Both the position numbers and the translations under genes were made by a program. From Spartobacteria bacterium (GTDB taxonomy: Bacteria > Verrucomicrobiota > Verrucomicrobiia > Chthoniobacterales > UBA10450), in assembly GCA_003167555.1 (NCBI GenBank), contig PMSN01000025.1, forward strand, positions 62,001 to 126,000: a stretch of 64,000 nucleotides of DNA, read 5' to 3'. Positions 1 through 64,000 of this stretch are shown here, piece by piece. How positions within the stretch are numbered: the stretch's first letter is position 1; each line of letters starts with the position of its first letter. The notes under the pieces are model-generated. The model saw only the letters and a list, made by a program, of their open reading frames with translations. It did not search any database and was not told the DNA's origin.

Positions 1-868
1 ACGATTGAAGAAAGGTCTTGTGATCATCTGAATGCTTGCCAAAGTGCGCCAGAATCATGCTGAGGTTGCTTGGTCCTTCGCGGAAAACGTCGAGGGCGAT
101 CGGCAGCAAGAACAAGAGCACGATGCCTGCCGCCGCGGCATGAGCATAAGGAGACGATCGGAGGAACCTCGAGAGTGATCGCTTATGGTGCAAGGCGAGG
201 ACCGTATAAGCCAGGAGGGCGAGGGGAATGACAAATAGCGGTTGGGCGACATGGCCATGGACCAGGAAACTGCCCGCCAGAGCCAGGGGCACAAGATCGC
301 TGGCATCGCCGCTCGCCACAGATGCACCGGCTACAAGAAAACAAAGGAATGGGCAAAGAAGAACATAGGGAGGCCAGATGCTTTCAAAAGCGCTATCGGG
401 CATGCTGAAGTTCACCATCCCGAAATGCAATCCGGCGAAAACGAGGAGCAAGGGAACAAGCAATGGCCGGCGCACGTGTTTGGATACAATCGCCACGGCC
501 CAGGTGAAGAAGAGCGACTGGAGGAGAACACCGACGAGCAAATGAGCATTGAAGGGGGATGGCACGACCTTGAGGCTATCGAAAAGCAATGCCTCTCCTG
601 CCGCGTAAGCGTAAAAGAAAGCAGGTCCAGGATGGTGAAATCCCCACCTGGAATAATTGCCGTAAAGCTCGTGGAACACCTTTGCTTTTCTGATTTGCAA
701 AGCATTGGCAGCAAAGTCCCCGCCTTCGTAATATGGTTGTTTGAAGTAGAAGCTCAAATGACTCCCGATCAACAACGCTGCGATGCAGGACCAAATGACG
801 AAGAACCGTCGCCAGCACTGGATCGAGACAGCCGCGCGCGCCGGTGGCGGAGAAGGCTGCTCGATCAT
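1..868 (-). CDS. Multi-pass membrane protein, GT-C-like, cut by window edge
   Basis: The frame opens at the ATG at 868 and runs 289 codons to the window edge without a stop, so the 3' part is missing. A short cytoplasmic N-terminus is followed by a hydrophobic helix (about residues 23-42), a polar segment containing EGGDFAAN and WGFHHPGPAFFYAY, and then at least four more hydrophobic helices. An acidic loop after the first helix is typical of GT-C membrane glycosyltransferases, but I see no decisive motif. It lies divergent to a GT2 gene in a polysaccharide locus, which supports a role in envelope glycan assembly. The long plus-strand frame opposite it (242-892) is an antisense shadow. Confidence 0.75.
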   Translation of the reverse strand, partial: MIEQPSPPPARAAVSIQCWRRFFVIWSCIAALLIGSHLSFYFKQPYYEGGDFAANALQIRKAKVFHELYGNYSRWGFHHPGPAFFYAYAAGEALLFDSLKVVPSPFNAHLLVGVLLQSLFFTWAVAIVSKHVRRPLLVPLLLVFAGLHFGMVNFSMPDSAFESIWPPYVLLCPFLCFLVAGASVASGDASDLVPLALAGSFLVHGHVAQPLFVIPLALLAYTVLALHHKRSLSRFLRSSPYAHAAAAGIVLLFLLPIALDVFREGPSNLSMILAHFGKHSDDHKTFLQS

Positions 869-880
869 GCAAGCTTCGGT

Positions 881-899
881 TACACCGCGTAACGGTGTA
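881..899. promoter_or_regulatory. Short palindrome between divergent genes
   Basis: TACACCG, five bases, then CGGTGTA: a 7-bp inverted repeat 13 bp upstream of the minus-strand membrane protein start and about 200 bp upstream of the plus-strand GT2. It may be an operator or a 5' leader hairpin. Nothing else is recognisable in the 228-bp divergent intergenic region. Confidence 0.25.
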
Positions 900-1096
900 G
901 CGTCAATCCGAAAAGAAGAGGGATCACTTCGCGTTGGAGTGCGTTTAAAAAGCTGACGGTGGTCTCTCCCCGCTCTTGACAAAGTTGACCGTGGAAATAG
1001 TCTGGCACTACAGACCGCTTAATTGGAAGGAGGCCGGTAACGAGTTCACTTGGGATAGAGCGATCTTCTCGTCTCATTTAAAGGTCCAAAGCTATT

Positions 1097-2338
1097 ATGT
1101 ATTCCTCAACGAGCGAGCAGGCGATGGATGTCACGTCGCCGGGCCAGACATCCTTACCTCGAGGCCCTGATCTCGCCAGTGAGATTGAATTGTCAATAGT
1201 CATGCCCTGCCTTAATGAGGCGGAGACGGTGGGCGCGTGTGTGGGAAAGGCGGTGGCATGGCTTGGGAGTAATGGTGTTAAAGGCGAAGTTATCGTCGCG
1301 GACAATGGGAGCACCGATGGCTCGCAACAAGTCGCGCGAGCTGCGGGAGCGCGCATTGTGGATATAGCGCCGCGAGGTTACGGGAGCGCGTTAATGGGCG
1401 GGATTGCGGCGTCGCGCGGGAAATTCATTATCATGGGGGACGCGGATGGCAGCTACGATTTCTCCGACTTGGGAAGCTTTGTCAGTCGGTTGAGGACGGG
1501 AGCGGATCTAGTGCAGGGATGCAGGTTGCCGTCGGGGGGAGGTCGGCTAATGCCGGGTGCAATGCCCAAGTTGCACCTCTGGTGGGGTAACCCAATGTTT
1601 TCCGCCATGGGACGGCTTTGGTTCAGAGCGCCGATTCACGATATCTACTGTGGGCTTCGTGGATTTACTCGTGAGTGTTACGACCGTCTGGGCTTGCGGT
1701 CCACCGGGATGGCGTTCGCCACGGAAATGATCATCAAGGCGAGTCTGTTCGGGAAGAAGGTAACTGAAGTGCCAATTGTCTTGTATCGAGACGGTCGCAA
1801 GAGTCACAAGCCGCACTTGAAGACATTTCGCGATGGCTGGCGGACGCTGCACCTTTTCCTGATGTACTCGCCGCGCTGGCTCTTTGTTCTTCCTGGATCG
1901 CTTTTGATCGCGCTTGGCGTAATTGCTTATGCGCTCGCGCTGCCGGGAGTTTCCCTATCCGGCGCCAAGCTGGACGCACATACACTCCTCTTCGGCAGTC
2001 TGGCGATTCTTTGCGGATTCAACTCAATCTGGTTTGCCATCATGACGAAGCTCTTCGCCGCCACGGAAGGAATGCTTCCCGACGACCCCTTGCTAAATCG
2101 GCTAATGAAGCTAATCGATAGCGAAAAAGGTTTGATGGCGGCTTTTGTGGGAGGCTTAGCCGGCATCGGGTTGCTGCTCGTGGCCATTAATCGTTGGCGA
2201 CTTGTAGGTTTTGGCAACTTGGATTACGCGGCCGAAATGCGCCTCGTCATTCCGGGCGCCACCCTTAGTGCTTTGAGTTTTCAAATGATATTGGCCATCT
2301 TTTTCATTGATATCTTGAAGCTGCACCGGAAGGGCTAG
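1097..2338 (+). CDS. Family 2 glycosyltransferase, dolichyl-phosphate-mannose-synthase-like, with C-terminal membrane helices
   Basis: The 413-aa product has a GT2 (GT-A fold) domain at about residues 30-240: LSIVMPCLNEAETVG at the nucleotide-sugar site, ADNGSTDGS, and the metal-binding DADGSYDF. After about residue 255 there are four hydrophobic helices. This DPM1-plus-membrane-anchor architecture matches bacterial polyprenyl-phosphate glycosyltransferases that charge undecaprenyl phosphate with a sugar for lipid-linked glycan assembly. The start is ATG at 1097 behind a weak AAAGG; a second ATG at 1127 is possible. Its 3' end overlaps the convergent GT4 gene by 35 bp. Family assignment is firm; the sugar donor is unknown. 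Confidence 0.88.
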   Translation: MYSSTSEQAMDVTSPGQTSLPRGPDLASEIELSIVMPCLNEAETVGACVGKAVAWLGSNGVKGEVIVADNGSTDGSQQVARAAGARIVDIAPRGYGSALMGGIAASRGKFIIMGDADGSYDFSDLGSFVSRLRTGADLVQGCRLPSGGGRLMPGAMPKLHLWWGNPMFSAMGRLWFRAPIHDIYCGLRGFTRECYDRLGLRSTGMAFATEMIIKASLFGKKVTEVPIVLYRDGRKSHKPHLKTFRDGWRTLHLFLMYSPRWLFVLPGSLLIALGVIAYALALPGVSLSGAKLDAHTLLFGSLAILCGFNSIWFAIMTKLFAATEGMLPDDPLLNRLMKLIDSEKGLMAAFVGGLAGIGLLLVAINRWRLVGFGNLDYAAEMRLVIPGATLSALSFQMILAIFFIDILKLHRKG

Positions 2339-3524
2339 TTTCACGATCGAGGAGTGCCAGGTAATCCCTCTCAACTCGTTCCCAGGAGTAACATCGCTGC
2401 ACATACGCCTGGCCCTGCCGGCCGAGAGTGCGCTTTGTGCCTTCATCGACAATCGCCAAGGCCGCGCTCCACTCCTGAAAGTTGTTATACCAGAGCCCGC
2501 CGTGGGACTCACTGCAATGGCTGGTCAGAACGTCGCATGATCCATTGACGAGGGCGGGGCGGCCAACGCTCCAGGTTTCCAACAGAGCCATCGAGAGGCT
2601 CTCGTACGGAGACGGCACCAGCAGCCAGTCACACGCGCTCATAGCTTCCCATTTGTCTTCGTCGCCGACAAAACCGAGATGAATGATGTCGTCGTGAAAC
2701 GGAATGGGCATCACTTCTGTTCCGAGCAGGACCAACTTGTGAGGAGTGCCTCCTTCGCTCTTCCAGCGGAGAAAGTAATCAAACATCGCGGTACATCCTT
2801 TCGATTCGTCGATGCGACCGACATAAAGAAGAAAGGGCTCGGTTATTCCATAGCGCAGGCGAAAGCGTTCGGGGTCGAGGTTCTTCGGAGGTTCGATGCC
2901 AACCCCAATGACTGGACCGTCCTGGGAAAGGCGAGGGAATCGATGCCGAACTAATTGGCGTTCGGCATCGGTGTTGAAGATGAAGGCTTTCGGCAAGGCG
3001 AAGAAACGGTCCCACATGTTGAAGTAGATTGTCCACTCGTCGTGTGCGAGCGGCGCCAGGAAGGCTTTATCGCGGACAATGGGAAGGCCGAAGTAGCTTG
3101 TCGCGTAGAGATATCCGAAGAAGACAAAAACATCATAGGAGTTTGCGTTTGAGCGCAGGTAGTTCAGCAAGGAGGTAGAGAGAGGACCTTGTGCCCGCAT
3201 CCAAGCTTCCTGTTCGGCCAGCGTAGCGGTCTCTCGCCGCGGGTTCAGTTTCTCGGACAAGGCATTAAACGTTTGGACATCGCGGGGCGTGTCCACAGGA
3301 AAGCGTCGAATCAATGTGCTTCCTACTTCTTCGACTCCTTCGGGATAAAAATTCTCCCAGGTCATGTAGTCCAGGGCGCAGGTCGTAAGGACTTCCGTGG
3401 GCCAATGCCGGGCCACGCGTTGGGCAATTTGCAGGCAGAGGGATTCGGCCCCGCCGTTGACCTCAGTGCCGGCTCGCTGGACAACGAAACCTACTCGAAA
3501 GGTTGCACGCTTTAGCGGCTTCAT
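2304..3524 (-). CDS. Family 4 glycosyltransferase
   Basis: The 406-aa product is a GT-B-fold glycosyltransferase. The N-terminal Rossmann half carries VNGGAESLCLQIAQRVA, an acceptor-side glycine-rich loop. The C-terminal half carries LLYVGRIDESKG and the EX7E-type segment around SPYESLSMALLETWSVGRPALV, with the two glutamates expected for GT4 donor binding. It closely resembles the N-terminal half of the double glycosyltransferase at 7324-9687, suggesting duplication within the locus. The start ATG overlaps the stop of the upstream methyltransferase gene (4 bp), so translation is probably coupled. Acceptor and donor cannot be read from sequence. Confidence 0.88.
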   Translation of the reverse strand: MKPLKRATFRVGFVVQRAGTEVNGGAESLCLQIAQRVARHWPTEVLTTCALDYMTWENFYPEGVEEVGSTLIRRFPVDTPRDVQTFNALSEKLNPRRETATLAEQEAWMRAQGPLSTSLLNYLRSNANSYDVFVFFGYLYATSYFGLPIVRDKAFLAPLAHDEWTIYFNMWDRFFALPKAFIFNTDAERQLVRHRFPRLSQDGPVIGVGIEPPKNLDPERFRLRYGITEPFLLYVGRIDESKGCTAMFDYFLRWKSEGGTPHKLVLLGTEVMPIPFHDDIIHLGFVGDEDKWEAMSACDWLLVPSPYESLSMALLETWSVGRPALVNGSCDVLTSHCSESHGGLWYNNFQEWSAALAIVDEGTKRTLGRQGQAYVQRCYSWERVERDYLALLDRETSPSGAASRYQ

Positions 3525-4729
3525 GTCACCCGCACCCGAATCGATCGGGGCTGTGATCCGAGGATTTCGAACCAGGAAACTCCCTCCGATACTAAATCGA
3601 AGGCTACGGTGAATGTTCCGCGCGAAGGAAATTGGAGAAACGCTGTGGTGCGCACCTCCTGATTCGGCAAGACATTATCGCCAAGGGCGTGTCTCGAAAA
3701 ATTCAGCTCAAGAAGATTACCATTTTCATCATAAAGATGCGTGCCGAGCTTAACGACGCCGACTCCATAAACGTTGTCAGTAAGCCACTGAGCGGTGCCG
3801 TTGTTAGAAATGGTTACGTCCATGTGCAACGGTTCCGCCAGCGAAGTTTCAAACTCGGACTTTCCGATGTGGATAATGTGTGAAAGTCCGTCGGAACCTC
3901 TGCTGTCCGGAACGAATGCTCCTTTATATAGGAAGAAAATCGTCTTCTCCGTCATGGCATGACGGATATTCGAAAGGACAGCGTCGTCCAAGGCAACTGT
4001 ATCACTCTGCGTAGGCGTGCCTTCTTCCGAATTGTTCAAAAGCGTATTGTACTGTCCCAAGGTGAGTTCCATGTTGCTGACCAATTTGCAAGAAACCCGG
4101 GAGAAACCCGCCTCTTTGGCGAGTGAGAAGATTGTGGTGAGGTCGATGTCGTTCTCGAGGACGCCGTAGTTCTTCATTTCCATCTGTGATTGAGGCTTCC
4201 TAGAGTGATGTTTCCCTGGTTCGCTGAAACCGGCGATGCCACCGTGGTGTAGGATTCGCGCAAATTCCGAGAGAACGAGCCGTTGATCTGGAACGTGGTG
4301 AAAAGCGTCATTGCAAACGATTCGGTCTACCGCGCCATCGGGAAGATCGATATGCTTTCCATCGAAAGGAAGGAAGCGAGGCTTAAATACACCGTCGCCC
4401 AAGAGTGGCAACTCCGTGAACAGCCGTTTCCCGATTTCCAAAGCGGCCTCTGAGACATCGCACGAAATCGTCTGGCATTGTAATTGACTGAGGATTCGCG
4501 AAAACCAACATGGCCCGGCCCCAAAATCCAGCACGGTCATTGTCTTCCCAAGGTGCAAGCCGGATAAGAGAAGGCCAATATTTTGGAGCAATTCAGGGGC
4601 CTCGACGAGAGACGAAAACGGCTTAATCATCCAAGGCGTCGGATCCGACAGCGATTTGAAATAGTTGTTGGCCGTCCGACAGAGGTGTTCGACGCTCGTC
4701 TCCCGGGCAAGTTGTTTTGGGTCAATCAC
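3521..4729 (-). CDS. SAM-dependent methyltransferase with C-terminal beta-sandwich domain
   Basis: The 402-aa product starts at GTG 4729, which overlaps the upstream TGA (GTGA). Residues about 50-200 form a class I methyltransferase: VLDFGAGPCWFS is the SAM-binding glycine motif, followed by ISCDVSEAALEIG and IVCNDAFHHVPD. Residues about 295-400 (HMDVTISNNGTAQWL through FDLVSEGVSWFEILG) form a separate beta-rich domain that recurs inside the methyltransferase at 6128-7327. In glycan loci such domains plausibly bind carbohydrate. It probably methylates a sugar of the surface polysaccharide; the target is unknown. Confidence 0.82.
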   Translation of the reverse strand: MIDPKQLARETSVEHLCRTANNYFKSLSDPTPWMIKPFSSLVEAPELLQNIGLLLSGLHLGKTMTVLDFGAGPCWFSRILSQLQCQTISCDVSEAALEIGKRLFTELPLLGDGVFKPRFLPFDGKHIDLPDGAVDRIVCNDAFHHVPDQRLVLSEFARILHHGGIAGFSEPGKHHSRKPQSQMEMKNYGVLENDIDLTTIFSLAKEAGFSRVSCKLVSNMELTLGQYNTLLNNSEEGTPTQSDTVALDDAVLSNIRHAMTEKTIFFLYKGAFVPDSRGSDGLSHIIHIGKSEFETSLAEPLHMDVTISNNGTAQWLTDNVYGVGVVKLGTHLYDENGNLLELNFSRHALGDNVLPNQEVRTTAFLQFPSRGTFTVAFDLVSEGVSWFEILGSQPRSIRVRVT

Positions 4730-5373
4730 GTATGGCTTTGGGGAATTCGCCGGCGAACGCCAGCTCCTTGTCCCGGCGGCACGACGGTCTCGCCAGTGCG
4801 CAGGTAAGGTCCACCCCAGTTATTGGTGACGATCGGGCTGATCAACTCCAGGGCACCGGCTTCGTCCGCGATGGCTCTGCGGACAAGAGTCATACGGGCT
4901 TCGAAGTCGTTCTCGGCCAGTGACCGCTGGAGGAGCGAGGCATTGCGTGGGAGGGGCTCGAAAGCGTAGACATGGCCGGCAGGACCAACGCGCTCGGCCA
5001 TCAGCACAGAGAAGAAACCAATGTTCCCGCCGATGTCGATGGCGATGTCACCTGGTTTCACTGTCGCCAGAATAAACTCGCGCTCCTGCGGTTCATAGGA
5101 GCCGCTGATCACATTGAGACCGACTTGACTGTCGGCCAGGTCGACAAACAGACGCAAGTTATCGGCGATTTCCTTGATCACAATATTCGTAGCGTCAAAG
5201 TTCTCGAAGGTATCAATCTGCTCGCGGAATTCAGTCGAACTGACGAACTGACGTCTTAGCTCGACCACTGAAGGAGCGGAGCGAAGTTTCTGCTCGATGA
5301 CCGCCTCGGACTCCGGTTCCCGATTCAGGAAAAGCCGGTATCCCCAGATGACGTGCTCACGGCTGGGCTTCAT
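4726..5373 (-). CDS. FkbM-family methyltransferase, C-terminally truncated
   Basis: The 215-aa product begins with a helical DUF4214-like segment (GYRLFLNREPESEAVIEQKL, residues 10-29) and continues into an FkbM-type SAM domain: GDIAIDIGGNIGFFSVLMA is motif I and YAFEPLPRNASLL is motif II. It ends at VVPPGQGAGVRRRIPQSHT, exactly where FkbM proteins normally continue for 70 or more residues through the conserved KIDVEG stretch. That stretch is absent, and the stop overlaps the GTG of the next gene. It may be a deletion remnant whose product is inactive. The N-terminal half is clearly family-like. Confidence 0.7.
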   Translation of the reverse strand: MKPSREHVIWGYRLFLNREPESEAVIEQKLRSAPSVVELRRQFVSSTEFREQIDTFENFDATNIVIKEIADNLRLFVDLADSQVGLNVISGSYEPQEREFILATVKPGDIAIDIGGNIGFFSVLMAERVGPAGHVYAFEPLPRNASLLQRSLAENDFEARMTLVRRAIADEAGALELISPIVTNNWGGPYLRTGETVVPPGQGAGVRRRIPQSHT

Positions 5374-5504
5374 TGGATGGTTATTCTTACGGTCATTTCA
5401 ATCGATGGAAGCGACTGTGGCCGCCGCCTCTTGCTCCCGGAGGAACGGCGCCATCGCCAGTCCCCCACGTCACATGCCTGGGGAGAGCTGAGAGGAACAC
5501 CGAA

Positions 5505-6086
5505 TCAACCCTTCGAGAGCTCAAGACTCAGGCAACAAACGCCTAGGACCCGGGGATCCGCATTAAGTCCCAACGCCTTGGGCGAAGTAGCTTTTGGTGT
5601 TTTAAGAGTGATGGTGAGCTCGCCACCTTTCTTGGTGATATCATGGGGAATCGCCGCGACGAACTCCGAGACATCGCCCACCTGCCAGTCCGCCATCTTC
5701 TGGCCGTTGACTTCCACTTCGACTGGCTGAAACGGCAGGGCCGGTTCTTTCATCAGCCCGGACAGCCTCATCTTCAGGGTGACCGAGGCAGTCGTGGCGG
5801 CGATTTTCATTTTTAATGCGGCGACCGTCCCTTCCGTCCACGTAAACTTCTCTTCGGTCTTGCTCCAGCCGGATTCCCGGAAGCGCTCGGAGCCGCCACC
5901 CTGCCCAAAACTGACCGTCGCTCCGTAAGCAAGCTCCGCGGAGCCGGCGGAAACGTCTGCGTCGTCAAGCGGGCTGGAGCGATTACAGGCACCAAGAGAT
6001 AAGAGGAGCAGGAGGAGCAACGCTGAGGCCCCGATTGATGTGCGGCCAGTGGGCCTTTCCTTAGCTAAGACTGGAGTTGCTGACAT
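5505..6086 (-). CDS. Predicted lipoprotein with C-terminal beta domain
   Basis: I chose the ATG at 6086 (193 aa) because it gives a short basic N-terminus, a leucine-rich helix and the lipobox LSLGAC, with cysteine acylation expected. The earlier in-frame start adds 13 unlikely residues. The mature protein ends with VEVNGQKMADWQVG and ADPRVLGVCCLSLEL, a beta-strand pattern seen in accessory domains of polysaccharide-locus membrane proteins. It sits between two methyltransferase genes of the same operon, but with 131 bp and 41 bp gaps rather than overlaps. Exact function unknown. Confidence 0.6.
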   Translation of the reverse strand: MSATPVLAKERPTGRTSIGASALLLLLLLSLGACNRSSPLDDADVSAGSAELAYGATVSFGQGGGSERFRESGWSKTEEKFTWTEGTVAALKMKIAATTASVTLKMRLSGLMKEPALPFQPVEVEVNGQKMADWQVGDVSEFVAAIPHDITKKGGELTITLKTPKATSPKALGLNADPRVLGVCCLSLELSKG

Positions 6087-6127
6087 AGGGATGAAATGAA
6101 CTAGCTTATCCTCGAAGTCAAGCACGG

Positions 6128-7327
6128 CTAGGATGACAATGAGCTGTGCTCGTCGGCTCGCGGGGCTTTGACAGCGCGAGCGAAATAGAAATAGCCTGGA
6201 TAACCCGGGCCCCCTACGTCAGTGGGCACGATGAATTCCAGCTGCATTCCGTGTTGATGAAGAAGGGCGACGACTTCACGGCGAGGGATGTAGTGCATGC
6301 TGAACCCTTCAAACGCTTCCTCGACGGCAGGCGGCGCGTCCCCAAGATTCCCGGGGGGTCTGATGTCCGCGTCACTGGGCGCCATCGGTTCTTCGGCAGC
6401 GCGCGGAAGGATTTCCACGGGTAGCCGTAGCGTCTGCGCTCCCTTGTTCTTGAACCAGGCAATGCCCTCTTGAACCAAGTCGAGCTCAATCGTGTAGCGC
6501 CCCGCGGCGGGAGGAGTCTTCACATCGAGAGTAAGGCCAACCGTTTCGCCGGGTCGCACTACTTGCGGCAGCACGGCGCGCCCATCATCCTGCCGGATCA
6601 TCTGGCCCGCTTCATCGAGCCAATGGTTGCCGAGCATGATGGGTTGTCCCGGCTCACAGGGCCACAGAACAGGGCTTGTATTCTGGACGCTGACCGCCAG
6701 CGTTGCCCGTGACGAAGACAACCAGGATAACTTTTGCTCTGGGCAATGAATCGAGGTTGAGTAAGCGGCAGCAGGCAACCCTTTTTCGTTTTTGAACTGG
6801 CTTGGAAGCTGGAAAATCACAAGCCCGCCGGGCTTTAGAATCCGGCCAAATTCAGCCAGATAGTTTTTGGCCACCTCCGGTTCCATGTGCTGGAGAACGA
6901 TATTGGAATAGACAAAGGAGAATCGATCGTCCTCAAAAAGACGCAGATCAGGCCGCGCGTTGAGATGGTAGGTGCACTTTTCCTGGTATTGGTTAAGGTT
7001 TCGGGCGTTTTCGATCATGGTCGGAGAGATATCGACGCCGCAGACTGACTCGAAGGAGCGCGCGAGAGCTTGCGTTAGGCGGCCGACGCCGCAGCCGAAG
7101 TCAAGTGCTGAGCTCCGCTCAAATTCAATATCGTTCGAAGAAAGTGTCTCCAACAATTGATCGATCTCGTGCCGGCCGGTTTGGAGGAATTCATTAAGGT
7201 CCCATTTGCCGCCCATCTTTCCGGGCGTGGAGATAATCGCCCAAAGTGGATCGTCCTTGGCATGGGTCTCCCAGACGTTTTGGAGCCGCTCCAATACCTC
7301 TCCCTGGTCCTTAGCAGTGTTTGTCAT
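6128..7327 (-). CDS. SAM-dependent methyltransferase interrupted by a beta-sandwich domain
   Basis: The start is ATG 7327, fixed by the ATGA overlap with the upstream gene; the longer frame to 7462 lies inside that gene. The 399-aa product has a class I core: SALDFGCGVGRLTQALA (motif I), CGVDISPTMIENA, SFVYSNIVLQHMEP and PGGLVIFQLPSQF. Near residue 205 the core breaks off and about 130 residues of a beta-rich domain follow (VSVQNTSPVLWP, GNHWLDEAGQ, IELDLVQEGIAWFKNKG). The final methyltransferase strand then resumes (SMHYIPRREVVALLHQHGM, YFYFARA). The inserted domain is homologous to the C-terminal domain of the protein at 3521-4729. Probably a glycan O-methyltransferase. Confidence 0.82.
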   Translation of the reverse strand: MTNTAKDQGEVLERLQNVWETHAKDDPLWAIISTPGKMGGKWDLNEFLQTGRHEIDQLLETLSSNDIEFERSSALDFGCGVGRLTQALARSFESVCGVDISPTMIENARNLNQYQEKCTYHLNARPDLRLFEDDRFSFVYSNIVLQHMEPEVAKNYLAEFGRILKPGGLVIFQLPSQFKNEKGLPAAAYSTSIHCPEQKLSWLSSSRATLAVSVQNTSPVLWPCEPGQPIMLGNHWLDEAGQMIRQDDGRAVLPQVVRPGETVGLTLDVKTPPAAGRYTIELDLVQEGIAWFKNKGAQTLRLPVEILPRAAEEPMAPSDADIRPPGNLGDAPPAVEEAFEGFSMHYIPRREVVALLHQHGMQLEFIVPTDVGGPGYPGYFYFARAVKAPRADEHSSLSS

Positions 7328-9687
7328 GTCGAATACGCGGCGACGATCTGCTTTACGATCTCGGTAAGGCGCAACGAGACATTCCCTGGCAGAAAGCTGA
7401 GACGGCGCTCGGCCTGGCCGCGAATAAGTTTTTGGCGAAGCGCTTGGTCTTCGATGATGCATCGGGCCAGTGCGGCGACTGCCGCCAGATCGTTCTTCGC
7501 GGTGAACATGAGGGCCGCATCGCCGAGCGTTTCCGGAACCGCGGAGCTTTTGAAGGCAAGGACCGGAACGTTAAACCACATGGCTTCGATGAGCGGGACG
7601 CAAAAGCCTTCGTGCTCGGACATCGACCAGAAAAGATGGGCCGTGCGGTAATAGGCGGCCAGTTGTGCGTCGATGATACTGCCAGTGAAAAGGACGGATT
7701 CTTCCAGACCTAGTGATGCCACTACTTGACGCAAGTGCGCCACGTATGGATCTTGTTCTTCCGGCTTACCCACCAGGATTAACCGAGCATCCGGATCAAG
7801 TGCCAGGTAATGAGAAAAGGCAACGATCAAGTCGTCCTGTTTCTTGTTAGGCGCAAAGCGGCCGACGAAGAGGAGATTAGTCCTGCCATCATGAAGCACG
7901 TCCATTAACTGTGGGTCGGGAGAGATGGACCACTTATCCGGGTTAACCGCGATGGGCAGGACGCCTGGTTCTTGGAAGCCGGCATCCGCCAGCTCGAGAG
8001 CATTGTACGCAGAATCGCCGCAGGAAATCGGAAAATAAGCAGCTAGACGATGCAGTTCCTCGCGACCTTGTGCGAGGATGGCTGCGAACTCGGGTCGATA
8101 AGGCTGAAAGAACTCGGCGGGAGTAATGTTATGATAGATAAGGCATTTCGGGCCGTGGAAAGCGACGAGGTGGGGAGTAAGCTCTGTGCCGATGCTATGG
8201 TGGTAGATCGCCGCGTCGGCAGCATGCAACGCCTCCGGTTTGAAAGCATGGCATTGATGGGTGACGCGGACATCGATGTAACGGACGTAGATCTCCGATC
8301 GGAACCCAAGCGTGCGCAGCTCGTCGCGAATCCAGATGGCGTGATTCGAAATGGCATCGCCATACTCGAGGTTCGGCAGGAACTGGTTGATCGCTTTGTC
8401 CTGTTGTCCGTCGACTACCTGTGGCTCTCGCGGAGTTTCCGATTCGAACAACGCACCTTCATAGCGTTCCATGACGGCATTCCAATCGGCGGCCACTTCG
8501 GCGTAGCGTCTTCCCTTGTCGCCCAGCTCGCGCAGAGCTTTCTCGGGGGTGCGATCGAGCTCGACGAGCAGACGCGTCCAATCCTCTTCCGAGTCCGCGA
8601 GCCAGCCCGCGCCTGTTTTTCTAACTGGAATTGCAGTCGCTGGACAGCGGGCGTGAGCCGCCACCGGTTTCCCATGCAGCCATGCTTCCATCATTACCCG
8701 GGAGAAGCTTTCGTTTTGGCTCGGCTGCATCAAAGCGACACAATCACGCAGTAGCTGTAGTTTTCTTTCTTCGCTCACTAATCCCAGGTCCTCGGTGCCA
8801 TGGTCGCCACCATTCAGATCGAGCGCACCGTTGCCGGCAAGAAGGAGACGAAGCGATGAGTTAGGCCGGACGGCGCGAAATCGGGCAAAGGCGTGTAAGA
8901 GAAGCGGCACGTTCTTTCCCGCATCCTTGCGGCCCAGGTAAAGGAGAAAACGATTGGGAGGAGGCGATTGCGGAGTAGTGGAGGAATGGAGCGATGGAGT
9001 GATGGCAGGCGCAGTGCCATTCGATGCGGCTGGGACGACATCGACTTCCACACCTTCGCCTACGAGGACGGACTTGGTCCAGATGCCGGGGCCATAAAGG
9101 CGCAAAGCCAGTTCCAGTTCGCCTTCACTGTTGAAGAGGAGACGCTCGGCGCGGTAGAATGCTTCAGCTACTTCGGGCAGGTAAGCGTAAGACTCATCAT
9201 GCAGGCATGGTTGAAGGAATGCCTGGCGACCCAGGATGTCGATAGCGTGCAAGACCGGCCCATACAGATAAGGCAGCAGAATGAACGCGCGATAGTCTTG
9301 TTTGTTCTCCTTTAGGTGTTCGAGGAGCGCTGGCGCCTTGATAAGCTCGTTCACGAAGACGCTGGAATCGTCAGCGCTCACCGGCGGCACGCCCGGTTTC
9401 AGCGTCGCCGGATCCAGACTTAGCAGATTCCCACAGACTCGATCGAAGGCGGCGCGATCGCGCGGCACTACTGGGAACCGGCGCACGGCAAAACCTTCGT
9501 GCTCCATCGACAAGCCATCGGGGAGATGATTCGTTCCCCAGTCGTCCTGGTGCGAGCGGCAGCAGGTAGTCAGCACTTCCACATGATGTCCCCGGCCGGC
9601 CAGACGCGTCGCAATCTGCCAGGCTTGTTGCTCGGCGCCGCCCTTTAGCTCACGGCCGAACCAGGGGATAATGATCCCCAGCTTCAT
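7324..9687 (-). CDS. Bifunctional protein with two family 4 glycosyltransferase domains
   Basis: The 787-aa product contains two GT-B units. Unit 1 (about 1-410) opens with LGIIIPWFGRELKGGAEQQA and carries FLLYLGRKDAGKN and PSQNESFSRVMMEAWLHGKP. Unit 2 (about 425-787) carries FLPNLEYGDAISNHA, NLLFVGRFAPNKKQDDLI and SMSEHEGFCVPLIEAMWFN. Each unit has its own EX7E donor site, so two different linkages could be made processively, as in the multi-domain mannosyltransferases of O-antigen systems. Both its start and its stop take part in 4-bp ATGA overlaps with neighbouring genes, so it is translationally coupled inside the operon. Confidence 0.88.
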   Translation of the reverse strand: MKLGIIIPWFGRELKGGAEQQAWQIATRLAGRGHHVEVLTTCCRSHQDDWGTNHLPDGLSMEHEGFAVRRFPVVPRDRAAFDRVCGNLLSLDPATLKPGVPPVSADDSSVFVNELIKAPALLEHLKENKQDYRAFILLPYLYGPVLHAIDILGRQAFLQPCLHDESYAYLPEVAEAFYRAERLLFNSEGELELALRLYGPGIWTKSVLVGEGVEVDVVPAASNGTAPAITPSLHSSTTPQSPPPNRFLLYLGRKDAGKNVPLLLHAFARFRAVRPNSSLRLLLAGNGALDLNGGDHGTEDLGLVSEERKLQLLRDCVALMQPSQNESFSRVMMEAWLHGKPVAAHARCPATAIPVRKTGAGWLADSEEDWTRLLVELDRTPEKALRELGDKGRRYAEVAADWNAVMERYEGALFESETPREPQVVDGQQDKAINQFLPNLEYGDAISNHAIWIRDELRTLGFRSEIYVRYIDVRVTHQCHAFKPEALHAADAAIYHHSIGTELTPHLVAFHGPKCLIYHNITPAEFFQPYRPEFAAILAQGREELHRLAAYFPISCGDSAYNALELADAGFQEPGVLPIAVNPDKWSISPDPQLMDVLHDGRTNLLFVGRFAPNKKQDDLIVAFSHYLALDPDARLILVGKPEEQDPYVAHLRQVVASLGLEESVLFTGSIIDAQLAAYYRTAHLFWSMSEHEGFCVPLIEAMWFNVPVLAFKSSAVPETLGDAALMFTAKNDLAAVAALARCIIEDQALRQKLIRGQAERRLSFLPGNVSLRLTEIVKQIVAAYST

Positions 9688-11507
9688 CGCGCCGCCGGCT
9701 TGTAGGCTATGACTCCAAAATCCTGCGGCCCGTAAAGCAGGTCCTTCACGATTGCCAGTTCCTTTGTCCTAGCGTCGAACTTCACGTCGGCCACGGGCGC
9801 GAGGTATTCGATTTGGATCCGTTCGAACCCGTGGCTTTGCAGCATAAATTCAGCGGTCTCAGGAAAGACTGGATTACGATGGGTAGGATCGATGTTGAAT
9901 TGGGCGGCGCCAACGACCAGGTTCTTGCAATTGGGCGACTCGAAAATCGCGACGCCTCCCGGCTTGAGGATCCGCCGTGCTTCTCGAAAGAAATCCATCA
10001 AGGTCTCGAACGGCAAATGTTCGATGATGTGAAAGCCGGTCACGCCCCCCTGGCTGTTCGCACGGAGTGAGCGCATGTAATCGATCGCGTCCCGATGAAT
10101 GACCTCGAGATCGTGTTCCTTGCACTGGGCGATCATGGCCGAGTTAAGGTCTACGCCGCGAGCATCCAGCTTGTTCTCCTTAAGTAGCTCGAGCCACTCA
10201 CCGCGCCCGCATCCCAGGTCCAGGATGGGCCGGCCTTTTTCCCCCGCACGAGCGGAAGCAAGAAAGGGCAGGTAGAACTGGACACGCTTCTTGATCTCGG
10301 CGCGCGAGCCACGAAATCGGTTTTCGAAGCTGAGGTAGAATGAATCCAGCGCGCGCGCGTGTCTCTTGTCACGGGCATCGTCAACAGTAGCTCGTTTCCC
10401 GGCCGGAACCTTCGCGCGGCGATCTGTTCCCAGGATCTGCTGTAAGAGTGACTGTTGTTCGGATAGCTCTCCCTTGACGAAAATGGCGTCGTTTGCTTGG
10501 CGCTCGCTTAGTTGCTCGAGACTGTGTTGCACCGTGTCGGCCTTCGCCGTCTGTTGATCGACAAAGCCTTGCAAGTTGTTGATGTGGACGCCGAGGCGGT
10601 CCGCTTGCCCTTGCAGATTTTTCAAGTGCGCCAGCGCATGGTCGATCTGTGCGTCGCGGTTGCCTTGCTTGAACTGTGCATCCCAGTGCGCTTCCAACTG
10701 CCCGAGATGACCGCCAGTCGCATCTGCTTGTGCCTGCAAGTTTCGCAAATGCTCGCCCGCGCGATCCATCTGCAGTTGCAGGTCGTCCGCGGTCGTATGG
10801 GTGAGAGCGATCTGCAGTTGCAGGTCGTCCGCGGTCGTATGGGTGAGAGCGATCTGTTGTTGCAGGTCGTCCGCAGTCGTATGGGCGAGAGCGACCTGTT
10901 GTTGAAGGTCGGTCGTGGCTGAGTGCACGAGATTCACTTGCTCGAGCGCTTGGGTGGTCTTCACCCCGTTTGCGTCTATCTGGGCGCCCAGCTCTGCCTC
11001 GAGCCGGTGCAACTCATTTTCCTGCGCGGCGATCATCGAGATGGCGGGGGTCGCGGCCGTCATCCAGGTCGCATCGGCTTCGCGATGTTGATTGAGGGCG
11101 AGGAGCCAGCCGTTGAACCGCTCGAGGCACAAGGCAATCTCGCGCACTCTCTTGTTCAACTCGACACTGCTCTGCGCGAGCACGCCGAGACTCTCCAGCA
11201 CGCTCGTGTTGTAGGCGCCTTGTTTGCGAAACAATCCGCGCAGGAACTTCGGAATGATCGAACTGACTCGCGTCTTGCTTCGCGCGTTCTGGAGCAATTG
11301 GTCGAGCCGTTCTTTTTTCGGGTTGATGGGCTGCGGGATTTGGACTGCCGGCACCGGTGGTAAAACAGCGATCGGCGGCAAAGCCGGCGGAACCAGTGCG
11401 GGAACCCGGCGCACCCGGCGCGGCCGCTCCCTGATCCTGGCCGCCTCCGCCCGAACGCGCTCCATCAACTCGTTGACGTCGATTTCGGGGTTGGTCGATT
11501 CGATCAT
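9684..11507 (-). CDS. Coiled-coil methyltransferase, candidate chain-length ruler
   Basis: I place the start at ATG 11507 (607 aa); an upstream in-frame codon at 11525 adds six residues. Residues 1-90 contain a Pro-rich linker. About residues 90-390 are a long Gln/His/Asp-rich coiled coil containing near-identical 14-residue repeats (IALTHTTADDLQLQ type). Residues about 390-605 are a class I methyltransferase: ILDLGCGRGEWLELLKE (motif I), DARGVDLNSAMI, HIIEHLPF and RILKPGGVAIFESPN. The stop overlaps the next gene by ATGA. Known parallel: WbdD uses a coiled coil to set O-antigen length before capping it by methylation. A similar role here is an inference. Confidence 0.85.
   Translation of the reverse strand: MIESTNPEIDVNELMERVRAEAARIRERPRRVRRVPALVPPALPPIAVLPPVPAVQIPQPINPKKERLDQLLQNARSKTRVSSIIPKFLRGLFRKQGAYNTSVLESLGVLAQSSVELNKRVREIALCLERFNGWLLALNQHREADATWMTAATPAISMIAAQENELHRLEAELGAQIDANGVKTTQALEQVNLVHSATTDLQQQVALAHTTADDLQQQIALTHTTADDLQLQIALTHTTADDLQLQMDRAGEHLRNLQAQADATGGHLGQLEAHWDAQFKQGNRDAQIDHALAHLKNLQGQADRLGVHINNLQGFVDQQTAKADTVQHSLEQLSERQANDAIFVKGELSEQQSLLQQILGTDRRAKVPAGKRATVDDARDKRHARALDSFYLSFENRFRGSRAEIKKRVQFYLPFLASARAGEKGRPILDLGCGRGEWLELLKENKLDARGVDLNSAMIAQCKEHDLEVIHRDAIDYMRSLRANSQGGVTGFHIIEHLPFETLMDFFREARRILKPGGVAIFESPNCKNLVVGAAQFNIDPTHRNPVFPETAEFMLQSHGFERIQIEYLAPVADVKFDARTKELAIVKDLLYGPQDFGVIAYKPAAR
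10767..10930. repeat. Tandem 42-bp repeat inside the coiled-coil gene
   Basis: About four head-to-tail units of 42 bp, the central ones almost identical (core GCAGGTCGTCCGC with GTCGTATGGG). Forty-two bases encode 14 residues, exactly two heptads, so unit gain or loss by slippage would lengthen or shorten the coiled coil without breaking the frame. Confidence 0.9.
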
Positions 11508-11671
11508 GGTGGCCGCTCTTCGCACTCACTGTTTCGCCCGGACTATCGAAAAATTCAACCGTGGCACTGTAGTCACGGGCCCGATGGGCCGTCCCGAGAG
11601 AGCGAATGATGCGGGTATCTTCGAGCGCCCCGCAGGCCCGCGGCTGCCAGGGCGGACCGCGAACAAGAATG

Positions 11672-11744
11672 TGCACCGCGTTGGAATCGAACCAACAACC
11701 CAGTGATTAAGAGTCACTTGCTCTGCCAATTGAGCTAGCGGTGC
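11672..11744 (-). tRNA. tRNA-Lys (anticodon CTT)
   Basis: Read on the minus strand, the 73 nt fold as a complete cloverleaf: acceptor GCACCGC/GCGGTGC, TA at positions 8-9, D-stem GCTC/GAGC, anticodon stem AGTGA/TCACT with loop CTCTTAA (anticodon CTT), T-stem GTTGG/CCAAC with TTCGATT loop, discriminator A. The 3' CCA is not encoded. It lies 165 bp upstream of the coiled-coil methyltransferase start. Confidence 0.96.
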
Positions 11745-12162
11745 AAAATTTGATTTTACCTATGAAAACCCGGGCCAATGCTCCTGGAACACGTCCTTTC
11801 GCGCTGGAGAAATCGGGAGTAAATTCGGCCGCGCATTTAGGATCGCTCCGTCAGCCTTGGTGCATCAGGGATCGCAAATTACTCATCCCGGTGCGCTGCA
11901 CAATGCGGAAGTTCTGCTTTCAACGTCCGCTCGCCGGGAGGAAATCACTGGCATATCCGGTTCATTCCCCGTCGGTCAACGGAAAATACGGACTGCGCTT
12001 TTCGGAAGCCCGGCACGAACGTGATCGCCGTAGCGAGGTGAATTTGGTCCCGGCGCGGGCCGATTCGGATCGATCATCAAACGGTCGAGAAAAAGCCCCT
12101 GACGGTTTGATCGGAACGCTCTGCACACTGTCCTGCGCGGCGATTTAAACGGGCGATCATGG
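11745..12162. other. Intergenic region with no supported gene
   Basis: A 135-codon plus-strand frame spans most of this stretch but has no family resemblance, no ribosome binding site and an Arg/Ser-rich random-looking composition. I see no terminator or repeat. It probably contains the tRNA promoter, since the tRNA reads leftward from 11744. Confidence 0.4.
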
Positions 12163-13011
12163 TTAAGCCGCGACAGGAAGCCCTATCACGCCCTCTTTTT
12201 GGCTCAGTGCGCGGCGCAGTTTCGTGAGCGCGATATTCTCCAATTGACGGATCCTCTCGCGCGAGACACCCAATCTCCTGCCGACTTCCTGGAGCGTCTT
12301 CCGCTTTCCGCCGTCGAAACCGAAACGCTGGGAAATGATTTTCTTTTCTCGATCGTCGAGTTCTTCGAGCAACCCGCCGACCTCGTTCTGGAGATCTTTA
12401 TCGCGTAGCAACTCAAACGGCGTTCCCGCCTCTTCGTCCGCGACACTTTCACCAAATTCCGTCAGATCATCGTCACTAACGGGCGCGTCGAGCGAAGCAG
12501 GACGAATCGAAGCGGTCTTTAATTGCGAAACCTTTCCGCTGGCGATGCCAATCTCTTCGCCGAGCTCGTCATCGGTCGGCTCGCGGCCGAGCTCCTCGCT
12601 CATCTGGAGCGAGACGCGGCGCATCTTCAAGATCTTGTCGCCGAGATGAACGGGCAATCGGATTGTCTTGCCTTGATTCGAGAGGGCTCGCTTGATGCAT
12701 TGCCTGATCCACCACGATGCGTAGGTGCTGAGCTTTGCGCCCTTCGCCGGATCGAACCGATCGATCGCTGTCATCAATCCGATGTTTCCTTCGGAGATAA
12801 CGTCAAGCAGCGGCAAACCGAGATTCGCGTAGGCCTGTGCGATCGTGACCACGAGACGTAAATTCGAATTGATCATGAGCGAGCGCGCCTCGCGATCGCC
12901 CTTCTTGATCTTCGCGGCGAACTCAATCTCCTGCTGTGGCGTCAAGAGCGGGATGCGCCCGATCTCACGCAGATAAACCTTCAGTGCGGTGTCGTTATTG
13001 TTGGCAGTCAT
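12163..13011 (-). CDS. RNA polymerase sigma-70 family factor, group 2
   Basis: The 282-aa product lacks region 1.1 and starts directly with region 1.2 (ALKVYLREIGRIPLLT). Region 2 is complete: NLRLVVTIAQAYANLGLP, DVISEGNIGLMTAIDRFD and KLSTYASWWIRQCIKRAL, covering core binding and -10 recognition. Region 3 follows (LGREPTDDELGEEIG). Region 4 ends with the -35 helix-turn-helix TLQEVGRRLGVSRERIRQLE. Size and layout fit RpoS/SigB-type alternative factors rather than the housekeeping one. It lies immediately next to the stress island, so it could transcribe part of it, but I see no direct link. Confidence 0.93.
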   Translation of the reverse strand: MTANNNDTALKVYLREIGRIPLLTPQQEIEFAAKIKKGDREARSLMINSNLRLVVTIAQAYANLGLPLLDVISEGNIGLMTAIDRFDPAKGAKLSTYASWWIRQCIKRALSNQGKTIRLPVHLGDKILKMRRVSLQMSEELGREPTDDELGEEIGIASGKVSQLKTASIRPASLDAPVSDDDLTEFGESVADEEAGTPFELLRDKDLQNEVGGLLEELDDREKKIISQRFGFDGGKRKTLQEVGRRLGVSRERIRQLENIALTKLRRALSQKEGVIGLPVAA

Positions 13012-13062
13012 ATGGCTTTTTATGAAGTGGGTTCGTGCACGGAGTGTCGTTTAGCGCACATG

Positions 13063-13392
13063 CTAGAAAGAAATGCTGAAGAATTTGATTCCGTTCCCTT
13101 TTCCGGGGACGTCGGGATCCAGCGAAACGTTCTCTTCCGCCGTGCCATATTTCGCCGGCGCGCGAGGGTTCAGCATTTGCAGCGGATCACCGCCGCGGAT
13201 CGCGCTCGGAATCACTCCAGAAACATCACGCTCGGAGAGGGTCGGGGGCCGAGGAGGTCCGTGCGCATGATGCCTGGGCTCAAATGACGTAGGGTGCGGG
13301 AGAGCGGTAGCAGGTTTAGCGGCGGCCCGCACGGGTTGGCCTAACGTCAGAAGCCCAGTGGCCAAGCAAGCGATCAATGTCTTTGTTTTCAT
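13063..13392 (-). CDS. Small secreted protein of unknown function
   Basis: The 109-aa product starts MKTKTLIACLATGLLTLG and has a good Sec signal peptide, probably cleaved after VRAAA. The mature part is Pro/His-rich with HHAHGPPRPP and ends with a hydrophobic IKFFSISF. I do not recognise the family. The gene is preceded by a copy of the conserved 64-bp element, and the spacing from that element to its ATG (47 nt) is identical to the spacing at the gene at 20664, which also encodes a secreted protein. That conserved arrangement is the best support that it is real. Confidence 0.65.
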   Translation of the reverse strand: MKTKTLIACLATGLLTLGQPVRAAAKPATALPHPTSFEPRHHAHGPPRPPTLSERDVSGVIPSAIRGGDPLQMLNPRAPAKYGTAEENVSLDPDVPGKGNGIKFFSISF

Positions 13393-13423
13393 GTCCAAGG
13401 TTGCTTCCGTTCCAATCGTCCTT

Positions 13424-13487
13424 CCACGCCGCGTTGGTAGGATTTTGCAATGCTACTAAAGAACTGATGGGTTCTCCCTCTTTTGAG
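13424..13487 (-). promoter_or_regulatory. Conserved 64-bp upstream element, copy A
   Basis: On the minus strand: CTCAAAAGAGGGAG (13487-13474), exactly 25 nt, GCAAAATCC (13448-13440), then TACCAACGCGGCGTGG. Box 2 ends 47 nt before the ATG of the small secreted protein. The same boxes at the same spacing occur at 20696, 21162, 24140 and 27761. Confidence 0.8.
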
Positions 13488-13504
13488 ATAGTTTCTGTCG
13501 AAGC

Positions 13505-13879
13505 CTACTTCGGAGGAGCGGTCCGCGGGGGTTTCGGGCCAAAGGCGCGGGCCGTGTCGCGTTGAGGGCGATTCGTTTGGGAGAGCGCGCGCTGCCGCGC
13601 CAACTCTGCCACTGCCTGCTCCGTGTAGTTCGCGCTTGTGAGCGACGTCATGAAAGCTACAAGATCTCCAATGTCACGCTCGGACAGGGCAAGCGGCTGG
13701 ATGTCTTCGTCGAGATACGGATTCTGCAAGCCGGCGCCTTTGTTATAGTGGTCGATCACATCCCAAAGGGTCTCCTGCGAGCCGTCGTGAAAGTAAGGCC
13801 CAGTCACGAGTACGTTTGCTCGCGTCGCTCCTGCTCCGGCGCTCGTGCGTTGCTCGGTTTTTGTCCCGACCGCATTCAA
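13505..13879 (-). pseudogene. C-terminal fragment of a di-heme cytochrome c peroxidase (MauG/Ccp family)
   Basis: From NVLVTGPYFHDGSQETLWDV onward (about 13816 leftward) this is the C-terminal part of a bacterial di-heme peroxidase, ending with ERDIGDLVAFMTSL and a Pro-rich tail. The two heme motifs and the catalytic centre are absent. The preceding 20 codons have no family resemblance and lie head-to-head with another broken gene. The matching body of the same gene is found 2 kb away at 15747-16634, separated by fdhA. It is therefore a broken gene, not a functional small cytochrome. Confidence 0.8.
13685..13816. repeat. 132-bp direct repeat, copy 1
   Basis: This segment of the peroxidase gene recurs at 15810-15941, offset 2125 bp, same orientation. 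By eye I count six mismatches. The two copies bracket fdhA and a broken gene fragment. Confidence 0.9.
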
Positions 13880-14189
13880 GCGCGAGACGCTCTACGGAGA
13901 TTTCATCACTGAAGCATCGCGCTTAATGGCGGACGCTTTTGATCATTCCCTGGATAAGCCCGAAACGCTCGGACAGCTTTGTGCCAATCTTGGCCGTATC
14001 CGCCTCGTCTCATCCGCCGCCGTTCTGGCCGCGGCAGAGGAATGTTGCGATCGCGTTGTTGATTTGTACGCAAAACCCAACAGGACAATAGACCAGCTCT
14101 TCACGACGCTACACGATGGCGAGCTGGAAGCCTTCAAGCACTTCAGCGACGCTTGTCGCGCCGAGCTTCGCAGATACTCCGCTTATTGA
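13876..14189 (+). pseudogene. 3' fragment of a conserved hypothetical gene
   Basis: From about KRETLYGDFITEASRL to the stop, the frame resembles the cytoplasmic C-terminal part of a family of small membrane proteins (EASRL, RIRLVSSAAVLAAAEE, DLYAKPNRT, FSDACRAELRRY). The expected N-terminal membrane helix is missing; the upstream codons come from the adjoining peroxidase fragment in antisense. Two unrelated genes have been broken and joined head-to-head near 13,840-13,876. There is no obvious ribosome binding site for the remainder. Confidence 0.6.
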
Positions 14190-14231
14190 GGAGCTGTTGG
14201 TTCGCGCTCCTTCAAACGGACGAGAAAGGTC

Positions 14232-14259
14232 TTCCCTCTTTGGAGGTAGAAATAATTCC
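14232..14259. promoter_or_regulatory. Compressed or degenerate copy B of the conserved element
   Basis: A palindromic box reads CTCCAAAGAGGGAA on the minus strand (14245-14232) and CTCTTTGGAGGTAG on the plus strand (14236-14249). On the plus strand it is followed directly by AAATAATTCC, the same compressed spacing as copy E. It lies 92 bp before fdhA. The orientation is ambiguous, and the match is weaker than for the other copies. Confidence 0.45.
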
Positions 14260-14350
14260 GTCCTATGTCCAATGGCTAGCTAGTGCTGCGAGCGAGTAGG
14301 CTTCCGTTGTGAGTAAGGACAACATCAAACCAAAATAAGGAGAACAAACC

Positions 14351-15553
14351 ATGGCAAGCAATCGAGGAGTAGCATATCTAGGCACGGGAAAGGTCGAGGT
14401 CCAAAGTATCGACTTTCCAAAACTGATTGGCCCTGCTGGCAGGACGTGCCAGCACGGCGTCATTCTGAAAATCGTTTCTACGAATATCTGCGGGAGTGAT
14501 CAGCATATGGTCAGGGGCCGCACGACGGCACCGGTGGGAATGATCCTTGGTCATGAGATTACCGGGGAAGTGATCGAGGCCGGCCGGGATGTGGAGTTCA
14601 TCAAGGTCGGAGATTTAGTTTCCGTGCCTTTCAACGTGGCGTGCGGCCGCTGCCGCACCTGCAAGGAACAAAAGACCGGCATCTGTCTGAGCGTCAATCC
14701 GGGTCGCGCCGGTGGAGCTTATGGCTACGTGGACATGGGCGGCTGGGTCGGCGGCCAGGCAGAATACGTGATGGTGCCGTATGCTGATTTTAACCTCCTC
14801 AAGTTTCCGGACAAGGCACGGGCGATGGAAAAGATTCGAGACCTGACCTGTCTGACGGACATCCTTCCAACCGGATTTCACGGCGCCGTCACGGCGGGTG
14901 TGGGTCCGGGCTCAACGGTCTACGTCGCGGGTGCCGGGCCAGTCGGTCTTGCCGCCGCCGCTGCAGCGCAACTGCTTGGCGCAGCGGTCGTGATCGTGGC
15001 CGACATGAACGAAGCGCGACTCGCGCACGCGCGTTCGTTCGGTTGTGAAACGATCAACCTCAAAGAAAGCGGCGCGCTCGCGGACAAAATCGAACAGATT
15101 CTCGGCGCACCCGAAGTGGACAGTGCGATTGACTGCGTGGGCTTTGAGGCGAAGGGACACGGCGGGGACGTTCACACCGAAGCGCCCGCAATAGTGCTCA
15201 ATTCTGCGATGGAGATTACACGCGCCGGTGGAGCGATCGGCATCCCAGGTCTTTATGTCACCGATGATCCGGGCGCTAAAGATGAGGCGGCCAGACGAGG
15301 AGCGATCTCCATCCGTTTTGGTCTCGGTTGGGCGAAGAGTCATTCATTCTTCACGGGCCAGACACCCGTCATGAAGTATAACCGGCAACTGATGATGGCG
15401 ATCCTGCACGACAAGATCCAGATAGCCAAAGCGGTCAACGTCACTGTCATTACGCTCGATGATGCGCCGAGGGGCTATGCTGAATTCGATCAGGGAGTGC
15501 CTAAGAAGTTTGTCATCGATCCACACGACAGCTTAAAGGAAGCTGTCCGCTAA
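14351..15553 (+). CDS. fdhA: Glutathione-independent formaldehyde dehydrogenase (zinc-dependent)
   Basis: The 400-aa product matches the Pseudomonas putida-type NAD-linked formaldehyde dehydrogenase along its length. Visible features: STNICGSDQHM with the catalytic-zinc cysteine, GHEITGEV with the zinc histidine, the structural zinc lobe CGRCRTCKEQKTGIC, the NAD-binding VAGAGPVGLAAAAAAQLLGA, and the long insertion typical of this branch (GGDVHTEAPAIVLNSAME). It oxidises formaldehyde to formate without glutathione and can dismutate aldehydes. An AAGGAG lies about ten bases before the ATG. It is bracketed by direct repeats of a broken peroxidase gene and may be a late arrival here. It would supply formate, like the oxalate decarboxylase further on. 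Confidence 0.93.
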   Translation: MASNRGVAYLGTGKVEVQSIDFPKLIGPAGRTCQHGVILKIVSTNICGSDQHMVRGRTTAPVGMILGHEITGEVIEAGRDVEFIKVGDLVSVPFNVACGRCRTCKEQKTGICLSVNPGRAGGAYGYVDMGGWVGGQAEYVMVPYADFNLLKFPDKARAMEKIRDLTCLTDILPTGFHGAVTAGVGPGSTVYVAGAGPVGLAAAAAAQLLGAAVVIVADMNEARLAHARSFGCETINLKESGALADKIEQILGAPEVDSAIDCVGFEAKGHGGDVHTEAPAIVLNSAMEITRAGGAIGIPGLYVTDDPGAKDEAARRGAISIRFGLGWAKSHSFFTGQTPVMKYNRQLMMAILHDKIQIAKAVNVTVITLDDAPRGYAEFDQGVPKKFVIDPHDSLKEAVR

Positions 15554-15746
15554 AGTCGAAATTAGCGATACAATCATCGCATTTAATCCGCTCTTTGTTC
15601 AAAGCATTTCAAGTGGGGAGTGAGAAAATAGGGTCGTATTCGACGAGTCTCCACTCCCGCGCCACGTTCGAATCAGAAATCAAACCACTGTTTTGATTTG
15701 TGCGCCAGCCATCGCGCAATCTTACAGTGATTAACGGGCCTATAGC

Positions 15747-16634
15747 TTATCTATGAACGCAGAGACTCAACTCTCTTCCCATTCTGTTCATGAACCATCG
15801 ACGCACGGTCAGAGCAAGCGGCTGAATGTCTTCGTCGAGATACGGATTCTGCAAGCCGGCGCCTTTGTTATAGTGGTCGATCACATCCCAAAGCGTCTCC
15901 TGTGAGCCGTCGTGAAAGTAAGGCCCCGTCACGAGCACGTTGCGTATGTTTGGCGTCTTGAAGGAGGCAATGTCTTTCTCCTGCTTGGTAACGAGAAAGC
16001 GGCCCAGCGCTGACATGTCGGTTTGGATGGCGGCGCGATCGACGGCTTCTTTGTCGCCAGAGCTAACGAGTTGCTCGGCCTGGCGCGCCAGCGCGACGAC
16101 GTTGTGTTTGACGACAAAGACGCCGATGTTGTGAAAGTCGTTGTCCGTGAAATACGTGACGTCACGCTGGGTATCCGTCAAGGCATGACACTTATTACAG
16201 CGGGCCTGATTGTTGAAGAGTTCCCAGCCGCGCTTCGCGGAATCGTCAATCGCGTTCTTCTCGCCGGCGATGAAGCGATCGAACGGAGAATCGAAGGACA
16301 ACTGGGTGCGTTCATAGGACGCGATGGCACGCAGCAGATCGGGGCCGTTAACAGGACGGCCGAAGACGGCGCGGAAGGCTTGCTGGTACTCTTTGACCGC
16401 TGCAATCTGCGCCACAGCGGCAGCGAGGTTTGGGTGGCCCATCTCGACGTGATTGACAATGGGCAGGGCTGCTTGCTCCTCGAGCGTGTTTACGCGGCCG
16501 TCCCAGAACTGCGTTTTGTTGTAGAGGGCATTTAGAACTGTCGGTGCATTGCGTTGGCCGACGCGGCCCTGGACGCCAACAGAGGTGGGCTTCCGGTCGG
16601 TGAAAGCGAACGCTGGGTCATGCGGTCCCCGCCA
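15747..16634 (-). pseudogene. Body of the broken di-heme cytochrome c peroxidase gene
   Basis: Reading leftward from about 16634: PHDPAFAFTDRK, GQRNAPTVLNALYNKTQFWD, EEQAALPIVNHVEMGHPNL, then RCNKCHALTD (second heme motif CxxCH) and the NVLVTGPYFHDGSQ segment. The first heme motif, expected as CxxCH before DPA, reads PH instead of CH, and the signal peptide is missing, so the 5' end is decayed. At the 3' end homology stops after IQPLAL and runs into TVRRWFMNRM. The continuation of the protein is the fragment at 13505. Confidence 0.8.
15810..15941. repeat. 132-bp direct repeat, copy 2
   Basis: Partner of 13685-13816. The homology ends sharply at both sides: leftward in unrelated sequence, rightward where copy 1 loses peroxidase similarity. 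Confidence 0.9.
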
Positions 16635-16702
16635 GCATCACCACAAGGATCAAGATCCGTTCCCCCTTAGAACGAGGCCTGAGTTGCGCCTCAGTCGTGA
16701 TA

Positions 16703-17202
16703 TTATTTCGGGCTTCGCGCTTTACGCGCGCGGATGGTTGCCGCTTCGTCGTGAATATTGAGGATAGAAAGGTGGGTGGCACGGAACAGGTTCACGCAGC
16801 CAACGACCAGCCCACCTACACCGACAAATCCGAGCGCGATGCCGATGCCGCGACAGCATGAAGCCAAAGAGCTCCGGCCACGGAGATAAGCCCGGCGCCG
16901 AGCAAAGTAACGAGTGTGGCACAGGCAAATGCAGCCAGCGCGATGTAAATAGAGTGCAGAGCTCGTAGGAGCAGCGCCGCTTGTTTTTCGACACGCTCCA
17001 CTTGTGCGGCAAAAAAATTAGACAATTCGCCGGCTTCCGATTTCGCGAAAAAGCTGTGCATGCGGTCATGCGCGCGCATCATCCGATTGACGGTACTCAT
17101 GGCCAGCACGCTCGACGCGTTCGTCAGCAATGCGGGCGCAACGACGAAGGTCAACGGAGCGAAGGGGCTTTGCAAAAGAGTTGATGGATCCATGGTTACC
17201 AT
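16703..17202 (-). pseudogene. DUF2721 membrane protein gene with a frameshift
   Basis: The first frame (ATG 17202) gives PLTFVVAPALLTNASSVLAM, NRMMRAHDRMH and a hydrophobic helix, all typical of DUF2721. Near 16,860 family likeness moves into another frame: RGIGIALGFVGVGGLVVG, VNLFRATHLSILNIHDEAA, ending at TAA 16703. The open frame instead stops at 16816 after 128 aa. One missing base (or two extra) explains this. Its start shares a base with the preceding stop (TAATG), so it was the translationally coupled last gene of the operon. A sequencing or assembly error is possible. Confidence 0.7.
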
Positions 17203-18134
17203 TAGGCGACTTTTCTCCGGATTGTTTCAAGACTTCTCCCGTGCTCGCTCGTTGAGTTGGGCTCCTTTCGATTGTCGCCCGCCATGAATTGGTAAATGGC
17301 CGAAAAATCTTCGGTCTCGTGTCCGTCGCGCATCGCGAACCGATAGATTTCCTTGGTTAGGTTCGCTACGGGCATTGCGACGCCGGCTTCGGACGCGCTC
17401 ACCGAAGCGAGATGCATATCCTTTTGCATCCAGCGCAGCGGAAATTCGGCTTCGTAATTTCCTTTCTCGATGTTCTCTCGCTTCGACGCCAGAAACGGCG
17501 CGACCGCAGGCATGCCGAGCAGAGAATCAAACAGCATCTTTTGTGAAAGCCCGAGTCCCTGGCCCAGCGCCATTGCTTCGGCAAAGGACGCCATTCCCAC
17601 GCCTAACAAGAGATTGATCACCATTTTCATCGAAGTCCCCATGCCGTGTCCGCCGGTGTGAACAATTTTGTTGCCCATGGACAGCAGCAACGGACGAACC
17701 ATTTCCAGGTCGATGGCGTCGCCGCCTACCCAGAAAACGAGCTTCGCCTCTTTAGCTACGGGCGCGGAACCAGTCACGGGCGCGTCGAGAAAACGTATCT
17801 GCCGGGCCGCGGCGCCCGTCGCCATCTTCTTTGAGAAGGACGGGTTGACCGAGCTGCAATCAACCCAAAGAGCACTTGGCTTGAGATGACTTAGAAATCC
17901 ATTCGCGCGCAGCGCTGCTTGTGCGACGGCGTCTGGATGTGCCAGCATCGTGAACAGGATGTCGACCTGGGCGGCCAGTTTGGCCGGCGATTCGGCAAAG
18001 GTTGCGCCTTTGTCCAGCAGTGGCTGTGCCTTTGCGCGAGTGCGATTAAAGACGACCAACTCGTAGCCGTGCTTTTGCAGGTTCGCCGCCATGCGGCTCC
18101 CCATGATACCCAGTCCAATGAATCCAACTTTCAT
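17202..18134 (-). CDS. NAD(P)-dependent beta-hydroxyacid dehydrogenase (3-hydroxyisobutyrate dehydrogenase family)
   Basis: The 310-aa product has the N-terminal dinucleotide loop VGFIGLGIMGSRMA, the substrate-binding FLDAPVTGS, and GTSMKMVINLLLG, whose lysine is the catalytic residue of this family. The all-helical C-terminal domain is complete. Arg in VVFNRTRAKA after the second strand suggests NADP(H). Sequence alone does not separate succinic semialdehyde or glyoxylate reductases (GLYR type) from hydroxyisobutyrate dehydrogenase. It lies 13 bp after the aldo/keto reductase gene, pointing to a joint role in clearing reactive aldehydes or keto acids. Confidence 0.88.
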   Translation of the reverse strand: MKVGFIGLGIMGSRMAANLQKHGYELVVFNRTRAKAQPLLDKGATFAESPAKLAAQVDILFTMLAHPDAVAQAALRANGFLSHLKPSALWVDCSSVNPSFSKKMATGAAARQIRFLDAPVTGSAPVAKEAKLVFWVGGDAIDLEMVRPLLLSMGNKIVHTGGHGMGTSMKMVINLLLGVGMASFAEAMALGQGLGLSQKMLFDSLLGMPAVAPFLASKRENIEKGNYEAEFPLRWMQKDMHLASVSASEAGVAMPVANLTKEIYRFAMRDGHETEDFSAIYQFMAGDNRKEPNSTSEHGRSLETIRRKVA

Positions 18135-18147
18135 CTTGATTCCTTTC

Positions 18148-19146
18148 TCAGGCAGCCGTGACTAACTCCGGCTCGTTTATGTTGTTGCCTTCGATCTCGG
18201 CGATTTCTTCGGCGGTCAGACAAAGGTCCGCCGCGCCCACGATGCCCTCGACCTGCCTGGCGCTGCGTGCGCCGACGATCGCGCCGGTTACTGCTGGATT
18301 TTGCAGTGCCCACGCGATCGCGACCTGACCCGGCGGGCGCTCGTAGCGCTCGCCGACTTTCCGCAAGCGTTCAACGAGAGCGAGATTCTTCGAGAGCTTC
18401 GGCTCATGAAACTCGAGGTCGCGACTGCGCCAATCACTGTTAGGAAGGCGTGCTGCGCGTTCGCGTGTCATCGCGCCCGTCAACAAGCCGGAGGCCATTG
18501 GCGAATAGATAATCGTGCCAAGTCCGCTAGATCGACAATAAGGCAGAATTTCTTGTTCGACTTCTCGTCGAACTAACGAGTAGGGAGGTTGCAGCGAAGT
18601 GATCGGAGCGATCGCTTGCGCCCGGCGCATTTCGTCGACGCCGAAGTTGGAGACGCCAATCCATCGGACTTTGCCTTCTTTTTGAAGCTGAGCCATCGCG
18701 CTCCAGCCTTCTTCCAAGTCCTCGGTCGGCCAGTGAATTTGGTAGAGGTCGATGACATCGACCTTGAGCCGGCGCAGACTGTCCTCGCACTCGCGACGGA
18801 TGGACTCCGCCTGCAAAGAGCGATGAACGTATCCCTGCTCGTCCCAGCGCAGACCGCATTTGGTGAAAACGTAGGGCCGAGGTCCCGCCCAGCCTTTCAA
18901 TGCGGACGCCACAACTTCCTCAGAGTGGCCCATTCCGTAAACCGCAGCGGTGTCGATCCAGTTAACGCCCAGCGAGAGAGCGCGATGAATCGCCGCGATC
19001 GACGCCTGGTCGTCCTGTTCTCCCCAGCCAAATTCCCACCCTGACCCTCCAATAGCCCAGGCGCCGAAGCCAAGTGGGCTGAGGAACAGGTCGGAGTTAC
19101 CGAGCTGATTCAGTGTCATATTCATAGGGTCGAGTTTCGATGTCAT
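18148..19146 (-). CDS. Aldo/keto reductase
   Basis: The 332-aa product is a complete AKR barrel: LGFGAWAIGG, WIDTAAVYGMGHSEE with catalytic Asp and Tyr, YVFTKCGLRWDE with the catalytic Lys, LYQIHWPT with the catalytic His, and the C-terminal NADPH site GAIVGARSARQVEG. The ATG at 19146 has AAAGGAAC at good distance. Such enzymes reduce aldehydes and ketones with NADPH. It is the fourth gene of the minus-strand operon that starts at 20664. Confidence 0.92.
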   Translation of the reverse strand: MTSKLDPMNMTLNQLGNSDLFLSPLGFGAWAIGGSGWEFGWGEQDDQASIAAIHRALSLGVNWIDTAAVYGMGHSEEVVASALKGWAGPRPYVFTKCGLRWDEQGYVHRSLQAESIRRECEDSLRRLKVDVIDLYQIHWPTEDLEEGWSAMAQLQKEGKVRWIGVSNFGVDEMRRAQAIAPITSLQPPYSLVRREVEQEILPYCRSSGLGTIIYSPMASGLLTGAMTRERAARLPNSDWRSRDLEFHEPKLSKNLALVERLRKVGERYERPPGQVAIAWALQNPAVTGAIVGARSARQVEGIVGAADLCLTAEEIAEIEGNNINEPELVTAA

Positions 19147-19176
19147 GGTCCAGTTCCTTTCGGGTTGGGTGGCGGT

Positions 19177-19350
19177 TTATGCAGGGTACCAAAAGAACTC
19201 GTTCGCGAATTCCAGAATCGCAGCCACTGCAATCAGAATGAGCAGGCCATACACGACCGTCTCAAGCAGCGCGCGTTTCTTTTCCTCCGAACGCACGAGC
19301 AGTGAGTAGGTTGATTCTTCCCTTGTCTTGTTTGGTTCGTTTGTTTTCAT
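19177..19350 (-). CDS. 57-aa single-pass membrane protein
   Basis: The translation starts MKTNEPNKTREESTYSLL and has one transmembrane helix (VVYGLLILIAVAAILEF) followed by a short FFWYPA tail. It lies 30 bp before the aldo/keto reductase start and 53 bp after the receiver gene, in the same direction. Both its charge layout and its place inside an operon favour a real small protein. No family recognised. Confidence 0.6.
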   Translation of the reverse strand: MKTNEPNKTREESTYSLLVRSEEKKRALLETVVYGLLILIAVAAILEFANEFFWYPA

Positions 19351-19403
19351 AGGTTTCGTTTTTATGTGAGAGTTTGTTTCGTTTTATGCCTTGCGATTCT
19401 TCG

Positions 19404-19790
19404 TTAGGCCGCCACCAGTTGGTAATGCGTGGCGTTTAGGTCTGCGATGGCCGCGGTGAGCATGGACGCATGGCGCGGCTTAGTGAGACAACTCCGGGCA
19501 CCGTTTGCGTAGGCAACCGCAGTGGCATGGTCTGCGTCTTCCGACGTGGTTACGAGAATAGGCAGTTGCTCGTAACAAGTATGCACCGCGCTGAGGAGTG
19601 TCATGCCACGACAGCCTCCGTCGAAGTCCATTAACGCGAAGTCCAGGTTGCGACCGCGTTGACAAACAATTTGCAGAGCGTCGGCGACAGTTCGGGCGAT
19701 GCGAACGATGGCGCCGGTGCCGGATAATGCTTCACGCAGCAGGCTGTCGAAGTTAGGATCGCGGGTGTAGAGAAGAACCTGTGGCTTCAT
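19404..19790 (-). CDS. Single-domain response regulator (receiver only)
   Basis: I use the ATG at 19790 (128 aa), which has AAAGGAA upstream; the TTG six bases earlier is less likely. VLLYTRDPNF supplies the acidic residue, LDFALMDFDGG holds the probable phospho-aspartate, TTSED follows strand 4, and CLTKPRH holds the conserved lysine. The acidic pocket has only one clear acidic residue at strand 1, so phosphorylation may be weak. There is no output domain. It may relay or titrate phosphate for the histidine kinase at 25025; that link is an inference. Confidence 0.75.
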   Translation of the reverse strand: MKPQVLLYTRDPNFDSLLREALSGTGAIVRIARTVADALQIVCQRGRNLDFALMDFDGGCRGMTLLSAVHTCYEQLPILVTTSEDADHATAVAYANGARSCLTKPRHASMLTAAIADLNATHYQLVAA

Positions 19791-19824
19791 TTCCAATTTC
19801 CTTTAGTCACTGGAGATGCGTTGT

Positions 19825-20664
19825 TCAGTTCGTCGCAACCTGCGACAATCCCAAGGCTTGGAGCGTGTCAGGCGTAAGACTTCCGGTGACGGTCAGGTTT
19901 TGCTGTGCCTGATAGCGCGCGACTGCGTCACGCGTCGTCGGTCCGAATAAGCCGTCGATTGGTCCGCCGTAGTAACCTTGCTGGCTTAGCTGCGTCTGGA
20001 CGGCTGTGACCGTTGGATCAGGCGCGGAAGCAGTTGTCGTTGTGCCTTGGTAGACTGGCGGAACGTCCGTGGAATCACCTATGAAATAATCATACGGGTA
20101 GTAGTCGTAGGTGTAATACGGGTAGTAGTCCCATGGGTAAAATCCGGCATCGAGTCCGATCCAACTATCGCCGTTGTAGGCCCACCAATGATTATTCTCA
20201 TAGTGTGCACGCCGGCGGTCCCAATCAGGGTGTGAGGTTGCCCTTTGACGCTGATAGATGTGGTCCGTTCGTCCATTCAGGGCCGTTGTTCCACGGGCGG
20301 TCGGCGCTACCGATGGGTTGGTTGGCCGCGATCCTTGGGTAATACGATTGCTGGACGAACGAGTCTGTTGCCGATTAGGCGCATTTGTTGAGCGAACGGT
20401 CGGAGTTACCGCTCGGTTCGTTAGTCTGTTGGTACTGCGAGCAGATGGGGCTACCGGCCGTATGGTTGGTCTGGATGAGACAGAAGGCCGAAATGATGGA
20501 CGCGCCCCAAATGAAGACATGCGCGGTGCTCCGCCAAAGCGCGGACCTCCTCCAAAGTGTGCTCCGCCACTAAAATGTGCTCCACCTCCGCCGCGAACCG
20601 ACGCGACGTCAACGAGGGCGATCGATGTGATCCCGACTAAAGTTAGTAATGTCAATGTTTTCAT
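19825..20664 (-). CDS. Secreted low-complexity protein with C-terminal peptidoglycan-binding domain
   Basis: The 279-aa product has a Sec signal peptide, a Gly/His/Phe repeat segment (GGGAHFSGGAHFGGGPRFGG), a Thr/Arg/Asn-rich linker, an aromatic patch (YPWDYYPYYTYDYYPYDYF) and, from about residue 215, a PG_binding_1 fold: VQTQLSQQGYYGGPIDGLFG, DAVARYQAQQNL. It probably anchors to cell wall or surface. It is the first gene of a six-gene minus-strand operon (this, receiver, small membrane protein, AKR, dehydrogenase, DUF2721) and has copy C of the conserved element 47 nt upstream. Confidence 0.82.
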   Translation of the reverse strand: MKTLTLLTLVGITSIALVDVASVRGGGGAHFSGGAHFGGGPRFGGAPRMSSFGARPSFRPSVSSRPTIRPVAPSARSTNRLTNRAVTPTVRSTNAPNRQQTRSSSNRITQGSRPTNPSVAPTARGTTALNGRTDHIYQRQRATSHPDWDRRRAHYENNHWWAYNGDSWIGLDAGFYPWDYYPYYTYDYYPYDYFIGDSTDVPPVYQGTTTTASAPDPTVTAVQTQLSQQGYYGGPIDGLFGPTTRDAVARYQAQQNLTVTGSLTPDTLQALGLSQVATN

Positions 20665-20695
20665 ATCCCAAGATCGTTACTCTTCCGTTCTGCGA

Positions 20696-20759
20696 CCATG
20701 ATGCGTCCGTGGGATTTTGCGTTGTTACGTAAGAGTTGCCGCTGGCTCCCTCTTTCGAG
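20696..20759 (-). promoter_or_regulatory. Conserved 64-bp upstream element, copy C
   Basis: On the minus strand: CTCGAAAGAGGGAG (20759-20746), exactly 25 nt, GCAAAATCC (20720-20712), CACGGACGCATCATGG. Box 2 ends 47 nt before the ATG at 20664. Beyond the element, copies A and C also share GAACGGAAG and CTTGG in the leader. Confidence 0.82.
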
Positions 20760-20767
20760 TGAGAGCC

Positions 20768-21127
20768 TCAAAAAAGCGGCCAGAACATTGCGATCAATGC
20801 GATCAGTATCGCCATCCCTGGAAGGATGAGATTGCGTGAACTGGCACGGTCCCATGTGGGACGATAGGCACGCCGATTCGCGGGGCGTCCCAAGATAAGA
20901 CGCAGACTATCCGGATGGTCATCAAAAATTAGAATGCGCCGTATGGTCTTGACTGGGCCGGTTGTTGCCGGCAGACGGCTTGTCTTCTTAATGACGAAGA
21001 TCCTCCTTCGGAGGCAGGGCCGCTCGCGGACAGAAGGCACGGCATTGCGATCACTGTGCTCGTTCTGTTCCCTAACGAATTGGGTCGGGAACGTCGTTGA
21101 TCGCTCCGGAAAGTTATTTCTTTTCAT
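20768..21127 (-). CDS. Small protein with C-terminal membrane helix
   Basis: I start at ATG 21127 (119 aa), preceded by GGTGAG; a GTG lies nine bases earlier. The N-terminal half is basic and looks unstructured. The middle reads RRILIFDDHPDSLRLILG, and the C-terminus is one hydrophobic helix (PGMAILIALIAMFWPLF). The IFDDHPDSLR stretch resembles the first strand of a receiver domain, but nothing else of that fold is present. Copy G of the conserved element lies upstream. Function unknown. Confidence 0.6.
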   Translation of the reverse strand: MKRNNFPERSTTFPTQFVREQNEHSDRNAVPSVRERPCLRRRIFVIKKTSRLPATTGPVKTIRRILIFDDHPDSLRLILGRPANRRAYRPTWDRASSRNLILPGMAILIALIAMFWPLF

Positions 21128-21161
21128 GACTCTCACCGTACGGTGGCGAACGCCCCTGTCG

Positions 21162-21225
21162 CTACGACGCGTGCGAGGGATTTACGCGTGACCCTCAAGG
21201 AGAGTGTGTGGCTCCTTCTTTCGGT
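21162..21225 (-). promoter_or_regulatory. Conserved 64-bp upstream element, copy G
   Basis: On the minus strand: ACCGAAAGAAGGAG (21225-21212), exactly 25 nt, CGTAAATCC (21186-21178), CTCGCACGCGTCGTAG. It is more diverged than copies A, C, D and F, but the spacing is unchanged and box 2 ends 50 nt before the ATG at 21127. Confidence 0.7.
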
Positions 21226-21275
21226 AGATTGGCCAGGGATATGTCCCAGCGTGCTCTCAGATCGGAGCTGCCTTC

Positions 21276-21554
21276 TTAAGCACGCAAAACGTCGATTAGG
21301 ATGCCGACTATCAGCGTTGTTAATCCGCCCCAAACCAATACGAGTAACTGTATTCGATCGTCGCGGACTTCAGGCACATCATTCTCGACGGTGGGGTCGC
21401 GAGCAAAAAGTTGGTGTCGCCTGCGGAAGATCAGAATGCCCACTAAGACGAGAGCAAGGGCTGCGATACTGAAGGCTCCTCGTAGGGCCGGGACGCCGGT
21501 CTGCTCAATTGCAGCGATAACCGGGGTTATTTGACGACTGATCAGATTTTTCAT
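21276..21554 (-). CDS. 92-aa two-helix membrane protein of the oxalate operon
   Basis: There are two hydrophobic helices (SIAALALVLVGILIF and LLVLVWGGLTTLIVGILI) separated by a charged loop with FRRRHQLFARDP. It begins 7 bp after the antiporter gene stop, in the same direction, so it is probably co-transcribed with oxalate decarboxylase and the antiporter. No family recognised; an accessory of the transporter is a guess from context. Confidence 0.65.
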   Translation of the reverse strand: MKNLISRQITPVIAAIEQTGVPALRGAFSIAALALVLVGILIFRRRHQLFARDPTVENDVPEVRDDRIQLLVLVWGGLTTLIVGILIDVLRA

Positions 21555-21561
21555 TTTTAGG

Positions 21562-22818
21562 TTAGCGACCGGGAGCGAGTGAGGCCGTGCCCGGCAGGTT
21601 ATTCGATCTAAGAGCCCCTAGTTTCGGCGGCGAGATAAAAATGGGAACGAGAACTGACGCCGCCATTACTCCGGCAATGATGTGCAGCGCTCCACCATAG
21701 GAACCGTCTACCTCCCGCATATGCGCAATGAGGAGCGGCCCGAACGCGCTGGCGGCTCCCCAGGCCGTGAGCATCAGGCCGTAGATCGGCCCAACATTCC
21801 TGGAACCAAAATAATCCGCGGCAAATGCCGGCATCGTCCCGAATCCGCCGCCGTAACACATCAGCACAACGAACGTGACTATCGTCATCGACAACGCAGC
21901 TTGGCTATTTGGAAGTAACCAAAAAAGGAATGCTTGAACGACGAACATCACGACAAAGGTCGCCCGCCTTGTCATCAAGTCAGAAGCCCAAGCCCAAAAG
22001 ACCCGGCCCACAGCGTTCCCGATACTAACCAGGCCGACCATTCCCGCCGCCGCGACGGCAGTCACGCCAGTTAATTCCTGAAAAATAGGCGCCTCCTGCG
22101 AGATGATCGAAATGCCCGCGCATGTATTTAGAAACAGCAGGAGCCAGAGAGCGTAACATTGCCAGGTTTTGAGCGCCTCGCTCAGGGTGTAGTCGTGTCC
22201 GGCACGTTGTGAGGTTTGGGAAGGTGTCGACCGCCATCCCTCGGGTCGCCAACCATTGGGCGGATTGCGCATAAAGAATCCGGCAACGACCGTCACGATC
22301 AGAAAGGCGGTGCCGAGATACGCAAAGGTGTTTAAGACTCCCACGCTTTGAATAAGTCGGGTTGCCAAAGGTGCCGTGATAAGAGCTCCTGCCCCGAAGC
22401 CACCGACGGCGACGCCGGTAATAAGTCCGCGGCGATCCGGGAACCATTTTACCAGGACCGCCACCGGAACAATGTAAGCGAACCCGAGACCGATCCCTCC
22501 AATCAAGCCATAGCTAAGGTATAGCCACCACAACTTGTTCGCCGAAAAGCTCGCCAGGAATACTCCAAGCCCATAGAGCGTGCCGCCGGTGACCGCGACA
22601 ATGCGAGGTCCTTTGCGATTCAGCCACAGACCGCGAAGGAACGCGGCGATGCCGAGAACAAAGATGCTAATCGTAAACGTCAGCGTTACTTCGGAGATAC
22701 TCCAACCGAATTGCTTCGCGAGCGGACCACGGAAGACGCTCCAGGCATAGACAGCGCCCAAGGCCAGCTGCATGCACACTCCGGCGAGCGCGATGTGCCA
22801 ACGATTAAGTGCTTTCAT
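21562..22818 (-). CDS. MFS transporter of the oxalate:formate antiporter (OFA) family
   Basis: The 418-aa product has twelve predicted helices. The N-terminal signature WHIALAGVCMQLALGAVYAWSV is typical of the OFA family, as are GLIGGIGLGFAYIVPVAVLVKWFPDRRG and GVAVGGFGAGALI. In Oxalobacter, OxlT exchanges oxalate for formate and so generates proton motive force. The ATG lies 8 bp after the oxalate decarboxylase gene stop, which makes an oxalate/formate substrate much more likely than for OFA proteins in general (some carry lactate). Key basic residues cannot be placed without alignment. Confidence 0.85.
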   Translation of the reverse strand: MKALNRWHIALAGVCMQLALGAVYAWSVFRGPLAKQFGWSISEVTLTFTISIFVLGIAAFLRGLWLNRKGPRIVAVTGGTLYGLGVFLASFSANKLWWLYLSYGLIGGIGLGFAYIVPVAVLVKWFPDRRGLITGVAVGGFGAGALITAPLATRLIQSVGVLNTFAYLGTAFLIVTVVAGFFMRNPPNGWRPEGWRSTPSQTSQRAGHDYTLSEALKTWQCYALWLLLFLNTCAGISIISQEAPIFQELTGVTAVAAAGMVGLVSIGNAVGRVFWAWASDLMTRRATFVVMFVVQAFLFWLLPNSQAALSMTIVTFVVLMCYGGGFGTMPAFAADYFGSRNVGPIYGLMLTAWGAASAFGPLLIAHMREVDGSYGGALHIIAGVMAASVLVPIFISPPKLGALRSNNLPGTASLAPGR

Positions 22819-22826
22819 AAATTCTC

Positions 22827-24089
22827 CTAGGAGAGAGGCATCATCACAGCGCCATTCTTCGGTATCGCATCGAGCGTCGCCTTATCGATGCGCAAATGCG
22901 CCATGACCAGCTCCGGCGGTGTGTGAGCGAGCCACTCCGAGAGCGAGAAGTCCGCATAGTGATCGCTCTTGAATATCTCGAGGAAGACAAGGTCGGTATC
23001 GCCCGTATTCTCGACGTAGTGCAGCAAGCTCTTCTGCACATATCCGACGTCTCCCTCCTGAAAGTCCATTGTCCGAGCTTTGTTGCCGGTCGCCACCACA
23101 GTCATTCGTCCCTTGCCGCTGATAAAATACTGCCACTCGTCCGCGTTCGGGTGCCAATGCAGTTCCCGCATTCCGCCCGGATGAACGGTGACCATGGCCA
23201 TCGCTGTTGTTGAGACTTTGAACTTGCTCGAATCAACGATGCGCACGTCGCCCCCTTTCGTCTGCTTCGTCGGCGGCATATCCAGCGTGCGAAAAGCGAA
23301 ATCCTTCGGTGATTTTCCCAGTGCTCCGGCCGCTGCTTTCTGATCGACCTCCAGTCCTCCTGGAACATCCGTTTGGAAAATAAACAGCTCTTGCTTGGGC
23401 ACATTCTGAAACGCTTGTTCGCCAACTCCAAAATTTTTTGACAGCACCTCGGGCGGTAGATGCGCCATCGCGTCGCTCAACAGCACCGTCTCTGACTCGG
23501 AAAACTCACCGTCGTCGAACACGAGCATGAATTCGCAACCGTCGGGCTGAAGCCCCTGAATCGAGTGCGGGATCCCGCTGGGGAAAAACCAAAGATCGTT
23601 TTTCTTCACATCGGCGACAAAACTCTTGCCGTCCGCGTCAATCGCCGTAATCCGCGCGGTCCCGTAAAGCATGATGGCCCACTCAGCGGCCGTGTGCCAA
23701 TGCAGCTCCCGGCAGCCTCCGGCTGTGAGTCTCATGTTTACGCCCGCCAGGGTCTTGGAGACGGGCAGTTCCCGAACAGTCACCTCACGCGACCATCCAC
23801 CTTCGTAAACCCGCTTGTTCGCAAAAGAGAACGGATACTTGAAGTTTTGGACCAGGCTCTTGGAGTCCGTGCCGGGTGGCCAGATGGAATCCGCGTTCTG
23901 GGCATCGAGCGCCGGATTGGCCGGGCCAGGATCACTCCTGCTTCGGTCCGCGGCCACCGCCGGCACTACTATTCCGACCGCGGCCAGTGCCGCCGCCCCT
24001 ACTCCAAGAAAGCGCCGCCGTGAAAGATCGTGCTTACCAAAGGTGGAATAGTTATCTGTCGTTTGTTCTGTTGTGATTGGTGAGTTCAT
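22827..24089 (-). CDS. oxdC: Oxalate decarboxylase, bicupin, Tat-exported
   Basis: The 420-aa product has a twin-arginine signal (LSRRRFLGVGAAALAA, about residues 22-37) and two cupin domains. Domain 1 carries RELHWHTAAEWAIML and FPSGIPHSIQG; domain 2 carries RELHWHPNADEWQYFISGKG and HYVENTGDTDLVFLEIFK. Each supplies the three histidines and one glutamate for manganese. The lid loop reads FSESET, keeping the glutamate that in Bacillus OxdC (SENST) protonates the intermediate, so decarboxylation rather than oxidation is expected: oxalate to formate and CO2. Most bacterial OxdC are cytosolic; this one appears periplasmic. It heads the operon with the OFA transporter, behind element D. Confidence 0.94.
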   Translation of the reverse strand: MNSPITTEQTTDNYSTFGKHDLSRRRFLGVGAAALAAVGIVVPAVAADRSRSDPGPANPALDAQNADSIWPPGTDSKSLVQNFKYPFSFANKRVYEGGWSREVTVRELPVSKTLAGVNMRLTAGGCRELHWHTAAEWAIMLYGTARITAIDADGKSFVADVKKNDLWFFPSGIPHSIQGLQPDGCEFMLVFDDGEFSESETVLLSDAMAHLPPEVLSKNFGVGEQAFQNVPKQELFIFQTDVPGGLEVDQKAAAGALGKSPKDFAFRTLDMPPTKQTKGGDVRIVDSSKFKVSTTAMAMVTVHPGGMRELHWHPNADEWQYFISGKGRMTVVATGNKARTMDFQEGDVGYVQKSLLHYVENTGDTDLVFLEIFKSDHYADFSLSEWLAHTPPELVMAHLRIDKATLDAIPKNGAVMMPLS

Positions 24090-24139
24090 GGCGACTGGGT
24101 TGGTTGATAGTTAACGCTAGCAGCGCAATCACCGGAATG

Positions 24140-24203
24140 GTCCTGCGCGTTGGCAGGATTTTCTGATCCTACTGAAGAATGGAGCGCGACTCCCTCTTTA
24201 GAG
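24140..24203 (-). promoter_or_regulatory. Conserved 64-bp upstream element, copy D
   Basis: On the minus strand: CTCTAAAGAGGGAG (24203-24190), exactly 25 nt, AGAAAATCC (24164-24156), TGCCAACGCGCAGGAC. Box 2 ends 66 nt before the oxdC start. GTAGGAT just upstream of box 2 can pair with ATCCTGC (7 bp, 6-nt loop). Confidence 0.82.
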
Positions 24204-24253
24204 GTAAAGGCGCGAGAGAATTGCCGCTCACAGTGACGAACTAGCTTGAAGCC

Positions 24254-24682
24254 TCACCTCGCCTCAACCAGCTTCTTAAAATTGTGAAGATACGTATCGA
24301 CTCGATGTGAAACAGCGCCGCCGAAGCTTGAGGTCAGCTTCAGCGTAATCCAGGTGCTTTGGTCCAAAAGCGGCGTGAAAGAAACGACTCCCGCGGCGAA
24401 ATGATTAGGAGCGCGCTGATCGGCAAGAGTGCGCCAGGCGATTCTGCGCTCCGGAACGCGGAGCATCATCTCAAGGGTCGCTTCGTGCTGCTTTCCGTTG
24501 AATGCCAGCGACACGGAAAAATGGTTTTGATCCAATCTTCGCACCCGTTTGATCGCGGTGATGAATTTTGGATAATCCTCAAAGGCCAACCACCGGTGGT
24601 AGACGGCGGTTACCGGCGCTTTGACCACGATTGATCCCTTCGCGGCGTCCATCGCCAGCGTCCTGCTCTCGTTCTTTGCCAT
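24254..24682 (-). CDS. SRPBCC-fold protein (polyketide cyclase/START-like)
   Basis: The 142-aa product fits a small SRPBCC helix-grip fold: GSIVVKAPVTAVYHRWLAFEDYPKF at the start, IAWRTLADQRAPNHFAAGVVSF in the central sheet, and a long amphipathic C-terminal helix (HRVDTYLHNFKKLVEAR). These proteins bind hydrophobic ligands; stress-associated members are common in soil bacteria. It lies 8 bp after a 56-aa ORF and shares its promoter region with element E. The ligand is unknown. Confidence 0.8.
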   Translation of the reverse strand: MAKNESRTLAMDAAKGSIVVKAPVTAVYHRWLAFEDYPKFITAIKRVRRLDQNHFSVSLAFNGKQHEATLEMMLRVPERRIAWRTLADQRAPNHFAAGVVSFTPLLDQSTWITLKLTSSFGGAVSHRVDTYLHNFKKLVEAR

Positions 24683-24690
24683 CTTTTTAT

Positions 24691-24861
24691 TTAGGTCCAG
24701 GACCGGCCGTATTCATTGTTTGAAAACGTGCGGCTCCAGCCGTCGGTGAAATTAAAGGTCGACATGTTGAGCACGAGCAACCGGTCGTGTCTGCGTGTGC
24801 GCCGCCGAAAGATCTGGCGCAGCCTGCTCCTGAAATTGTTTTCGGATTGTTTAGTTTTCAT
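24691..24861 (-). CDS. 56-aa basic small protein
   Basis: The translation MKTKQSENNFRSRLRQIF continues with an Arg-rich stretch (RRRTRRHDRLL) and ends NNEYGRSWT. No membrane helix or family. It ends 8 bp before the SRPBCC gene, and the compressed element copy E ends 53 nt before its ATG, similar to the distance at confirmed targets. There is no clear Shine-Dalgarno sequence, so it could also be leader sequence of the SRPBCC mRNA. Confidence 0.4.
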   Translation of the reverse strand: MKTKQSENNFRSRLRQIFRRRTRRHDRLLVLNMSTFNFTDGWSRTFSNNEYGRSWT

Positions 24862-24898
24862 TCTGTGCGTAAAAGTTTAGACACCGCTCCGCTTCTCA

Positions 24899-24938
24899 CC
24901 ACGAAGCAGTGGCGGGATTTTTCAGTGCCTCTTTCGAG
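24899..24938 (-). promoter_or_regulatory. Compressed copy E of the conserved element
   Basis: On the minus strand: CTCGAAAGAGGCAC (24938-24925), one base, then GAAAAATCC (24923-24915) and CGCCACTGC. Relative to the long form the 25-nt spacer is reduced to one. It lies between the SRPBCC unit (minus) and the histidine kinase gene (plus), 86 bp before the latter. Confidence 0.65.
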
Positions 24939-25024
24939 GGAGGAAAGAAGAGTGGCGCGTTGAGCGCTGGATCGTTAAACTTTAAAGGGCTTGATCGCCC
25001 CAAGTAATTTTTGGAGTCGAGAAA

Positions 25025-27028
25025 ATGTTGAGATCAGATCCTGGTGCGCGAAGAATTGTGCCGGCCGTTTGGCGGTACGGTCTATCTGTCTTATTGGTCG
25101 CGATCTGCACTGCCGTCACGATGCCGCTGCAAGTCTACGGCGTCCGCACTTCTCTCTTCTTTCCGGCCGTTCTCCTCAGCACGTGGTATGGCGGTACCGG
25201 ACCTGGGCTGCTGGCGGTCTTGCTCTCGACCTTGTCCATCAACTTCTTCTTCACCGAACCGTTTCTCGAATTTCAATTTAGCGTTCAGGATATCCCTACC
25301 ACGGTCGCTTTTCTTCTCTCAGCGTTGATTATTAATTCATGGAGCGCCGCCCGCACGCGCGCCGAGAAGCGCCTGCGCGACAATGAGCAACGCTGGCACG
25401 GATTGACCGAAGCGCTGCCGCAACTCGTCTGGGGAGCCGCGTCGGATGGCGCGTGTGACTACTTCAGCACGCAGTGGACGGCCTATACCGGTGTGCCCGA
25501 AACCGAGCTGCTCGGCTGGCAGTGGATGAAGGTGCTGCATCCCGACGACCGCGAGCCGACCCGAAAATTCTGGACGGATTCAGTCGCGGGGCGCACGCCC
25601 TACGATGTGGAGTACCGCGTCCAACGGAAGAACGGGGTCTATGGTTGGTTCAAGACGCGTGGCGTGCCGATCCGGAACGAGGAAGGTAAGATCGAGAAAT
25701 GGTTTGGGACGTGCACCGACATCACTGACCGCAAACAAGCCGAGGCCGCTCTGCGCCAGAGCGAATACGAACTGCGGAAAGCGCGAGATGGGCTGGAACG
25801 CAAAGTCAAAGAACGAACGGCCGACCTCAGCCGAAGCACTGAAGCACTGCGCGCGTCCGAGCAAGTGGCGCGCGGACAAGTTGAGGCCTTGGCGCAGAGT
25901 TTGGATGTCCTGGCGACCGCACCGGACCCGGAAAAGTTTATTGGCCAGATGCTGATCACCATTGGCCGCCTCTTGAGCGCGCAAAGCGTGACCTTGTGGT
26001 TATTCGATGAAACGGCCGACTCGCTCGTCTTGCGCTCGATGGCGGACGGCGGAAGACTAGTCGCACCTGATCCGGAGCATCCATTCGCGAAGGACCCGTT
26101 GTTTTGGAAACAGAACGCAGCAATCCAGGAATTGCTTTTCACGGCCGGTCCAGTCGTTTGCGACGACGTGGAGACTGATCCGCGCGTCAATGGCGAGTGG
26201 GGCGATTATTTGAAGCGAAGCGGAACGAAAAGATTTATGGCAGTTCCGATTTTAGTGGGTGGCCAGGTCAGGGGTTTTGTTGGAATCCGTCATGTCGACC
26301 GCGCGCCTTATCGGCCGGAGGAGATCGAACTAACTCAGGCGCTGGCCCATCAAGTCATGCTTGCGCTTCAACTTAACGAGTTTGCCGAGCAAGGTCGGCG
26401 GGCCGCCATTTTCGAAGAACGAAACAGGATGGCGCGGGACATCCACGACACCCTCGCACAAGGTTTTACTGGCGTGATTGTGCAGCTGGAAGCGGCGGAG
26501 GACGCGATCTCGTGTGGCCGTCAGAAAGAGGCGGACAAGCATCTGCATCGCGCGGCGGCTTTGGCTCGTCAAAGCTTAAAGGAGGCGCGTCGGTCTGTGC
26601 ACGCGCTGCGACCGGACGCTTTGGAGCGGGATAATTTTTGGGAGGTCCTCAAAGGAACCATCAAGGGCACCACTGCGGGAACCGCCCTGCACACCACGTG
26701 CGAGCTGCGCGGCAAACTGCCGGACCTTCCACCGCTTTGGCAGGAAAACCTTTTGCACATTGGGCAGGAAGCTTTGACTAACACGCTGAAGTACGCGCAG
26801 GCTCGGAATTTTAGAACGCGTTTAAGCTGCAACGGGAGAGGAATTCGGCTGGAGTTGCATGATGATGGGCACGGATTTGATCCCAAAGATCGACATGATG
26901 GTTTGGGTCTAACCGGAATGCGTGAGCGGGTTCAACAAATGAACGGTGAGCTGCAAATCACGAGTGCACCCGGCGAAGGCACCAACGTTGTCGTCGCTGT
27001 GTCGGTCAACCAGGAGTCGATGTCATGA
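25025..27028 (+). CDS. Membrane sensor histidine kinase, DUF4118-PAS-GAF-HisKA_3
   Basis: The 667-aa product starts with a KdpD-like four-helix DUF4118 membrane domain (VTMPLQVYG, LFFPAVLLSTWYGG, SINFFFTEP; about 15-110). A PAS domain follows (LPQLVWGAASDG, GWQWMKVLHPDDR, WFGTCTDITDRK; about 120-240), then a coiled coil, a GAF domain (about 290-450) and a HisKA_3 dimerisation domain with ERNRMARDIHDTLAQGF, phospho-acceptor His474. The ATPase domain carries QEALTNTLKYAQ and GHGFDP, DGLGLTGM. Its stop overlaps the response regulator start (ATGA). The ligand or redox cue is not evident. It probably controls the adjoining stress genes. Confidence 0.92.
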   Translation: MLRSDPGARRIVPAVWRYGLSVLLVAICTAVTMPLQVYGVRTSLFFPAVLLSTWYGGTGPGLLAVLLSTLSINFFFTEPFLEFQFSVQDIPTTVAFLLSALIINSWSAARTRAEKRLRDNEQRWHGLTEALPQLVWGAASDGACDYFSTQWTAYTGVPETELLGWQWMKVLHPDDREPTRKFWTDSVAGRTPYDVEYRVQRKNGVYGWFKTRGVPIRNEEGKIEKWFGTCTDITDRKQAEAALRQSEYELRKARDGLERKVKERTADLSRSTEALRASEQVARGQVEALAQSLDVLATAPDPEKFIGQMLITIGRLLSAQSVTLWLFDETADSLVLRSMADGGRLVAPDPEHPFAKDPLFWKQNAAIQELLFTAGPVVCDDVETDPRVNGEWGDYLKRSGTKRFMAVPILVGGQVRGFVGIRHVDRAPYRPEEIELTQALAHQVMLALQLNEFAEQGRRAAIFEERNRMARDIHDTLAQGFTGVIVQLEAAEDAISCGRQKEADKHLHRAAALARQSLKEARRSVHALRPDALERDNFWEVLKGTIKGTTAGTALHTTCELRGKLPDLPPLWQENLLHIGQEALTNTLKYAQARNFRTRLSCNGRGIRLELHDDGHGFDPKDRHDGLGLTGMRERVQQMNGELQITSAPGEGTNVVVAVSVNQESMS

Positions 27029-27729
27029 AAAGCAAGAAACAAAGCGTGAGGAAGTCTAACAAGGATGTGAAAAAAACTGCGCGATCTAGTCCGAAGAGTG
27101 CCGCAGAAAAATCGCGCATCCGCGTGCTTATCGTCGACGACCACAGTGTCGTTCGTGAAGGATTGGTTTCACTCATCAGTCACAAAGCGGACATGACGGT
27201 TGTCGGCGAAGCCGCCAATGGACGCGAAGGGGTCGAGCTTTGGAAGCAGCATCGGCCTGACGTAACGCTGTTGGACTTGCGGATGCCCGAGCTGGATGGC
27301 GTTGGCGTGATCAAAGAGATTCGCAGCAACAATGAAAAAGCGCGCTTCGTCGTCCTAACCACCTTCGATGGTGACGAAGATATTTTCCGCGCAATCCAAG
27401 CCGGCGCGAAAGGCTATTTGCTAAAAGATGTGCCGCGCGAAGCTTTGATGGATTGCATTCGCCGCGTGCATGCCGGCGAAACTTGCGTCCCCGTGCACCT
27501 CGCTATGAAACTCGCGGAGCGCGTTAGCGGCGAAACATTGAGCCAACGCGAGATCGATGTGCTCAAGCTGATGGCGTTGGGAAAAAGCAACAAGGAAATT
27601 GGCTCTGCTCTCTTTATTAGTGAAGGCACCGTGAAATCGCACGTGAAAAACATCTTCGCCAAGCTCAACGTCATCAGTCGCACCGAAGCGGTAGCGAATG
27701 CTACGCGCCGCGGATTGATTCAACTGTAG
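27025..27729 (+). CDS. NarL/LuxR-family response regulator
   Basis: The 234-aa product has an unusual Lys/Ser-rich N-terminal extension (about residues 1-31). The receiver follows: VLIVDDHSVVREGL (acidic Asp38/Asp39), TLLDLRMPELDG (phospho-Asp84), VVLTTFDGDED and AKGYLLKDV with the conserved Lys. The C-terminal LuxR helix-turn-helix is complete: LSQREIDVLKLMALGKSNKEIG and SEGTVKSHVKNIFAKL. It is coupled to the kinase gene by an ATGA overlap. It is the natural candidate to bind the palindromic CTCNAAAGAG boxes of the conserved element, five of which lie within 14 kb. That link is an inference. Confidence 0.93.
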   Translation: MKSKKQSVRKSNKDVKKTARSSPKSAAEKSRIRVLIVDDHSVVREGLVSLISHKADMTVVGEAANGREGVELWKQHRPDVTLLDLRMPELDGVGVIKEIRSNNEKARFVVLTTFDGDEDIFRAIQAGAKGYLLKDVPREALMDCIRRVHAGETCVPVHLAMKLAERVSGETLSQREIDVLKLMALGKSNKEIGSALFISEGTVKSHVKNIFAKLNVISRTEAVANATRRGLIQL

Positions 27730-27760
27730 GAACGAGTTCAGAAGGTCGGTCAGCCGTTCT

Positions 27761-27824
27761 CTCCAAAGAGGGAGACGCCGCCCACCCTGACGGGTCAGGG
27801 AAAAATCCCACCCATGCGCGATGG
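27761..27824 (+). promoter_or_regulatory. Conserved 64-bp upstream element, copy F
   Basis: CTCCAAAGAGGGAG (27761-27774), exactly 25 nt, GAAAAATCC (27800-27808), CACCCATGCGCGATGG. This is the only long copy on the plus strand, 93 nt before the RND pump start and 31 bp after the response regulator stop. The spacer also holds a perfect CCCTGA/TCAGGG hairpin. Confidence 0.82.
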
Positions 27825-27901
27825 CGGCTCTTTTATCGCAGAGCGTAAATTCAGAGCGTGAAGACAAACTGCTATTTACTGAGCCGCGCGGGAGAAGCGT
27901 T

Positions 27902-30900
27902 ATGTGGATCATTCGTCTAGCTCTCAATCGGCCTTACACATTTGTAGTAGCAGCGTTGCTGCTACTGTTGGTCACGCCGTTTGTCCTGATCCGGACACCT
28001 ACTGATATTTTTCCATCGATTAACATCCCGGTTGTCAGCATTATTTGGAGCTACACCGGGCTGAGCGCGCGCGAGATTGAGCAGCGCATCATTTACACGC
28101 AGGAACGCGCGCTGACCACCACGGTCAACAACATCGAGCATATCGAGTCGACCTCGTACGATGGGATAGGCATCATCAAACTCTATTTTCAGCCGGGGGT
28201 CACGATTTCGACCGCCGTCGCCCAAGTCACCGCCGTGTCGCAAACGATCCTGAGACAGCTCCCGGCCGGGGCGACACCACCGCTTATCATTCAATACGAC
28301 GCCGCGACCGTTCCCGTTCTGCAATATGGCATCGGTAGCAACACACTTTCCGAACAACAGACTTTCGACATCGCGCTCAATCAGATCCGCGTCGGTCTGG
28401 TCAGCGTTCCGGGCATCGCGATTCCTTTCCCTTTCGGGGGCAAGCAACGACTCGTCTCGGTTGATCTCGATCCAAGAAAATTGCAGGAGAAAAACCTGAC
28501 ACAAACCGATGTAACGAACGCGATCAACAATCAGGCGCTGGTCTTCCCCAGCGGCACGACCAAGTTTGGCGCGGTCCAATACCCGATCGACATCAATACC
28601 TTTCCGGGGAAGATCGACCTACTGAACGATCTGCCCATTAAGGTAGTCGATGGCACCCAGATCCGAGTGGGTGACGTCGCCCAGGTGCGTGATGGCTACG
28701 ATCCGCAACAAAATATCGTGCGACAGGATGGTGCTCGCAGCACCCTGCTTAGCGTCTTCAAGAGCGGCAGCGCTTCCACCTTGAGTGTGGTCTCGGGAGC
28801 GAAACAGGCGATGGCCAATGTTCTGAAAACGGTTACAAACGCCTTGCAGGTAAAAGAGTTCGCCGATCAAAGCCTCTTTGTCCGCGCAGCGGTTAGCGGG
28901 GTGGCGAGAGAAGGTATCATCGCGGCCGCATTAACTGCGCTGATGATACTGTTGTTTCTCGGTTCCTGGCGCAGCACGATTATCATTGCCATATCGATCC
29001 CACTCGCGGTGCTGTCATCAATCGCGGTCCTCAGCCTGATCGGCGAAACGATTAATCTGATGACACTCGGCGGCCTTGCTCTGGCCGTCGGTATTCTCGT
29101 CGATGACGCCACCGTGACGATTGAGAATGTCGAGCGTCACATGAGTTTGGGAGAAAAGCTGGAGGACGCAATTCTCAAGGGAGCGGGTGAGATCGCTCTG
29201 CCGGCGTTCGTATCGACGCTCTGCATTTGCATCGTGTTTGTGCCGATGTTCCTTCTTTCAGGCGTGGCACGTTATTTATTCGTCCCGCTGGCCGAGGCCG
29301 TTATCTTCGCCGTCGCCGCTTCCTACCTTCTGTCGCGCACTTTGGTGCCGACACTCATCATGTGGTTCGAGCGCAACCATCATAAAGTCGCCGCGGCAAC
29401 TCCGGCCGATGGCGGAGCGGGCGACAACCAACGAGTTCCACTCTGGATCCGGCCGTTTACCGCTCTCCAGCAGCTTTTCGAACGCGGGTTCGATCGCTTA
29501 CGCGCAGGTTATCACAACTTGTTAGGCGCGATCCTGACGCACCGTGTTGCCTTTGCCGTGGTCTTTCTCGGACTTTGCGCAGGTTCATGGATCCTCGTCC
29601 CATTTCTTGGCCAGGACTTCTTTCCGGCCGTGGATGCGGGATCATTTCAATTGCACGTGCGCGCCGTCGCTGGAACGCGCGTCGAAGAAACGGCCAAACT
29701 GGTAGATCAAGTCGAAGCCGCGATCAGAGAGCGGATCCCAGCGCAGGAACTCAAGGGCATCATCGATAACATCGGCCTTCCTACGTCCGGAATTAATTTG
29801 AGCTACAACAACAGTGGCACAGCTGGATCAGCCGACGCTGACGTTATGGTCGCGCTGCAACAGAACCATCAGCCGACCGCAGATTACGTGCGGCAATTGC
29901 GGCTCGATCTGCACCAGAAATTTCCAGGCGCCGAGTTCTATTTCCTGCCGGCAGATATCGTAACCCAAACGATCAACTTTGGGTTGCCGGCACCGTTCGA
30001 TATTCAAATTTTAGGCCGCGACCTGGCGACGGATCACAAGATTGCGGGCGAACTCGCGCAGAAGATTCGGCGCGTTACTGGGGCAGTCGATGTTCGTGTC
30101 CAACAGTCCGCGCATTTGCAACGGCTGCAATTTACCATCGACCGAACGAAAGCCGCAGGCGTCGGACTCACCGAGAGGGATGTCGCGAGTTCGGTGTTGT
30201 TAAGCCTCAGCGGGAGCGGTCAAACGGCTCCGAGCTACTGGCTCGACTCAACCACGGGCGTTCAATACCTGGTCAATGTGCGAATGCCGGAGTACCGGCT
30301 GACGTCTCTCGACTCACTCCAAGCCCTGCCGGTGAGCGCTTCGCAGCCCGGCGCCGCCAACGGACAGCTCTTGACGAACCTGGCTTCATTTACCCGGACG
30401 AACAGCCAGCCGATCTACACGCACTACAACATCCTGCCAGTGGTGGATGTCTACGGCGGAATCTCGAATCGCGATCTCGGCGGTGTCTTGAGCGACATCA
30501 AGCCAATCGTTGCCGAAGCGCAAAAGAACCTGCCACGCGGCACTTCGATCATGCTGCGCGGTCAGGCATTGACGATGAACTCCAGTTTCATCGGGCTGAG
30601 CGTTGGTCTGGTGGCGGCCGTCGCGCTTATTTATCTACTACTGGTCGTGAACTTCCAGAGCTGGCTCGATCCTTTCATTATCCTGACAGCATTGACCGGT
30701 GCGCTCGCCGGCGTGATCTGGGGACTCTACGTCACGGGGACAACATTGAGCGTACCCGCAATGATGGGCGCGATCATGTGCATGGGCGTCGCCACGGCTA
30801 ACTCGGTCCTAGTTGTTACCTTTGCGCGCCAGCAGCTCGACGAAGGATTGGATCCGCTGCATGCCGCATGGGAGGCAGGAACGACGCGCTTGCGACCGGT

Positions 30901-31150
30901 GTTGATGACGGCCATGGCCATGATCATCGGCATGTTGCCGATGGCGCTCGGTCTTGGCGAAGGTGGCGAACAGAATGCCCCGCTCGGCCGCGGTGTCATC
31001 GGCGGCCTGACGATCGCCACGATCGCCACCCTGTTTTTCGTGCCGGTGGTATTCAGCCTTTTGCACCGGTCGTCCCATGCTCGGAGCAAATCCAAACGAG
31101 AAGAAGAAAATCCATCGGGTGGCCCTCTTGCGGCCGTCCCTGCAACCTAA
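27902..31150 (+). CDS. RND efflux pump inner-membrane transporter (AcrB/HAE1 type)
   Basis: I start at ATG 27902 (1082 aa), which has GGGAG eight bases upstream and the canonical N-terminus MWIIRLALNRPYTFVVAALLL. An ATG at 27821 lies inside the conserved element and would add 27 polar residues. Features: two periplasmic porter halves, the TM4 proton relay GILVDDATVTIENVERHM with its Asp pair, and the C-terminal helix bundle ending FVPVVFSLLHR. It exports lipophilic toxicants in complex with the adaptor encoded next. No outer-membrane channel gene is present in the window. Confidence 0.93.
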   Translation: MWIIRLALNRPYTFVVAALLLLLVTPFVLIRTPTDIFPSINIPVVSIIWSYTGLSAREIEQRIIYTQERALTTTVNNIEHIESTSYDGIGIIKLYFQPGVTISTAVAQVTAVSQTILRQLPAGATPPLIIQYDAATVPVLQYGIGSNTLSEQQTFDIALNQIRVGLVSVPGIAIPFPFGGKQRLVSVDLDPRKLQEKNLTQTDVTNAINNQALVFPSGTTKFGAVQYPIDINTFPGKIDLLNDLPIKVVDGTQIRVGDVAQVRDGYDPQQNIVRQDGARSTLLSVFKSGSASTLSVVSGAKQAMANVLKTVTNALQVKEFADQSLFVRAAVSGVAREGIIAAALTALMILLFLGSWRSTIIIAISIPLAVLSSIAVLSLIGETINLMTLGGLALAVGILVDDATVTIENVERHMSLGEKLEDAILKGAGEIALPAFVSTLCICIVFVPMFLLSGVARYLFVPLAEAVIFAVAASYLLSRTLVPTLIMWFERNHHKVAAATPADGGAGDNQRVPLWIRPFTALQQLFERGFDRLRAGYHNLLGAILTHRVAFAVVFLGLCAGSWILVPFLGQDFFPAVDAGSFQLHVRAVAGTRVEETAKLVDQVEAAIRERIPAQELKGIIDNIGLPTSGINLSYNNSGTAGSADADVMVALQQNHQPTADYVRQLRLDLHQKFPGAEFYFLPADIVTQTINFGLPAPFDIQILGRDLATDHKIAGELAQKIRRVTGAVDVRVQQSAHLQRLQFTIDRTKAAGVGLTERDVASSVLLSLSGSGQTAPSYWLDSTTGVQYLVNVRMPEYRLTSLDSLQALPVSASQPGAANGQLLTNLASFTRTNSQPIYTHYNILPVVDVYGGISNRDLGGVLSDIKPIVAEAQKNLPRGTSIMLRGQALTMNSSFIGLSVGLVAAVALIYLLLVVNFQSWLDPFIILTALTGALAGVIWGLYVTGTTLSVPAMMGAIMCMGVATANSVLVVTFARQQLDEGLDPLHAAWEAGTTRLRPVLMTAMAMIIGMLPMALGLGEGGEQNAPLGRGVIGGLTIATIATLFFVPVVFSLLHRSSHARSKSKREEENPSGGPLAAVPAT

Positions 31151-31165
31151 CGAGGTAGATGTCTT

Positions 31166-32395
31166 ATGAACGGAACAACTCTCAGTGGTATTCTTTTAAC
31201 CGGACCAAAGGACGGATCGGCGAAGCCTGCGCTCGGAAAACGTAGATTTCGTCTTCTCGTCATCCTTGGGCTGGCGTTGTTGGTTCTCGCAATCGTCGCC
31301 GGCATACTGCCGCGGTTGTCACAGCGACGACTAGCAACCACCGACGCCAAGCAACTAGCTGTCCAAACCGTATCGGTCGTTTCGCCCAGCGTTGGGGCGC
31401 CTCCGGACGGACTGATGCTGCCAGCGGAGGTCAAGCCGTGGCAGGAAGCGAGTATCTTTTCTCGCGTTAATGGATACCTCAAAAGCTGGGTGGTGGACAT
31501 CGGCGCCCATGTCGATCAAGACCAAGTGCTCGCAGAGATCGACACACCTGACCTTGATCATCAACTCGAGCAGGCGCGTTCACAGGCCGCGCTGGCACAA
31601 AGAAATTTCGACCTGGCCAAAGTCACGAACGACAAATGGCAGCAATTATTCAAGGAGGGTGTCGTCTCGGATCTCGACGCCCAGAACACCGCCACCGCGC
31701 AAGAGACTACCAGGGCCAACGCGGATGCCTTTGCCGCCAATCTTCGCGTGCTCGAACAGCAGGTCGCATTCAAACGTGTGACTGCCCCGTTCCCCGGGAC
31801 GATCACGGCGCGCAACCTGAACGTCGGCGACCTGATCGTCGCCAACAACACCAGCCTGGAGATGTTCCATATCCAGCAAACCAACACGCTGCGGGTTTAT
31901 TTCCGGGTCCCGCAAGCGAACGCCACCGACATTCATGTCGACCAGCCAATCGATCTCGTCTTCCCCGATCTGGCGGGCAAGACCGTGCAGGCGAAAGTGG
32001 CGACAACCTCGGAATCAATCACGCCAAATTCCCGGACGTTGCTCGTCGAGCTTCACCTCGACAACCCAGACAATCAGATTCAACCGGGCAGCTACGCGCA
32101 GGTACGGCTGACTCCGGGTTCGTTAGGCCAGATTGTTACGTTGCCGAACAACACCCTCTTGTTTCGCGCCCAGGGATTGCAAGTGGGAGTGGTGAAGCCT
32201 GACAACACGGTCGAACTCCACGACATCAAAGTGGGTCGCGACTTGGGCACCACGATCGAAATCGTCCAAGGCGTCACTCCCTCGGATAAGGTCATCCTCA
32301 ATCCAGCTGATTCCCTCGTGACCGGCGACGCTGTCCGTGTGGCTGCGACGCCTGCTCCTGCTCCTTCGTCCACTCCCGCGCTGGCGCAGAAATAA
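31166..32395 (+). CDS. RND periplasmic adaptor (membrane fusion protein)
   Basis: The 409-aa product has a cytoplasmic N-terminus of about 35 residues, one membrane helix (LVILGLALLVLAIVAGIL), then lipoyl/barrel-sandwich halves (ASIFSRVNGYLKSWVVDIG and VTAPFPGTITARNLNVGD) flanking an alpha-helical hairpin (about 150-200), a beta-barrel domain and a membrane-proximal domain. It lies 15 bp after the pump gene. Pump-first, adaptor-second order is the reverse of the usual acrAB order. The very C-terminus is Pro/Ala-rich. Confidence 0.92.
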   Translation: MNGTTLSGILLTGPKDGSAKPALGKRRFRLLVILGLALLVLAIVAGILPRLSQRRLATTDAKQLAVQTVSVVSPSVGAPPDGLMLPAEVKPWQEASIFSRVNGYLKSWVVDIGAHVDQDQVLAEIDTPDLDHQLEQARSQAALAQRNFDLAKVTNDKWQQLFKEGVVSDLDAQNTATAQETTRANADAFAANLRVLEQQVAFKRVTAPFPGTITARNLNVGDLIVANNTSLEMFHIQQTNTLRVYFRVPQANATDIHVDQPIDLVFPDLAGKTVQAKVATTSESITPNSRTLLVELHLDNPDNQIQPGSYAQVRLTPGSLGQIVTLPNNTLLFRAQGLQVGVVKPDNTVELHDIKVGRDLGTTIEIVQGVTPSDKVILNPADSLVTGDAVRVAATPAPAPSSTPALAQK

Positions 32396-32444
32396 TATTC
32401 GCATCGATCGGGCGATTGGGTTCGACTGATCTGGAGAGAACGCT

Positions 32445-33404
32445 GTGGCCAAAAATTTCAAAGACCTTTCGGAACAGGAAATCCTGGCGCTGGCAATTTC
32501 TTCCGAGGAAACGGACGCGCGGATTTACGCGGACTTCGCCGCGGGGTTGAAGGCTGATTACGCGGCCACCGCTCAAATCTTTACGGAAATGGAAGCGGAA
32601 GAGAACGAGCATCGCCGCGTCTTGATCGACGAATATCGCCGCCGTTTCGGAGACCACATCCCTCTGATCCGACGAGAAGACGTGAAGGGGTTCGTGCACC
32701 GCAAGCCGGTTTGGATGATCCGGCCGCTCGGAATCAAAACGGTTCGGCGCCAGGCCGAGATAATGGAGACGGAAACCCAGCGTTTCTACGAGAGCGCCGC
32801 CAGTAAAGTGAGCGACGCGTCAACGCGGAAGCTACTCGGTGACTTGGCCGAGGCGGAGCGAAAGCATGTGACCTTAGCTGACAATCTCCAAAAGGAACAC
32901 CTGACTCCGGAAGTTGAGGCCCAAGAAGAGAAAGCCCATCGCCGCTTGTTCGTTTTGCAAATCGTGCAGCCGGGGCTGGCGGGGCTGATGGACGGTTCGG
33001 TCTCAACGCTCGCGCCGGTCTTTGCCGCAGCCTTTGCGACCCAGAACAGTCACGACGCCTTCCTGGTTGGCCTCGCCGCCAGCGTCGGAGCAGGAATTTC
33101 AATGGGATTTGCTGAGGCCGCTTCTGATGACGGCAGCCTGACCGGCCGCGGCAAACCTCTGCTTCGTGGCATCGTCTGCGGGTTGATGACGACGGCCGGA
33201 GGCATTGGTCACACGTTGCCCTACTTGATTCCGCATTTTCGAACTGCTACCGCTGTCGCTGTCGCGGTCGTGGCAATTGAGCTTCTGCTCATCAGTTGGA
33301 TCCGAAACCGATATATGGACACGCCGTTTCTTCGCGCCGCTTTTCAAGTGATTGTGGGAGGAGCATTGGTGTTCCTGGTTGGGATCTGGATCGGAAGCTC
33401 GTAA
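32445..33404 (+). CDS. mbfA: Membrane-bound ferritin, erythrin-vacuolar iron transport (MbfA-like)
   Basis: The 319-aa product has an N-terminal ferritin-like/rubrerythrin di-iron domain ([44 protein letters not shown]; residues 10-150) and a C-terminal CCC1/VIT1-type membrane domain ([40 protein letters not shown]). In rhizobia MbfA exports iron and protects against peroxide and acid stress. The start is GTG with GGAGAG upstream. It lies 49 bp after the adaptor gene and probably belongs to the same transcription unit. Twenty-one bases after its stop the IS1-type element has inserted. Confidence 0.92.
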
Positions 33405-33425
33405 CAGTTTGACCCCAAAAGAACT

Positions 33426-33445
33426 GGTAGTGGCTCAGTTTGAAA
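33426..33445 (+). repeat. Left terminal inverted repeat of the IS1-family element
   Basis: GGTAGTGGCTCAGTTTGAAA, directly preceded by the target duplication AAAGAACT. It lies next to the 3' end of the small membrane protein gene. Confidence 0.95.
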
Positions 33446-33446
33446 A

Positions 33447-33653
33447 CTAAGGCGGGGAAATCTCAACGCGCAGCGGTTCATCGATAGCGGCATCAATAAT
33501 CGGCTTTCGGAGCAAAATGGCTTGTTGGTCCTTTTCCAACTTGGCGTTTCGCAACTCGCCAATCGTCGGCGGCATTCGTCGCCAGATCACGAGCAAGGTC
33601 GCGAGGATTGCCACGAGCAGAATTGTGTTGAGCGCGTCTAGCAGGGATTTCAT
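33447..33653 (-). CDS. 68-aa membrane protein carried by the IS1-family element
   Basis: It has an N-terminal transmembrane helix (ALNTILLVAILATLLVIW), then a charged segment with ELRNAKLEKDQQ and a Pro-rich end. It lies 4 bp downstream of the transposase stop and runs to within two bases of the left inverted repeat, so it is inside the element and probably co-transcribed with the transposase. No family recognised; roles in transposition or as a toxin-like small membrane protein are both open. Confidence 0.55.
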   Translation of the reverse strand: MKSLLDALNTILLVAILATLLVIWRRMPPTIGELRNAKLEKDQQAILLRKPIIDAAIDEPLRVEISPP

Positions 33654-33657
33654 CCCA

Positions 33658-34482
33658 TCATGCTAGCAGATCGATCAATTCGTCCAGACTCCAGACATGA
33701 TCGGAGACGCCAGCTTCCATCGCAGGGGTGACGCGAAGCGATTGATGGATGCGGGCGAAATTGTAGTACATGTAATGCAGCGCCAGCATGTGCTCGTGAT
33801 TCTCGACCTTCTTTGAAAAGCCGTTTGTCAGGCGAGTAAACCGGCGCATAGACATCCGCATCGTGAGATTCTGCCGCTCGACGTAGCTCGTGGAAATGTG
33901 TTTGTGATCGGGCCTGCCGGTGATTACCGCCTTGCGAGCGCCCATGCAGATTGCGGGACTGTAGCGCGTCTCTGGCGACTCGTTCACGCTGCCATAAATC
34001 TTTTGGAGCATCGCGTAATCAATCTCCGTTCCGAATGCTCGTTCGGTCGCGTCCAAATAGGCTCTGTGGCCGTCCGTTGTCAGTTGAACGCGATTCGCCA
34101 GGCGGTCTTTCAGATCGGCGAGAAAATGATATGCGCAGCCTGCGTGACGTTGACCAACAAACCAGCAGGGAACGAGTTTCGAATCCGGGTCGAGTGCAAC
34201 CCACGTCCAAATGTCGCCCCACCCATGCGCCTTGCTCTCCGCCGTTGTGTTCTTTTCTTTGCAGCCGACGAATGACCAAATCTCGTCGCATTGAATGCGC
34301 TTGCACGGGAGATTGCGAAGGGCGTTATCCTGATAGACTGAACAAACCCCGCCAAGATCAACGAGCAGTTTGTCCACCGTGTTCCGAGAAACGCCCGTCA
34401 TTCGACTGATCGCGCGCATTGAATTTCCCTCGACCAAAGCCGCAACAATTCGCGTCCGTTGGTCTGTGCTCAGCTTGTTCAT
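33658..34482 (-). CDS. IS1-family transposase
   Basis: I use ATG 34482 (274 aa); the frame extends upstream, but the N-terminus MNKLSTDQRTRIVAALVEGN is a complete helix-turn-helix that recurs in IS1-like transposases. RIQCDEIWSFVGCKEKN carries the first catalytic Asp, TTDGHRAYLDA the second, and STSYVERQNLTMRMSMRRF the Glu. Unlike classical IS1 there is no frameshifting arrangement: the protein is a single frame. It ends LDELIDLLA. Confidence 0.92.
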   Translation of the reverse strand: MNKLSTDQRTRIVAALVEGNSMRAISRMTGVSRNTVDKLLVDLGGVCSVYQDNALRNLPCKRIQCDEIWSFVGCKEKNTTAESKAHGWGDIWTWVALDPDSKLVPCWFVGQRHAGCAYHFLADLKDRLANRVQLTTDGHRAYLDATERAFGTEIDYAMLQKIYGSVNESPETRYSPAICMGARKAVITGRPDHKHISTSYVERQNLTMRMSMRRFTRLTNGFSKKVENHEHMLALHYMYYNFARIHQSLRVTPAMEAGVSDHVWSLDELIDLLA

Positions 34483-34611
34483 GGATTCAAACTGAACGAT
34501 AATGCATGACCAGTCAAGAACTATTTGAGGCGATTTTCCTTGCGCTTCGAGCGGTGGCAGATAGGTTCGCGAACGACTTACCGAAGCCCTGAGTGGGGCT
34601 TCATCATTACT

Positions 34612-34646
34612 GGCGGCGAGGGAGCAATTCCTCGCCGCCATTTTTA
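34612..34646. terminator. Hairpin terminator between transposase and cargo genes
   Basis: GGCGGCGAGG and CCTCGCCGCC form a perfect 10-bp stem around an 8-nt loop, followed on the plus strand by ATTTTTAT; on the minus strand it directly follows the stop of the ImmA/IrrE gene. A second hairpin GAAGCCC/GGGCTTC lies at 34583-34601. Together they insulate the cargo from the transposase gene. Confidence 0.7.
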
Positions 34647-35759
34647 TACCACGGCGAACTCCACTGTTTTTAGATATTCTTTTCGGAACGTGCGGACATT
34701 CGCCCGAAGCGCCCGAATGAAGTCGTTTTCGCTGTATTCGAGATCGTGCTGATGGAAGTCGATAATGTCGTCAAGCAGTGTTGGCTGCTCTAGAGGCCAT
34801 TCAGAATCATAAGGCTCGACCTTGCGCCATCCGTGCTGGCTGATCTTAATCATCAACGCCTTGTAATAGGAGTTTCCCAGCGCCCCCAATTTTTTTGCCC
34901 AAAGCAGAATCCACTGCATTGAGACGCGCCATTTCAGTTTCAGATGCACCAACTTTTCCAAATTCAACGGAAACAGGGACGGTCTGATTTCCTGCTCAGG
35001 CATCATAAATTCAGAAGCGAACTCGGCCGCTTCGTCGTGCATGCTCCCGGTTGGCATTCGGTGCATGATGACATGCCCCAACTCGTGCGAGAGCGTGTTG
35101 CGCTGGCGCACGTAGGAAACGTCGCGATTAAGCAATATTACCGGAGTATCGTCGTCGCAATAGATCGTTAGGCCGTCCACCTTGGACGTCCCAAAGTCGA
35201 AAAACGAAACAACACAACCGGCGTCCTCTATGATTCTAACCAAGTCCTTTATCGGCCCTATCGGCAGATTCCAAAAATGGCGCAGATGTCGGGCGATCTC
35301 CCTTGCGCCGTCAGCAAAATCGTCAACTGACCAACTCGGTCGTTCCTTCTTATCGAGGTCCACTTTCCGCACGAGTTTACTGAGTTCCATCCGCTTGATG
35401 TTTATAAGCGCTTCCATGCGCTTGAAGATCCTTGCAGGAACGTTTGCGCGGCGGCGGAAGAATCCGTCGCCCAACGAGACTCTACCCCCAGGTTGCTCAA
35501 AAAAATCAATGGGATACCCTGACTCATCGGACAGTCGCTGTAATGCGGCTTCATCAACGAATACGGTCAGCCCATCTTCGAGCTTCGATAGCTTCGTTTG
35601 CGAAAGGCCCATTTGCTTGGCGCATTGCGCTTGCGTAAGGCCCGTTGCTAGCCGGGCCATCGCAACCATTTCGGGGTTAACTTTCTGTTGACCCGGTAGC
35701 GGGTGGGTTTCGCCGGGTGATTCTTCGGATTCTTGACGGTGGTGGCGTTTTTGGATCAT
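34644..35759 (-). CDS. XRE helix-turn-helix plus ImmA/IrrE zinc metallopeptidase
   Basis: The 371-aa product has an N-terminal XRE domain (LTQAQCAKQMGLSQTKLSKLEDG; about residues 38-60) and a C-terminal ImmA/IrrE peptidase with the zinc motif TLSHELGHVIMHR and the downstream glutamate in EAAEFASEFMMP. Proteins with this architecture act as antitoxins or anti-repressors and occur in two-gene toxin-antitoxin and phage-defence pairs such as RosmerTA. Its 5' end overlaps the upstream gene by 83 bp in another frame, so the two are surely expressed together. It is cargo of the IS1-family element. Confidence 0.85.
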   Translation of the reverse strand: MIQKRHHRQESEESPGETHPLPGQQKVNPEMVAMARLATGLTQAQCAKQMGLSQTKLSKLEDGLTVFVDEAALQRLSDESGYPIDFFEQPGGRVSLGDGFFRRRANVPARIFKRMEALINIKRMELSKLVRKVDLDKKERPSWSVDDFADGAREIARHLRHFWNLPIGPIKDLVRIIEDAGCVVSFFDFGTSKVDGLTIYCDDDTPVILLNRDVSYVRQRNTLSHELGHVIMHRMPTGSMHDEAAEFASEFMMPEQEIRPSLFPLNLEKLVHLKLKWRVSMQWILLWAKKLGALGNSYYKALMIKISQHGWRKVEPYDSEWPLEQPTLLDDIIDFHQHDLEYSENDFIRALRANVRTFRKEYLKTVEFAVV

Positions 35760-36279
35760 TAGGCAAAATGCTGATTATCGGTGGTTGCTGTTCATCCTCA
35801 TCATTCTTGTCCAACCGCTCTACCCATTCGGGCCGATGGTTGACGATACGTGTCATGAAAATTCCTTCGAGGCCGTGTCCTTCGCGTCCGACGTAACCCA
35901 CGCTTATCAGCGGGAGTGGAAACAACAATCCTGGCAGTCCGCCAATTTCCCCGAGCATGTCGAATTGGTCGGCCTGCGGCGTGGGGTAATTTGAAGTCAT
36001 AACCTTACCGTTAAACTTCTTGAACTGGACCAATATCTCCCCTCGAAAACTGAAAACGTTCCGATTGCCAACTTGGATCAGACGAAACTCTTTTTTGGGG
36101 AGCGTCTCCGATGCGGCCCGAATCATGTGATCGTACCGCAGGTTTGATTGTGTTCGTTTGGAATGAACCTCGGCTGTATCGCTGTATAAGCGATGGTGAG
36201 ATTCAAGTCCCTTCCGGACTGCCTTCTCAAAGTGAGGAAAGTAGCCCCCGATGCGTTTGATAATTTCTGACTTACTCAT
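35677..36279 (-). CDS. Partner of the ImmA/IrrE protein, unknown function
   Basis: I use ATG 36279 (200 aa, MSKSEIIKRIGGYFPHFE); a start 18 bases earlier is possible. The middle has a beta-rich segment (RLIQVGNRNVFSFRGEILVQFKKFN, split by turns) and SNYPTPQADQFD; the end is acidic then Pro/Arg-rich. I do not recognise a family. Overlap with an XRE-ImmA/IrrE gene suggests it is the toxin or effector of a two-gene module. A start at 36279 is close to the small basic protein gene, which lies upstream on the same strand. Confidence 0.7.
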   Translation of the reverse strand: MSKSEIIKRIGGYFPHFEKAVRKGLESHHRLYSDTAEVHSKRTQSNLRYDHMIRAASETLPKKEFRLIQVGNRNVFSFRGEILVQFKKFNGKVMTSNYPTPQADQFDMLGEIGGLPGLLFPLPLISVGYVGREGHGLEGIFMTRIVNHRPEWVERLDKNDEDEQQPPIISILPNDPKTPPPSRIRRITRRNPPATGSTES

Positions 36280-36335
36280 TACGCAAGAGCTTTTCACACC
36301 CGCCAGTAACTTTCAAGACAAATTTTATTCAGATT

Positions 36336-36605
36336 TTATTCAGCTCGCTTCCACCTCGCGCGAGCCGCTTTACGCGCGATGGCCCTTCGTTTACGGGGAC
36401 TCAACTTAGCCGCTCTCGCCTTTCCGCCCTTGAGTCCGCCTAAACGTCCGAGCAGGACGGCGGCCGGATTTTTTTCTTTCTCTGGCTTGGCGGTAGTGTC
36501 TCGTTTTGAATTGCCGGTAATGTCCGGCTCAGGTTGCCCCGTAGAGAGCGCCACGATGCGCGCCGCTAAAGAATTGCTGTCGCGTGGCAACTTCCGTTTC
36601 TGCAT
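36336..36605 (-). CDS. 89-aa basic protein with GG-K-GG-KARA motif
   Basis: The C-terminal half is strongly basic: LGRLGGLKGGKARAAKLSP followed by an Arg/Ala helix ending AARARWKRAE. I recall this motif from conserved small proteins in diverse bacteria, often near mobile genes, but its biochemical role is not established to my knowledge; nucleic-acid binding is plausible from charge. It is the first cargo gene at the right end of the element, 41 bp inside the inverted repeat. Confidence 0.65.
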   Translation of the reverse strand: MQKRKLPRDSNSLAARIVALSTGQPEPDITGNSKRDTTAKPEKEKNPAAVLLGRLGGLKGGKARAAKLSPRKRRAIARKAARARWKRAE

Positions 36606-36646
36606 GTGGACAACATGCTTGAGCGCTTCGAGCTTCGCGAGCTAAA

Positions 36647-36666
36647 TTTCAAACTGAGCCACTACC
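36647..36666 (-). repeat. Right terminal inverted repeat of the IS1-family element
   Basis: Reverse complement of GGTAGTGGCTCAGTTTGAAA, a perfect match to the left end, followed by the target duplication AAAGAACT at 36667-36674. Confidence 0.95.
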
Positions 36667-36719
36667 AAAGAACTCGACGCATCGCCTGAATAACATTAGG
36701 AAAATAGATTGGGTATCGA

Positions 36720-39263
36720 ATGGATAGCACCGATACGCATTCGCAGGATCTGCCGGACCCGGGGCACTCGGGTGACCCCAGGCACGAACCGCGGCTCGAC
36801 ACGGTGGCCCAAAAGCCGGGGAATATGGGCCGCGGAGCGCCCGCGAGCGGACCGGCGGTTGATGCGCATCGCGACAACGTGACTTCCACTCCTGGCGCAC
36901 AACCACCTGAGGAAACGAAAGGGCCTTCCTTGCGTGAGCCGCATCGCGTCGCGGCGGGAATGAGCGCGCTGACGCAAAGCATTAAATTCACTCTTCGCGA
37001 GACTGGTTTCACGCGCGGCCTCGGCGCCTGGTTGAAGGTGAACAAGAAGGATGGGTTCGATTGCCAGAGCTGCGCCTGGCCGAGCCCGGACGATCACCGG
37101 CACGTGTTCGAATTCTGCGAGAACGGAGTAAAGGCGTTGAGCAGTGAGGCGACGCGAAAGCACATCGGCCCGGAATTCTTTCGGGAACATTCGATCGCCG
37201 ATATAAGCAAGCAGAGCGATTACTGGCTGGAGCTGCAAGGCCGGCTCATTCATCCCATGGTGAAGTGGTCAGGCGCCACCCATTACGAACCGATCACCTG
37301 GGAGGAAGCGTTCCAGCTTATGGCGCGTGAGTTAAACGCGCTGCCGACGCCGAACGCCGCAGCCTTTTATACCAGCGGCCGCGCCAGCAACGAAGCTGCC
37401 TTTTGTTATCAACTTTTCGCGCGGCAATTCGGCACGAACAATCTGCCGGATTGCTCGAACATGTGCCATGAATCGAGCGGCGCCGCGCTCAACGAAGCCA
37501 TCGGCATCGGCAAGGGCTGCGTGACCCTGGAAGACTTCGAGCACGCGGACGGCATTTTCATCATCGGACAGAATCCAGGGACTAATCACCCGCGCATGAT
37601 GACCGTCCTTGAGCGGGCGAAACACAACGGCGCAACCATCGTGGCGCTCAATCCCATGCCGGAGCCTGGACTCATGCAGGTGGTGAATCCGAATCCGCAG
37701 GAATACCTCTACCGCCATCTGCTGCAGTTTCCGATCAAGATGCTGTTCGATGTCGGCACGCCGATCACAGATCTCTGGTTGCCGGTCCGCCTCAACGGAG
37801 ACATGGCGGCGTTGCGCGGGATCATGAAGGAGATGCTGGCCGAGGAAGAGAAACGGCCCGGCACAGTTTTCGATCGCGAATTCATCGCGAACGACACTGA
37901 TGGCAGCGAAGCATTTCTCGAACACCTTCGCGCTACGAGTTGGGAAGTGATCCTTCGCGGCAGCGGCTTAACGCGGGAACAAATCCGCGCCGCGGCCGAG
38001 ATCGCGATGAAGTGCAAGCGCATCATCTGTTGCTGGGCGATGGGCCTGACCCAGCACAAGAACGCGGTCGCCACCATTCAAGAGGTGATGAATTTTCTGT
38101 TGCTCGGCGGCCACATCGGCCGGCCGGGCGCCGGACCTTGCCCGGTGCGCGGGCATTCCAACGTGCAAGGCGATCGCACCATGGGCATTTGGGAACGCAT
38201 GAACGACCACTTCATGGCGCAACTCGGGCGCGAGTTCGCTTTTACGCCTCCGATGGACCATGGGACCGACACGGTCGAGACAATCAAAGCCATGCGGGAG
38301 GGGAAGATCCGATTCTTTCTCGGGCTTGGCGGAAACTTTCTTGCCGCCACGCCGGACACCGAATACACCGCCAAGGCCCTCCAGAATTGTCGCCTCACCG
38401 CGCAGATTTCCACCAAGCTCAATCGCGGCCATCTCATCACCGGCGAGATCGCGCTGATCCTGCCGTGCCTCGGCCGTTCCGAAATTGATCGCCAGGAAAC
38501 CGGCGATCAATTCGTCACGGTGGAAGACTCAATGGGTATTATCAATTCTTCCCGCGGCCATCTCAAACCGGCGAGCAAAGACCTGCGGAGCGAACCGGCG
38601 ATCATCGCCGGGTTGGCGGAGGCGACTCTGGGCGCGCGGACGACAGCGGATTGGAAAGGTCTCGTGGCTAACTACGACCGCATCCGCGATCACATTGAGC
38701 ATGTCATCGACGGCTTCGAGAGCTTCAACGAACGGATTCGCGAGGATGTGTTCTACCTTCCGAATGAAGCGCGCGATAAAAGGAAGTTCAATAACGGCAT
38801 CGGCAAAGCCAAATTCATCATCTCCGAGATCGATCCGCACGAATTGCGGCCAGGCGAATTCTTGATGACGACCGTCCGCAGCCACGATCAATTCAACACC
38901 ACCATCTACGGCCTCGACGATCGTTACCGCGGCGTTTACAACGGCCGCCGGGTTATTTTCATGAACGCGGAGGACGTGAGCGAAAGCGGCCTTCAGCAAG
39001 GACAATTCGTTGACCTAACGAGTCATTACAAAGAGGAGACACGAGTCGCCAGACACTTCATGGTCGCTCCGTTTAACATTCCCCGTGGTTGCACCGCGAC
39101 CTATTTCCCAGAGGCGAACGTGCTCGTGTCGATTAACAGCACGGCGGACCGAAGTAACACTCCTGTCAGCAAAAGTGTGGTCATAACCATCGCGCCTACC
39201 GTGGACACCGCCGAAGCGGTCGCCGAGCTGCGGCGGGATATCAGCGAAGCAGCACGACGCTAG
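36720..39263 (+). CDS. Molybdopterin oxidoreductase, formate dehydrogenase alpha-like (FdhF/YdeP type)
   Basis: The 847-aa product has a Pro/Asp-rich N-terminal tail of about 75 residues, then FDCQSCAWPSPD (Cys115, Cys118) and FCENGVKAL (Cys133), the molybdopterin segments AFYTSGRASNEAAF and FIIGQNPGTNHPRM, and DCSNMCHESSGAA, in which Cys249 sits where formate dehydrogenase H has its Mo-ligating selenocysteine. The C-terminal dinucleotide domain follows (TTVRSHDQFNTTIYG). It matches the FdhF/YdeP branch, whose substrate is often unproven. Only 45 bp separate it from the inserted element, which has probably cut it off from its former promoter behind mbfA. Confidence 0.88.
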   Translation: MDSTDTHSQDLPDPGHSGDPRHEPRLDTVAQKPGNMGRGAPASGPAVDAHRDNVTSTPGAQPPEETKGPSLREPHRVAAGMSALTQSIKFTLRETGFTRGLGAWLKVNKKDGFDCQSCAWPSPDDHRHVFEFCENGVKALSSEATRKHIGPEFFREHSIADISKQSDYWLELQGRLIHPMVKWSGATHYEPITWEEAFQLMARELNALPTPNAAAFYTSGRASNEAAFCYQLFARQFGTNNLPDCSNMCHESSGAALNEAIGIGKGCVTLEDFEHADGIFIIGQNPGTNHPRMMTVLERAKHNGATIVALNPMPEPGLMQVVNPNPQEYLYRHLLQFPIKMLFDVGTPITDLWLPVRLNGDMAALRGIMKEMLAEEEKRPGTVFDREFIANDTDGSEAFLEHLRATSWEVILRGSGLTREQIRAAAEIAMKCKRIICCWAMGLTQHKNAVATIQEVMNFLLLGGHIGRPGAGPCPVRGHSNVQGDRTMGIWERMNDHFMAQLGREFAFTPPMDHGTDTVETIKAMREGKIRFFLGLGGNFLAATPDTEYTAKALQNCRLTAQISTKLNRGHLITGEIALILPCLGRSEIDRQETGDQFVTVEDSMGIINSSRGHLKPASKDLRSEPAIIAGLAEATLGARTTADWKGLVANYDRIRDHIEHVIDGFESFNERIREDVFYLPNEARDKRKFNNGIGKAKFIISEIDPHELRPGEFLMTTVRSHDQFNTTIYGLDDRYRGVYNGRRVIFMNAEDVSESGLQQGQFVDLTSHYKEETRVARHFMVAPFNIPRGCTATYFPEANVLVSINSTADRSNTPVSKSVVITIAPTVDTAEAVAELRRDISEAARR

Positions 39264-39733
39264 CGTCGCGTAAAACTGAAGACGAGAATCTGGGCGTGGC
39301 GCGGCTCCCATCGGTGAAAGTCGACGCGGAACCGCCCGACCTTTTCGGCACGGACATCGTGTCCGGAATTGATGAGCCCAAAGAGCTTTTGTGTTTCTGT
39401 TTGGGCAAAGAAGGGTGCATCCAAAAATTCAGTTACCCAATTCATTTCGTGCGCATCCGTCAGGTAAAAGGTGACCTGCATGTCGGCATCGGAATTCTCC
39501 ACGATGATCAGGCAATAGTTGTAGTTGTTCGCGTTCTTGAATTCGCCTTCGAAGAAAACGGTGCAGCGCTTTTGCACTTCGATTGGCCGGAACCGCGCCT
39601 CTTTGAAGAACGAAACCACGTTCGCATAGGTAAGCGGTTTGTTCGCCGCCGTGTCCGGCTTGCGCTTTGGAGCTTCGGCCGCAATCGCACTGCAGGCCAT
39701 CGCGCCCAGCATGATGAGGGCCCAGGTTTTCAT
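39260..39733 (-). CDS. Small secreted protein of unknown function
   Basis: The ATG at 39733 (157 aa) gives a clean Sec signal (MKTWALIMLGAMACSAIAAEA); the longer frame would overlap the stress protein gene. The mature protein contains LTYANVVSFFKEARFRPIEV, CTVFFEGEF, YNYCLIIVENSD and HRWEPRHAQILVFSF, a mixed alpha/beta fold with two cysteines. No family recognised. It ends 4 bp inside the convergent oxidoreductase gene and starts 1 bp after the universal stress protein gene stop, so it is probably co-transcribed with the latter. Confidence 0.65.
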   Translation of the reverse strand: MKTWALIMLGAMACSAIAAEAPKRKPDTAANKPLTYANVVSFFKEARFRPIEVQKRCTVFFEGEFKNANNYNYCLIIVENSDADMQVTFYLTDAHEMNWVTEFLDAPFFAQTETQKLFGLINSGHDVRAEKVGRFRVDFHRWEPRHAQILVFSFTRR

Positions 39734-39734
39734 A

Positions 39735-40754
39735 TTAGTTCTCCCTTTGTGAAATGAGCGCCGGCCGTTCGTGGCTCGGCACCACCAGGACCGGGCACGA
39801 CGCATGGCGCACCACGTATTCCGCGGTGCTACCGACGAGGATGTGCTTGAAGCCGGTTGTGCCGTGGGTGGAAGTCACGATCACGTCCGCATGGTGCTGG
39901 ATCGCTTGCGCGCAGATTTGCTGGCCCGCGTGCCCGATTTGCAGCGACGGCTCTACTTCGATTCCATTCCAGTCCGTCTTTGCAATCAGTTCGCGCATTT
40001 GCTTTCGCGACGCCTGCTCGGCTTGCTGCATCAGGAGCGGAAGGTCGTAGCGCGCGTATTCGTCGCTCGTGATGAAATATTGCAGAGCGACTGAGTTGAG
40101 CAGGACGAGCTTCGATCCAAACTGTCTGGCCAACGCCTTCGCGTACTCCAGGCCTTTCATCGAGCAGTCGGAGAAATCGATCGGCACGAGGATTTTTCCG
40201 AAGCCCACCGCGCGCTTGATCATTTTTCCATTGTTGCCCACGGGGCGCACGATCAGGACCGGACACGGCGAATACCGCACCACGCGCTCAACCGTGCTGC
40301 CGAGCAGGAGATGTTTCAGGCCGGTGTTCCCGCGAGTGGACATCACGATCAAATTGATAGCGCGCTCGCGAGCAAGCCGGCAGATTTCTTCAAACGCGCG
40401 GCCCTTGACGGCGTGGATATTTTCCCGGCGCAATGGGACCGAATATTTGTTGGCCACGTCTTTGAGATGACGCCGCACGCGCCGGCCGATTTCCAGCTCC
40501 GGCACCACGAGCGGCAGGGCCATCATGCTGGAGAGCGGATAATCCGGCTCGAAGACATGCATCAGGTGAAGCTCCGCGCCGAGCTGCTTGAGCAAGGGCA
40601 GGGCGCACTCGATTGCTTCCAGTGATCGCTTGGAAAAATCGATCGGCACAAGCACGTTGCTGATTTTGACGCGGGCCGGTTTTGAAACCGCCCGCCGAGT
40701 GCGGCCTGAAATTCGCCGGTTCCGCCGCGTTCTTGGAAGAGTTGCCGTTTTCAT
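39735..40754 (-). CDS. Universal stress protein with two tandem UspA domains
   Basis: The 339-aa product begins with a basic tail and has two Usp folds. Domain 1 runs from VLVPIDFSKRSLEAIECA to GNTGLKHLLLGSTVERVVRYSPCPVLIV; domain 2 from ILVPIDFSDCSMKGLEYA to GTTGFKHILVGSTAEYVVRHASCPVLVV. Both carry the G-x2-G-x9-G-[S/T] ATP-binding pattern. Tandem Usp proteins typically form intramolecular dimers and support survival under energy or oxidative stress. Confidence 0.93.
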   Translation of the reverse strand: MKTATLPRTRRNRRISGRTRRAVSKPARVKISNVLVPIDFSKRSLEAIECALPLLKQLGAELHLMHVFEPDYPLSSMMALPLVVPELEIGRRVRRHLKDVANKYSVPLRRENIHAVKGRAFEEICRLARERAINLIVMSTRGNTGLKHLLLGSTVERVVRYSPCPVLIVRPVGNNGKMIKRAVGFGKILVPIDFSDCSMKGLEYAKALARQFGSKLVLLNSVALQYFITSDEYARYDLPLLMQQAEQASRKQMRELIAKTDWNGIEVEPSLQIGHAGQQICAQAIQHHADVIVTSTHGTTGFKHILVGSTAEYVVRHASCPVLVVPSHERPALISQREN

Positions 40755-40923
40755 GCCTTAAACATGAGTGCCACACGCGGCGTCGCTCTTCCTCGGTTGC
40801 TAAACACTCGTCATTTTTTGCGCGGAGCGACGCCGAGTGGGAATACGCCAAGCGCAAGAAACGGCGAGCGAATCACAAACGCCGCCGAGAATTCTCCTCG
40901 CGTTTGCGTAGGCTTGCGGCGTG

Positions 40924-43140
40924 ATGGAGAACAGGCTGCCCACCTCGAGCCGGACAACGCCCACGCCGCGCACGTGGTCGCGCGTCGCCCAACTGGTTCT
41001 CGATTATCCGGAAGTGAAGCGGGTGCGGCTCGAGACCGATGTGCACGGCGTCACCGTCGGATTTTACGAGCCGCCGTCGCAGCAAACTCTCGAGCAGATC
41101 GAAGCGGCGGTGCGCCAGGAATTGTCCGGACAATGGGATGTCTCGATCGAGCCCGATGGCGCATCCCCAATTCTGCATCTGCACAAGATCGACAGTCACA
41201 CCACGGAGGTTCATCGCGCGCATCCGGCGGATGAGCCGCCGGTAATTTGGAAACGGATTCGGTTGCCTGTATGGCGCAACCGTCCGGTGCCGCCGCCGGT
41301 CGAGCGCGATCATCGCCTCATGCTGCTGCTCGCAGTGATCTGCGGAGTGAGCACGCTCAGCGGATTTTTGCTCCACCGCGCCGGAGTCGGCGCCGTGCCG
41401 ATCGCGCTTTGCTTCGTCGTTGCCTACCTAACCGGCGGCTGGTTTGCCGCGCAGGATGTCGCGCACGCCCTCAGGCGCGGCAAAGTCGACATCCATTTTT
41501 TGATGATCGCGGTCGCGCTCGGCGCGCTCGCCGTGAACGCGTGGACCGAAGGCGCCACGCTGCTTTTCTTGTTCTCACTCAGCAACGCCCTCGAGCAGTT
41601 CGCGAATTATCGCACGCGCAAATCGATTGAGTCGCTCCTGAAAGCCGCACCGAAATGCGCTTTGCGGCGCGAGAACGACGGATGGGTCGAAGTGCCAGTC
41701 GAGCAAGTCGGCCCCGGCGATGACCTGCTCGTTAAACCGGGCGAATTGTTTCCCGTCGACGGCACTGTCCTCGAGGGCGCGAGCTCAGCAGATGAATCCG
41801 CGTTGACCGGCGAAGCCATTCCCGTCGCCAAAGAAGCTGGTGATGCCGTGAGCGGCGGCACGCTCAACGTCGACGGCCAATGCGTCATCCGCGCGATGCG
41901 CGCGCTGGAAGAGAGCGCGCTCAGCCGGATTCTTTCGCTCATCGAAGTAGCGCAGCAACAGAAAGCGCCGGCGCAACGTTTCACCGATTCGTTCAGCCGC
42001 TACTACACCTGGGTCGCCCTTTCGCTCAGCGCTCTCGTTTTCGTTGTCCTGCTCATGCTCCATCGGCCGGCCGCCGATGCCTTTTACCGCGCGATGACGG
42101 TGCTCGTAGTGGCGTCGCCCTGTGCGTTGGTGCTCTCGATTCCATCAGCCATTCTCGTCGCCATCGCGGCGGGCGCGCGTCGCGGGATTTTGTTTCGCGG
42201 CGGCGTCGCCATTGAGAATCTCGCCGGCGCTACGCAGTTCGCATTCGACAAGACCGGGACGCTGACCAAAGGCGCATTGATCGTGGCCAGGATCGGCGCT
42301 TTCGAAGCGCAAACCGAAGACGGTGTTCTCCAAATCGCCGCATCCGTCGCGCAATTCTCCACCCACCCGCTGGCGCGCGCGATTGTCGCCGAAGCGGAAA
42401 AGCGCAAGCTGCCCCTGCTGAAAACGGACGACTTCCTGAATGTCGCGGGCTTCGGGATGGAGGCTTCGATTGACGGCGGCAGAATCTCCGTCGGCAACCG
42501 GCGATTGATGCGCGATCGCGGTATCAGGCTGCCCGTGATCGCCTCCGGAAATGAGGCGGAAGTGTGGGTCGCCAGCGCGCGTCCGCTCGGCGCCATCTAT
42601 TTGCGCGACGAGATTCGCCCGGCTGCGAAAGGCGTCGTCGATTTTCTCAAGCGCTCCGGCGTGTCGGTCACGCTGCTCACCGGAGATCGGCCCGGGCCGG
42701 CCAGTATGGTCGCCGATCAGGTCGGGATCGAGGACGTGCGCGCCGAGATGAATCCGCAGGCGAAGCTGCAATGCATTCACGATTGGCGCGCCGCGGGAAA
42801 AAAAGTGGCGATGGTCGGTGATGGGATCAACGACGCGCCGAGCCTCACCGCCGCGGACGTCTCGATCGGGATGGGCGCGCGCGGTTCCGACGCCGCCCTC
42901 GAGCAAGCGGACATCATCCTCATGCATGACAAGATCGAGAACGTCGAACAAGCATTCCGATTGAGCCGGCGGGCGCGCGCCATCATTCGCCAGAACATCG
43001 CCATCTCGCTCGGCGTGATTTTGTTCCTCATCGTTTCCGCGCTGGCGGAAAAAATAAACCTGACCGCGGGAGTCATCGGTCACGAAGGAAGCACCGTCCT
43101 TGTAATTTTGAACGGTCTGCGTCTTCTGCGTTCTCGATAA
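40924..43140 (+). CDS. Heavy-metal-translocating P1B-type ATPase
   Basis: I start at ATG 40924; a GTG lies directly before it. The N-terminal 85 residues form a ferredoxin-like domain (AQLVLDYPEVKRVRLETD) without the CxxC metal site. Six or more helices follow, with the actuator TGEAI, the metal-site helix VVASPCALVLSIPSA (SPC), the phosphorylation motif DKTGTLTKG, STHPLARAI with the P1B-specific HP, and GDGINDAPSL. The SPC signature and C-terminal sequence fit the Zn/Cd/Co/Pb group better than copper exporters, but the next gene is a cupredoxin, so copper remains possible. Confidence 0.92.
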   Translation: MENRLPTSSRTTPTPRTWSRVAQLVLDYPEVKRVRLETDVHGVTVGFYEPPSQQTLEQIEAAVRQELSGQWDVSIEPDGASPILHLHKIDSHTTEVHRAHPADEPPVIWKRIRLPVWRNRPVPPPVERDHRLMLLLAVICGVSTLSGFLLHRAGVGAVPIALCFVVAYLTGGWFAAQDVAHALRRGKVDIHFLMIAVALGALAVNAWTEGATLLFLFSLSNALEQFANYRTRKSIESLLKAAPKCALRRENDGWVEVPVEQVGPGDDLLVKPGELFPVDGTVLEGASSADESALTGEAIPVAKEAGDAVSGGTLNVDGQCVIRAMRALEESALSRILSLIEVAQQQKAPAQRFTDSFSRYYTWVALSLSALVFVVLLMLHRPAADAFYRAMTVLVVASPCALVLSIPSAILVAIAAGARRGILFRGGVAIENLAGATQFAFDKTGTLTKGALIVARIGAFEAQTEDGVLQIAASVAQFSTHPLARAIVAEAEKRKLPLLKTDDFLNVAGFGMEASIDGGRISVGNRRLMRDRGIRLPVIASGNEAEVWVASARPLGAIYLRDEIRPAAKGVVDFLKRSGVSVTLLTGDRPGPASMVADQVGIEDVRAEMNPQAKLQCIHDWRAAGKKVAMVGDGINDAPSLTAADVSIGMGARGSDAALEQADIILMHDKIENVEQAFRLSRRARAIIRQNIAISLGVILFLIVSALAEKINLTAGVIGHEGSTVLVILNGLRLLRSR

Positions 43141-43163
43141 ACGTCAGCCGCGTCGCGCGTCGC

Positions 43164-43619
43164 TTATGGACGCACCGTCATCACGCCTTTCATGCCGCCG
43201 GCGTAATGCTCGGGAAATGTGCAAAGATAATCGTAGGCCCCGGGGACACCGGGTGCGGTGAACGTCACGCTGTCCGATTCTCCCGGCCCAAGCATTTTGG
43301 TTTTGGCCAGCACGTAGAACTCTTGCTCGAACGCGATGTAGCCTCCCTCAGGATGTGAAGTCCCCGCTTCGACAAATTTCGGAGCGAAAGCCTCCTTCGC
43401 CAGCAACACCCAGTTGTGCGCCACCGCTTCTCTCGGCAACTCGCCGACATTTCTTAGCTTCACGGTCACGCTCTGTCCCGGCTTCGCGTCAAAGCTCGTT
43501 ACGCTGAACTTCATGAAATCATCACCCGTGATCTCGACGATCTTCGGCGGCGCGACAGTGCGCGAACAGCCGATGAATGGCGCAGCGAACAGCAGCAATG
43601 CGAGACTCGCGACCTTCAT
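43164..43619 (-). CDS. Azurin-like cupredoxin lipoprotein
   Basis: The ATG at 43619 (151 aa) gives the signal KVASLALLLFAAPFIGC with a lipobox cysteine. The mature part is an azurin-type cupredoxin: ITGDDFMKFSVTSFDAKPGQ, AHNWVLL with the first copper His, and YLCTFPEHYAGGMKGVM with Cys, His and Met ligands. It is a paralogue of the cupredoxin at 57618-58094 that heads the nos cluster. A periplasmic one-electron carrier; the partner is unknown. Confidence 0.9.
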   Translation of the reverse strand: MKVASLALLLFAAPFIGCSRTVAPPKIVEITGDDFMKFSVTSFDAKPGQSVTVKLRNVGELPREAVAHNWVLLAKEAFAPKFVEAGTSHPEGGYIAFEQEFYVLAKTKMLGPGESDSVTFTAPGVPGAYDYLCTFPEHYAGGMKGVMTVRP

Positions 43620-43678
43620 ACGCTCACCGATCATCGCCGGGATGTCGGAGCGAGGTCAACCCTGAGGATGGTCGATCC

Positions 43679-43702
43679 TGTAGCGGCGGTCTGTGACCGC
43701 CG
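43679..43702. repeat. Palindromic repeat unit
   Basis: TGTAG followed by CGGCGGTC, TGT, GACCGCCG: an 8-bp perfect hairpin without a U-tract. It resembles the two TGTAGGGCGT units found inside nosD at 54877-54930, suggesting a dispersed REP-like family. Confidence 0.55.
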
Positions 43703-43790
43703 AAGTCTGTTGCTTGGCATGTTGCTTCTGATTAGTTTCCCGGCGTCGTGCGCGCCCTCCCCATCAAAGCGAATCACAAACGGGTCGCTG
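43702..43790. repeat. Degenerate direct repeat, copy 1
   Basis: Shares GAAGTCTGTTGC, GGCGTCGTGCGCGC and AATCACAAACGGGT in the same order and spacing with 44547-44636. The copies flank the His-rich protein gene. Confidence 0.7.
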
Positions 43791-43825
43791 CTTTTCACGT
43801 ATCGCTCGCAGAGGGAAATTGACCG

Positions 43826-43905
43826 GTGAGCGTTGAGAAAATTCTCGAAAAGCTTCTTCGCGGCGAATAGGATGCAAACCTTCGCTTCAGCGAATTATGC
43901 CAACG
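43826..43905 (+). pseudogene. Remnant of a HicA-like toxin gene
   Basis: The plus-strand frame from GTG 43826 reads VSVEKILEKLLRGE, then TAG, then DANLRFSELCQR before similarity is lost. This matches the N-terminus of HicA-family toxins (EKILEKI, SDANI, FxDLCxLL). An in-frame stop and loss of the C-terminal half make it a relic. No antitoxin gene is visible. Confidence 0.5.
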
Positions 43906-44089
43906 ATATTGGGCGGTCAGCAGCCTGCCCTGAGCGGAGTCGAATGGGTTGGGCGTTCAGCGTTCGGCTGCCTGCCCGCCGTAGTCTGCGAAGGAGGGTT
44001 TTCTTCTTCTATCCGCCGTCGCTTTTTCCCACTGAAAAATCAGAGTCGATTGACCCGTCCTTTCGTCCTTCGCGAAACGAATCAAAAGT

Positions 44090-44362
44090 ATGATCAAGAA
44101 AATATTGCTCCTTGTGGCGGTTGCCGTCACGAGCGTTACTTTCGGGTCCGCCGTTCAGGCGGAAGGAATTCGGATCGAATTGGGTGACCGGGCATTCTAC
44201 AATCATGGCCCGCGTTACTGGGACAACGACTTCGAAATGATTTGGGAGCCCGGCCATTGGTCCGAGCACGGACATCATTGGATCCACGGCCACTACCGCC
44301 GCGGCGAACATCGCCGCCACGAAGACCACCGCCGCGACGACCGCCACGATGACCGCCACTAA
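44090..44362 (+). CDS. His-rich secreted protein
   Basis: The 90-aa product has a Sec signal (MIKKILLLVAVAVTSVTFG, cleavage near VQA), then WEPGHWSEHGHHWIHGHY and a C-terminal tail of alternating His, Arg and Asp. Such tails bind zinc, nickel or copper weakly and are often found near metal exporters; the P-type ATPase lies 1 kb away. A strong terminator follows 21 bp after the stop. Confidence 0.75.
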   Translation: MIKKILLLVAVAVTSVTFGSAVQAEGIRIELGDRAFYNHGPRYWDNDFEMIWEPGHWSEHGHHWIHGHYRRGEHRRHEDHRRDDRHDDRH

Positions 44363-44383
44363 TTAGCGTCAGGTAGGATTGAT

Positions 44384-44425
44384 TCGGGCTCGGCGGCTGA
44401 AGAGCTGCCGGGCCCGATTTCTTTT
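44384..44425 (+). terminator. Rho-independent terminator after the His-rich gene
   Basis: TCGGGCTCGGCGGCT pairs with AGCTGCCGGGCCCGA around a GAAG loop: a 15-bp stem with two G-T wobbles, followed by TTTCTTTT. It is the clearest terminator in the window. Confidence 0.9.
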
Positions 44426-44781
44426 GCGATAGCGGCGGCCGGCGATTGCTTCTTATTTCCGACCTCCGTCCTCTGCCCTCCGCCTTCTGCCTTCTGCCTT
44501 CTGCCCGTTCGGCGTTCGGCGTTTGCTTTCCACGTTGCCCATCGCCGAAGTCTGTTGCCTTGCCCTCTCGCTTCGGATTACTTTCCTGGCGTCGTGCGCG
44601 CTCTTCCCCTTAAGCCCAATCACAAACGGGTTACTGTATGCGTGACGAGTTGAAGAATGCCCTGGAGGAATTCGCGCGCTTTGGAGCTTCAAAGGCGATG
44701 AGAAGAGCAAGGCGGCAAGCCTTTCTCGAGCATTTTTCCCGTGCGCCCGGAATAGTGCGCTATATCTGACCTGATTCTCCA
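44426..44781. other. Region upstream of the STAND-like gene
   Basis: Contains three 7-bp tandem units CCTTCTG (44483-44503), GGCGTTC repeats, the second copy of the degenerate direct repeat, and a 43-codon frame (44638-44769, MRDELKNALEEFARFG) ending 12 bp before the large gene. That short frame has GC-typical codons but no family and no clear ribosome binding site, so I do not call it a gene. Confidence 0.5.
44547..44636. repeat. Degenerate direct repeat, copy 2
   Basis: Partner of 43702-43790; same motif order, roughly four-fifths identical by eye. It ends just before the short frame upstream of the large STAND-like gene. Confidence 0.7.
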
Positions 44782-47700
44782 GTGCTAATCCCAACCAACG
44801 ACGTAGAATTGGCATTCTCTCGCGAGCCTCATCGAGGGGCATTTCCTTTGTTCTGCAATTCGCTTGTTGCACTTGAAGCTCCCCGGACGCGGACCTTTCC
44901 AATCCTGACGGCAAAAGCGGGGCCCGACGGTGGTATGGACGGCGAATGGGACGTAAGTGGGGTCGATGGTTTCGTTGCTGTGTCTATCGCGAGTGCCGGT
45001 TGGAACGTCTATCAATTTAAGACGTTGGACGTACCGACATTGGGAGCGCAGAAAGCATTCTCCGAGTTGTGCAGGCGCGTGCGCGGAGCGGTCAAGAGTG
45101 TCATTGCCAGGCAAGCGGAGCCAAAGACGCTCGCAAAATATATTCTCTTTACGAACCTACGCCTTGGCCTTGAGAGCGAGTCGAGTACGGCTAACGGACG
45201 GTCTCTCAATACTCAGCGTGCAGACTTACGTGATGAAATACTCAAAGGCACAGCGGGAGATGTTGATGTTACTATTATTGATGCCGGTCAGATTTCTGGT
45301 TTTATCGCTCGCCACCCGGCTCTTCGTATGGGCTGGTTTTCTCCGGGACAAGGAACGGCGTGGAATGAAATGCAGCAGCGGGCGCGCCGATTAAGTAGAG
45401 TGGACGTTCCCCTCATCGGTCGCGATGCAGAATTGGCCGATGTTCAAGGGTGGCTCGGTGATCCTGACGTGCGTGTGATTGCGGTGAGCGGCCCAAACAG
45501 TGTGGGCAAAACGCGCCTAGTAATTGAAGCGACCGAGCCGTATGCACCAGTCACGTTCTTTGCCGAGGACGTCCACGCCTTAGCGCATGACGGCGTCCGC
45601 GTATATGCAACCGCCGACCAATTTGTGGTGCTCGTTGTTGAAGATCTGCCCGTTGACATGGTAAAGCGACTTGCGGAGCAAGCCCTCGGTTGTGAGAAGC
45701 CGATTAAGCTAATCATAACCCTCCCGTCTCCAGAGCACGCTCCCATCATACGCCTGGGTAATGATTCGGCCGTCAAACCTCGTCAGATCCCGCGACTGCC
45801 AAAAGACGCATCGACGAGACTTGTCGAATCTGTTGATTCTGATCTCGAACAGCGATTACGCGATTGGATCGTACAACAGGCGGGCGGCATACCGGGAGTG
45901 CTTGTCGCGGCTGCGTTAGTCGGCGAGGAGCTTCATCGCGAATCAGGGTCTTTGCGCAAGCAGCTCTCTCAAAAATTCAGCCAAAGCTTGGAAGACAAGG
46001 CGGGCAAGGACGCGCTGCCCCTCCTTCAGGCACTGTCTCCTTTGGTTTATGTACGAGTTGGTGGAGAATCGTCTGAGTTGCCAGTTCTGCTATCCCATAT
46101 AGCACCTGAGATACAGGTGCCCAGCGTTCTCCGGCGACTGGGCGAATTCGAAGCGCTCGGGTTTCTGCGGAGGCAAGGTGAGTATGTGGCCGTCGTGCCT
46201 CCGATGTTTGCCGCCGGACTGTTTCACGATCTTGCACATGACAATCCGTCCCTACCGGAACAACTGATGGCCAGCCTTGACCTCGCTGGTCGTAAGCGAT
46301 TGCTGGAACGACTGGTCACGGTCGAGCTCTCTCACGCGACGCCATTCACGTCGTTCGTATTTGGTCCCGGAGGTCCGTTTGGTGATACGGAACGCTTTAG
46401 TGGAAACCTTGAACTGCTCGACTACTTGGCGCGTGCCCTTCCGGTGGAGACAGCACGATTTCTTCGGCAACAGCTAGATGAGATCTGGCGTGATGTTGTC
46501 CAGCGAGGACAAAACGGCATGGAACGCCTGCTCGCGGCCATTAACGAGTTGATAGACGAGCCAGCAACGACCGCCTCCGCGTTCTCTATCCTAACAGATT
46601 TGGCAACGCGTGAAGCGTTGGAATCGGATGGGACCGCTGCCGCTAACGACTTTACGGAATGTTTTGTCTATTGGTATCCGCGCTCAATCTCTTATCAAGA
46701 ACGTGAGGCAGCACTGGAGCCGATGCTCACAGCTTCTGACCTCACGCTGCGAAAACTCGGTCTGAAGGCAATCATAACCGCCACGAATCCGCCGGACACT
46801 CTAGGCGGGCGCTCAGTAACTGTCCGCCGACTGGGTAGCAGGCCGCGTTACGGAACATGGAAAGACTGCTGGGATTTTTTGCTTAGAATGGTCCGTCGCC
46901 GCCTCACGATGTGCCTTGAAAATGAGCCCGAGCTCCGGGCTATGGCGCTTGATAAACTACCGAACGCGATTTCGAGATTATCGGGACATTTACGGGTTGA
47001 AGATGCGATGCAAATTGTTCGCGATATTTCGGAGCAGTATTTTCGAGGAAATGTTCAGCTTGATCCTCTCGCGCTACGCGAAAATGTGAAATGGCTGCGG
47101 GGCTTCTATGAACGAAGCAGAGGGAACTCGGGACAGGAAAAATGGCAGGAGGGATGGGCTAAGACTATCGAGGAGCTGGATGCGTTGCTGACCCGTCTTG
47201 AGAACGGCACCTTCGATCATCGGCTGAGATTGGCGATTGGGCGCACTTTCGAACACGGTGATGTGGTGTTCGAAGATCGTAAATTATACCAATACCAAGT
47301 TCGGATTCTGCAACTTGCCCGCGAAGCTTGCCGCGAGCCTCAAATCATGAGCAATGCCACGTGGGAACTTCTCAGTGACAAGGAAGCCTTGAACCGTGGC
47401 GACTTTGCCTTTTTTCTCGGTGAGAATGATGAGCAGCATCAACATTTTCAGGCAATGCTTGCGCGGGCCGTCGACTTTCAATGGTCTAGGCTACTAGGGA
47501 TTTATCTATCGGGAGCTATGAAGTCGATGGCTTCGTGGGTAGAGGCCACGCTGGATGAGATGCTCATCTCTCCCACAGCGCCGAAAAGCTCGTTGCTTAT
47601 TGCGATTTGCGGAATTGGTCCGACGGAGGGGAACCGCGCGCGCCTGAAGCAATTGCTTCTTAACCATTCTGTATCTGCGGACGAAGTTGCCAACGCCTTT

Positions 47701-48543
47701 TCGTACGGACGCTGGCTTGATGGCTTGCCCATCGAAGAAGTGCGAGATGTTCTGAAGTTCATCCTGTCAGAACCGGATCATGAGGTGGCTCTGTTGAACG
47801 TCTCATCTCTATATCTCCACCACCAAAAGCCACTTCCTCGCGAACTCTTTGACATCGTTAGGCCTGTGCTCAACGCACCCATCCATGCTCGGATGAACTC
47901 GACATACGAGCTCGATCAGGTAGCGACAGGACTCGCGCGAACTGATTTGGAAGCGGGTCTTGAACTCCTTCGGGAAGCGATCCGGCGTCTGTCTGATGCA
48001 AAATCGCGGGTTTGGTGGATGGGTTGGAATCCTTTTGAAAGCTACGGCACACGGGACTTCTGGGAATACCTACGCACACAGTCACCGCAATGCGCATACG
48101 AAATACTCGGCGCATGGGACGTCAAGTCCCCCGGGCCGGACTTACAAGACCATGGTCAACGTTATTTGCTCGATCTCTCGGCACACCAATCGGTTTTGGT
48201 GAATATCGCGCGAACCAATCGGAATGCGGCCTGCATCTTTGCTAAGTGCATGCCGTCTGTCCAGCCCGGCTTCTTCCAGTTCGCTTATGAGTTGATCGAG
48301 ATATATCCGGACGACAATGGCGTCGTTGGCGCCCTCAATTCTGCCCTCATCCCGACGAGTGGGTGGGGTTATGAGTACGATTGGCTGACGAAGGCCAGCG
48401 AAACCGTGCAGGCTGAACTAAAGGTAACGTCTTTGTCCCCGGCGGCACGCGGGTGGCTCGAGTCACTGCAGGAGGTTATCTTAATGCGGCGCTCCGAATC
48501 GCGTCGCGATTTCGGATCATCCGAGCCGTCATTTTTGGATTAA
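44782..48543 (+). CDS. Large STAND-like NTPase with N-terminal Mrr-like nuclease domain, candidate anti-phage protein
   Basis: The 1253-aa product starts at GTG 44782; an in-frame TGA at 44767 rules out a longer form. Residues about 20-180 contain AGPDGGMDGEWD (Asp49, Asp53) and NVYQFKT (Gln78, Lys80), the D..QxK core of Mrr-type PD-(D/E)xK nucleases. Residues about 205-450 form a P-loop module: LIGRDAEL, Walker A SGPNSVGKT (Lys243), Walker B FVVLVVEDLP, then GGIPGVLVAAALVGEEL as in STAND proteins. The remaining 800 residues look all-helical, repeat-like, and could be the sensor. No partner gene is adjacent. Codon use is less GC-biased than its neighbours, suggesting transfer. Confidence 0.75.
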   Translation: MLIPTNDVELAFSREPHRGAFPLFCNSLVALEAPRTRTFPILTAKAGPDGGMDGEWDVSGVDGFVAVSIASAGWNVYQFKTLDVPTLGAQKAFSELCRRVRGAVKSVIARQAEPKTLAKYILFTNLRLGLESESSTANGRSLNTQRADLRDEILKGTAGDVDVTIIDAGQISGFIARHPALRMGWFSPGQGTAWNEMQQRARRLSRVDVPLIGRDAELADVQGWLGDPDVRVIAVSGPNSVGKTRLVIEATEPYAPVTFFAEDVHALAHDGVRVYATADQFVVLVVEDLPVDMVKRLAEQALGCEKPIKLIITLPSPEHAPIIRLGNDSAVKPRQIPRLPKDASTRLVESVDSDLEQRLRDWIVQQAGGIPGVLVAAALVGEELHRESGSLRKQLSQKFSQSLEDKAGKDALPLLQALSPLVYVRVGGESSELPVLLSHIAPEIQVPSVLRRLGEFEALGFLRRQGEYVAVVPPMFAAGLFHDLAHDNPSLPEQLMASLDLAGRKRLLERLVTVELSHATPFTSFVFGPGGPFGDTERFSGNLELLDYLARALPVETARFLRQQLDEIWRDVVQRGQNGMERLLAAINELIDEPATTASAFSILTDLATREALESDGTAAANDFTECFVYWYPRSISYQEREAALEPMLTASDLTLRKLGLKAIITATNPPDTLGGRSVTVRRLGSRPRYGTWKDCWDFLLRMVRRRLTMCLENEPELRAMALDKLPNAISRLSGHLRVEDAMQIVRDISEQYFRGNVQLDPLALRENVKWLRGFYERSRGNSGQEKWQEGWAKTIEELDALLTRLENGTFDHRLRLAIGRTFEHGDVVFEDRKLYQYQVRILQLAREACREPQIMSNATWELLSDKEALNRGDFAFFLGENDEQHQHFQAMLARAVDFQWSRLLGIYLSGAMKSMASWVEATLDEMLISPTAPKSSLLIAICGIGPTEGNRARLKQLLLNHSVSADEVANAFSYGRWLDGLPIEEVRDVLKFILSEPDHEVALLNVSSLYLHHQKPLPRELFDIVRPVLNAPIHARMNSTYELDQVATGLARTDLEAGLELLREAIRRLSDAKSRVWWMGWNPFESYGTRDFWEYLRTQSPQCAYEILGAWDVKSPGPDLQDHGQRYLLDLSAHQSVLVNIARTNRNAACIFAKCMPSVQPGFFQFAYELIEIYPDDNGVVGALNSALIPTSGWGYEYDWLTKASETVQAELKVTSLSPAARGWLESLQEVILMRRSESRRDFGSSEPSFLD

Positions 48544-48643
48544 GCCCTCGTTTGAAGACTTCTCTTGCTGTCGGGAAAACAGGTAGGACAAGCTCTCCGG
48601 GGGCTCTGGTGTGGACGGCCGGAACTTCAGCTCGGGCAGTCTC

Positions 48644-49699
48644 TCAGGGACGGATCGCGACCTTTAGGACACCGTCGCGGCGGGAGCCGAAGAGATCGTA
48701 GGCTTCAACGATTTGATCGAGCTTGAAACTATGGGTCAGGAGCGGGGTGGGATCGAAACGCTTTGATTGCACCATCGACATCAGGCGGCGCATCCGTTCT
48801 TTGCCGCCGGGACAGAGCGTGGTGACGATTTTGTAGTCGCCGATGCCGGCCGCGAACGCGTCGTAGGGGACCTGAAGTTTTCCCGAGTAAACGCCGAGGC
48901 TGCTCAACGTGCCGCCGGCACGCAAACTCCGCAGAGCATTCTCGAAGGTCTCCTGCAGGCCGAGCGACTCAATGGCCACGTCAGCGCCGCCGCCAGTGAG
49001 TTTTCTTACTTCCGCGACAACGTCGCACTGCTTCGGATCGAGCACGACATCCGCACCCATTTGTTTCGACATTTTCATTCGGACGGGGTCGCCGTCGACG
49101 GCAATAATGAACGACGCGCCCATTAATTTTGCGCCAGCCGTCGCACAAAGTCCGATGGGGCCTTGCGCAAGAACGACCACCGTATCCCCGATGCGAATGT
49201 TGCCGGACTCCGCGCCGCTGAAGCCGGTCGAGGCGATGTCGGCGAGGAGCACGACTTGTTCGTCGCTCAATTCATCCGGAATCTTCGCGAGGTTCGCCTG
49301 TGCGTTCGGCACGAGAAGATATTCCGCCTGCGCGCCATTGATCGTATTGCCGAAACGCCAGCCGCCGATCGCTTCTACGCCTTCGCCGTGGCCGCATTGC
49401 GACCATTGCGCCGACAAACACGCGCGACACTGTCCGCACGGTGTGATCGCGCCGACGAGCACACGATCGCCAATCGCGTAGCCGGTGACGCCTTCGCCGA
49501 GTTCTTCGATCACACCGACCGGCTCGTGACCGATCACGAGACCGGGCTTCACGGCGTATTCTCCGCGCAGAATGTGAAGGTCGGTGCCGCAGATTGTCGT
49601 GAGGGTGATGCGAATCACGGCTTCGCCCGCGCCGGCGCTTGGCCGCGGAACTTCTTCGATCCGAATATCATTCGGTCCGTGAAAAACGGTCGCTCGCAT
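48644..49699 (-). CDS. Zinc-dependent alcohol dehydrogenase (MDR family)
   Basis: The family start is MRATVFHGPNDIRIEEVPRP at ATG 49699 (351 aa); in-frame ATGs at 49792 and 49813 would add a non-conserved tail. TICGTDLHILRG holds the catalytic cysteine, GHEPVGVIEELG the histidine, and CGQCRACLSAQWSQC the structural zinc lobe (three clear Cys plus one). VVLAQGPIGLCATAGAKLMGA binds NAD(P). It oxidises or reduces a small alcohol/aldehyde; substrate unknown. Confidence 0.88.
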   Translation of the reverse strand: MRATVFHGPNDIRIEEVPRPSAGAGEAVIRITLTTICGTDLHILRGEYAVKPGLVIGHEPVGVIEELGEGVTGYAIGDRVLVGAITPCGQCRACLSAQWSQCGHGEGVEAIGGWRFGNTINGAQAEYLLVPNAQANLAKIPDELSDEQVVLLADIASTGFSGAESGNIRIGDTVVVLAQGPIGLCATAGAKLMGASFIIAVDGDPVRMKMSKQMGADVVLDPKQCDVVAEVRKLTGGGADVAIESLGLQETFENALRSLRAGGTLSSLGVYSGKLQVPYDAFAAGIGDYKIVTTLCPGGKERMRRLMSMVQSKRFDPTPLLTHSFKLDQIVEAYDLFGSRRDGVLKVAIRP

Positions 49700-49884
49700 G
49701 GTGCCGCGTGCATTTGCCGATGACTGCAATCTGGTAGGGCGAGACTCTGTCGAGCCGGGGTCACCGCGGTTGGAATCAATTGCCGTTTTCATGCACCCAG
49801 GATTCACGAGCACCGAGATGCGTGCTCCGCAGTAATTGCGATTTAGCGCGCGTTTTTTGCGTGCTTGTTTGTCTCGCCCGCGTG

Positions 49885-50676
49885 TTAGCGCGGTCTGGCA
49901 GCCGGTTCCAACAGCTTGGAAACCGTCACGAGCCGAAACCCGCGGCCTTGGAGATTGGCGATGATCGCGGGCAGCGCGTCAGCCGTGCTCTTGATCCCGA
50001 CATGCATCAGGATGATGGCGCCATCGAGTTCCGCGTCGGTCTTGCTCGTGATGCGGTCGATCAGGAATTGTGGCGTCTTCCGCGGCTCCACGGAGTCGAG
50101 GCTGTCCAGCGTCCAGTAGATCGATCGGTATCCGAGATTCGCCGCGATCCGCAACACTCTGTCATTGCGCGCGCCGAACGGCCCGCGCCATCTCGGCCGC
50201 GGACTCTGGCCGGAGATGTCCGTCAACAAAACTTCCGCCCGCGTGATTTCTTCGCGCACGATCTCGTCGGTTTGCTTGGTGAGATCGAGATGGTTCCAGG
50301 TGTGGTTGCCCACTTCGTGCCCGTGCTTTGTGATCGCCTTCGCGCACTCCATGTTCCGCTGCGCAAAGTTTCCGGTGATGAAGAAAGTGCTGTGGACATC
50401 CGCGCTTTCCAAAGCCGCGATCAAATCCTCGAAGCATTCCGCATTTGCGCCTCCATCAAAGGTGATGGCGATTTCCGATTTGCCGCGGGGGCCGCGAACC
50501 ACTTCGCCAAAGGGTGTGACCGTGCGGGCGACGGACTGGCGGCTCCGGTCGTCAGCTTTGGGCCGCGTCGCCTGCGAAAGCGAGCAAGCCCAGAACAAGA
50601 GAAAGAACGCCACCAGGATCGGCGTGAATTTCCACGCACGACTCCCTATTGCGCGCCTTAGTGTCGTTAGTTTCAT
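49885..50676 (-). CDS. Polysaccharide deacetylase (NodB/CE4 family), secreted or membrane-anchored
   Basis: The 263-aa product has an N-terminal hydrophobic segment (FTPILVAFFLLFWACSL) that could be a signal anchor or lipoprotein signal. The NodB domain shows IAITFDGGANAEC (motif 1, with DGG in place of the usual DDG), GHEVGNHTWNHLDLT (motif 2 zinc histidines), RWRGPFGARND (motif 3) and AIILMHVGIKST (motif 5). Loss of the second Asp in motif 1 may alter catalysis, but DGG occurs in active relatives. Likely modifies peptidoglycan or another N-acetylated glycan. Confidence 0.88.
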   Translation of the reverse strand: MKLTTLRRAIGSRAWKFTPILVAFFLLFWACSLSQATRPKADDRSRQSVARTVTPFGEVVRGPRGKSEIAITFDGGANAECFEDLIAALESADVHSTFFITGNFAQRNMECAKAITKHGHEVGNHTWNHLDLTKQTDEIVREEITRAEVLLTDISGQSPRPRWRGPFGARNDRVLRIAANLGYRSIYWTLDSLDSVEPRKTPQFLIDRITSKTDAELDGAIILMHVGIKSTADALPAIIANLQGRGFRLVTVSKLLEPAARPR

Positions 50677-50904
50677 GCTTCAAACCTAGCGCGCGCGTTA
50701 TGTCGCGAGAGGCGCTGCTTGCTTTTCACTGCGCAGAAATTGCGCGGGGACGACCCGGAAGCCGCCTGCCGTGATCGCCTGACGAAGCTTGTGCTCCTCG
50801 GCTCCATCGCGTCCCTACCAACCCGCCCGCCACAGGGCGACGGTTACAGCAGCGCAACACTTCTGTCCCAATCCCGTGAATCCTGTTAATCCTTTCCAAT
50901 TATC

Positions 50905-52089
50905 GTGGACGCGCAGCCATTGAACATTGAGAACCGGAGAACGCGCTCGCTCGGGCAAATCTGCCAGGAGCCGTTCCGGATTTTCTTTCCGGCCGGTGCG
51001 TTGCTCGGGCTCATCGGAGTATCGCTCTGGGTGCTCTTTTATCTCGGCGCCGGCGTCACGTATCCGAATGTGGCGCACGCGCGGCTGATGATTGAAGGCC
51101 TGATGGCCTCATTCATCTTCGGATTTCTCGGAACGGCCGGCCCGAGACTCACTTCGGCGCCGCATTTCTCGCTCACGGAAATTGTGATCGTCTTCACGCT
51201 CGATCTGCTCGCGGCCGGCGCTCACACCGGCGGCGCGCATCGGCTCGGCGATATTTGTTTCGTTCTTTGTTTGCTCCTGTTCGCGTGGATGGTCTTGCAG
51301 CGTTTTCAGCAGCGGAAGGATAATCCCCCGCCGAATTTCATTTTGGTCGCGCTCGGACTGCTCAGCGGAATTATCGGCGCCGCGCTCGTGGCCTGGTCCG
51401 AAGACGCGCAATACTCGATTACGTATCAATCTGGCAGCGCCCTGCTCAACGAGTGTTTCGTGCTTCTCCCGATCCTCGGCGTCGCGCCCTTCTTCATCGG
51501 ACGTTTGCTCGATCTGCCTGGATCGGATCTGCCGGAATCCCGCGTGTTCTCGCAGGGCTGGAAGCGACAAGCGGCTTTCAACGCTCTCATCGGCGGCGCG
51601 ATCATCGCGTCATTCATGCTGGAGAGCTTTGCACAGTCCAGAGCCGCAGGATGGATTCGCGTCGCCGCCATCACGGTTTACCTCGCTGGCAGAATGCCCT
51701 GGCGAAGTCGGACGTTTCTGGCGGATTACTTGCGGACCGGGCTCCTCTTTATCCTCGCGGGCTTCACCATGATCGCGCTTTGGCCGAACTATCGCATCGG
51801 CTCATTGCACACCGTTTTCATTACCGGTTTGAATCTCATCGTGTTCACGGTCGCGACGCGAGTCGTCCTGGGACACAGCGGGAATCTCGAACGGTTGAAG
51901 ACCCGCCTCTGGTTCTTCATCGCAATGAGCGCGCTTCTTTTTTTCGCCATGGCCTCTCGCGTCACCGCTGATCTTTCGCCCCGCGCGCGCATCATCCATT
52001 TGCTCGCGGCCGCCATCTGCTGGCTCGCCGCTTCCCTCATCTGGATAATCAAAGTGCTGCCGAAGGTGACGATCAGCGAATCCGAATGA
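50905..52089 (+). CDS. nnrS: NnrS family membrane protein
   Basis: The 394-aa product starts at GTG 50905 and has about twelve helices. PFRIFFPAGALLGLIGVSLW, HARLMIEGLMASFIFGFLGTAGPRL (in parts), and later LHTVFITGLNLIVFTVATRVVLGHSG are the NnrS signatures with conserved histidines for heme and copper. NnrS proteins relieve nitric oxide stress in denitrifiers. It stands just before the convergent nos cluster, matching an N-oxide context. Confidence 0.88.
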   Translation: MDAQPLNIENRRTRSLGQICQEPFRIFFPAGALLGLIGVSLWVLFYLGAGVTYPNVAHARLMIEGLMASFIFGFLGTAGPRLTSAPHFSLTEIVIVFTLDLLAAGAHTGGAHRLGDICFVLCLLLFAWMVLQRFQQRKDNPPPNFILVALGLLSGIIGAALVAWSEDAQYSITYQSGSALLNECFVLLPILGVAPFFIGRLLDLPGSDLPESRVFSQGWKRQAAFNALIGGAIIASFMLESFAQSRAAGWIRVAAITVYLAGRMPWRSRTFLADYLRTGLLFILAGFTMIALWPNYRIGSLHTVFITGLNLIVFTVATRVVLGHSGNLERLKTRLWFFIAMSALLFFAMASRVTADLSPRARIIHLLAAAICWLAASLIWIIKVLPKVTISESE

Positions 52090-52116
52090 CAGATCATCTT
52101 AGCGGCCGCCGCATCG

Positions 52117-52932
52117 TTATTCTTCCCAGCGATTCATTCGAAGACTGGCCAAGGTCATCATCGCCGCGGACCACACCACTGCGATTCCGGCGAACCATGC
52201 GCCCGCGTGGGCGGTCCACCAGCCGGCTAGCGGAGTTTTATTCGCGGCTTCGGCCGGGATTTGTTGTAACGCGAAAAGCGCTTCGATCCGGAAGGAATCG
52301 AGCGGATTTAACATCAGCAGCGTGACCCAAAGATCGGGGAATTTCTGGATACCGCTCCAGCGAGCGGCGAACAGTGCCACGAGATCGACGCCGAAAAGGA
52401 GGAGGAGCCAGGCGCTCACGCCGACGATAAGTGCCTGGGCGCGATCGTGCGCGAAATAACCCGCGGCGAGGCCGCAGGCGAGAAAGGTGGCGGCGAGCAA
52501 CAGCGTTTGCAGATAGAGCAGCCCCATCATGCTCAGATCCGCTCCGGCAAAAAGCGGGGGCAGAAAAAGAAGGAGGAGCACGCCGGCAAAGATCAAGGCG
52601 AGCGCAAGAAATTTGCCGATGACGTAGCTCGGCCGGGGCAGCGGTTGAGTGAAAAGCAGTTGCCATTCTTCCCGCTCGGCCTGGGCGCTGCCGACCCCGG
52701 CCAGTAGCGCGAAGAGCGAGACAAAATAGAGAGCGACTTGCAGATGGAAAAAGCCGGTCGCGTTTGCGTCTTCGCTGAAGAGCGCGGCCGCGATCCCGCC
52801 GATCAAGGCCAGCGCGGAGAAAACGTGGAAATAGCGGTTGATGAGCGCGAGACGAAACTCGCGCGTGAACAGCGCCCGCGCGGTGTTGCGATCAAACAGC
52901 AGTGACAATGCGCGTTTCATCTTCGTTGTCAT
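52117..52932 (-). CDS. nosY: NosY-type ABC transporter permease
   Basis: The 271-aa product has six hydrophobic helices and the NosY/ABC-2 pattern: EFRLALINRYFHVFSALALIGG, EREEWQLLFTQPLPRPSYVIGKFLALAL (in parts), GVDLVALF, and PDLWVTLLMLNPLDSFRIEAL. Its start overlaps the nosF gene by 41 bp; an alternative ATG is at 52920. With NosF and NosD it supports assembly of the copper centre of nitrous oxide reductase. Confidence 0.88.
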   Translation of the reverse strand: MTTKMKRALSLLFDRNTARALFTREFRLALINRYFHVFSALALIGGIAAALFSEDANATGFFHLQVALYFVSLFALLAGVGSAQAEREEWQLLFTQPLPRPSYVIGKFLALALIFAGVLLLLFLPPLFAGADLSMMGLLYLQTLLLAATFLACGLAAGYFAHDRAQALIVGVSAWLLLLFGVDLVALFAARWSGIQKFPDLWVTLLMLNPLDSFRIEALFALQQIPAEAANKTPLAGWWTAHAGAWFAGIAVVWSAAMMTLASLRMNRWEE

Positions 52933-53614
52933 CGATCACCGCAGTTTCGATTTCAGGGAAATCGTGCAGCAGGTCGGAGGGATCGAGTTCCTGTTCGATG
53001 ACGCCATCGCGGCAGAGCAGGCAGCGGTCCGCCACGTTGTTCCATTCCGCGATCAGATGCGTCGTAACGAGGACTGCTTTGCCGCGCCGTGATTCGAAGT
53101 GCAGCGTTTCCTGCAATCGTTTCCGCCAGCCGGGGTCGAGACTTAATCCCGGTTCGTCGAGCAGAAGAACGGGCGCGTCGGCCAGCAACAAAAAGGCGAT
53201 GCCGAGCCGCTGCCGCATTCCGCCGGAAAGTTCCTGCGTGCGCGTGCGGGCGGCGTCGTTCAATCCCGTCAACTCGAGCATCGCGTCGCAGCGGGTGAGG
53301 GGAACTCCGCGAAGCCGCGCGTAAAAGCGCAGCACTTCCAGGCAGGTGAGCCGGGGATGAAAGCTCGGCCGTTGCGGCAAGTAGGCGAGCGAACGCTGTG
53401 CGGCGATGGTTTGATCGACGATGTCGAAGCCGTTGATCCGCGCGCTGCCCGCATTGGGGCGAATCAGGCCGGCCAGCAATTTCACCGTCGTGCTCTTGCC
53501 GGCGCCATTCGGTCCAACCATGAGGGTGACTTCGCCGGCTGTCGCGCGCAGCGAAATCCCGCGCAAGACCGGCTTGCGCCCGTAGTTCTTCGTCAGATTT
53601 TCGGCCAGGATCAT
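52892..53614 (-). CDS. nosF: NosF-type ABC transporter ATPase
   Basis: I start at ATG 53614 (240 aa), which overlaps the nosD stop (ATGA); the longer frame is inside nosD. Walker A is VGPNGAGKST, the Q-loop lies in LAYLPQRPSF, the signature is ELSGGMRQRLGIA, Walker B is APVLLLDEPGLSLDP and the H-loop is VLVTTHLIAEW. It energises the NosFY exporter required for NosZ copper-sulfide maturation. Confidence 0.93.
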   Translation of the reverse strand: MILAENLTKNYGRKPVLRGISLRATAGEVTLMVGPNGAGKSTTVKLLAGLIRPNAGSARINGFDIVDQTIAAQRSLAYLPQRPSFHPRLTCLEVLRFYARLRGVPLTRCDAMLELTGLNDAARTRTQELSGGMRQRLGIAFLLLADAPVLLLDEPGLSLDPGWRKRLQETLHFESRRGKAVLVTTHLIAEWNNVADRCLLCRDGVIEQELDPSDLLHDFPEIETAVIDDNEDETRIVTAV

Positions 53615-54975
53615 TTCTCGCGAAGCAAAGCGTGGGAACGTTGCGCCTGAATTTTCCAAAACCGCGAGGTGAGCGGTGACGGATCTTCGATCGCGCTCAT
53701 TCCGGGAATGACGGCGCGCTCATTGGCGAAGCGCAACAGCTTCAAGGCCGGGCTCCCGGAGAGAAATGCGACCGCGGGAAAATCGCGGCGCAAAATTCCA
53801 AAGGAATCGAGCTCGCGATGCGGCAGATCGTTGATGCCATCGTGATCGAGATCGACCTCGAGATCGTTCTCCCAAAAATTGCCGACCCCGTTCACGGCCC
53901 ACTGGTTGCCGGAAACATCCGAGCTTCCGGTTTCGATCGGATGCAAATTGCGGGTGAAAACATTCTGCGTGAAACGGTTCCCGCCGGAGTTCGATCCGAA
54001 CCGCAGTCCGATATAATTTTGGGTCACGCGGTTGCCGGTAATTTCGTTGTCGTTGCACTGATTGAACGAAAGACCGACGGCGTTCGAGGTGATCTCATTT
54101 TGTTCCAGCTTGCTTCGGTCGGACGATTGAAAGATCAGGCCGTAGGCGCGATGCCCGCGGTTATTGATGAAACGATTCCCGCGCACCAACAACTCCTTGG
54201 AGAACATGATGGCGGCGCCGGCGGCGTTTTCGGTGAAGGTGTTGTTGAGGAAAACGTTGTTGTCCGAATACATGTAGTGCAGGCCGTAGCGGACGTGGTG
54301 AATAAGGTTGTCTTCGACGAGACAATTGTTCGTGAACGAAAAGTAAATACCGTCCCGCGTCTCGCTGATTTCGTTTCCGCGAATCGTGGTCCGTTCGGAA
54401 TTCCACTGGTGGATGCCGTTGCCGCGGCGATTCGAGACCAGCGTCGTGTCGCAATTCTCCGAGCCTTGTCCGATGCCTTTTTCGACCGGTTCGGCCGAGG
54501 GTGAGAGCGTTGTTTTTCCCTCGATCCGATTGTTGAGAATCTGCGTTCCGGAAACTTTCTTGAGGTAAATGCCGTGGAGGGAATCGGCGATGACGTTGTT
54601 CTCAATCCGGGCGCGATTGGCCGTGATGAAAACTGCGGCGTCATCGTCCGATAAACGCAGGCCGGAGCCGGTGATGCGCAATCCGGTCAGCGTCACGTTA
54701 TCGGCGGAGATGGTGATCGCGTTACCGGATCCGTTGCCTCTGATCTCCGCGCCCTTTTCACCGATGAGGTTCACTGGCTTGGTAATGAGGAGCGCGCCGG
54801 CGTGCACGCCGGGTTCAACGCGAATGGTGTCGTTAGGCGCGGCCGCGTCGATCCGCTCCTGGAGCGTCGCTGCGTTTGTAGGGCGTTTCTGTGAAACGCC
54901 ATCCGGGGCGTCTGACACAGACGCCCTACAACTGAAGGCGACGACCCACAAAAGCACGGCCGCCATCGTCCTCAT
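53611..54975 (-). CDS. nosD: NosD, periplasmic parallel beta-helix protein for nitrous oxide reductase maturation
   Basis: ATG 54975 overlaps the stop of the upstream membrane-protein gene (ATGA) and gives 454 aa with the signal MRTMAAVLLWVVAFSCRA. From about residue 40 there are pectate-lyase-like beta-helix repeats (NRIEGKTTLSP, NEISETRDGIYFSFTNNCLV, DNLIHHVRYGLHYMYSDNN, FINNRGHRAYGLIFQSSDRS in pieces), the CASH/NosD pattern. NosD works with NosFY in copper-sulfide cluster assembly. Between signal and domain the coding sequence contains an inverted pair of palindromic repeats (54877-54930). Confidence 0.9.
   Translation of the reverse strand: MRTMAAVLLWVVAFSCRASVSDAPDGVSQKRPTNAATLQERIDAAAPNDTIRVEPGVHAGALLITKPVNLIGEKGAEIRGNGSGNAITISADNVTLTGLRITGSGLRLSDDDAAVFITANRARIENNVIADSLHGIYLKKVSGTQILNNRIEGKTTLSPSAEPVEKGIGQGSENCDTTLVSNRRGNGIHQWNSERTTIRGNEISETRDGIYFSFTNNCLVEDNLIHHVRYGLHYMYSDNNVFLNNTFTENAAGAAIMFSKELLVRGNRFINNRGHRAYGLIFQSSDRSKLEQNEITSNAVGLSFNQCNDNEITGNRVTQNYIGLRFGSNSGGNRFTQNVFTRNLHPIETGSSDVSGNQWAVNGVGNFWENDLEVDLDHDGINDLPHRELDSFGILRRDFPAVAFLSGSPALKLLRFANERAVIPGMSAIEDPSPLTSRFWKIQAQRSHALLREK
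54877..54930. repeat. Inverted pair of palindromic repeats within nosD
   Basis: Two units, each TGTAGGGCGT followed by a short stem partner (AAACGCC or AGACGCC), face each other across six bases. They are translated in frame as residues just after the NosD signal peptide, a tolerated spot. A related unit lies at 43679-43702. Confidence 0.7.
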
Positions 54976-55607
54976 GCGGCCTTCTCCTTTCGCGACCACA
55001 AACCGGCGAGCACGATGAGCACGACGGAGCCGCACAGCAGATATGCGCCGGTCTGCGGGAAACTGTATTCGCGAAAATTAGCGATTTGTTTCACGCCAAT
55101 CAGCAGCGGCGTGAACGGCTTGATGTGCATGGGCGCGTGCGGGTTCAGATCGTGCCCGTACTGATAAAGCCGATACCAGAAGGAGCCGATGGAAAAGGCG
55201 CCGAAGTAGACGTAAACCGCGAAGAGATCGACCACGTTACTCATCTCGCCGAAGACGATGGAGCGCAGGGTCATGAGAATGATGAGGCCGAACACAAACG
55301 GCATCCAGCGCATCTCGAGGAAATCCGCCTCCTGGATTGGCTTCATCCCAATGTAATGATTGAGATTGTTGATCTCGACGAGATGCTGGCCGTTGAATCC
55401 GCCGCCCTCGATTTTGTAGCTCGAGATGTAGAGGTCGAGGCCATCGGAGTATTGCGGCGCCACCAGGTGCAATTTCCAGAGCGGATAAAAAAGAGACACC
55501 GCGATCGTGATCGCGGCTGCGAGCAGAAACAGGCGCGAACCGAGATTGAGCGGTTTGTGCAGAAACCGAAATTCCCGGCGAAGCAGACCTGCGACTTTCT
55601 GAAACAT
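54972..55607 (-). CDS. Membrane protein of the nos cluster (NosB-position)
   Basis: ATG 55607 gives 211 aa beginning MFQKVAGLLRREFRFLHKPL; the longer frame is Arg-rich non-coding sequence. There are about four helices: LFLLAAAITIAVSLFYPLW, PFVFGLIILMTLRSIVFG, LFAVYVYFGAFSIGSFWY and TGAYLLCGSVVLIVLAGLW, with a periplasmic loop rich in Tyr and Asp. It lies between nosZ and nosD, the place where clade II nos clusters carry the membrane protein nosB. I cannot confirm homology without alignment. Confidence 0.75.
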   Translation of the reverse strand: MFQKVAGLLRREFRFLHKPLNLGSRLFLLAAAITIAVSLFYPLWKLHLVAPQYSDGLDLYISSYKIEGGGFNGQHLVEINNLNHYIGMKPIQEADFLEMRWMPFVFGLIILMTLRSIVFGEMSNVVDLFAVYVYFGAFSIGSFWYRLYQYGHDLNPHAPMHIKPFTPLLIGVKQIANFREYSFPQTGAYLLCGSVVLIVLAGLWSRKEKAA

Positions 55608-55660
55608 GACGATCGAGGAGGCGCAGACGGAAGATCGTCTTCCGCCGCACGTCTCACATC

Positions 55661-57586
55661 TTATTTCTGCGCGATGCCGCCGGGCGCGCCAGAGCCCGCC
55701 GCGGGCGGGGCGTCGCCGGCGTTCCACACCACGAGATACCCCTGCATTTCCTGATGCAACGCCGAGCAAAAGTTCGTGCAGTAAAACGGAAACACGCCGG
55801 CCTTGGTCATCTTGAGGTGGAATGTTTTCGTCTCGCCCGGATCCATCACCAGGTTGACGTTTTGTTCGAGGACGCCAAAGCCGTGAATCATGTCGCGCGT
55901 TTGTTCGATGTTGGTGACGCTCACGGTGAGCTCGTCGCCCACCTGCGCGTCGATCCGGTCCGGAGTGAACCGGCTGCGGATGGCTGTCAGCTTTGCCAGG
56001 ACTTTATTGCCGTTTCGCGTGACGCCCGTCGCCTCTTTGTCCCAGACGGCGTTCGGATCTTTGTTGTCCGCTTTCGCTAGAATTTCCTTCGGCTCAATTT
56101 CACTCACCTTGAGGATCTGCGCGAAGTGCGGCTCCGGTTCGGTGTAAGCCTCAGCGACCATTTTCATTTTCTCGCCGCTGATATCGATGAGCTGGCTCGA
56201 TTCGGGTTGGGACGGGCCGACGTTGATGTGGCGGCCGGCCGAGAGCTTGTTCATCGCGACGCACCATTTTCCGTACGGCTGCGCCGTGTCGCTTCCCGCG
56301 ACGACGAGATGGCCGGTGCTGAAATGCGTCGGCATCTTATCGAGCACGACCTTGTTCAGATCTTTTTTCTCCTCGTCAGTCCAGGGCGGCATCTTCCACT
56401 TTGTGATGTTCGAATCGATGAACATCGAGGTGTAAGCGAAACCTTTTCCGTCGTATTGCGTGTGGAGCGGGCCGAGACCGACCGGCACTTCGCCCTCGAC
56501 GACGGCGTCGTATTTCACGATCGGCACTCCCCGCATTTCGCCCTCGAAAGTCTTGGCGTTGATGGCCGCTTGCAGTTTCTCGAAATTAACCACCGTCGTG
56601 CTCGGCTGCAGTTTTCCGCCGGCCACAATCCATTTCCCGGTCGGATCGACGTCCATGCCGTGGGGCGATTTGCCGATCGGAATGAAATAAAGCACGCCCG
56701 GCACTTTCGCCGGATCGATGATCGGCACGCCGTCCATCATCGTCGCTTTTCCATCGGCAACCGCCTTCTCAGCCGCACGCCAGTTCACCACTGCGCACAA
56801 ATCGCGATCTTTCTGGCTTGAGTTCACTTCCATAACGTCGTGCGCCATCTCGGTGTTGTAGCTGGACCAGAAGGCCCAGCCGCTGCTCGGGCCTTTCCCG
56901 GTCGAGCCGAGATCCCAATCGAACGGCGGCGTCAAAATCTGCCAGCCGACACTCATTTCGCCGGTCTGCGGATCGACCTTGATGCCGCTGACCATGCCGT
57001 TGAATTCCTTCTCGTAATCCTTCGGATCGGCCACGCGACCTTTCGGCAGTGGCACGGAGAAACGGGTCGCGCACAAAATATATTCGCTGTTCTCCGTGAT
57101 GAAGGAGGAGCCGTGGTTGCCCATCGAGTTCGGGATGGGCCCGAGGATCTGGTGCGTTTTGAAATCGCGCAGATCAATCCGGGCGATCCGGTTGTTGGCG
57201 TTGTCGTTCACGAAAAGCCAGCGGCCATCGTATTTCGACTTGGTTTGGGACAAGCCCGGGTGATGCACGTCGCCCCAGGTGAAAGCACCCATCATTTTTT
57301 TCGATTCCTCGTCGAACCCGTAACCCGTGGCCGGGTACGGAGCGAAGACCGGGATCGTGATGATGTGGCGCATCGACGGAATGCCGGCGACGAACACCTG
57401 GCCCGAATGTCCGCCGGAGTAGAAGAGGTAGTATTCATCTTTCTCCCCGGGCGCGACGTAACTGGCAAGGGCGTTCGCAGTGCGATCGGCCTGGGTGGTC
57501 CCGCTTTGTTTTCCGCAGCCGGTGAACGTCGTCGTCGTAGCGAGTGCCACCGCGAGCGCGAGCAGCTGATTGATTAATCTTTTCAT
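55661..57586 (-). CDS. nosZ: Nitrous oxide reductase, clade II (Sec/lipoprotein type)
   Basis: The 641-aa product has an N-terminal signal ending TTTFTGCGKQ, compatible with a lipobox, not the twin-arginine signal of clade I. The N-terminal seven-bladed propeller shows WGDVHHPGLSQTKSKYDGRW (two CuZ histidines), NSMGNHGS, EMAHDVMEVNSS, GKSPHGMDVDPTGKW and GPLHTQYDGKG, providing further His ligands. The C-terminal cupredoxin domain carries HGFGVLEQNV and FYCTNFCSALHQEMQGY with the CuA ligands Cys, Cys, His and Met. It reduces N2O to N2 in the periplasm. It lies between a cupredoxin gene and the maturation genes. Confidence 0.96.
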   Translation of the reverse strand: MKRLINQLLALAVALATTTTFTGCGKQSGTTQADRTANALASYVAPGEKDEYYLFYSGGHSGQVFVAGIPSMRHIITIPVFAPYPATGYGFDEESKKMMGAFTWGDVHHPGLSQTKSKYDGRWLFVNDNANNRIARIDLRDFKTHQILGPIPNSMGNHGSSFITENSEYILCATRFSVPLPKGRVADPKDYEKEFNGMVSGIKVDPQTGEMSVGWQILTPPFDWDLGSTGKGPSSGWAFWSSYNTEMAHDVMEVNSSQKDRDLCAVVNWRAAEKAVADGKATMMDGVPIIDPAKVPGVLYFIPIGKSPHGMDVDPTGKWIVAGGKLQPSTTVVNFEKLQAAINAKTFEGEMRGVPIVKYDAVVEGEVPVGLGPLHTQYDGKGFAYTSMFIDSNITKWKMPPWTDEEKKDLNKVVLDKMPTHFSTGHLVVAGSDTAQPYGKWCVAMNKLSAGRHINVGPSQPESSQLIDISGEKMKMVAEAYTEPEPHFAQILKVSEIEPKEILAKADNKDPNAVWDKEATGVTRNGNKVLAKLTAIRSRFTPDRIDAQVGDELTVSVTNIEQTRDMIHGFGVLEQNVNLVMDPGETKTFHLKMTKAGVFPFYCTNFCSALHQEMQGYLVVWNAGDAPPAAGSGAPGGIAQK

Positions 57587-57617
57587 AATGAGTGGTCGAA
57601 TCCTTTGGTTGCGGAGC

Positions 57618-58094
57618 TTACTTCACGGTCATGATGCCCTTGGTGCCCTGAGAATAGTGGCCGGGAAACGAACAGAGGTAGAGATACTCGCCTGGCACAT
57701 AGGGAGCCGTGAAGGTGACGGTTTCTGTCTCACCCGGGCCGAGGAGCTTGCTGTGGGCGAGCACTTCCTTGGAGCCCGGCGGGACGTAGTCGTGGGCCGC
57801 TTCCGTGGAGGCGGCATCGAGAAATCTCGTCACGTTGCCCGTGTTCACCGTCCGATCGAGCATGACGAAGTTATGGCCCATCGAGAATTTCGGGGTTGTC
57901 CCGATGTTCTTGATCGTGACCGCAATTTTCTGGCCGGGTTTCGCGTCGAACGCGGTCACATCGTAGCGCATTTTGTCGTCGGCTTGGATCTGGACCTCCT
58001 TCGGCGGCGCTTCCGGCGCTCGAGAGCAGCCGGTCATGGAAGAGAAAAGTGCGCCGCATCCGAGCGCTAACAGGAACGTTTTGGTAGATTTCAT
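57618..58094 (-). CDS. Azurin-like cupredoxin, probable electron donor to NosZ
   Basis: The 158-aa product has a lipoprotein signal (LLALGCGALFSSMTGC) and an azurin-type fold: IQADDKMRYDVTAFDAKPGQ, MGHNFVML (copper His), YLCSFPGHYSQGTKGIM (Cys, His, Met). It is the first gene of the nos unit, 31 bp before nosZ. Position suggests electron delivery to the CuA site in place of a cytochrome. A paralogue is encoded at 43164-43619. Confidence 0.9.
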   Translation of the reverse strand: MKSTKTFLLALGCGALFSSMTGCSRAPEAPPKEVQIQADDKMRYDVTAFDAKPGQKIAVTIKNIGTTPKFSMGHNFVMLDRTVNTGNVTRFLDAASTEAAHDYVPPGSKEVLAHSKLLGPGETETVTFTAPYVPGEYLYLCSFPGHYSQGTKGIMTVK

Positions 58095-58296
58095 TTATTG
58101 TTTGGCTTTCGTAGGCCACTAACGCATCCGTGCAGGTTGACTGCTCCGCGAATCTTGCGGAGAACTGCGCAGTTCTTGGCGTTAAGAGGGCTTCTTGATG
58201 TGCAGCTTACACCGAATGCGGCGTTATGGGTTGATTTAAGAATAAGATTTGCGGGGATTTCTCTGGACGCCTTCCGTGGGTCATTTCAATTGCGGA

Positions 58297-59181
58297 ATGC
58301 GAAATGCGTTTGTTGGCCCAATCGCGACGGCGTTTTGCTTGATCCTCGCGATCGCCGGCTGCGATCGATCGCAAACGGCGGACACCTCGGCGCGTTCCTA
58401 TCAAGTGCGCGGAGTTGTTCGAGGCTTCGCCCCAGACCGAACCACGGTGAGTATCCAGCATGAGGACGTTCCCGGGTTCATGCCGTCGATGACGATGCCG
58501 TTCTCGGTTAAGGATCAAAAAGATATTGCCGGCTTGAAGATCGGTGACGGCATCGCATTCCGGATGACGGTCACGGACGAAGATTTGTTTCTCGACCAGG
58601 TGAAGAAAATCCCCGCGACCGATGTTCACGTGGCCGAGCCCACTCCAACCGCCAACGTTTCTTCCAAAGCCACAGCGCGCTTGCGGGAAGGGGAGATCGT
58701 CCCATTCTTCGGCCTAACGAATCAAGATGGAAAGCGAGTCACACTCGACACCTTCCGTGGCCAGTCCTTTGTGCTGACGTTTATCTTCACGCGTTGTCCG
58801 GTTCCCAATTTTTGCCCGCGCATCTCCCAGAATTTTTCCGAACTGCAGGAGGCCATCAAATCCGAGAACGGCGCTGCGGGAAAAACGCGGCTGCTCAGCA
58901 TCACACTCGATCCGCAATTCGATACGCCCGAGATTTTGAAAAGCTATGCGCAACACCAGAAGGCTGATCCGGACATCTGGACGTTTGCGACCGGTGAGTC
59001 CGCTGAAATCGACCATCTGACTCAAAGCTTCGCCGTTTTCGTGCAGCCGGAGGGCGGCACAATTTCTCACGGTTTGGCCACCGCTCTCATTGGTCCCGAC
59101 GGCATCGTCATCAAAATCTGGAGAGGAAACGCGTGGAAGCCTTCAGAAGTAATCGACGAGCTTCGCCGAGGTGCTAGGTAG
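58297..59181 (+). CDS. Copper chaperone fusion: CusF/PcoE-like domain plus SCO1/SenC thioredoxin fold
   Basis: I use ATG 58297 (294 aa), which starts the lipoprotein signal ATAFCLILAIAGC; an earlier ATG at 58249 is unlikely. Residues about 35-100 form a small barrel with FMPSMTMPFSVKD, the Met-rich copper site seen in CusF-like proteins. Residues about 125-290 are SCO1/SenC: GEIVPFFGLTNQDGKRV, FTRCPVPNFCPRIS with CPxxxFC-type cysteines, LSITLDPQFDTPE and ISHGLATALIGPDG with the copper His. It probably metallates CuA of NosZ or of a terminal oxidase. It is divergent to the nos unit. Confidence 0.9.
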   Translation: MRNAFVGPIATAFCLILAIAGCDRSQTADTSARSYQVRGVVRGFAPDRTTVSIQHEDVPGFMPSMTMPFSVKDQKDIAGLKIGDGIAFRMTVTDEDLFLDQVKKIPATDVHVAEPTPTANVSSKATARLREGEIVPFFGLTNQDGKRVTLDTFRGQSFVLTFIFTRCPVPNFCPRISQNFSELQEAIKSENGAAGKTRLLSITLDPQFDTPEILKSYAQHQKADPDIWTFATGESAEIDHLTQSFAVFVQPEGGTISHGLATALIGPDGIVIKIWRGNAWKPSEVIDELRRGAR

Positions 59182-59314
59182 CAGGCCGGCTCCTTCACCT
59201 GGAGGGGCGGACTTTTCCTCGCCACGATTCTTCAGCGCAAGAAACGCCCGGCTTTTCCCAAGAGGCGTGTGGAGCATCTCCGCCGAAGCCAGTACTTGTT
59301 TCATCAAGGAATTT

Positions 59315-59650
59315 ATGGCGAGACATCGAATTGCATGGCTGCCAAGCGGCGGGATCGGGGGCGAGGTGATCGACGTGCCCGAAAGCGTGTCCGGCAAAAT
59401 GGGACTGAAAAGCGAATACCTCGGCGGCGACATCACGATGTCGGTGCTCCCTCGTGAGACGGCGCCGGTTGTCGTTCCGAAAAACCCGGCGTTGCCCGAG
59501 GGACTTTTCTCCGCACGCACCCGCCGCATTGGCAGCGAAAACGCATTTCGGATCGGTCCGCAAGTTCGCGAGCTAGAGCGGATTCACGCCGCGGCGAGCG
59601 ATGTCGATGGATCTCAGCAGTTCGTTCAGGAAGGCAAACACTTATGTTAA
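59315..59650 (+). CDS. Isocitrate/isopropylmalate-dehydrogenase-like N-terminal ORF, probably decayed
   Basis: ATG 59315 has AAGGA six bases upstream. The 111-aa product starts MARHRIAWLPSGGIGGEVID and continues MGLKSEYLGGDI, matching the first strand, substrate loop and second strand of beta-decarboxylating dehydrogenases, except that LPGDGIG has become LPSGGIG. The remaining 65 residues do not match, and the catalytic domain is missing. The stop overlaps the transketolase start (ATGTTAA), so translation may be coupled. Either a remnant kept as a leader peptide for coupling or a small protein with a new role. Confidence 0.55.
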   Translation: MARHRIAWLPSGGIGGEVIDVPESVSGKMGLKSEYLGGDITMSVLPRETAPVVVPKNPALPEGLFSARTRRIGSENAFRIGPQVRELERIHAAASDVDGSQQFVQEGKHLC

Positions 59651-62055
59651 CCAATCTCGTTTCCAGGCAAATCACGCCGGGTCGCAGCAGCGATCCCACC
59701 ACGATGTCGTTCGGTCCGCGGCGCGGCGTCTATATTAATGCGGCCGATCGCGTGGCGGAAGAAGGCGACCCTCTTGATGAGACCGCGCTCGAACATTGCG
59801 AAACCTTCGATCTCTTTTACCGCACGCTCTGCGCGGCGATGTACAACTACGCGCCGCTCTCGGGTCATCCAGGCGGATCGATTTCCTCGGGGCGTTTTGT
59901 GCAGCGGCTGCTCTTCGAGACGATGGATTACGATCTCGCGCATCCCGGGCGGCAGGACGCAGACATCATTTCCTACGCGGCCGGGCACAAGGCGCTTGGG
60001 CTTTATGCGATGTGGGCCTTGCGCAATGAAGTGGCGCGCATCGCCGCGCCTGATCTGTTGGCTTCGGAAGAAAAATTCCAACTGCGCTTCGAAGACTTGC
60101 TCGGGTTCCGCCGCAACCCCACCTGCGCGACGCCGCTCTTCAAAAGTTTTTCCACCAAAGCACTCGACGGACATCCCACCCCGGCGACGCCGTTCGTGCG
60201 GCTATCCACCGGGGCATCGGGCGTGGGTCTGCCGGCGTCGTTCGGTCTGGCCTGGGCCGCGGCCGACATTTACCGCGAGGACGCGCCGCGCGTCCATATT
60301 ATAGAAGGCGAAGGCGGAATGACGCCGGGCCGAGTGGCGGAGGCTTTGGCCGCGGCCGGCACGGCTTCTCTTGGCAACGTCGTGCTGCATGTCGATTGGA
60401 ACCAGGCCTCGATCGATTCCAATCGCGTTTGTCGAGATTCGGAAGCGCCGGGCGATTACGTGCAATGGACCCCGGCTGAGCTGGCGTATCTCCACGATTG
60501 GAACGTCATCTTCGTGCCGGATGGTTTCGATTGGCAGCAGATCACTATGGCGCAACGCCTCGCGCTCGAACTCGATAACGGCCAGCCGACCGCGATTGTT
60601 TATCGCACCGTCAAAGGCTGGCAATACGGCATCGAAGGCCGCGCTTCGCACGGCGCTGGTCACAAGCTCTGCTCGCACGGATTTTTCACGGCCCTGGCGC
60701 CGCTCCTGCCGAAGGATCTGGTCCATCTGCCGTGTTGCGATGGTGTGCTCCAGCGTTGCAACGGCGGAGCAGACGCGACCGTCATCGAGCAATGCTATTG
60801 GGAAACGCTCTGCATCATGCGCCGGGCGCTTGAGGCGCGGCGGACGACCGTCGATGCATTTGGTGTGCAATTGCGCGCGGCCCAAACGCGGCTGAACAAG
60901 CGTGAGCGCAAGCCGCGCCAGGACCGGCCGCTTCTCGACCTCGCCTATGTCATCGCGGAAGGCGCCGACGGCGTGACGCCGCCGGAACTGACGCTGACGC
61001 TTCGCACCAACACAACGCTGCGCGATCAGTTGGGCCGGGTGTTGAACTATTACAACGTGGCGACCGACGGTGGCTTGGTTGTGGCATCCGCCGATCTGCT
61101 CGGCTCGACAAGTATCGACAAGACGAACGAAAAATTTCCGGCCGGGTTCTACAATCAGCGCACGAATCCGGACGCGCGCGAGCTCGCCATCGGCGGAATT
61201 TGCGAAGACGCGATGATGGCGATGCTCTCCGGCATCAGCGCGTTTGGCGGCCACATCGGCGCGGGCTCGTCTTACGGCGCCTTCAGCGCGCCGCTCGGTC
61301 ACATCGCCGCGCGGCTGCACGCGATCGGCAATCAAGCTCGCGTGCACCTGGAAGGCGGCGCGTCCCGTCCGTTTTTCCTCGTCTGCGCGCACGCAGGATT
61401 GAAAACCGGTGAAGACGGTCCTACGCATGCGGACCCGCAGTCGTTGCAATTGCTCCAGGATAATTTTCCGCTCGGCAGCATGATCACGCTGACGCCGTGG
61501 GATCCGCAGGAAATCTGGTTTCTGGTTTCGGCCGCGCTCGCGAAACGGCCGGCGGTCATCGCGCCATTCGTCACGCGTCCACCCGAGTTTGTGCTGGATC
61601 GCGCCGCGCTTGGTTTGCCGCCCGCGGCATCCGCGGTGCAGGGAGTTTATCGTTTACGAACGGCGCATGGCCGCGCGCAAGGCACAATCGTGCTCCAAGG
61701 CGCCGGCGTGATGAACGCGTTTGTCATGGAGACGCTGCCCCTCATCGAGCGTGACGCTTTGAATCTTAATATTTACGTGATCACTTCGTCGGAGCTGTTC
61801 GATCTGCTGCCGGTAGAGGAGCGCGAGCGAATCTTTCCCGAAGCGCACCAGCAGGAAGCGATGGGCATCACCGACTTCACGCAAGCGACAATGATTCGGT
61901 GGGTGCGTTCGGACTACGGCCGTTCTCATACCCTTCATCCATTCCGGCACGGCCATTTCCTCGGCAGCGGCTCCGGCGCAATGGTGATGAAAGAAGCGGG
62001 CCTCGACGGCATCAGCCAGTTCGAAGCCATTCGCGCGTACCTACGCGGTCGGTAA
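59644..62055 (+). CDS. Transketolase-family thiamine-diphosphate enzyme
   Basis: The 803-aa product is longer than typical transketolase (about 660). PLSGHPGGSISSG (substrate histidine loop), AAGHKALGLYAMW, STGASGVGLPASFGLAWA and EGEGGMTPGRVAEALAAAG with HVDWNQASID make up the ThDP-binding half. The pyrimidine half holds GICEDAMMAMLSGISAFGG and GSSYGAFSAPL, HAGLKTGEDGPTHADPQSL. The order (PP, PYR, C-terminal) is complete, with a basic insertion near 410-440. It moves two-carbon units in the pentose phosphate pathway; a pyruvate-type substrate cannot be excluded. The PRPP synthetase gene follows, consistent with ribose supply. Confidence 0.85.
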   Translation: MLTNLVSRQITPGRSSDPTTMSFGPRRGVYINAADRVAEEGDPLDETALEHCETFDLFYRTLCAAMYNYAPLSGHPGGSISSGRFVQRLLFETMDYDLAHPGRQDADIISYAAGHKALGLYAMWALRNEVARIAAPDLLASEEKFQLRFEDLLGFRRNPTCATPLFKSFSTKALDGHPTPATPFVRLSTGASGVGLPASFGLAWAAADIYREDAPRVHIIEGEGGMTPGRVAEALAAAGTASLGNVVLHVDWNQASIDSNRVCRDSEAPGDYVQWTPAELAYLHDWNVIFVPDGFDWQQITMAQRLALELDNGQPTAIVYRTVKGWQYGIEGRASHGAGHKLCSHGFFTALAPLLPKDLVHLPCCDGVLQRCNGGADATVIEQCYWETLCIMRRALEARRTTVDAFGVQLRAAQTRLNKRERKPRQDRPLLDLAYVIAEGADGVTPPELTLTLRTNTTLRDQLGRVLNYYNVATDGGLVVASADLLGSTSIDKTNEKFPAGFYNQRTNPDARELAIGGICEDAMMAMLSGISAFGGHIGAGSSYGAFSAPLGHIAARLHAIGNQARVHLEGGASRPFFLVCAHAGLKTGEDGPTHADPQSLQLLQDNFPLGSMITLTPWDPQEIWFLVSAALAKRPAVIAPFVTRPPEFVLDRAALGLPPAASAVQGVYRLRTAHGRAQGTIVLQGAGVMNAFVMETLPLIERDALNLNIYVITSSELFDLLPVEERERIFPEAHQQEAMGITDFTQATMIRWVRSDYGRSHTLHPFRHGHFLGSGSGAMVMKEAGLDGISQFEAIRAYLRGR

Positions 62056-62208
62056 CGCGAAGCGCGAGCGTCGGCCCGACGATCTGCGCAAAAAAACGGT
62101 TAGCTTTCAGCAAAAAGGGCAAATGCAAAAGTTTCGGAACATCTATTCTGGCTCCAAAACATTCATATATTCAATACGAACCGAACCGGCCCGCGAGCCG
62201 AAGAGAAT

Positions 62209-63165
62209 ATGGTGGCTGCGCGGAGAAAGGAGATGAGAGCGAAATTTGTGATTGTGAGCGGAAGCGCCAGTCAGAAACTGGCGATGGCTACCGCTCAGCG
62301 ACTGGGGGCCGAGATTGGGCAGTGCAGCGTCACGCGATTTCCAGATACCGAAGTCAACGTCCAATTGAACGAGCCGGTTCGCGAGCGCCGCGTCTTTATC
62401 GTCCAATCTTCCTGCCCTCCGGTGGATCAGCACATCATGGAAGTATTGGCCATAGCGGACGCCTGCCGTCGCGCGGCGGCCTCGAGCATTACCTGGATCG
62501 CGCCGTATTTCGGCTATGCCCGCAGCGATAAGCGCCGGGGCGGGCGTACTCCGATAATGGGCCGGCTCGTGGCGGATTTCGCCGAGCGCGCCGGCATCGA
62601 TCACCTGATCGCGTTGGACCTGCACTCGCAGCAAGTGGAGGGATTCTTCCACATTCCGGTGGAGAATCTGTCGGCCGTTCCCGCAATCGCGGACGCGTTG
62701 AAATCGCATTTGGAACCGGAGTCCGTCATTGTTTCTCCGGATACGGGACGAGTGAAAATGGCGTCGGCTTATGCTTCGCGGATGGGCTGTCCCGTGGCGG
62801 TATTGCACAAGGAACGATTGAACGGAAGGAAAACCGCGGTCAGCAGAATCGTTGGCGAAGTCCGCGCAAGGCCGTGCGTGATTATTGACGATATGATCTC
62901 GACTGGCGGAACGATCAACAACGCTGTCGAGGCATTAATTCGAGTGGGCGCGGCCGGGAACTTTATCGTAGCCGCCTCGCACGGAGTCTTCACGCCGGAG
63001 GCGCGGAAGAACCTGAATCATCCCGCCATCCGGAAAATAATCGTGACTGACTCGATTCCGGTCTCTTCAGATGATTGGCCGCAGGTAAAAATAGTTTCTC
63101 TGGCGCCGATCCTGGCGGGAGCAATTCGACGGTCCATCGGCGGGGAATCGATGACCGATCCATGA
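62209..63165 (+). CDS. prs: Ribose-phosphate pyrophosphokinase (PRPP synthetase)
   Basis: The 318-aa product has the Prs signature: RFPDTEVNVQL, RRVFIVQSSCPPVDQHIMEVL, ITWIAPYFGYARSDKR (ATP loop), ALDLHSQQVEGFFHIPVENL, VIVSPDTGRVKMA and the PRPP loop CVIIDDMISTGGTI. Two starts compete: ATG 62209 with GAAGAG upstream, and ATG 62233, which follows AAAGGAG with no spacing. I keep the former. It makes PRPP from ribose 5-phosphate and ATP for nucleotide, His and Trp synthesis. Confidence 0.94.
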   Translation: MVAARRKEMRAKFVIVSGSASQKLAMATAQRLGAEIGQCSVTRFPDTEVNVQLNEPVRERRVFIVQSSCPPVDQHIMEVLAIADACRRAAASSITWIAPYFGYARSDKRRGGRTPIMGRLVADFAERAGIDHLIALDLHSQQVEGFFHIPVENLSAVPAIADALKSHLEPESVIVSPDTGRVKMASAYASRMGCPVAVLHKERLNGRKTAVSRIVGEVRARPCVIIDDMISTGGTINNAVEALIRVGAAGNFIVAASHGVFTPEARKNLNHPAIRKIIVTDSIPVSSDDWPQVKIVSLAPILAGAIRRSIGGESMTDP

Positions 63166-63451
63166 AGCCCGAACCGGTCGCGAACGGTATGAAATTCGCA
63201 TAATCGCCAGCGTGCACTGCCATCCCGAAGTTAGGCGAGCGAAGATCGTTTGTGCTAAATTCTTAAATGGATGCGAACGCGAAACCGAACGAACGGAAAG
63301 CGGGAAGAAAGTAGGAAGTCGCAGGACAGAGGCTGGAAGTCAGAGATCAGCGGACAGAAATCAGCGAGCAGCGATCCGCGGTCATAATTTTGCCAATTGG
63401 ATGTTGAGCGCTTGCTCGCGAAAGCTTTCGGAGTTGGACGCTTTCTTCGTC
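63166..63451. other. Intergenic region without supported gene
   Basis: The stretch holds AGT/CAG-rich short repeats (GGAAGTCAGAG, GACAGAAATCAGCG) between convergent prs and slipin genes. No terminator or RNA is evident. Confidence 0.4.
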
Positions 63452-64000
63452 CTACGGTTTGGGTGGCCCGCCCTTGTTCATGAAGGGCGAGAACAGGTCG
63501 ATCGGCACCGGCAGGAAGGTGGTTGTGTTGTGCTCGCTGGCAATCTCGCGCATGGTTTGGAGGAAGCGCAGTTGCAGCGCAATCGGCTCCTTGCTCATCA
63601 TCGCGGCGGCCTGCACCATTTTTTCCGCCGCTTGAAATTCGCCCTCGGCGTTGACGATCTTTGCACGGCGCTCGCGCTCGGCTTCGGCCTGCTTGGCCAT
63701 CGCGCGCTTCATGGTGTCGGGCAGCGCTACGTCCTTTACCTCGACCGCTGTGACTTTGACGCCCCACGGTTCGGTTTGCCGGTCGATGATCTCCTGCAAC
63801 TTCAGGTTGATCGACTCGCGCTGCGAAAGCAGGTCATCCAAGGGGGCCTGGCCGAGGACGCTGCGCAGCGTCGTCTGCGACATCAGCGAGGTGGCTTTGA
63901 GAAAGTTCTCCACTTTCACGACCGCGGCTTGCGGATCGACCACGCGGAAATAAACAACCGCATCCACCGTCACCGGCACGTTGTCACGCGTCATCACCTC
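63452..64000 (-). CDS. SPFH/stomatin-like protein (slipin), 5' part outside window
   Basis: The frame is open to the right edge, so the N-terminal membrane anchor is not seen. Visible SPFH/band 7 features: MTRDNVPVTVDAVVYFRVVDP, LRSVLGQAPLDDLLSQRE, LQEIIDRQTEPWGVKVTAVEVKDV, then a coiled coil (AMAKQAEAERERRAKIVNAEGE) and the C-terminal TTTFLPVPIDLFSPF. Slipins form membrane microdomain scaffolds and are often paired with a NfeD protein, which may lie beyond the window. Confidence 0.92.
   Translation of the reverse strand, partial: EVMTRDNVPVTVDAVVYFRVVDPQAAVVKVENFLKATSLMSQTTLRSVLGQAPLDDLLSQRESINLKLQEIIDRQTEPWGVKVTAVEVKDVALPDTMKRAMAKQAEAERERRAKIVNAEGEFQAAEKMVQAAAMMSKEPIALQLRFLQTMREIASEHNTTTFLPVPIDLFSPFMNKGGPPKP

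Follow-up and report, generated by a model that had tools for sequence, protein, structure and literature searches.

A methyltransferase of the O8-WbdD family with reversed domain order and a tandemly duplicated coiled-coil unit, encoded beside a double GT4 glycosyltransferase

Strain-specific WbdD proteins catalyse a terminating modification that regulates chain length (PMC3482155; this and all other papers are cited for the portions accessible to us). In E. coli O9a and K. pneumoniae O3, WbdD combines a methyltransferase (MTase), which comes first, with a kinase and then a coiled coil, and its partner contains two glycosyltransferase (GT) modules (PMC3482155, PMC11231755). Insertions or truncations in the O9a coiled coil alter chain length (PMC5082667), and terminators are described as positioned at the distal end of the coiled coil (PMC11231755). 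In E. coli O8 (K. pneumoniae O5 type), WbdD is described as a simple methyltransferase (PMC3482155); here too the MTase comes first, and a long coiled coil follows it. K. pneumoniae O7 ORF6 and O12 WbbB have the coiled coil between terminator and polymerase modules, the terminator (a kinase in O7, a Kdo transferase in O12) being N-terminal and fused to the GT modules (PMC11231755), and the MT protein of E. coli O101/O162 has an N-terminal MTase and a C-terminal coiled coil that is suggested to act as a ruler (PMC13168486). Thus, wherever the accessible text states the layout of a coiled-coil terminator, the catalytic part is N-terminal (PMC11231755, PMC5082667, PMC13168486).

The protein described here shares with O8 WbdD the MTase family, the lack of a kinase, the long coiled coil, the adjoining GT enzyme and a tandem duplication in the coiled coil, which in O8 WbdD is found in some copies; however, its domain order is the reverse, and whereas O8 WbdD sits with wzm and wzt, the genome in question appears to have neither. 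Like O9a WbdD, it joins a methyltransferase to a coiled coil and is paired with a partner of two GT modules, but the Pfam scan found it kinase-free. The location of the coiled coil between terminator and polymerase modules is shared with O7 ORF6 and O12 WbbB, although neither the N-terminal position of their terminators nor the fusion to GT modules is, and the combination of MTase and coiled coil is shared with the O101/O162 protein in the opposite order.

The gene occupies positions 9684-11507 on the reverse strand of the window, by which we mean the whole 64,000-nucleotide stretch of a Spartobacteria bacterium contig that was analysed; genomes and loci are given G and L handles, G000 being the window's genome. 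It encodes 607 amino acids. The ATG at 11507 was favored over the GTG at 11525, an alternative start in the open reading frame listing, because homologue starts align there: MIE[ST] was found at the equivalent position in four of seven full-length homologues and in the G034 fragment. From the N- to the C-terminus, the protein consists of a conserved motif (MIESTNPEIDVNELMERVRAEA), a Pro-rich linker, a basic segment (IPKFLRGLFRKQGAYN), a predicted coiled coil and a class I SAM MTase. Residues 79-96 (TRVSSIIPKFLRGLFRKQ; 11220-11273, reverse strand) are conserved in the homologue alignment and form a basic, amphipathic stretch that is a candidate membrane or docking element; its hydrophobic moment of 0.62 and net charge of +5 lend weak support to possible membrane binding, 49 of 1000 shuffles being equally high. 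The predicted long coiled-coil spacer (aa 100-358; 10434-11210, reverse strand) was placed by heptad periodicity and by the helix at 78-358, with two short breaks, of a whole-protein AlphaFold model (two-row alignment; mean pLDDT 49.2, pTM 0.34). Since this model and that of the MTase domain (two-row alignment; mean pLDDT 52.1, pTM 0.51) were both of low confidence, they carry no weight. The SAM MTase domain of the O8-WbdD type (aa 384-607; 9687-10358, reverse strand) was recognised by alignment with the O8-type WbdD and by a match to PDB 3dli_A (E = 9e-37). The Pfam scan of the protein returned MTase families alone (Methyltransf_25, Methyltransf_11 and Methyltransf_23) and no kinase family, which bears out two observations of an earlier note on this DNA, namely that the coiled coil precedes a C-terminal MTase and that no kinase domain is visible.

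The closest characterised kin of the MTase was reached by tblastn of plasmid records (60 records listed): the window's domain is 48% identical over 175 amino acids to the MTase of an O8-type WbdD encoded on an E. coli plasmid (BLASTP E = 2e-48). The plasmid gene sits in an O8-type locus of the order wzm-wzt-MTase-GT; its record names the product a methyltransferase domain-containing protein, and its identity as O8 wbdD is our own reading of its position between wzt, which is annotated as O8 family, and the GT gene. The best PDB match was 3dli_A for both proteins, and the O9a WbdD entries were absent from the PDB matches of the window protein (E up to 1) as well as from those of the O8-type relative. 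Judged by these sequence matches, the window protein is a member of the O8-WbdD methyltransferase family, and a role as a stalk-mounted terminator is plausible. Since O8 WbdD is itself no more than a methyltransferase, the missing kinase is what would be expected for this branch and does not, contrary to the earlier note, mark a distinct version; novelty on this ground was rejected, O8 WbdD being equally kinase-free (PMC3482155). The likeness to WbdD drawn in the same note holds as kinship, but does not extend to the export partners by which the WbdD pathway is defined, as Wzm and Wzt_C were not found in the window's genome. Since the domain order and the presence of Wzm/Wzt in the genome were both tested and both differ from O8 WbdD, we do not file the window protein as a WbdD. 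In searches of viral contigs, two stretches fitted a pattern with the window protein and 68 were returned with profile A1, with no relative in either case; the L031 row of that profile is about 10 codons short, and its length of 614 is therefore an underestimate. The named genome collection contained one relative of the window protein, in Billgrantia.

The reversed order was then found to be common. The MTase is last in 26 of the 35 delimited family genes and first in nine; these counts leave out L062 and L069, in which the frame is broken, the fragments L037 and L038, and L075, in which the gene was not delimited. With 26 of the 35 members sharing it, the reversed layout characterises a widespread branch of the family and does not set this locus apart. 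Thus, where coiled-coil-first had been proposed as a distinct version, the layout itself is real but not special to the window. When a quick tree was built from the MTase domain, a single branch of weak support (67) separated MTase-last from MTase-first genes, and none of 500 label shuffles scored as low. No paper describing the reversed form, i.e., an MTase after the coiled coil, was found in the open-access literature searched. Two other arrangements were seen on the way. In two genomes, representing another family, a separate gene of 180-187 amino acids with the motif D.LM..IR.EV lies upstream of the MTase gene (L072:8402-8965 and L101:11325-11867), and L067:6050-10663 encodes a 1537-residue protein with the MTase at its start, among genes that we take, from reading their sequences, to be flagellar-type.

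The partner gene (7324-9687, reverse strand) encodes a double GT4 glycosyltransferase of 787 amino acids, with two Glycos_transf_1 stretches and an E-x7-E motif at 326 and again at 693, and the junction sequence is an ATGA stop/start overlap of the two genes at 9684-9687 (reverse strand), through which their translation may be coupled. The two stretches and the two motifs bear out the double GT4 partner of the earlier note, and the overlap its link to the gene. A partner with more than one GT4 module, as in the O8-type WbdD system, is thus present, its polymerising role being putative, and in the window's family a GT4 gene adjoins the MTase gene in all 10 loci. One genome contains a second gene of this type (L030:17097-18284), cut by the contig end and again adjoining GT4 genes. 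In the window, Pfam identified a further GT4 gene of the same locus at 2304-3524 (reverse strand) and three other MTases; one of the further MTases (6128-7462, reverse strand) has a weak match to the Ig-like N_BRCA1_IG family, and the end of another (3521-4729, reverse strand) looks similar by eye to this N_BRCA1_IG-type sequence. A predicted lipoprotein at 5505-6125 (reverse strand), with an unnamed beta-sandwich-like domain whose fold is a guess, had no Pfam match and no convincing PDB match, and is probably part of the glycan locus. The same unnamed domain was also seen in a large flanking protein, in a small protein encoded ahead of the MTase, and as a C-terminal extension of Wzt in another genome (L073, aa 443-590); its sites outside the window include L029:18829-19224 and L072:8519-8926. 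A tRNA-Lys gene (11671-11744, reverse strand) borders the locus upstream and is a possible insertion point.

The explanation that we prefer, tentatively and with slightly less than even confidence, is that of a glycan-capping MTase of the O8-WbdD family with reversed polarity, acting on a GT4-made chain and mounted on a spacer whose length can evolve. The conserved N-terminal segment would dock close to the membrane, to the GT4 partner or to both; the long coiled coil, enlarged by in-frame tandem duplication, would present the MTase at its distal, C-terminal end; and the MTase would methylate the non-reducing end of the chain that the double GT4 enzyme builds, whereupon growth would stop. The data show that the MTase is homologous to that of O8 WbdD, that the layout is reversed and widely so, that the gene is linked to GT4, that the spacer has a heptad period, and that duplications in relatives are confined to the spacer; docking, trimer formation, capping and the setting of chain length by spacer length are inferred.

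Within the coiled coil, TRF found a 42-bp tandem array comprising three complete 14-residue units and part of a fourth (10768-10911, reverse strand; 3.4 copies, 94% matches, score 232). When the codons of the coiled-coil part were shuffled 500 times, an array scoring at least 40 arose in 25 cases, and no score exceeded 59; the near-identical 14-residue, 42-bp units that had been noted earlier are thus genuine. The units are DLQQQVALAHTTAD, DLQQQIALTHTTAD and DLQLQIALTHTTAD, followed by five further residues. Between copies 1 and 2 there are two nucleotide differences, neither of them silent, and between copies 0 and 1 two silent and two non-silent ones. Because the copies are near-identical at the DNA level, the array is taken to be a recent DNA duplication, and the repeat itself suggests that it may be prone to slippage. 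The heptad register is continuous across the array. Hydrophobic periodicity over aa 150-358 had its peak at 3.50 residues, a strength equalled in 8 of 500 shuffles, and the same period was found in G030, G028 and G039 (0 of 500 shuffles each), though not in every relative tested. By this heptad period, the MTase is joined to a long coiled coil, as in an O8-type WbdD. Elsewhere in the window, short tandem repeats of 7-15 bp occur at 44314-44506.

Arrays were also found by TRF in relatives, with periods of 21 bp (G030, G028), 105 bp (G039), 54 bp (G906, in a stretch that contains Ns) and 96 bp (G326). Five of the 35 family genes, namely those of the window, G039, G326 and G415 and the O8-type wbdD, contain an exact tandem duplication of at least 24 nt; the duplicated units, of 14, 35, 32, 18 and 52 amino acids, lie without exception in the spacer and keep the reading frame. 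Only two of the five are heptad multiples, and the rule that units are always whole heptads was rejected. The other three count against our preferred explanation; the earlier suggestion that length could change is supported in so far as the spacer changes length in frame in relatives. All five lengths are 0, 3 or 4 mod 7; it is to be noted that this pattern was recognised after the fact in a small sample, for which a hand calculation under a uniform null gives (3/7)^5, or about 0.015, and that G326 and G415 belong to one genus.

Change within a single gene was seen in the O8-type wbdD, the nearest CHARACTERISED relative, which is 1434 bp long on E. coli pECO-5e72 and on a Serratia plasmid. In the coiled-coil part of the pECO-5e72 gene, 156 bp are exactly duplicated, in tandem and in frame, the variable unit of 52 residues not being a heptad multiple, and the Serratia gene matches the pECO-5e72 gene 100% in one piece; the duplication-bearing records are NZ_CP026400.1 (L099:2831-4264) and NZ_CP020505.1. 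Among plasmid records, two of six had the 1434-bp form and four a span of 1278 bp. An O8-type wbdD match was found in 303 of 5426 E. coli genomes, and of the best 60 of these 303 records, 59 spanned 1278 bp and one, pECO-5e72, 1434 bp. Three one-copy records among the matches listed were 100.0% identical to the two-copy wbdD over the rest of the gene. Thus, coiled-coil copy number can change within otherwise identical genes.

Between species, the spacer, measured from the PK.LR to the FRG motif, was 297 residues in the window protein, 295, 336, 273, 188 and 422 in relatives, and 323 in G001 (hand-read from the alignment). This 2.2-fold range, from 188 to 422, counts against the preferred explanation, since a fixed ruler need not vary so. 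It would suit a coiled coil that only oligomerises or scaffolds the MTase and the GT4 enzyme, its length being free and the 42-bp array a neutral, recent duplication. We regard this alternative as rather unlikely, the WbdA/WbdD precedent being one in which coiled-coil length sets chain length (PMC5082667, accessible portion), even though G001, the nearest relative, has no array, exact tandem duplications of at least 24 nt are absent from 30 of the 35 family genes, and termination coupled to Wzm/Wzt was not found in G000. That the five exact duplications all preserve the frame, fall in the spacer and leave a remainder of 0, 3 or 4 also speaks for more than free length, but the coiled-coil geometry that is kept in this way would be needed by a scaffold as well.

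Of 30 loci outside the window's family, 21 have Wzm or Wzt in the stretch fetched, which favours the preferred explanation; by layout, the count is 13 of 18 MTase-last loci outside that family and six of nine MTase-first loci. For these counts, the reference Wzm and Wzt were partly taken from the same loci, and Wzt was verified by Pfam in two loci and by annotation in others. Neither was found nearby in any of the 10 loci of the window's own family, which counts against the preferred explanation. In G000, of 98.14% completeness, there was no match to Wzt_C, which matched in 4 of 16 genomes. Of the 11 genomes searched with a Wzm query, 5 had a match (among them the genome from which the query came), and G000, G001, G027, G028, G030 and G033 had none. 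ABC2_membrane had five matches in G000, of which the only short one, a GldF-like permease, stands with genes that, from their sequences, we take to be GldA-like and GldG-like. The Wzm/Wzt exporter with a cap-reading Wzt_C, a feature of the O8-type WbdD system, was thus not encountered in G000; the step in which the cap is read for export is missing, and this counts against reading the protein as a ruler. Glycan export in the window organism would then proceed without a recognisable Wzm/Wzt.

The Wzx-like family PF13440, in turn, has four matches in G000, and such families would be in keeping with an MTase that decorates a glycan of another pathway, Wzx-dependent or protein-linked, without terminating chains. 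On Roseobacter plasmids (L091, L095 and L100), MTase and GT genes lie near type I secretion genes, with DUF4214 in two of the three, a context that suggests a glycan on a secreted surface protein. Because some relatives adjoin type I secretion or flagellar-type genes, the family does not serve one pathway. These type I secretion neighbours, a GT fusion among flagellar-type genes and the three other MTases of the locus would all accommodate decoration, but none of the four PF13440 matches is on the window's contig (C12), every locus of the window's family pairs the gene with a GT4 gene, and the closest characterised relative is a terminator (PMC3482155, accessible portion); we therefore consider decoration improbable. 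That the 42-bp array is an assembly artefact, for which its near-identical copies and the single assembly of the species could be cited, is highly improbable, given that the array spans 144 bp with copies that are not all identical, lies inside a 398-kb contig, and has analogues in independent genomes.

Capping by a GT4-linked, reversed MTase thus remains our preferred explanation. A more far-reaching form of it, which is possible but which we hold to be doubtful, would be a ruler of reversed polarity, with an N-terminal anchor, a C-terminal capping MTase and a coiled coil that evolves by in-frame, tolerated units (0, 3 or 4 mod 7); it would be common next to Wzm/Wzt, and members of the window's family would use it to control chain length without Wzm/Wzt export. 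If the reversed family also measures chains, it is the distance between anchor and MTase that would matter, and not the polarity. The natural variants in repeat number, including the one- and two-copy forms of the O8-type wbdD, would then be ready tests of the ruler model and of the evolution of glycan length.

Follow-up and report, generated by a model that had tools for sequence, protein, structure and literature searches.

We describe a single large bacterial protein in which a probable DNA-cutting domain is joined to a molecular switch and, behind it, a long helical sensor; known anti-phage alarm proteins are built in this way. The protein is encoded in the window analyzed here, a 64,000-nucleotide stretch of contig C12 in the 4.2-Mb genome of a Spartobacteria bacterium, by a 1253-aa ORF with a GTG start (44782–48543; this and all features of the protein given below lie on the + strand), whose product comprises a PD-(D/E)xK-like domain, a STAND NTPase and a helical solenoid. 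It and its relatives are best classed as a small family of nuclease-STAND proteins, as yet undescribed but of the already known Avs/bNACHT-like kind. We consider it likely that the protein is a stand-alone antiviral STAND sensor of this kind that degrades DNA on sensing a phage product; its nuclease activity, oligomerization, trigger and anti-phage role are what we infer from the features described below.

Searches of a phylum sample (Verrucomicrobiota, 388 genomes) recovered two full-length homologs in Opitutaceae, namely one in Opitutaceae bacterium EW11 (G236; QAYY01000014, L008:9055-12792:+, 1245 aa, 32% identity) and one in a second genome of the family (G182; L007:7988-11821:-, 1277 aa, 29% identity). 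In a third Opitutaceae copy, in UBA6669 (DKKJ01000092, L018), 2-bp N gaps in the assembly interrupt the frame. That such long frames stay intact while identity falls to about 30% shows selection at the protein level, so 44782–48543 is a genuine gene and not a chance ORF. The open frame as a whole spans 1257 aa, with just four further open codons 5′ of the GTG, and the alignment places the start of the 1253-aa ORF at the same point as in the two complete homologs. In profile searches the full protein was present in three of the 388 phylum-sample genomes, with further matches confined to the vicinity of the P-loop, and the only carrier among 213 genomes of the window's own order was the window's own genome. 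A single-sequence query against genome contigs recovered no close relatives and a three-row alignment query recovered two; no copies were found among plasmids and viral contigs, nor phage copies where these were searched. The family is rare and patchy.

Two more distant verrucomicrobial STANDs, each a separate protein (L042:3599-7516:+, 1306 aa; L043:1759-5766:-, 1336 aa), share with the window protein a PD-(D/E)xK-like N-terminus followed by an nSTAND5 NTPase and a long C-terminus. Identity is only 19–22% over the N-terminal and NTPase parts, however, and the C-terminal sensors do not align; hence, the order of nuclease, STAND module and long C-terminus recurs in the phylum with different sensors. 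The second of these (L043:1759-5766, Mrr_cat_2-nSTAND5), which comes from the order of the window genome, was itself without a PADLOC match at E 0.01.

The central region (aa 205–400; 45394–45981) is, as judged from its sequence, a STAND-like NTPase of the AAA_16/nSTAND5 kind. Pfam searches gave an AAA_16 match in the window protein (5.7e-5, aa 210–347), and nSTAND_NTPase5 was matched in the G182 homolog (0.0023) and in the distant proteins of the same layout (6e-8 and 2e-5), the homolog and distant-protein matches lying below the gathering score. The Walker A motif (GPNSVGKT, aa 237–244; 45490–45513) is conserved in the alignment as G237-x4-G242-K243-T244; an invariant Walker B-like E287-D288 (45640–45645) follows a hydrophobic strand, and the GGIP motif (aa 368–371; 45883–45894) of the STAND helical subdomain has G368, G369 and P371 invariant in the homologs, with P371 also present in both distant STANDs. 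The region that follows the NTPase (45994–46251), probably the winged-helix part of the STAND module, ends in a VxPPxFA motif; the profile alignment to L043 (hmm 210–490) runs through it, and G460, V471 and P473 are invariant in five proteins. A STAND NTPase is recognized by Walker A and B motifs and a GxP-type helical subdomain, with a winged helix and a repeat domain behind them; the window protein belongs to this class by its motifs and by weak-to-moderate profile scores. An earlier note made from the letters of the window had pointed to a P-loop with a GGxP-type helical motif and to a STAND-type NTPase; the motifs are present and conserved, and their invariance along with the AAA_16 and nSTAND_NTPase5 matches bears out the class assignment.

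We interpret the N-terminal region (aa 1–190; 44782–45351) as a putative nuclease domain of the PD-(D/E)xK type, a call made at the level of motifs and predicted element order. Across the complete homologs, which are about 30% identical, G47, D49, G50, D53, G54 and W56 are invariant together with Q78-F79-K80, giving the pattern G-x-D49-G-x-x-D53-G-x-W56 ... Q78-F-K80 in all complete copies. Comparison with a collected set of Mrr domains showed these motifs to resemble the Mrr motif SGDGG(I/V)DG...(Y/V)xQAK: the D49-G-G-M-D53 codons (44926–44940) match the Mrr-type GDGGxD element in the family alignments, and Q78-F79-K80 (45013–45021), invariant in all three complete copies and removed from the L018 copy by an assembly gap, its QxK part. 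The Asp49, Gln78 and Lys80 singled out in the earlier note are all invariant; nonetheless, D53, which is equally invariant, is the better candidate for the catalytic aspartate owing to where it falls within the GDGG(I/V)D motif of Mrr-type domains. Predicted elements (helix 20–32, strands 64–71 and 74–81, helix 89–110, strand 118–124, helix 142–154, strand 161–167) follow an alpha-beta-beta-alpha-beta-alpha-beta order that fits the PD-(D/E)xK core, in a low-confidence AlphaFold model (pLDDT ~30–60) built from five alignment rows and too poor to prove a nuclease fold. Pfam gave no match in this domain, and HMM and profile-profile comparisons with about 25 collected Mrr domains placed the window family at shuffle level, which is not significant. 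In these same comparisons L043 scored well, unlike the window family; its N-terminus (DDGVD...FQCK) also matched Mrr_cat_2 at 1.4e-4, just above the cut-off, and that of L042 is likewise nuclease-like (GPDSGLD...YQAK). Given the level of the profile scores and the low-confidence fold model, both the nuclease and the "Mrr" calls are motif-based; of the Mrr-like nuclease claimed earlier, the invariant PD-(D/E)xK-type residues stand and significant Mrr homology does not.

The remaining ~740 residues (aa 517–1253; 46330–48543) form a putative sensor, for which AlphaFold2 returned a confident all-alpha solenoid of helical repeats (pLDDT 80.6), in agreement with the long helical C-terminus anticipated before; structure prediction, which had been proposed as a check, gave a firm picture of this part and a model of low confidence for the N-terminal domain. 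Foldseek matches to the solenoid were HEAT-type solenoids with TMq of at most 0.41, a general likeness only. We tentatively suggest, at somewhat less than even likelihood, that this solenoid could constitute a sensor family of a new sort, with no sequence relationship to the sensors of Avs1-5 and NACHT proteins and directed at a phage product new as a STAND trigger, and that, combined with the diverged nuclease, it could define a new Avs-like type, so far found in Verrucomicrobiota only.

Avs proteins combine an N-terminal nuclease, a central STAND NTPase and a long helical C-terminal sensor in a single effector gene. The window protein, with its putative nuclease, shares this overall layout and single-gene organization with Avs4 and Avs3, which were also the two top PDB matches of the N-part model in Foldseek (Avs4 8dgf, E 2.9e-4; Avs3 8dgc, 1.1e-3; followed by the STAND 6mfv, 1.9e-3; model pLDDT 48), though at 1534 and 2028 residues both are longer than its 1253. 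As the model of this part is poor, the ranking backs the STAND class and is no proof of a nuclease, and since the TM-scores are low (TMq 0.18 or less for the Avs4 and Avs3 matches), we make no claim of a sensor ancestry shared with Avs. PADLOC, searched at E up to 10, returned a sole match, PD-Lambda-4_A, and none of the Avs models, and a PDB sequence search found no Avs chain; the parallel to Avs drawn in the earlier note therefore holds for the overall layout and not for family membership by sequence.

In terms of domain order, the window protein is also comparable to bNACHT25 and bNACHT32 (clade 6), which have a PD-(D/E)XK-NACHT-helical architecture and in which phage protection, like the DNA degradation set off by infection, depends on the nuclease residue D48 (PMC12169576): a PD-(D/E)XK DNase-type domain, a STAND-class NTPase and a helical C-terminus are joined in one gene. 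The window NTPase is, however, closer to AAA_16/nSTAND5 than to NACHT, and Pfam yielded no NACHT match in the window protein at E up to 10. PD-lambda-4, for which a P-loop NTPase is listed (PMC10952713), is of similar length, and its PD-Lambda-4_A model aligned weakly but collinearly with part of the helical region (aa 582–1016 to 595–1032 of 1283, E 3.9e-6); unlike this system, which has a second gene, B, beside the first, the window gene is solitary, and its N-terminal and NTPase regions were without a match. We rejected PD-Lambda-4_A as the true family, the match amounting to 22.8 bits over the helical part of the window copy only, with neither of the two homologs matching.

The window gene lies between a convergent alcohol dehydrogenase (ADH) gene downstream (48644–49813, −) and, upstream, a plastocyanin-type gene (43164–43634, −), a copper-type P-ATPase and a small ORF. 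As the earlier note had it, the gene is solitary, with no partner among these metabolic and copper genes, and the locus is not a defense island. The lower GC noted there is likewise evident: the gene has a GC of 0.544 and a GC3 of 0.557, the lowest of 17 ORFs compared, the 16 others in the window ranging from 0.635 to 0.774, and this aberrant GC3 suggests that the gene was acquired. The EW11 homolog is located within ~9 kb of genes for a 1487-aa STAND-like protein, an SLFN_AlbA_2 protein, a short pAgo and a TIR/SEFIR-APAZ-type protein, and its locus is a defense island. The L007 copy adjoins ribonucleotide reductase genes outside any such island, and the L018 copy is near a weakly CARF-nuclease-like gene.

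On the antiviral reading, the protein would rest as an inactive monomer until the C-terminal solenoid (~aa 517–1253) recognizes a phage product or some change that the phage induces. Recognition would allow nucleotide exchange or hydrolysis in the STAND NTPase (aa 205–490) and oligomerization, and this in turn would bring the N-terminal PD-(D/E)xK domains (aa 1–190; D53, Q78, K80) together to cut DNA, so that phage replication is stopped or the infected cell killed. Favoring such a role are the motifs invariant at 29–32% identity, the NTPase class, the Foldseek ranking of Avs4, Avs3 and 6mfv for the N-part, the solenoid, the recurrence of the layout, the EW11 defense island, the patchiness, the GC3 and the bNACHT25/32 parallel; weighing against it are the lack of a significant nuclease-family match, the poor N-terminal model, the lack of a PADLOC Avs match, the position of the window and L007 copies outside defense islands and the lack of phage, plasmid or viral-contig copies where these were searched.

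We weighed three other interpretations. The N-terminal domain might be a catalytically inactive REase-like domain that binds nucleic acid or protein, with the STAND module acting by recruitment or conformational signaling; its divergence beyond the reach of Pfam would accord with this, as would the existence of NACHT-associated inactive REase families (Pfam NA-iREase) and the appearance of PF22722 for E. coli Mrr. Yet D49, D53, Q78 and K80, residues of a kind usually lost in inactive domains, are invariant at ~30% identity, and we regard an inactive domain as unlikely. Rather improbable, too, is a nucleotide-dependent, type IV-like restriction enzyme that recognizes modified or foreign DNA directly, instead of a phage protein, and uses the NTPase as motor or switch: despite the Mrr-type motif beside an NTPase and the stand-alone gene without a methylase, the NTPase is AAA_16/nSTAND5-like rather than a helicase or McrB GTPase, a helical solenoid, the usual STAND sensor part, makes up the C-terminal 740 residues, and no DNA-recognition domain was found by Pfam.

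We give very little credence to a housekeeping signal protein, be it a transcription regulator of the MalT/LuxR STAND type or another. The weak NCBIfam match to AbsR2 (0.0061) that could hint at one is around the P-loop and limited to the NTPase, neither Pfam nor NCBIfam detected an HTH domain, and the invariant N-terminal QxK-type motif, the patchy distribution and the solitary location all point away from it. If the antiviral reading is right, the protein would add an extra STAND family from a phylum with little tested anti-phage biology, its sensor may reveal a new phage trigger, and it would offer an example of varied nuclease and sensor parts combined around one switch; the general picture of STAND immunity would be unchanged.

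Several further observations concern the neighborhoods of these genes. In Opitutaceae EW11, L008:14648-17699 encodes a short prokaryotic Argonaute (E 2e-141) and an adjacent TIR/SEFIR-APAZ-like partner, and the divergent 1487-aa protein at L008:4633-9096, which has a weak nSTAND_NTPase5 match and no PADLOC match, possibly represents a second undescribed STAND family. In the window genome, the ADH gene (48644–49813) is 90% identical to a paralogue on contig C6; in its best match within the genus, the gene itself is common to both and the surroundings are not, and the neighboring Cu-ATPase had no match at E 1e-100 in seven other species of the genus. The toxin-gene relic that had been suspected upstream was not borne out, as three peptides from the upstream frames had no NCBIfam toxin match. 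The upstream repeats, taken earlier as a sign of an accessory region, are real: a palindromic REP-like element of ~26–28 bp (TGTAGCGGCGGTCTGTGACCGCCG) is present in one copy at 43676–43703. A query holding this element gave 61 matches in the genome, many in inverted pairs 15–40 bp apart, and with such a genome-wide occurrence it is no marker of an accessory region. Finally, the two copies of a local direct repeat of ~90 bp (~80% identical; 43698–43786 and 44543–44636), the only ones in the genome, are probably the remnants of one duplicated segment.
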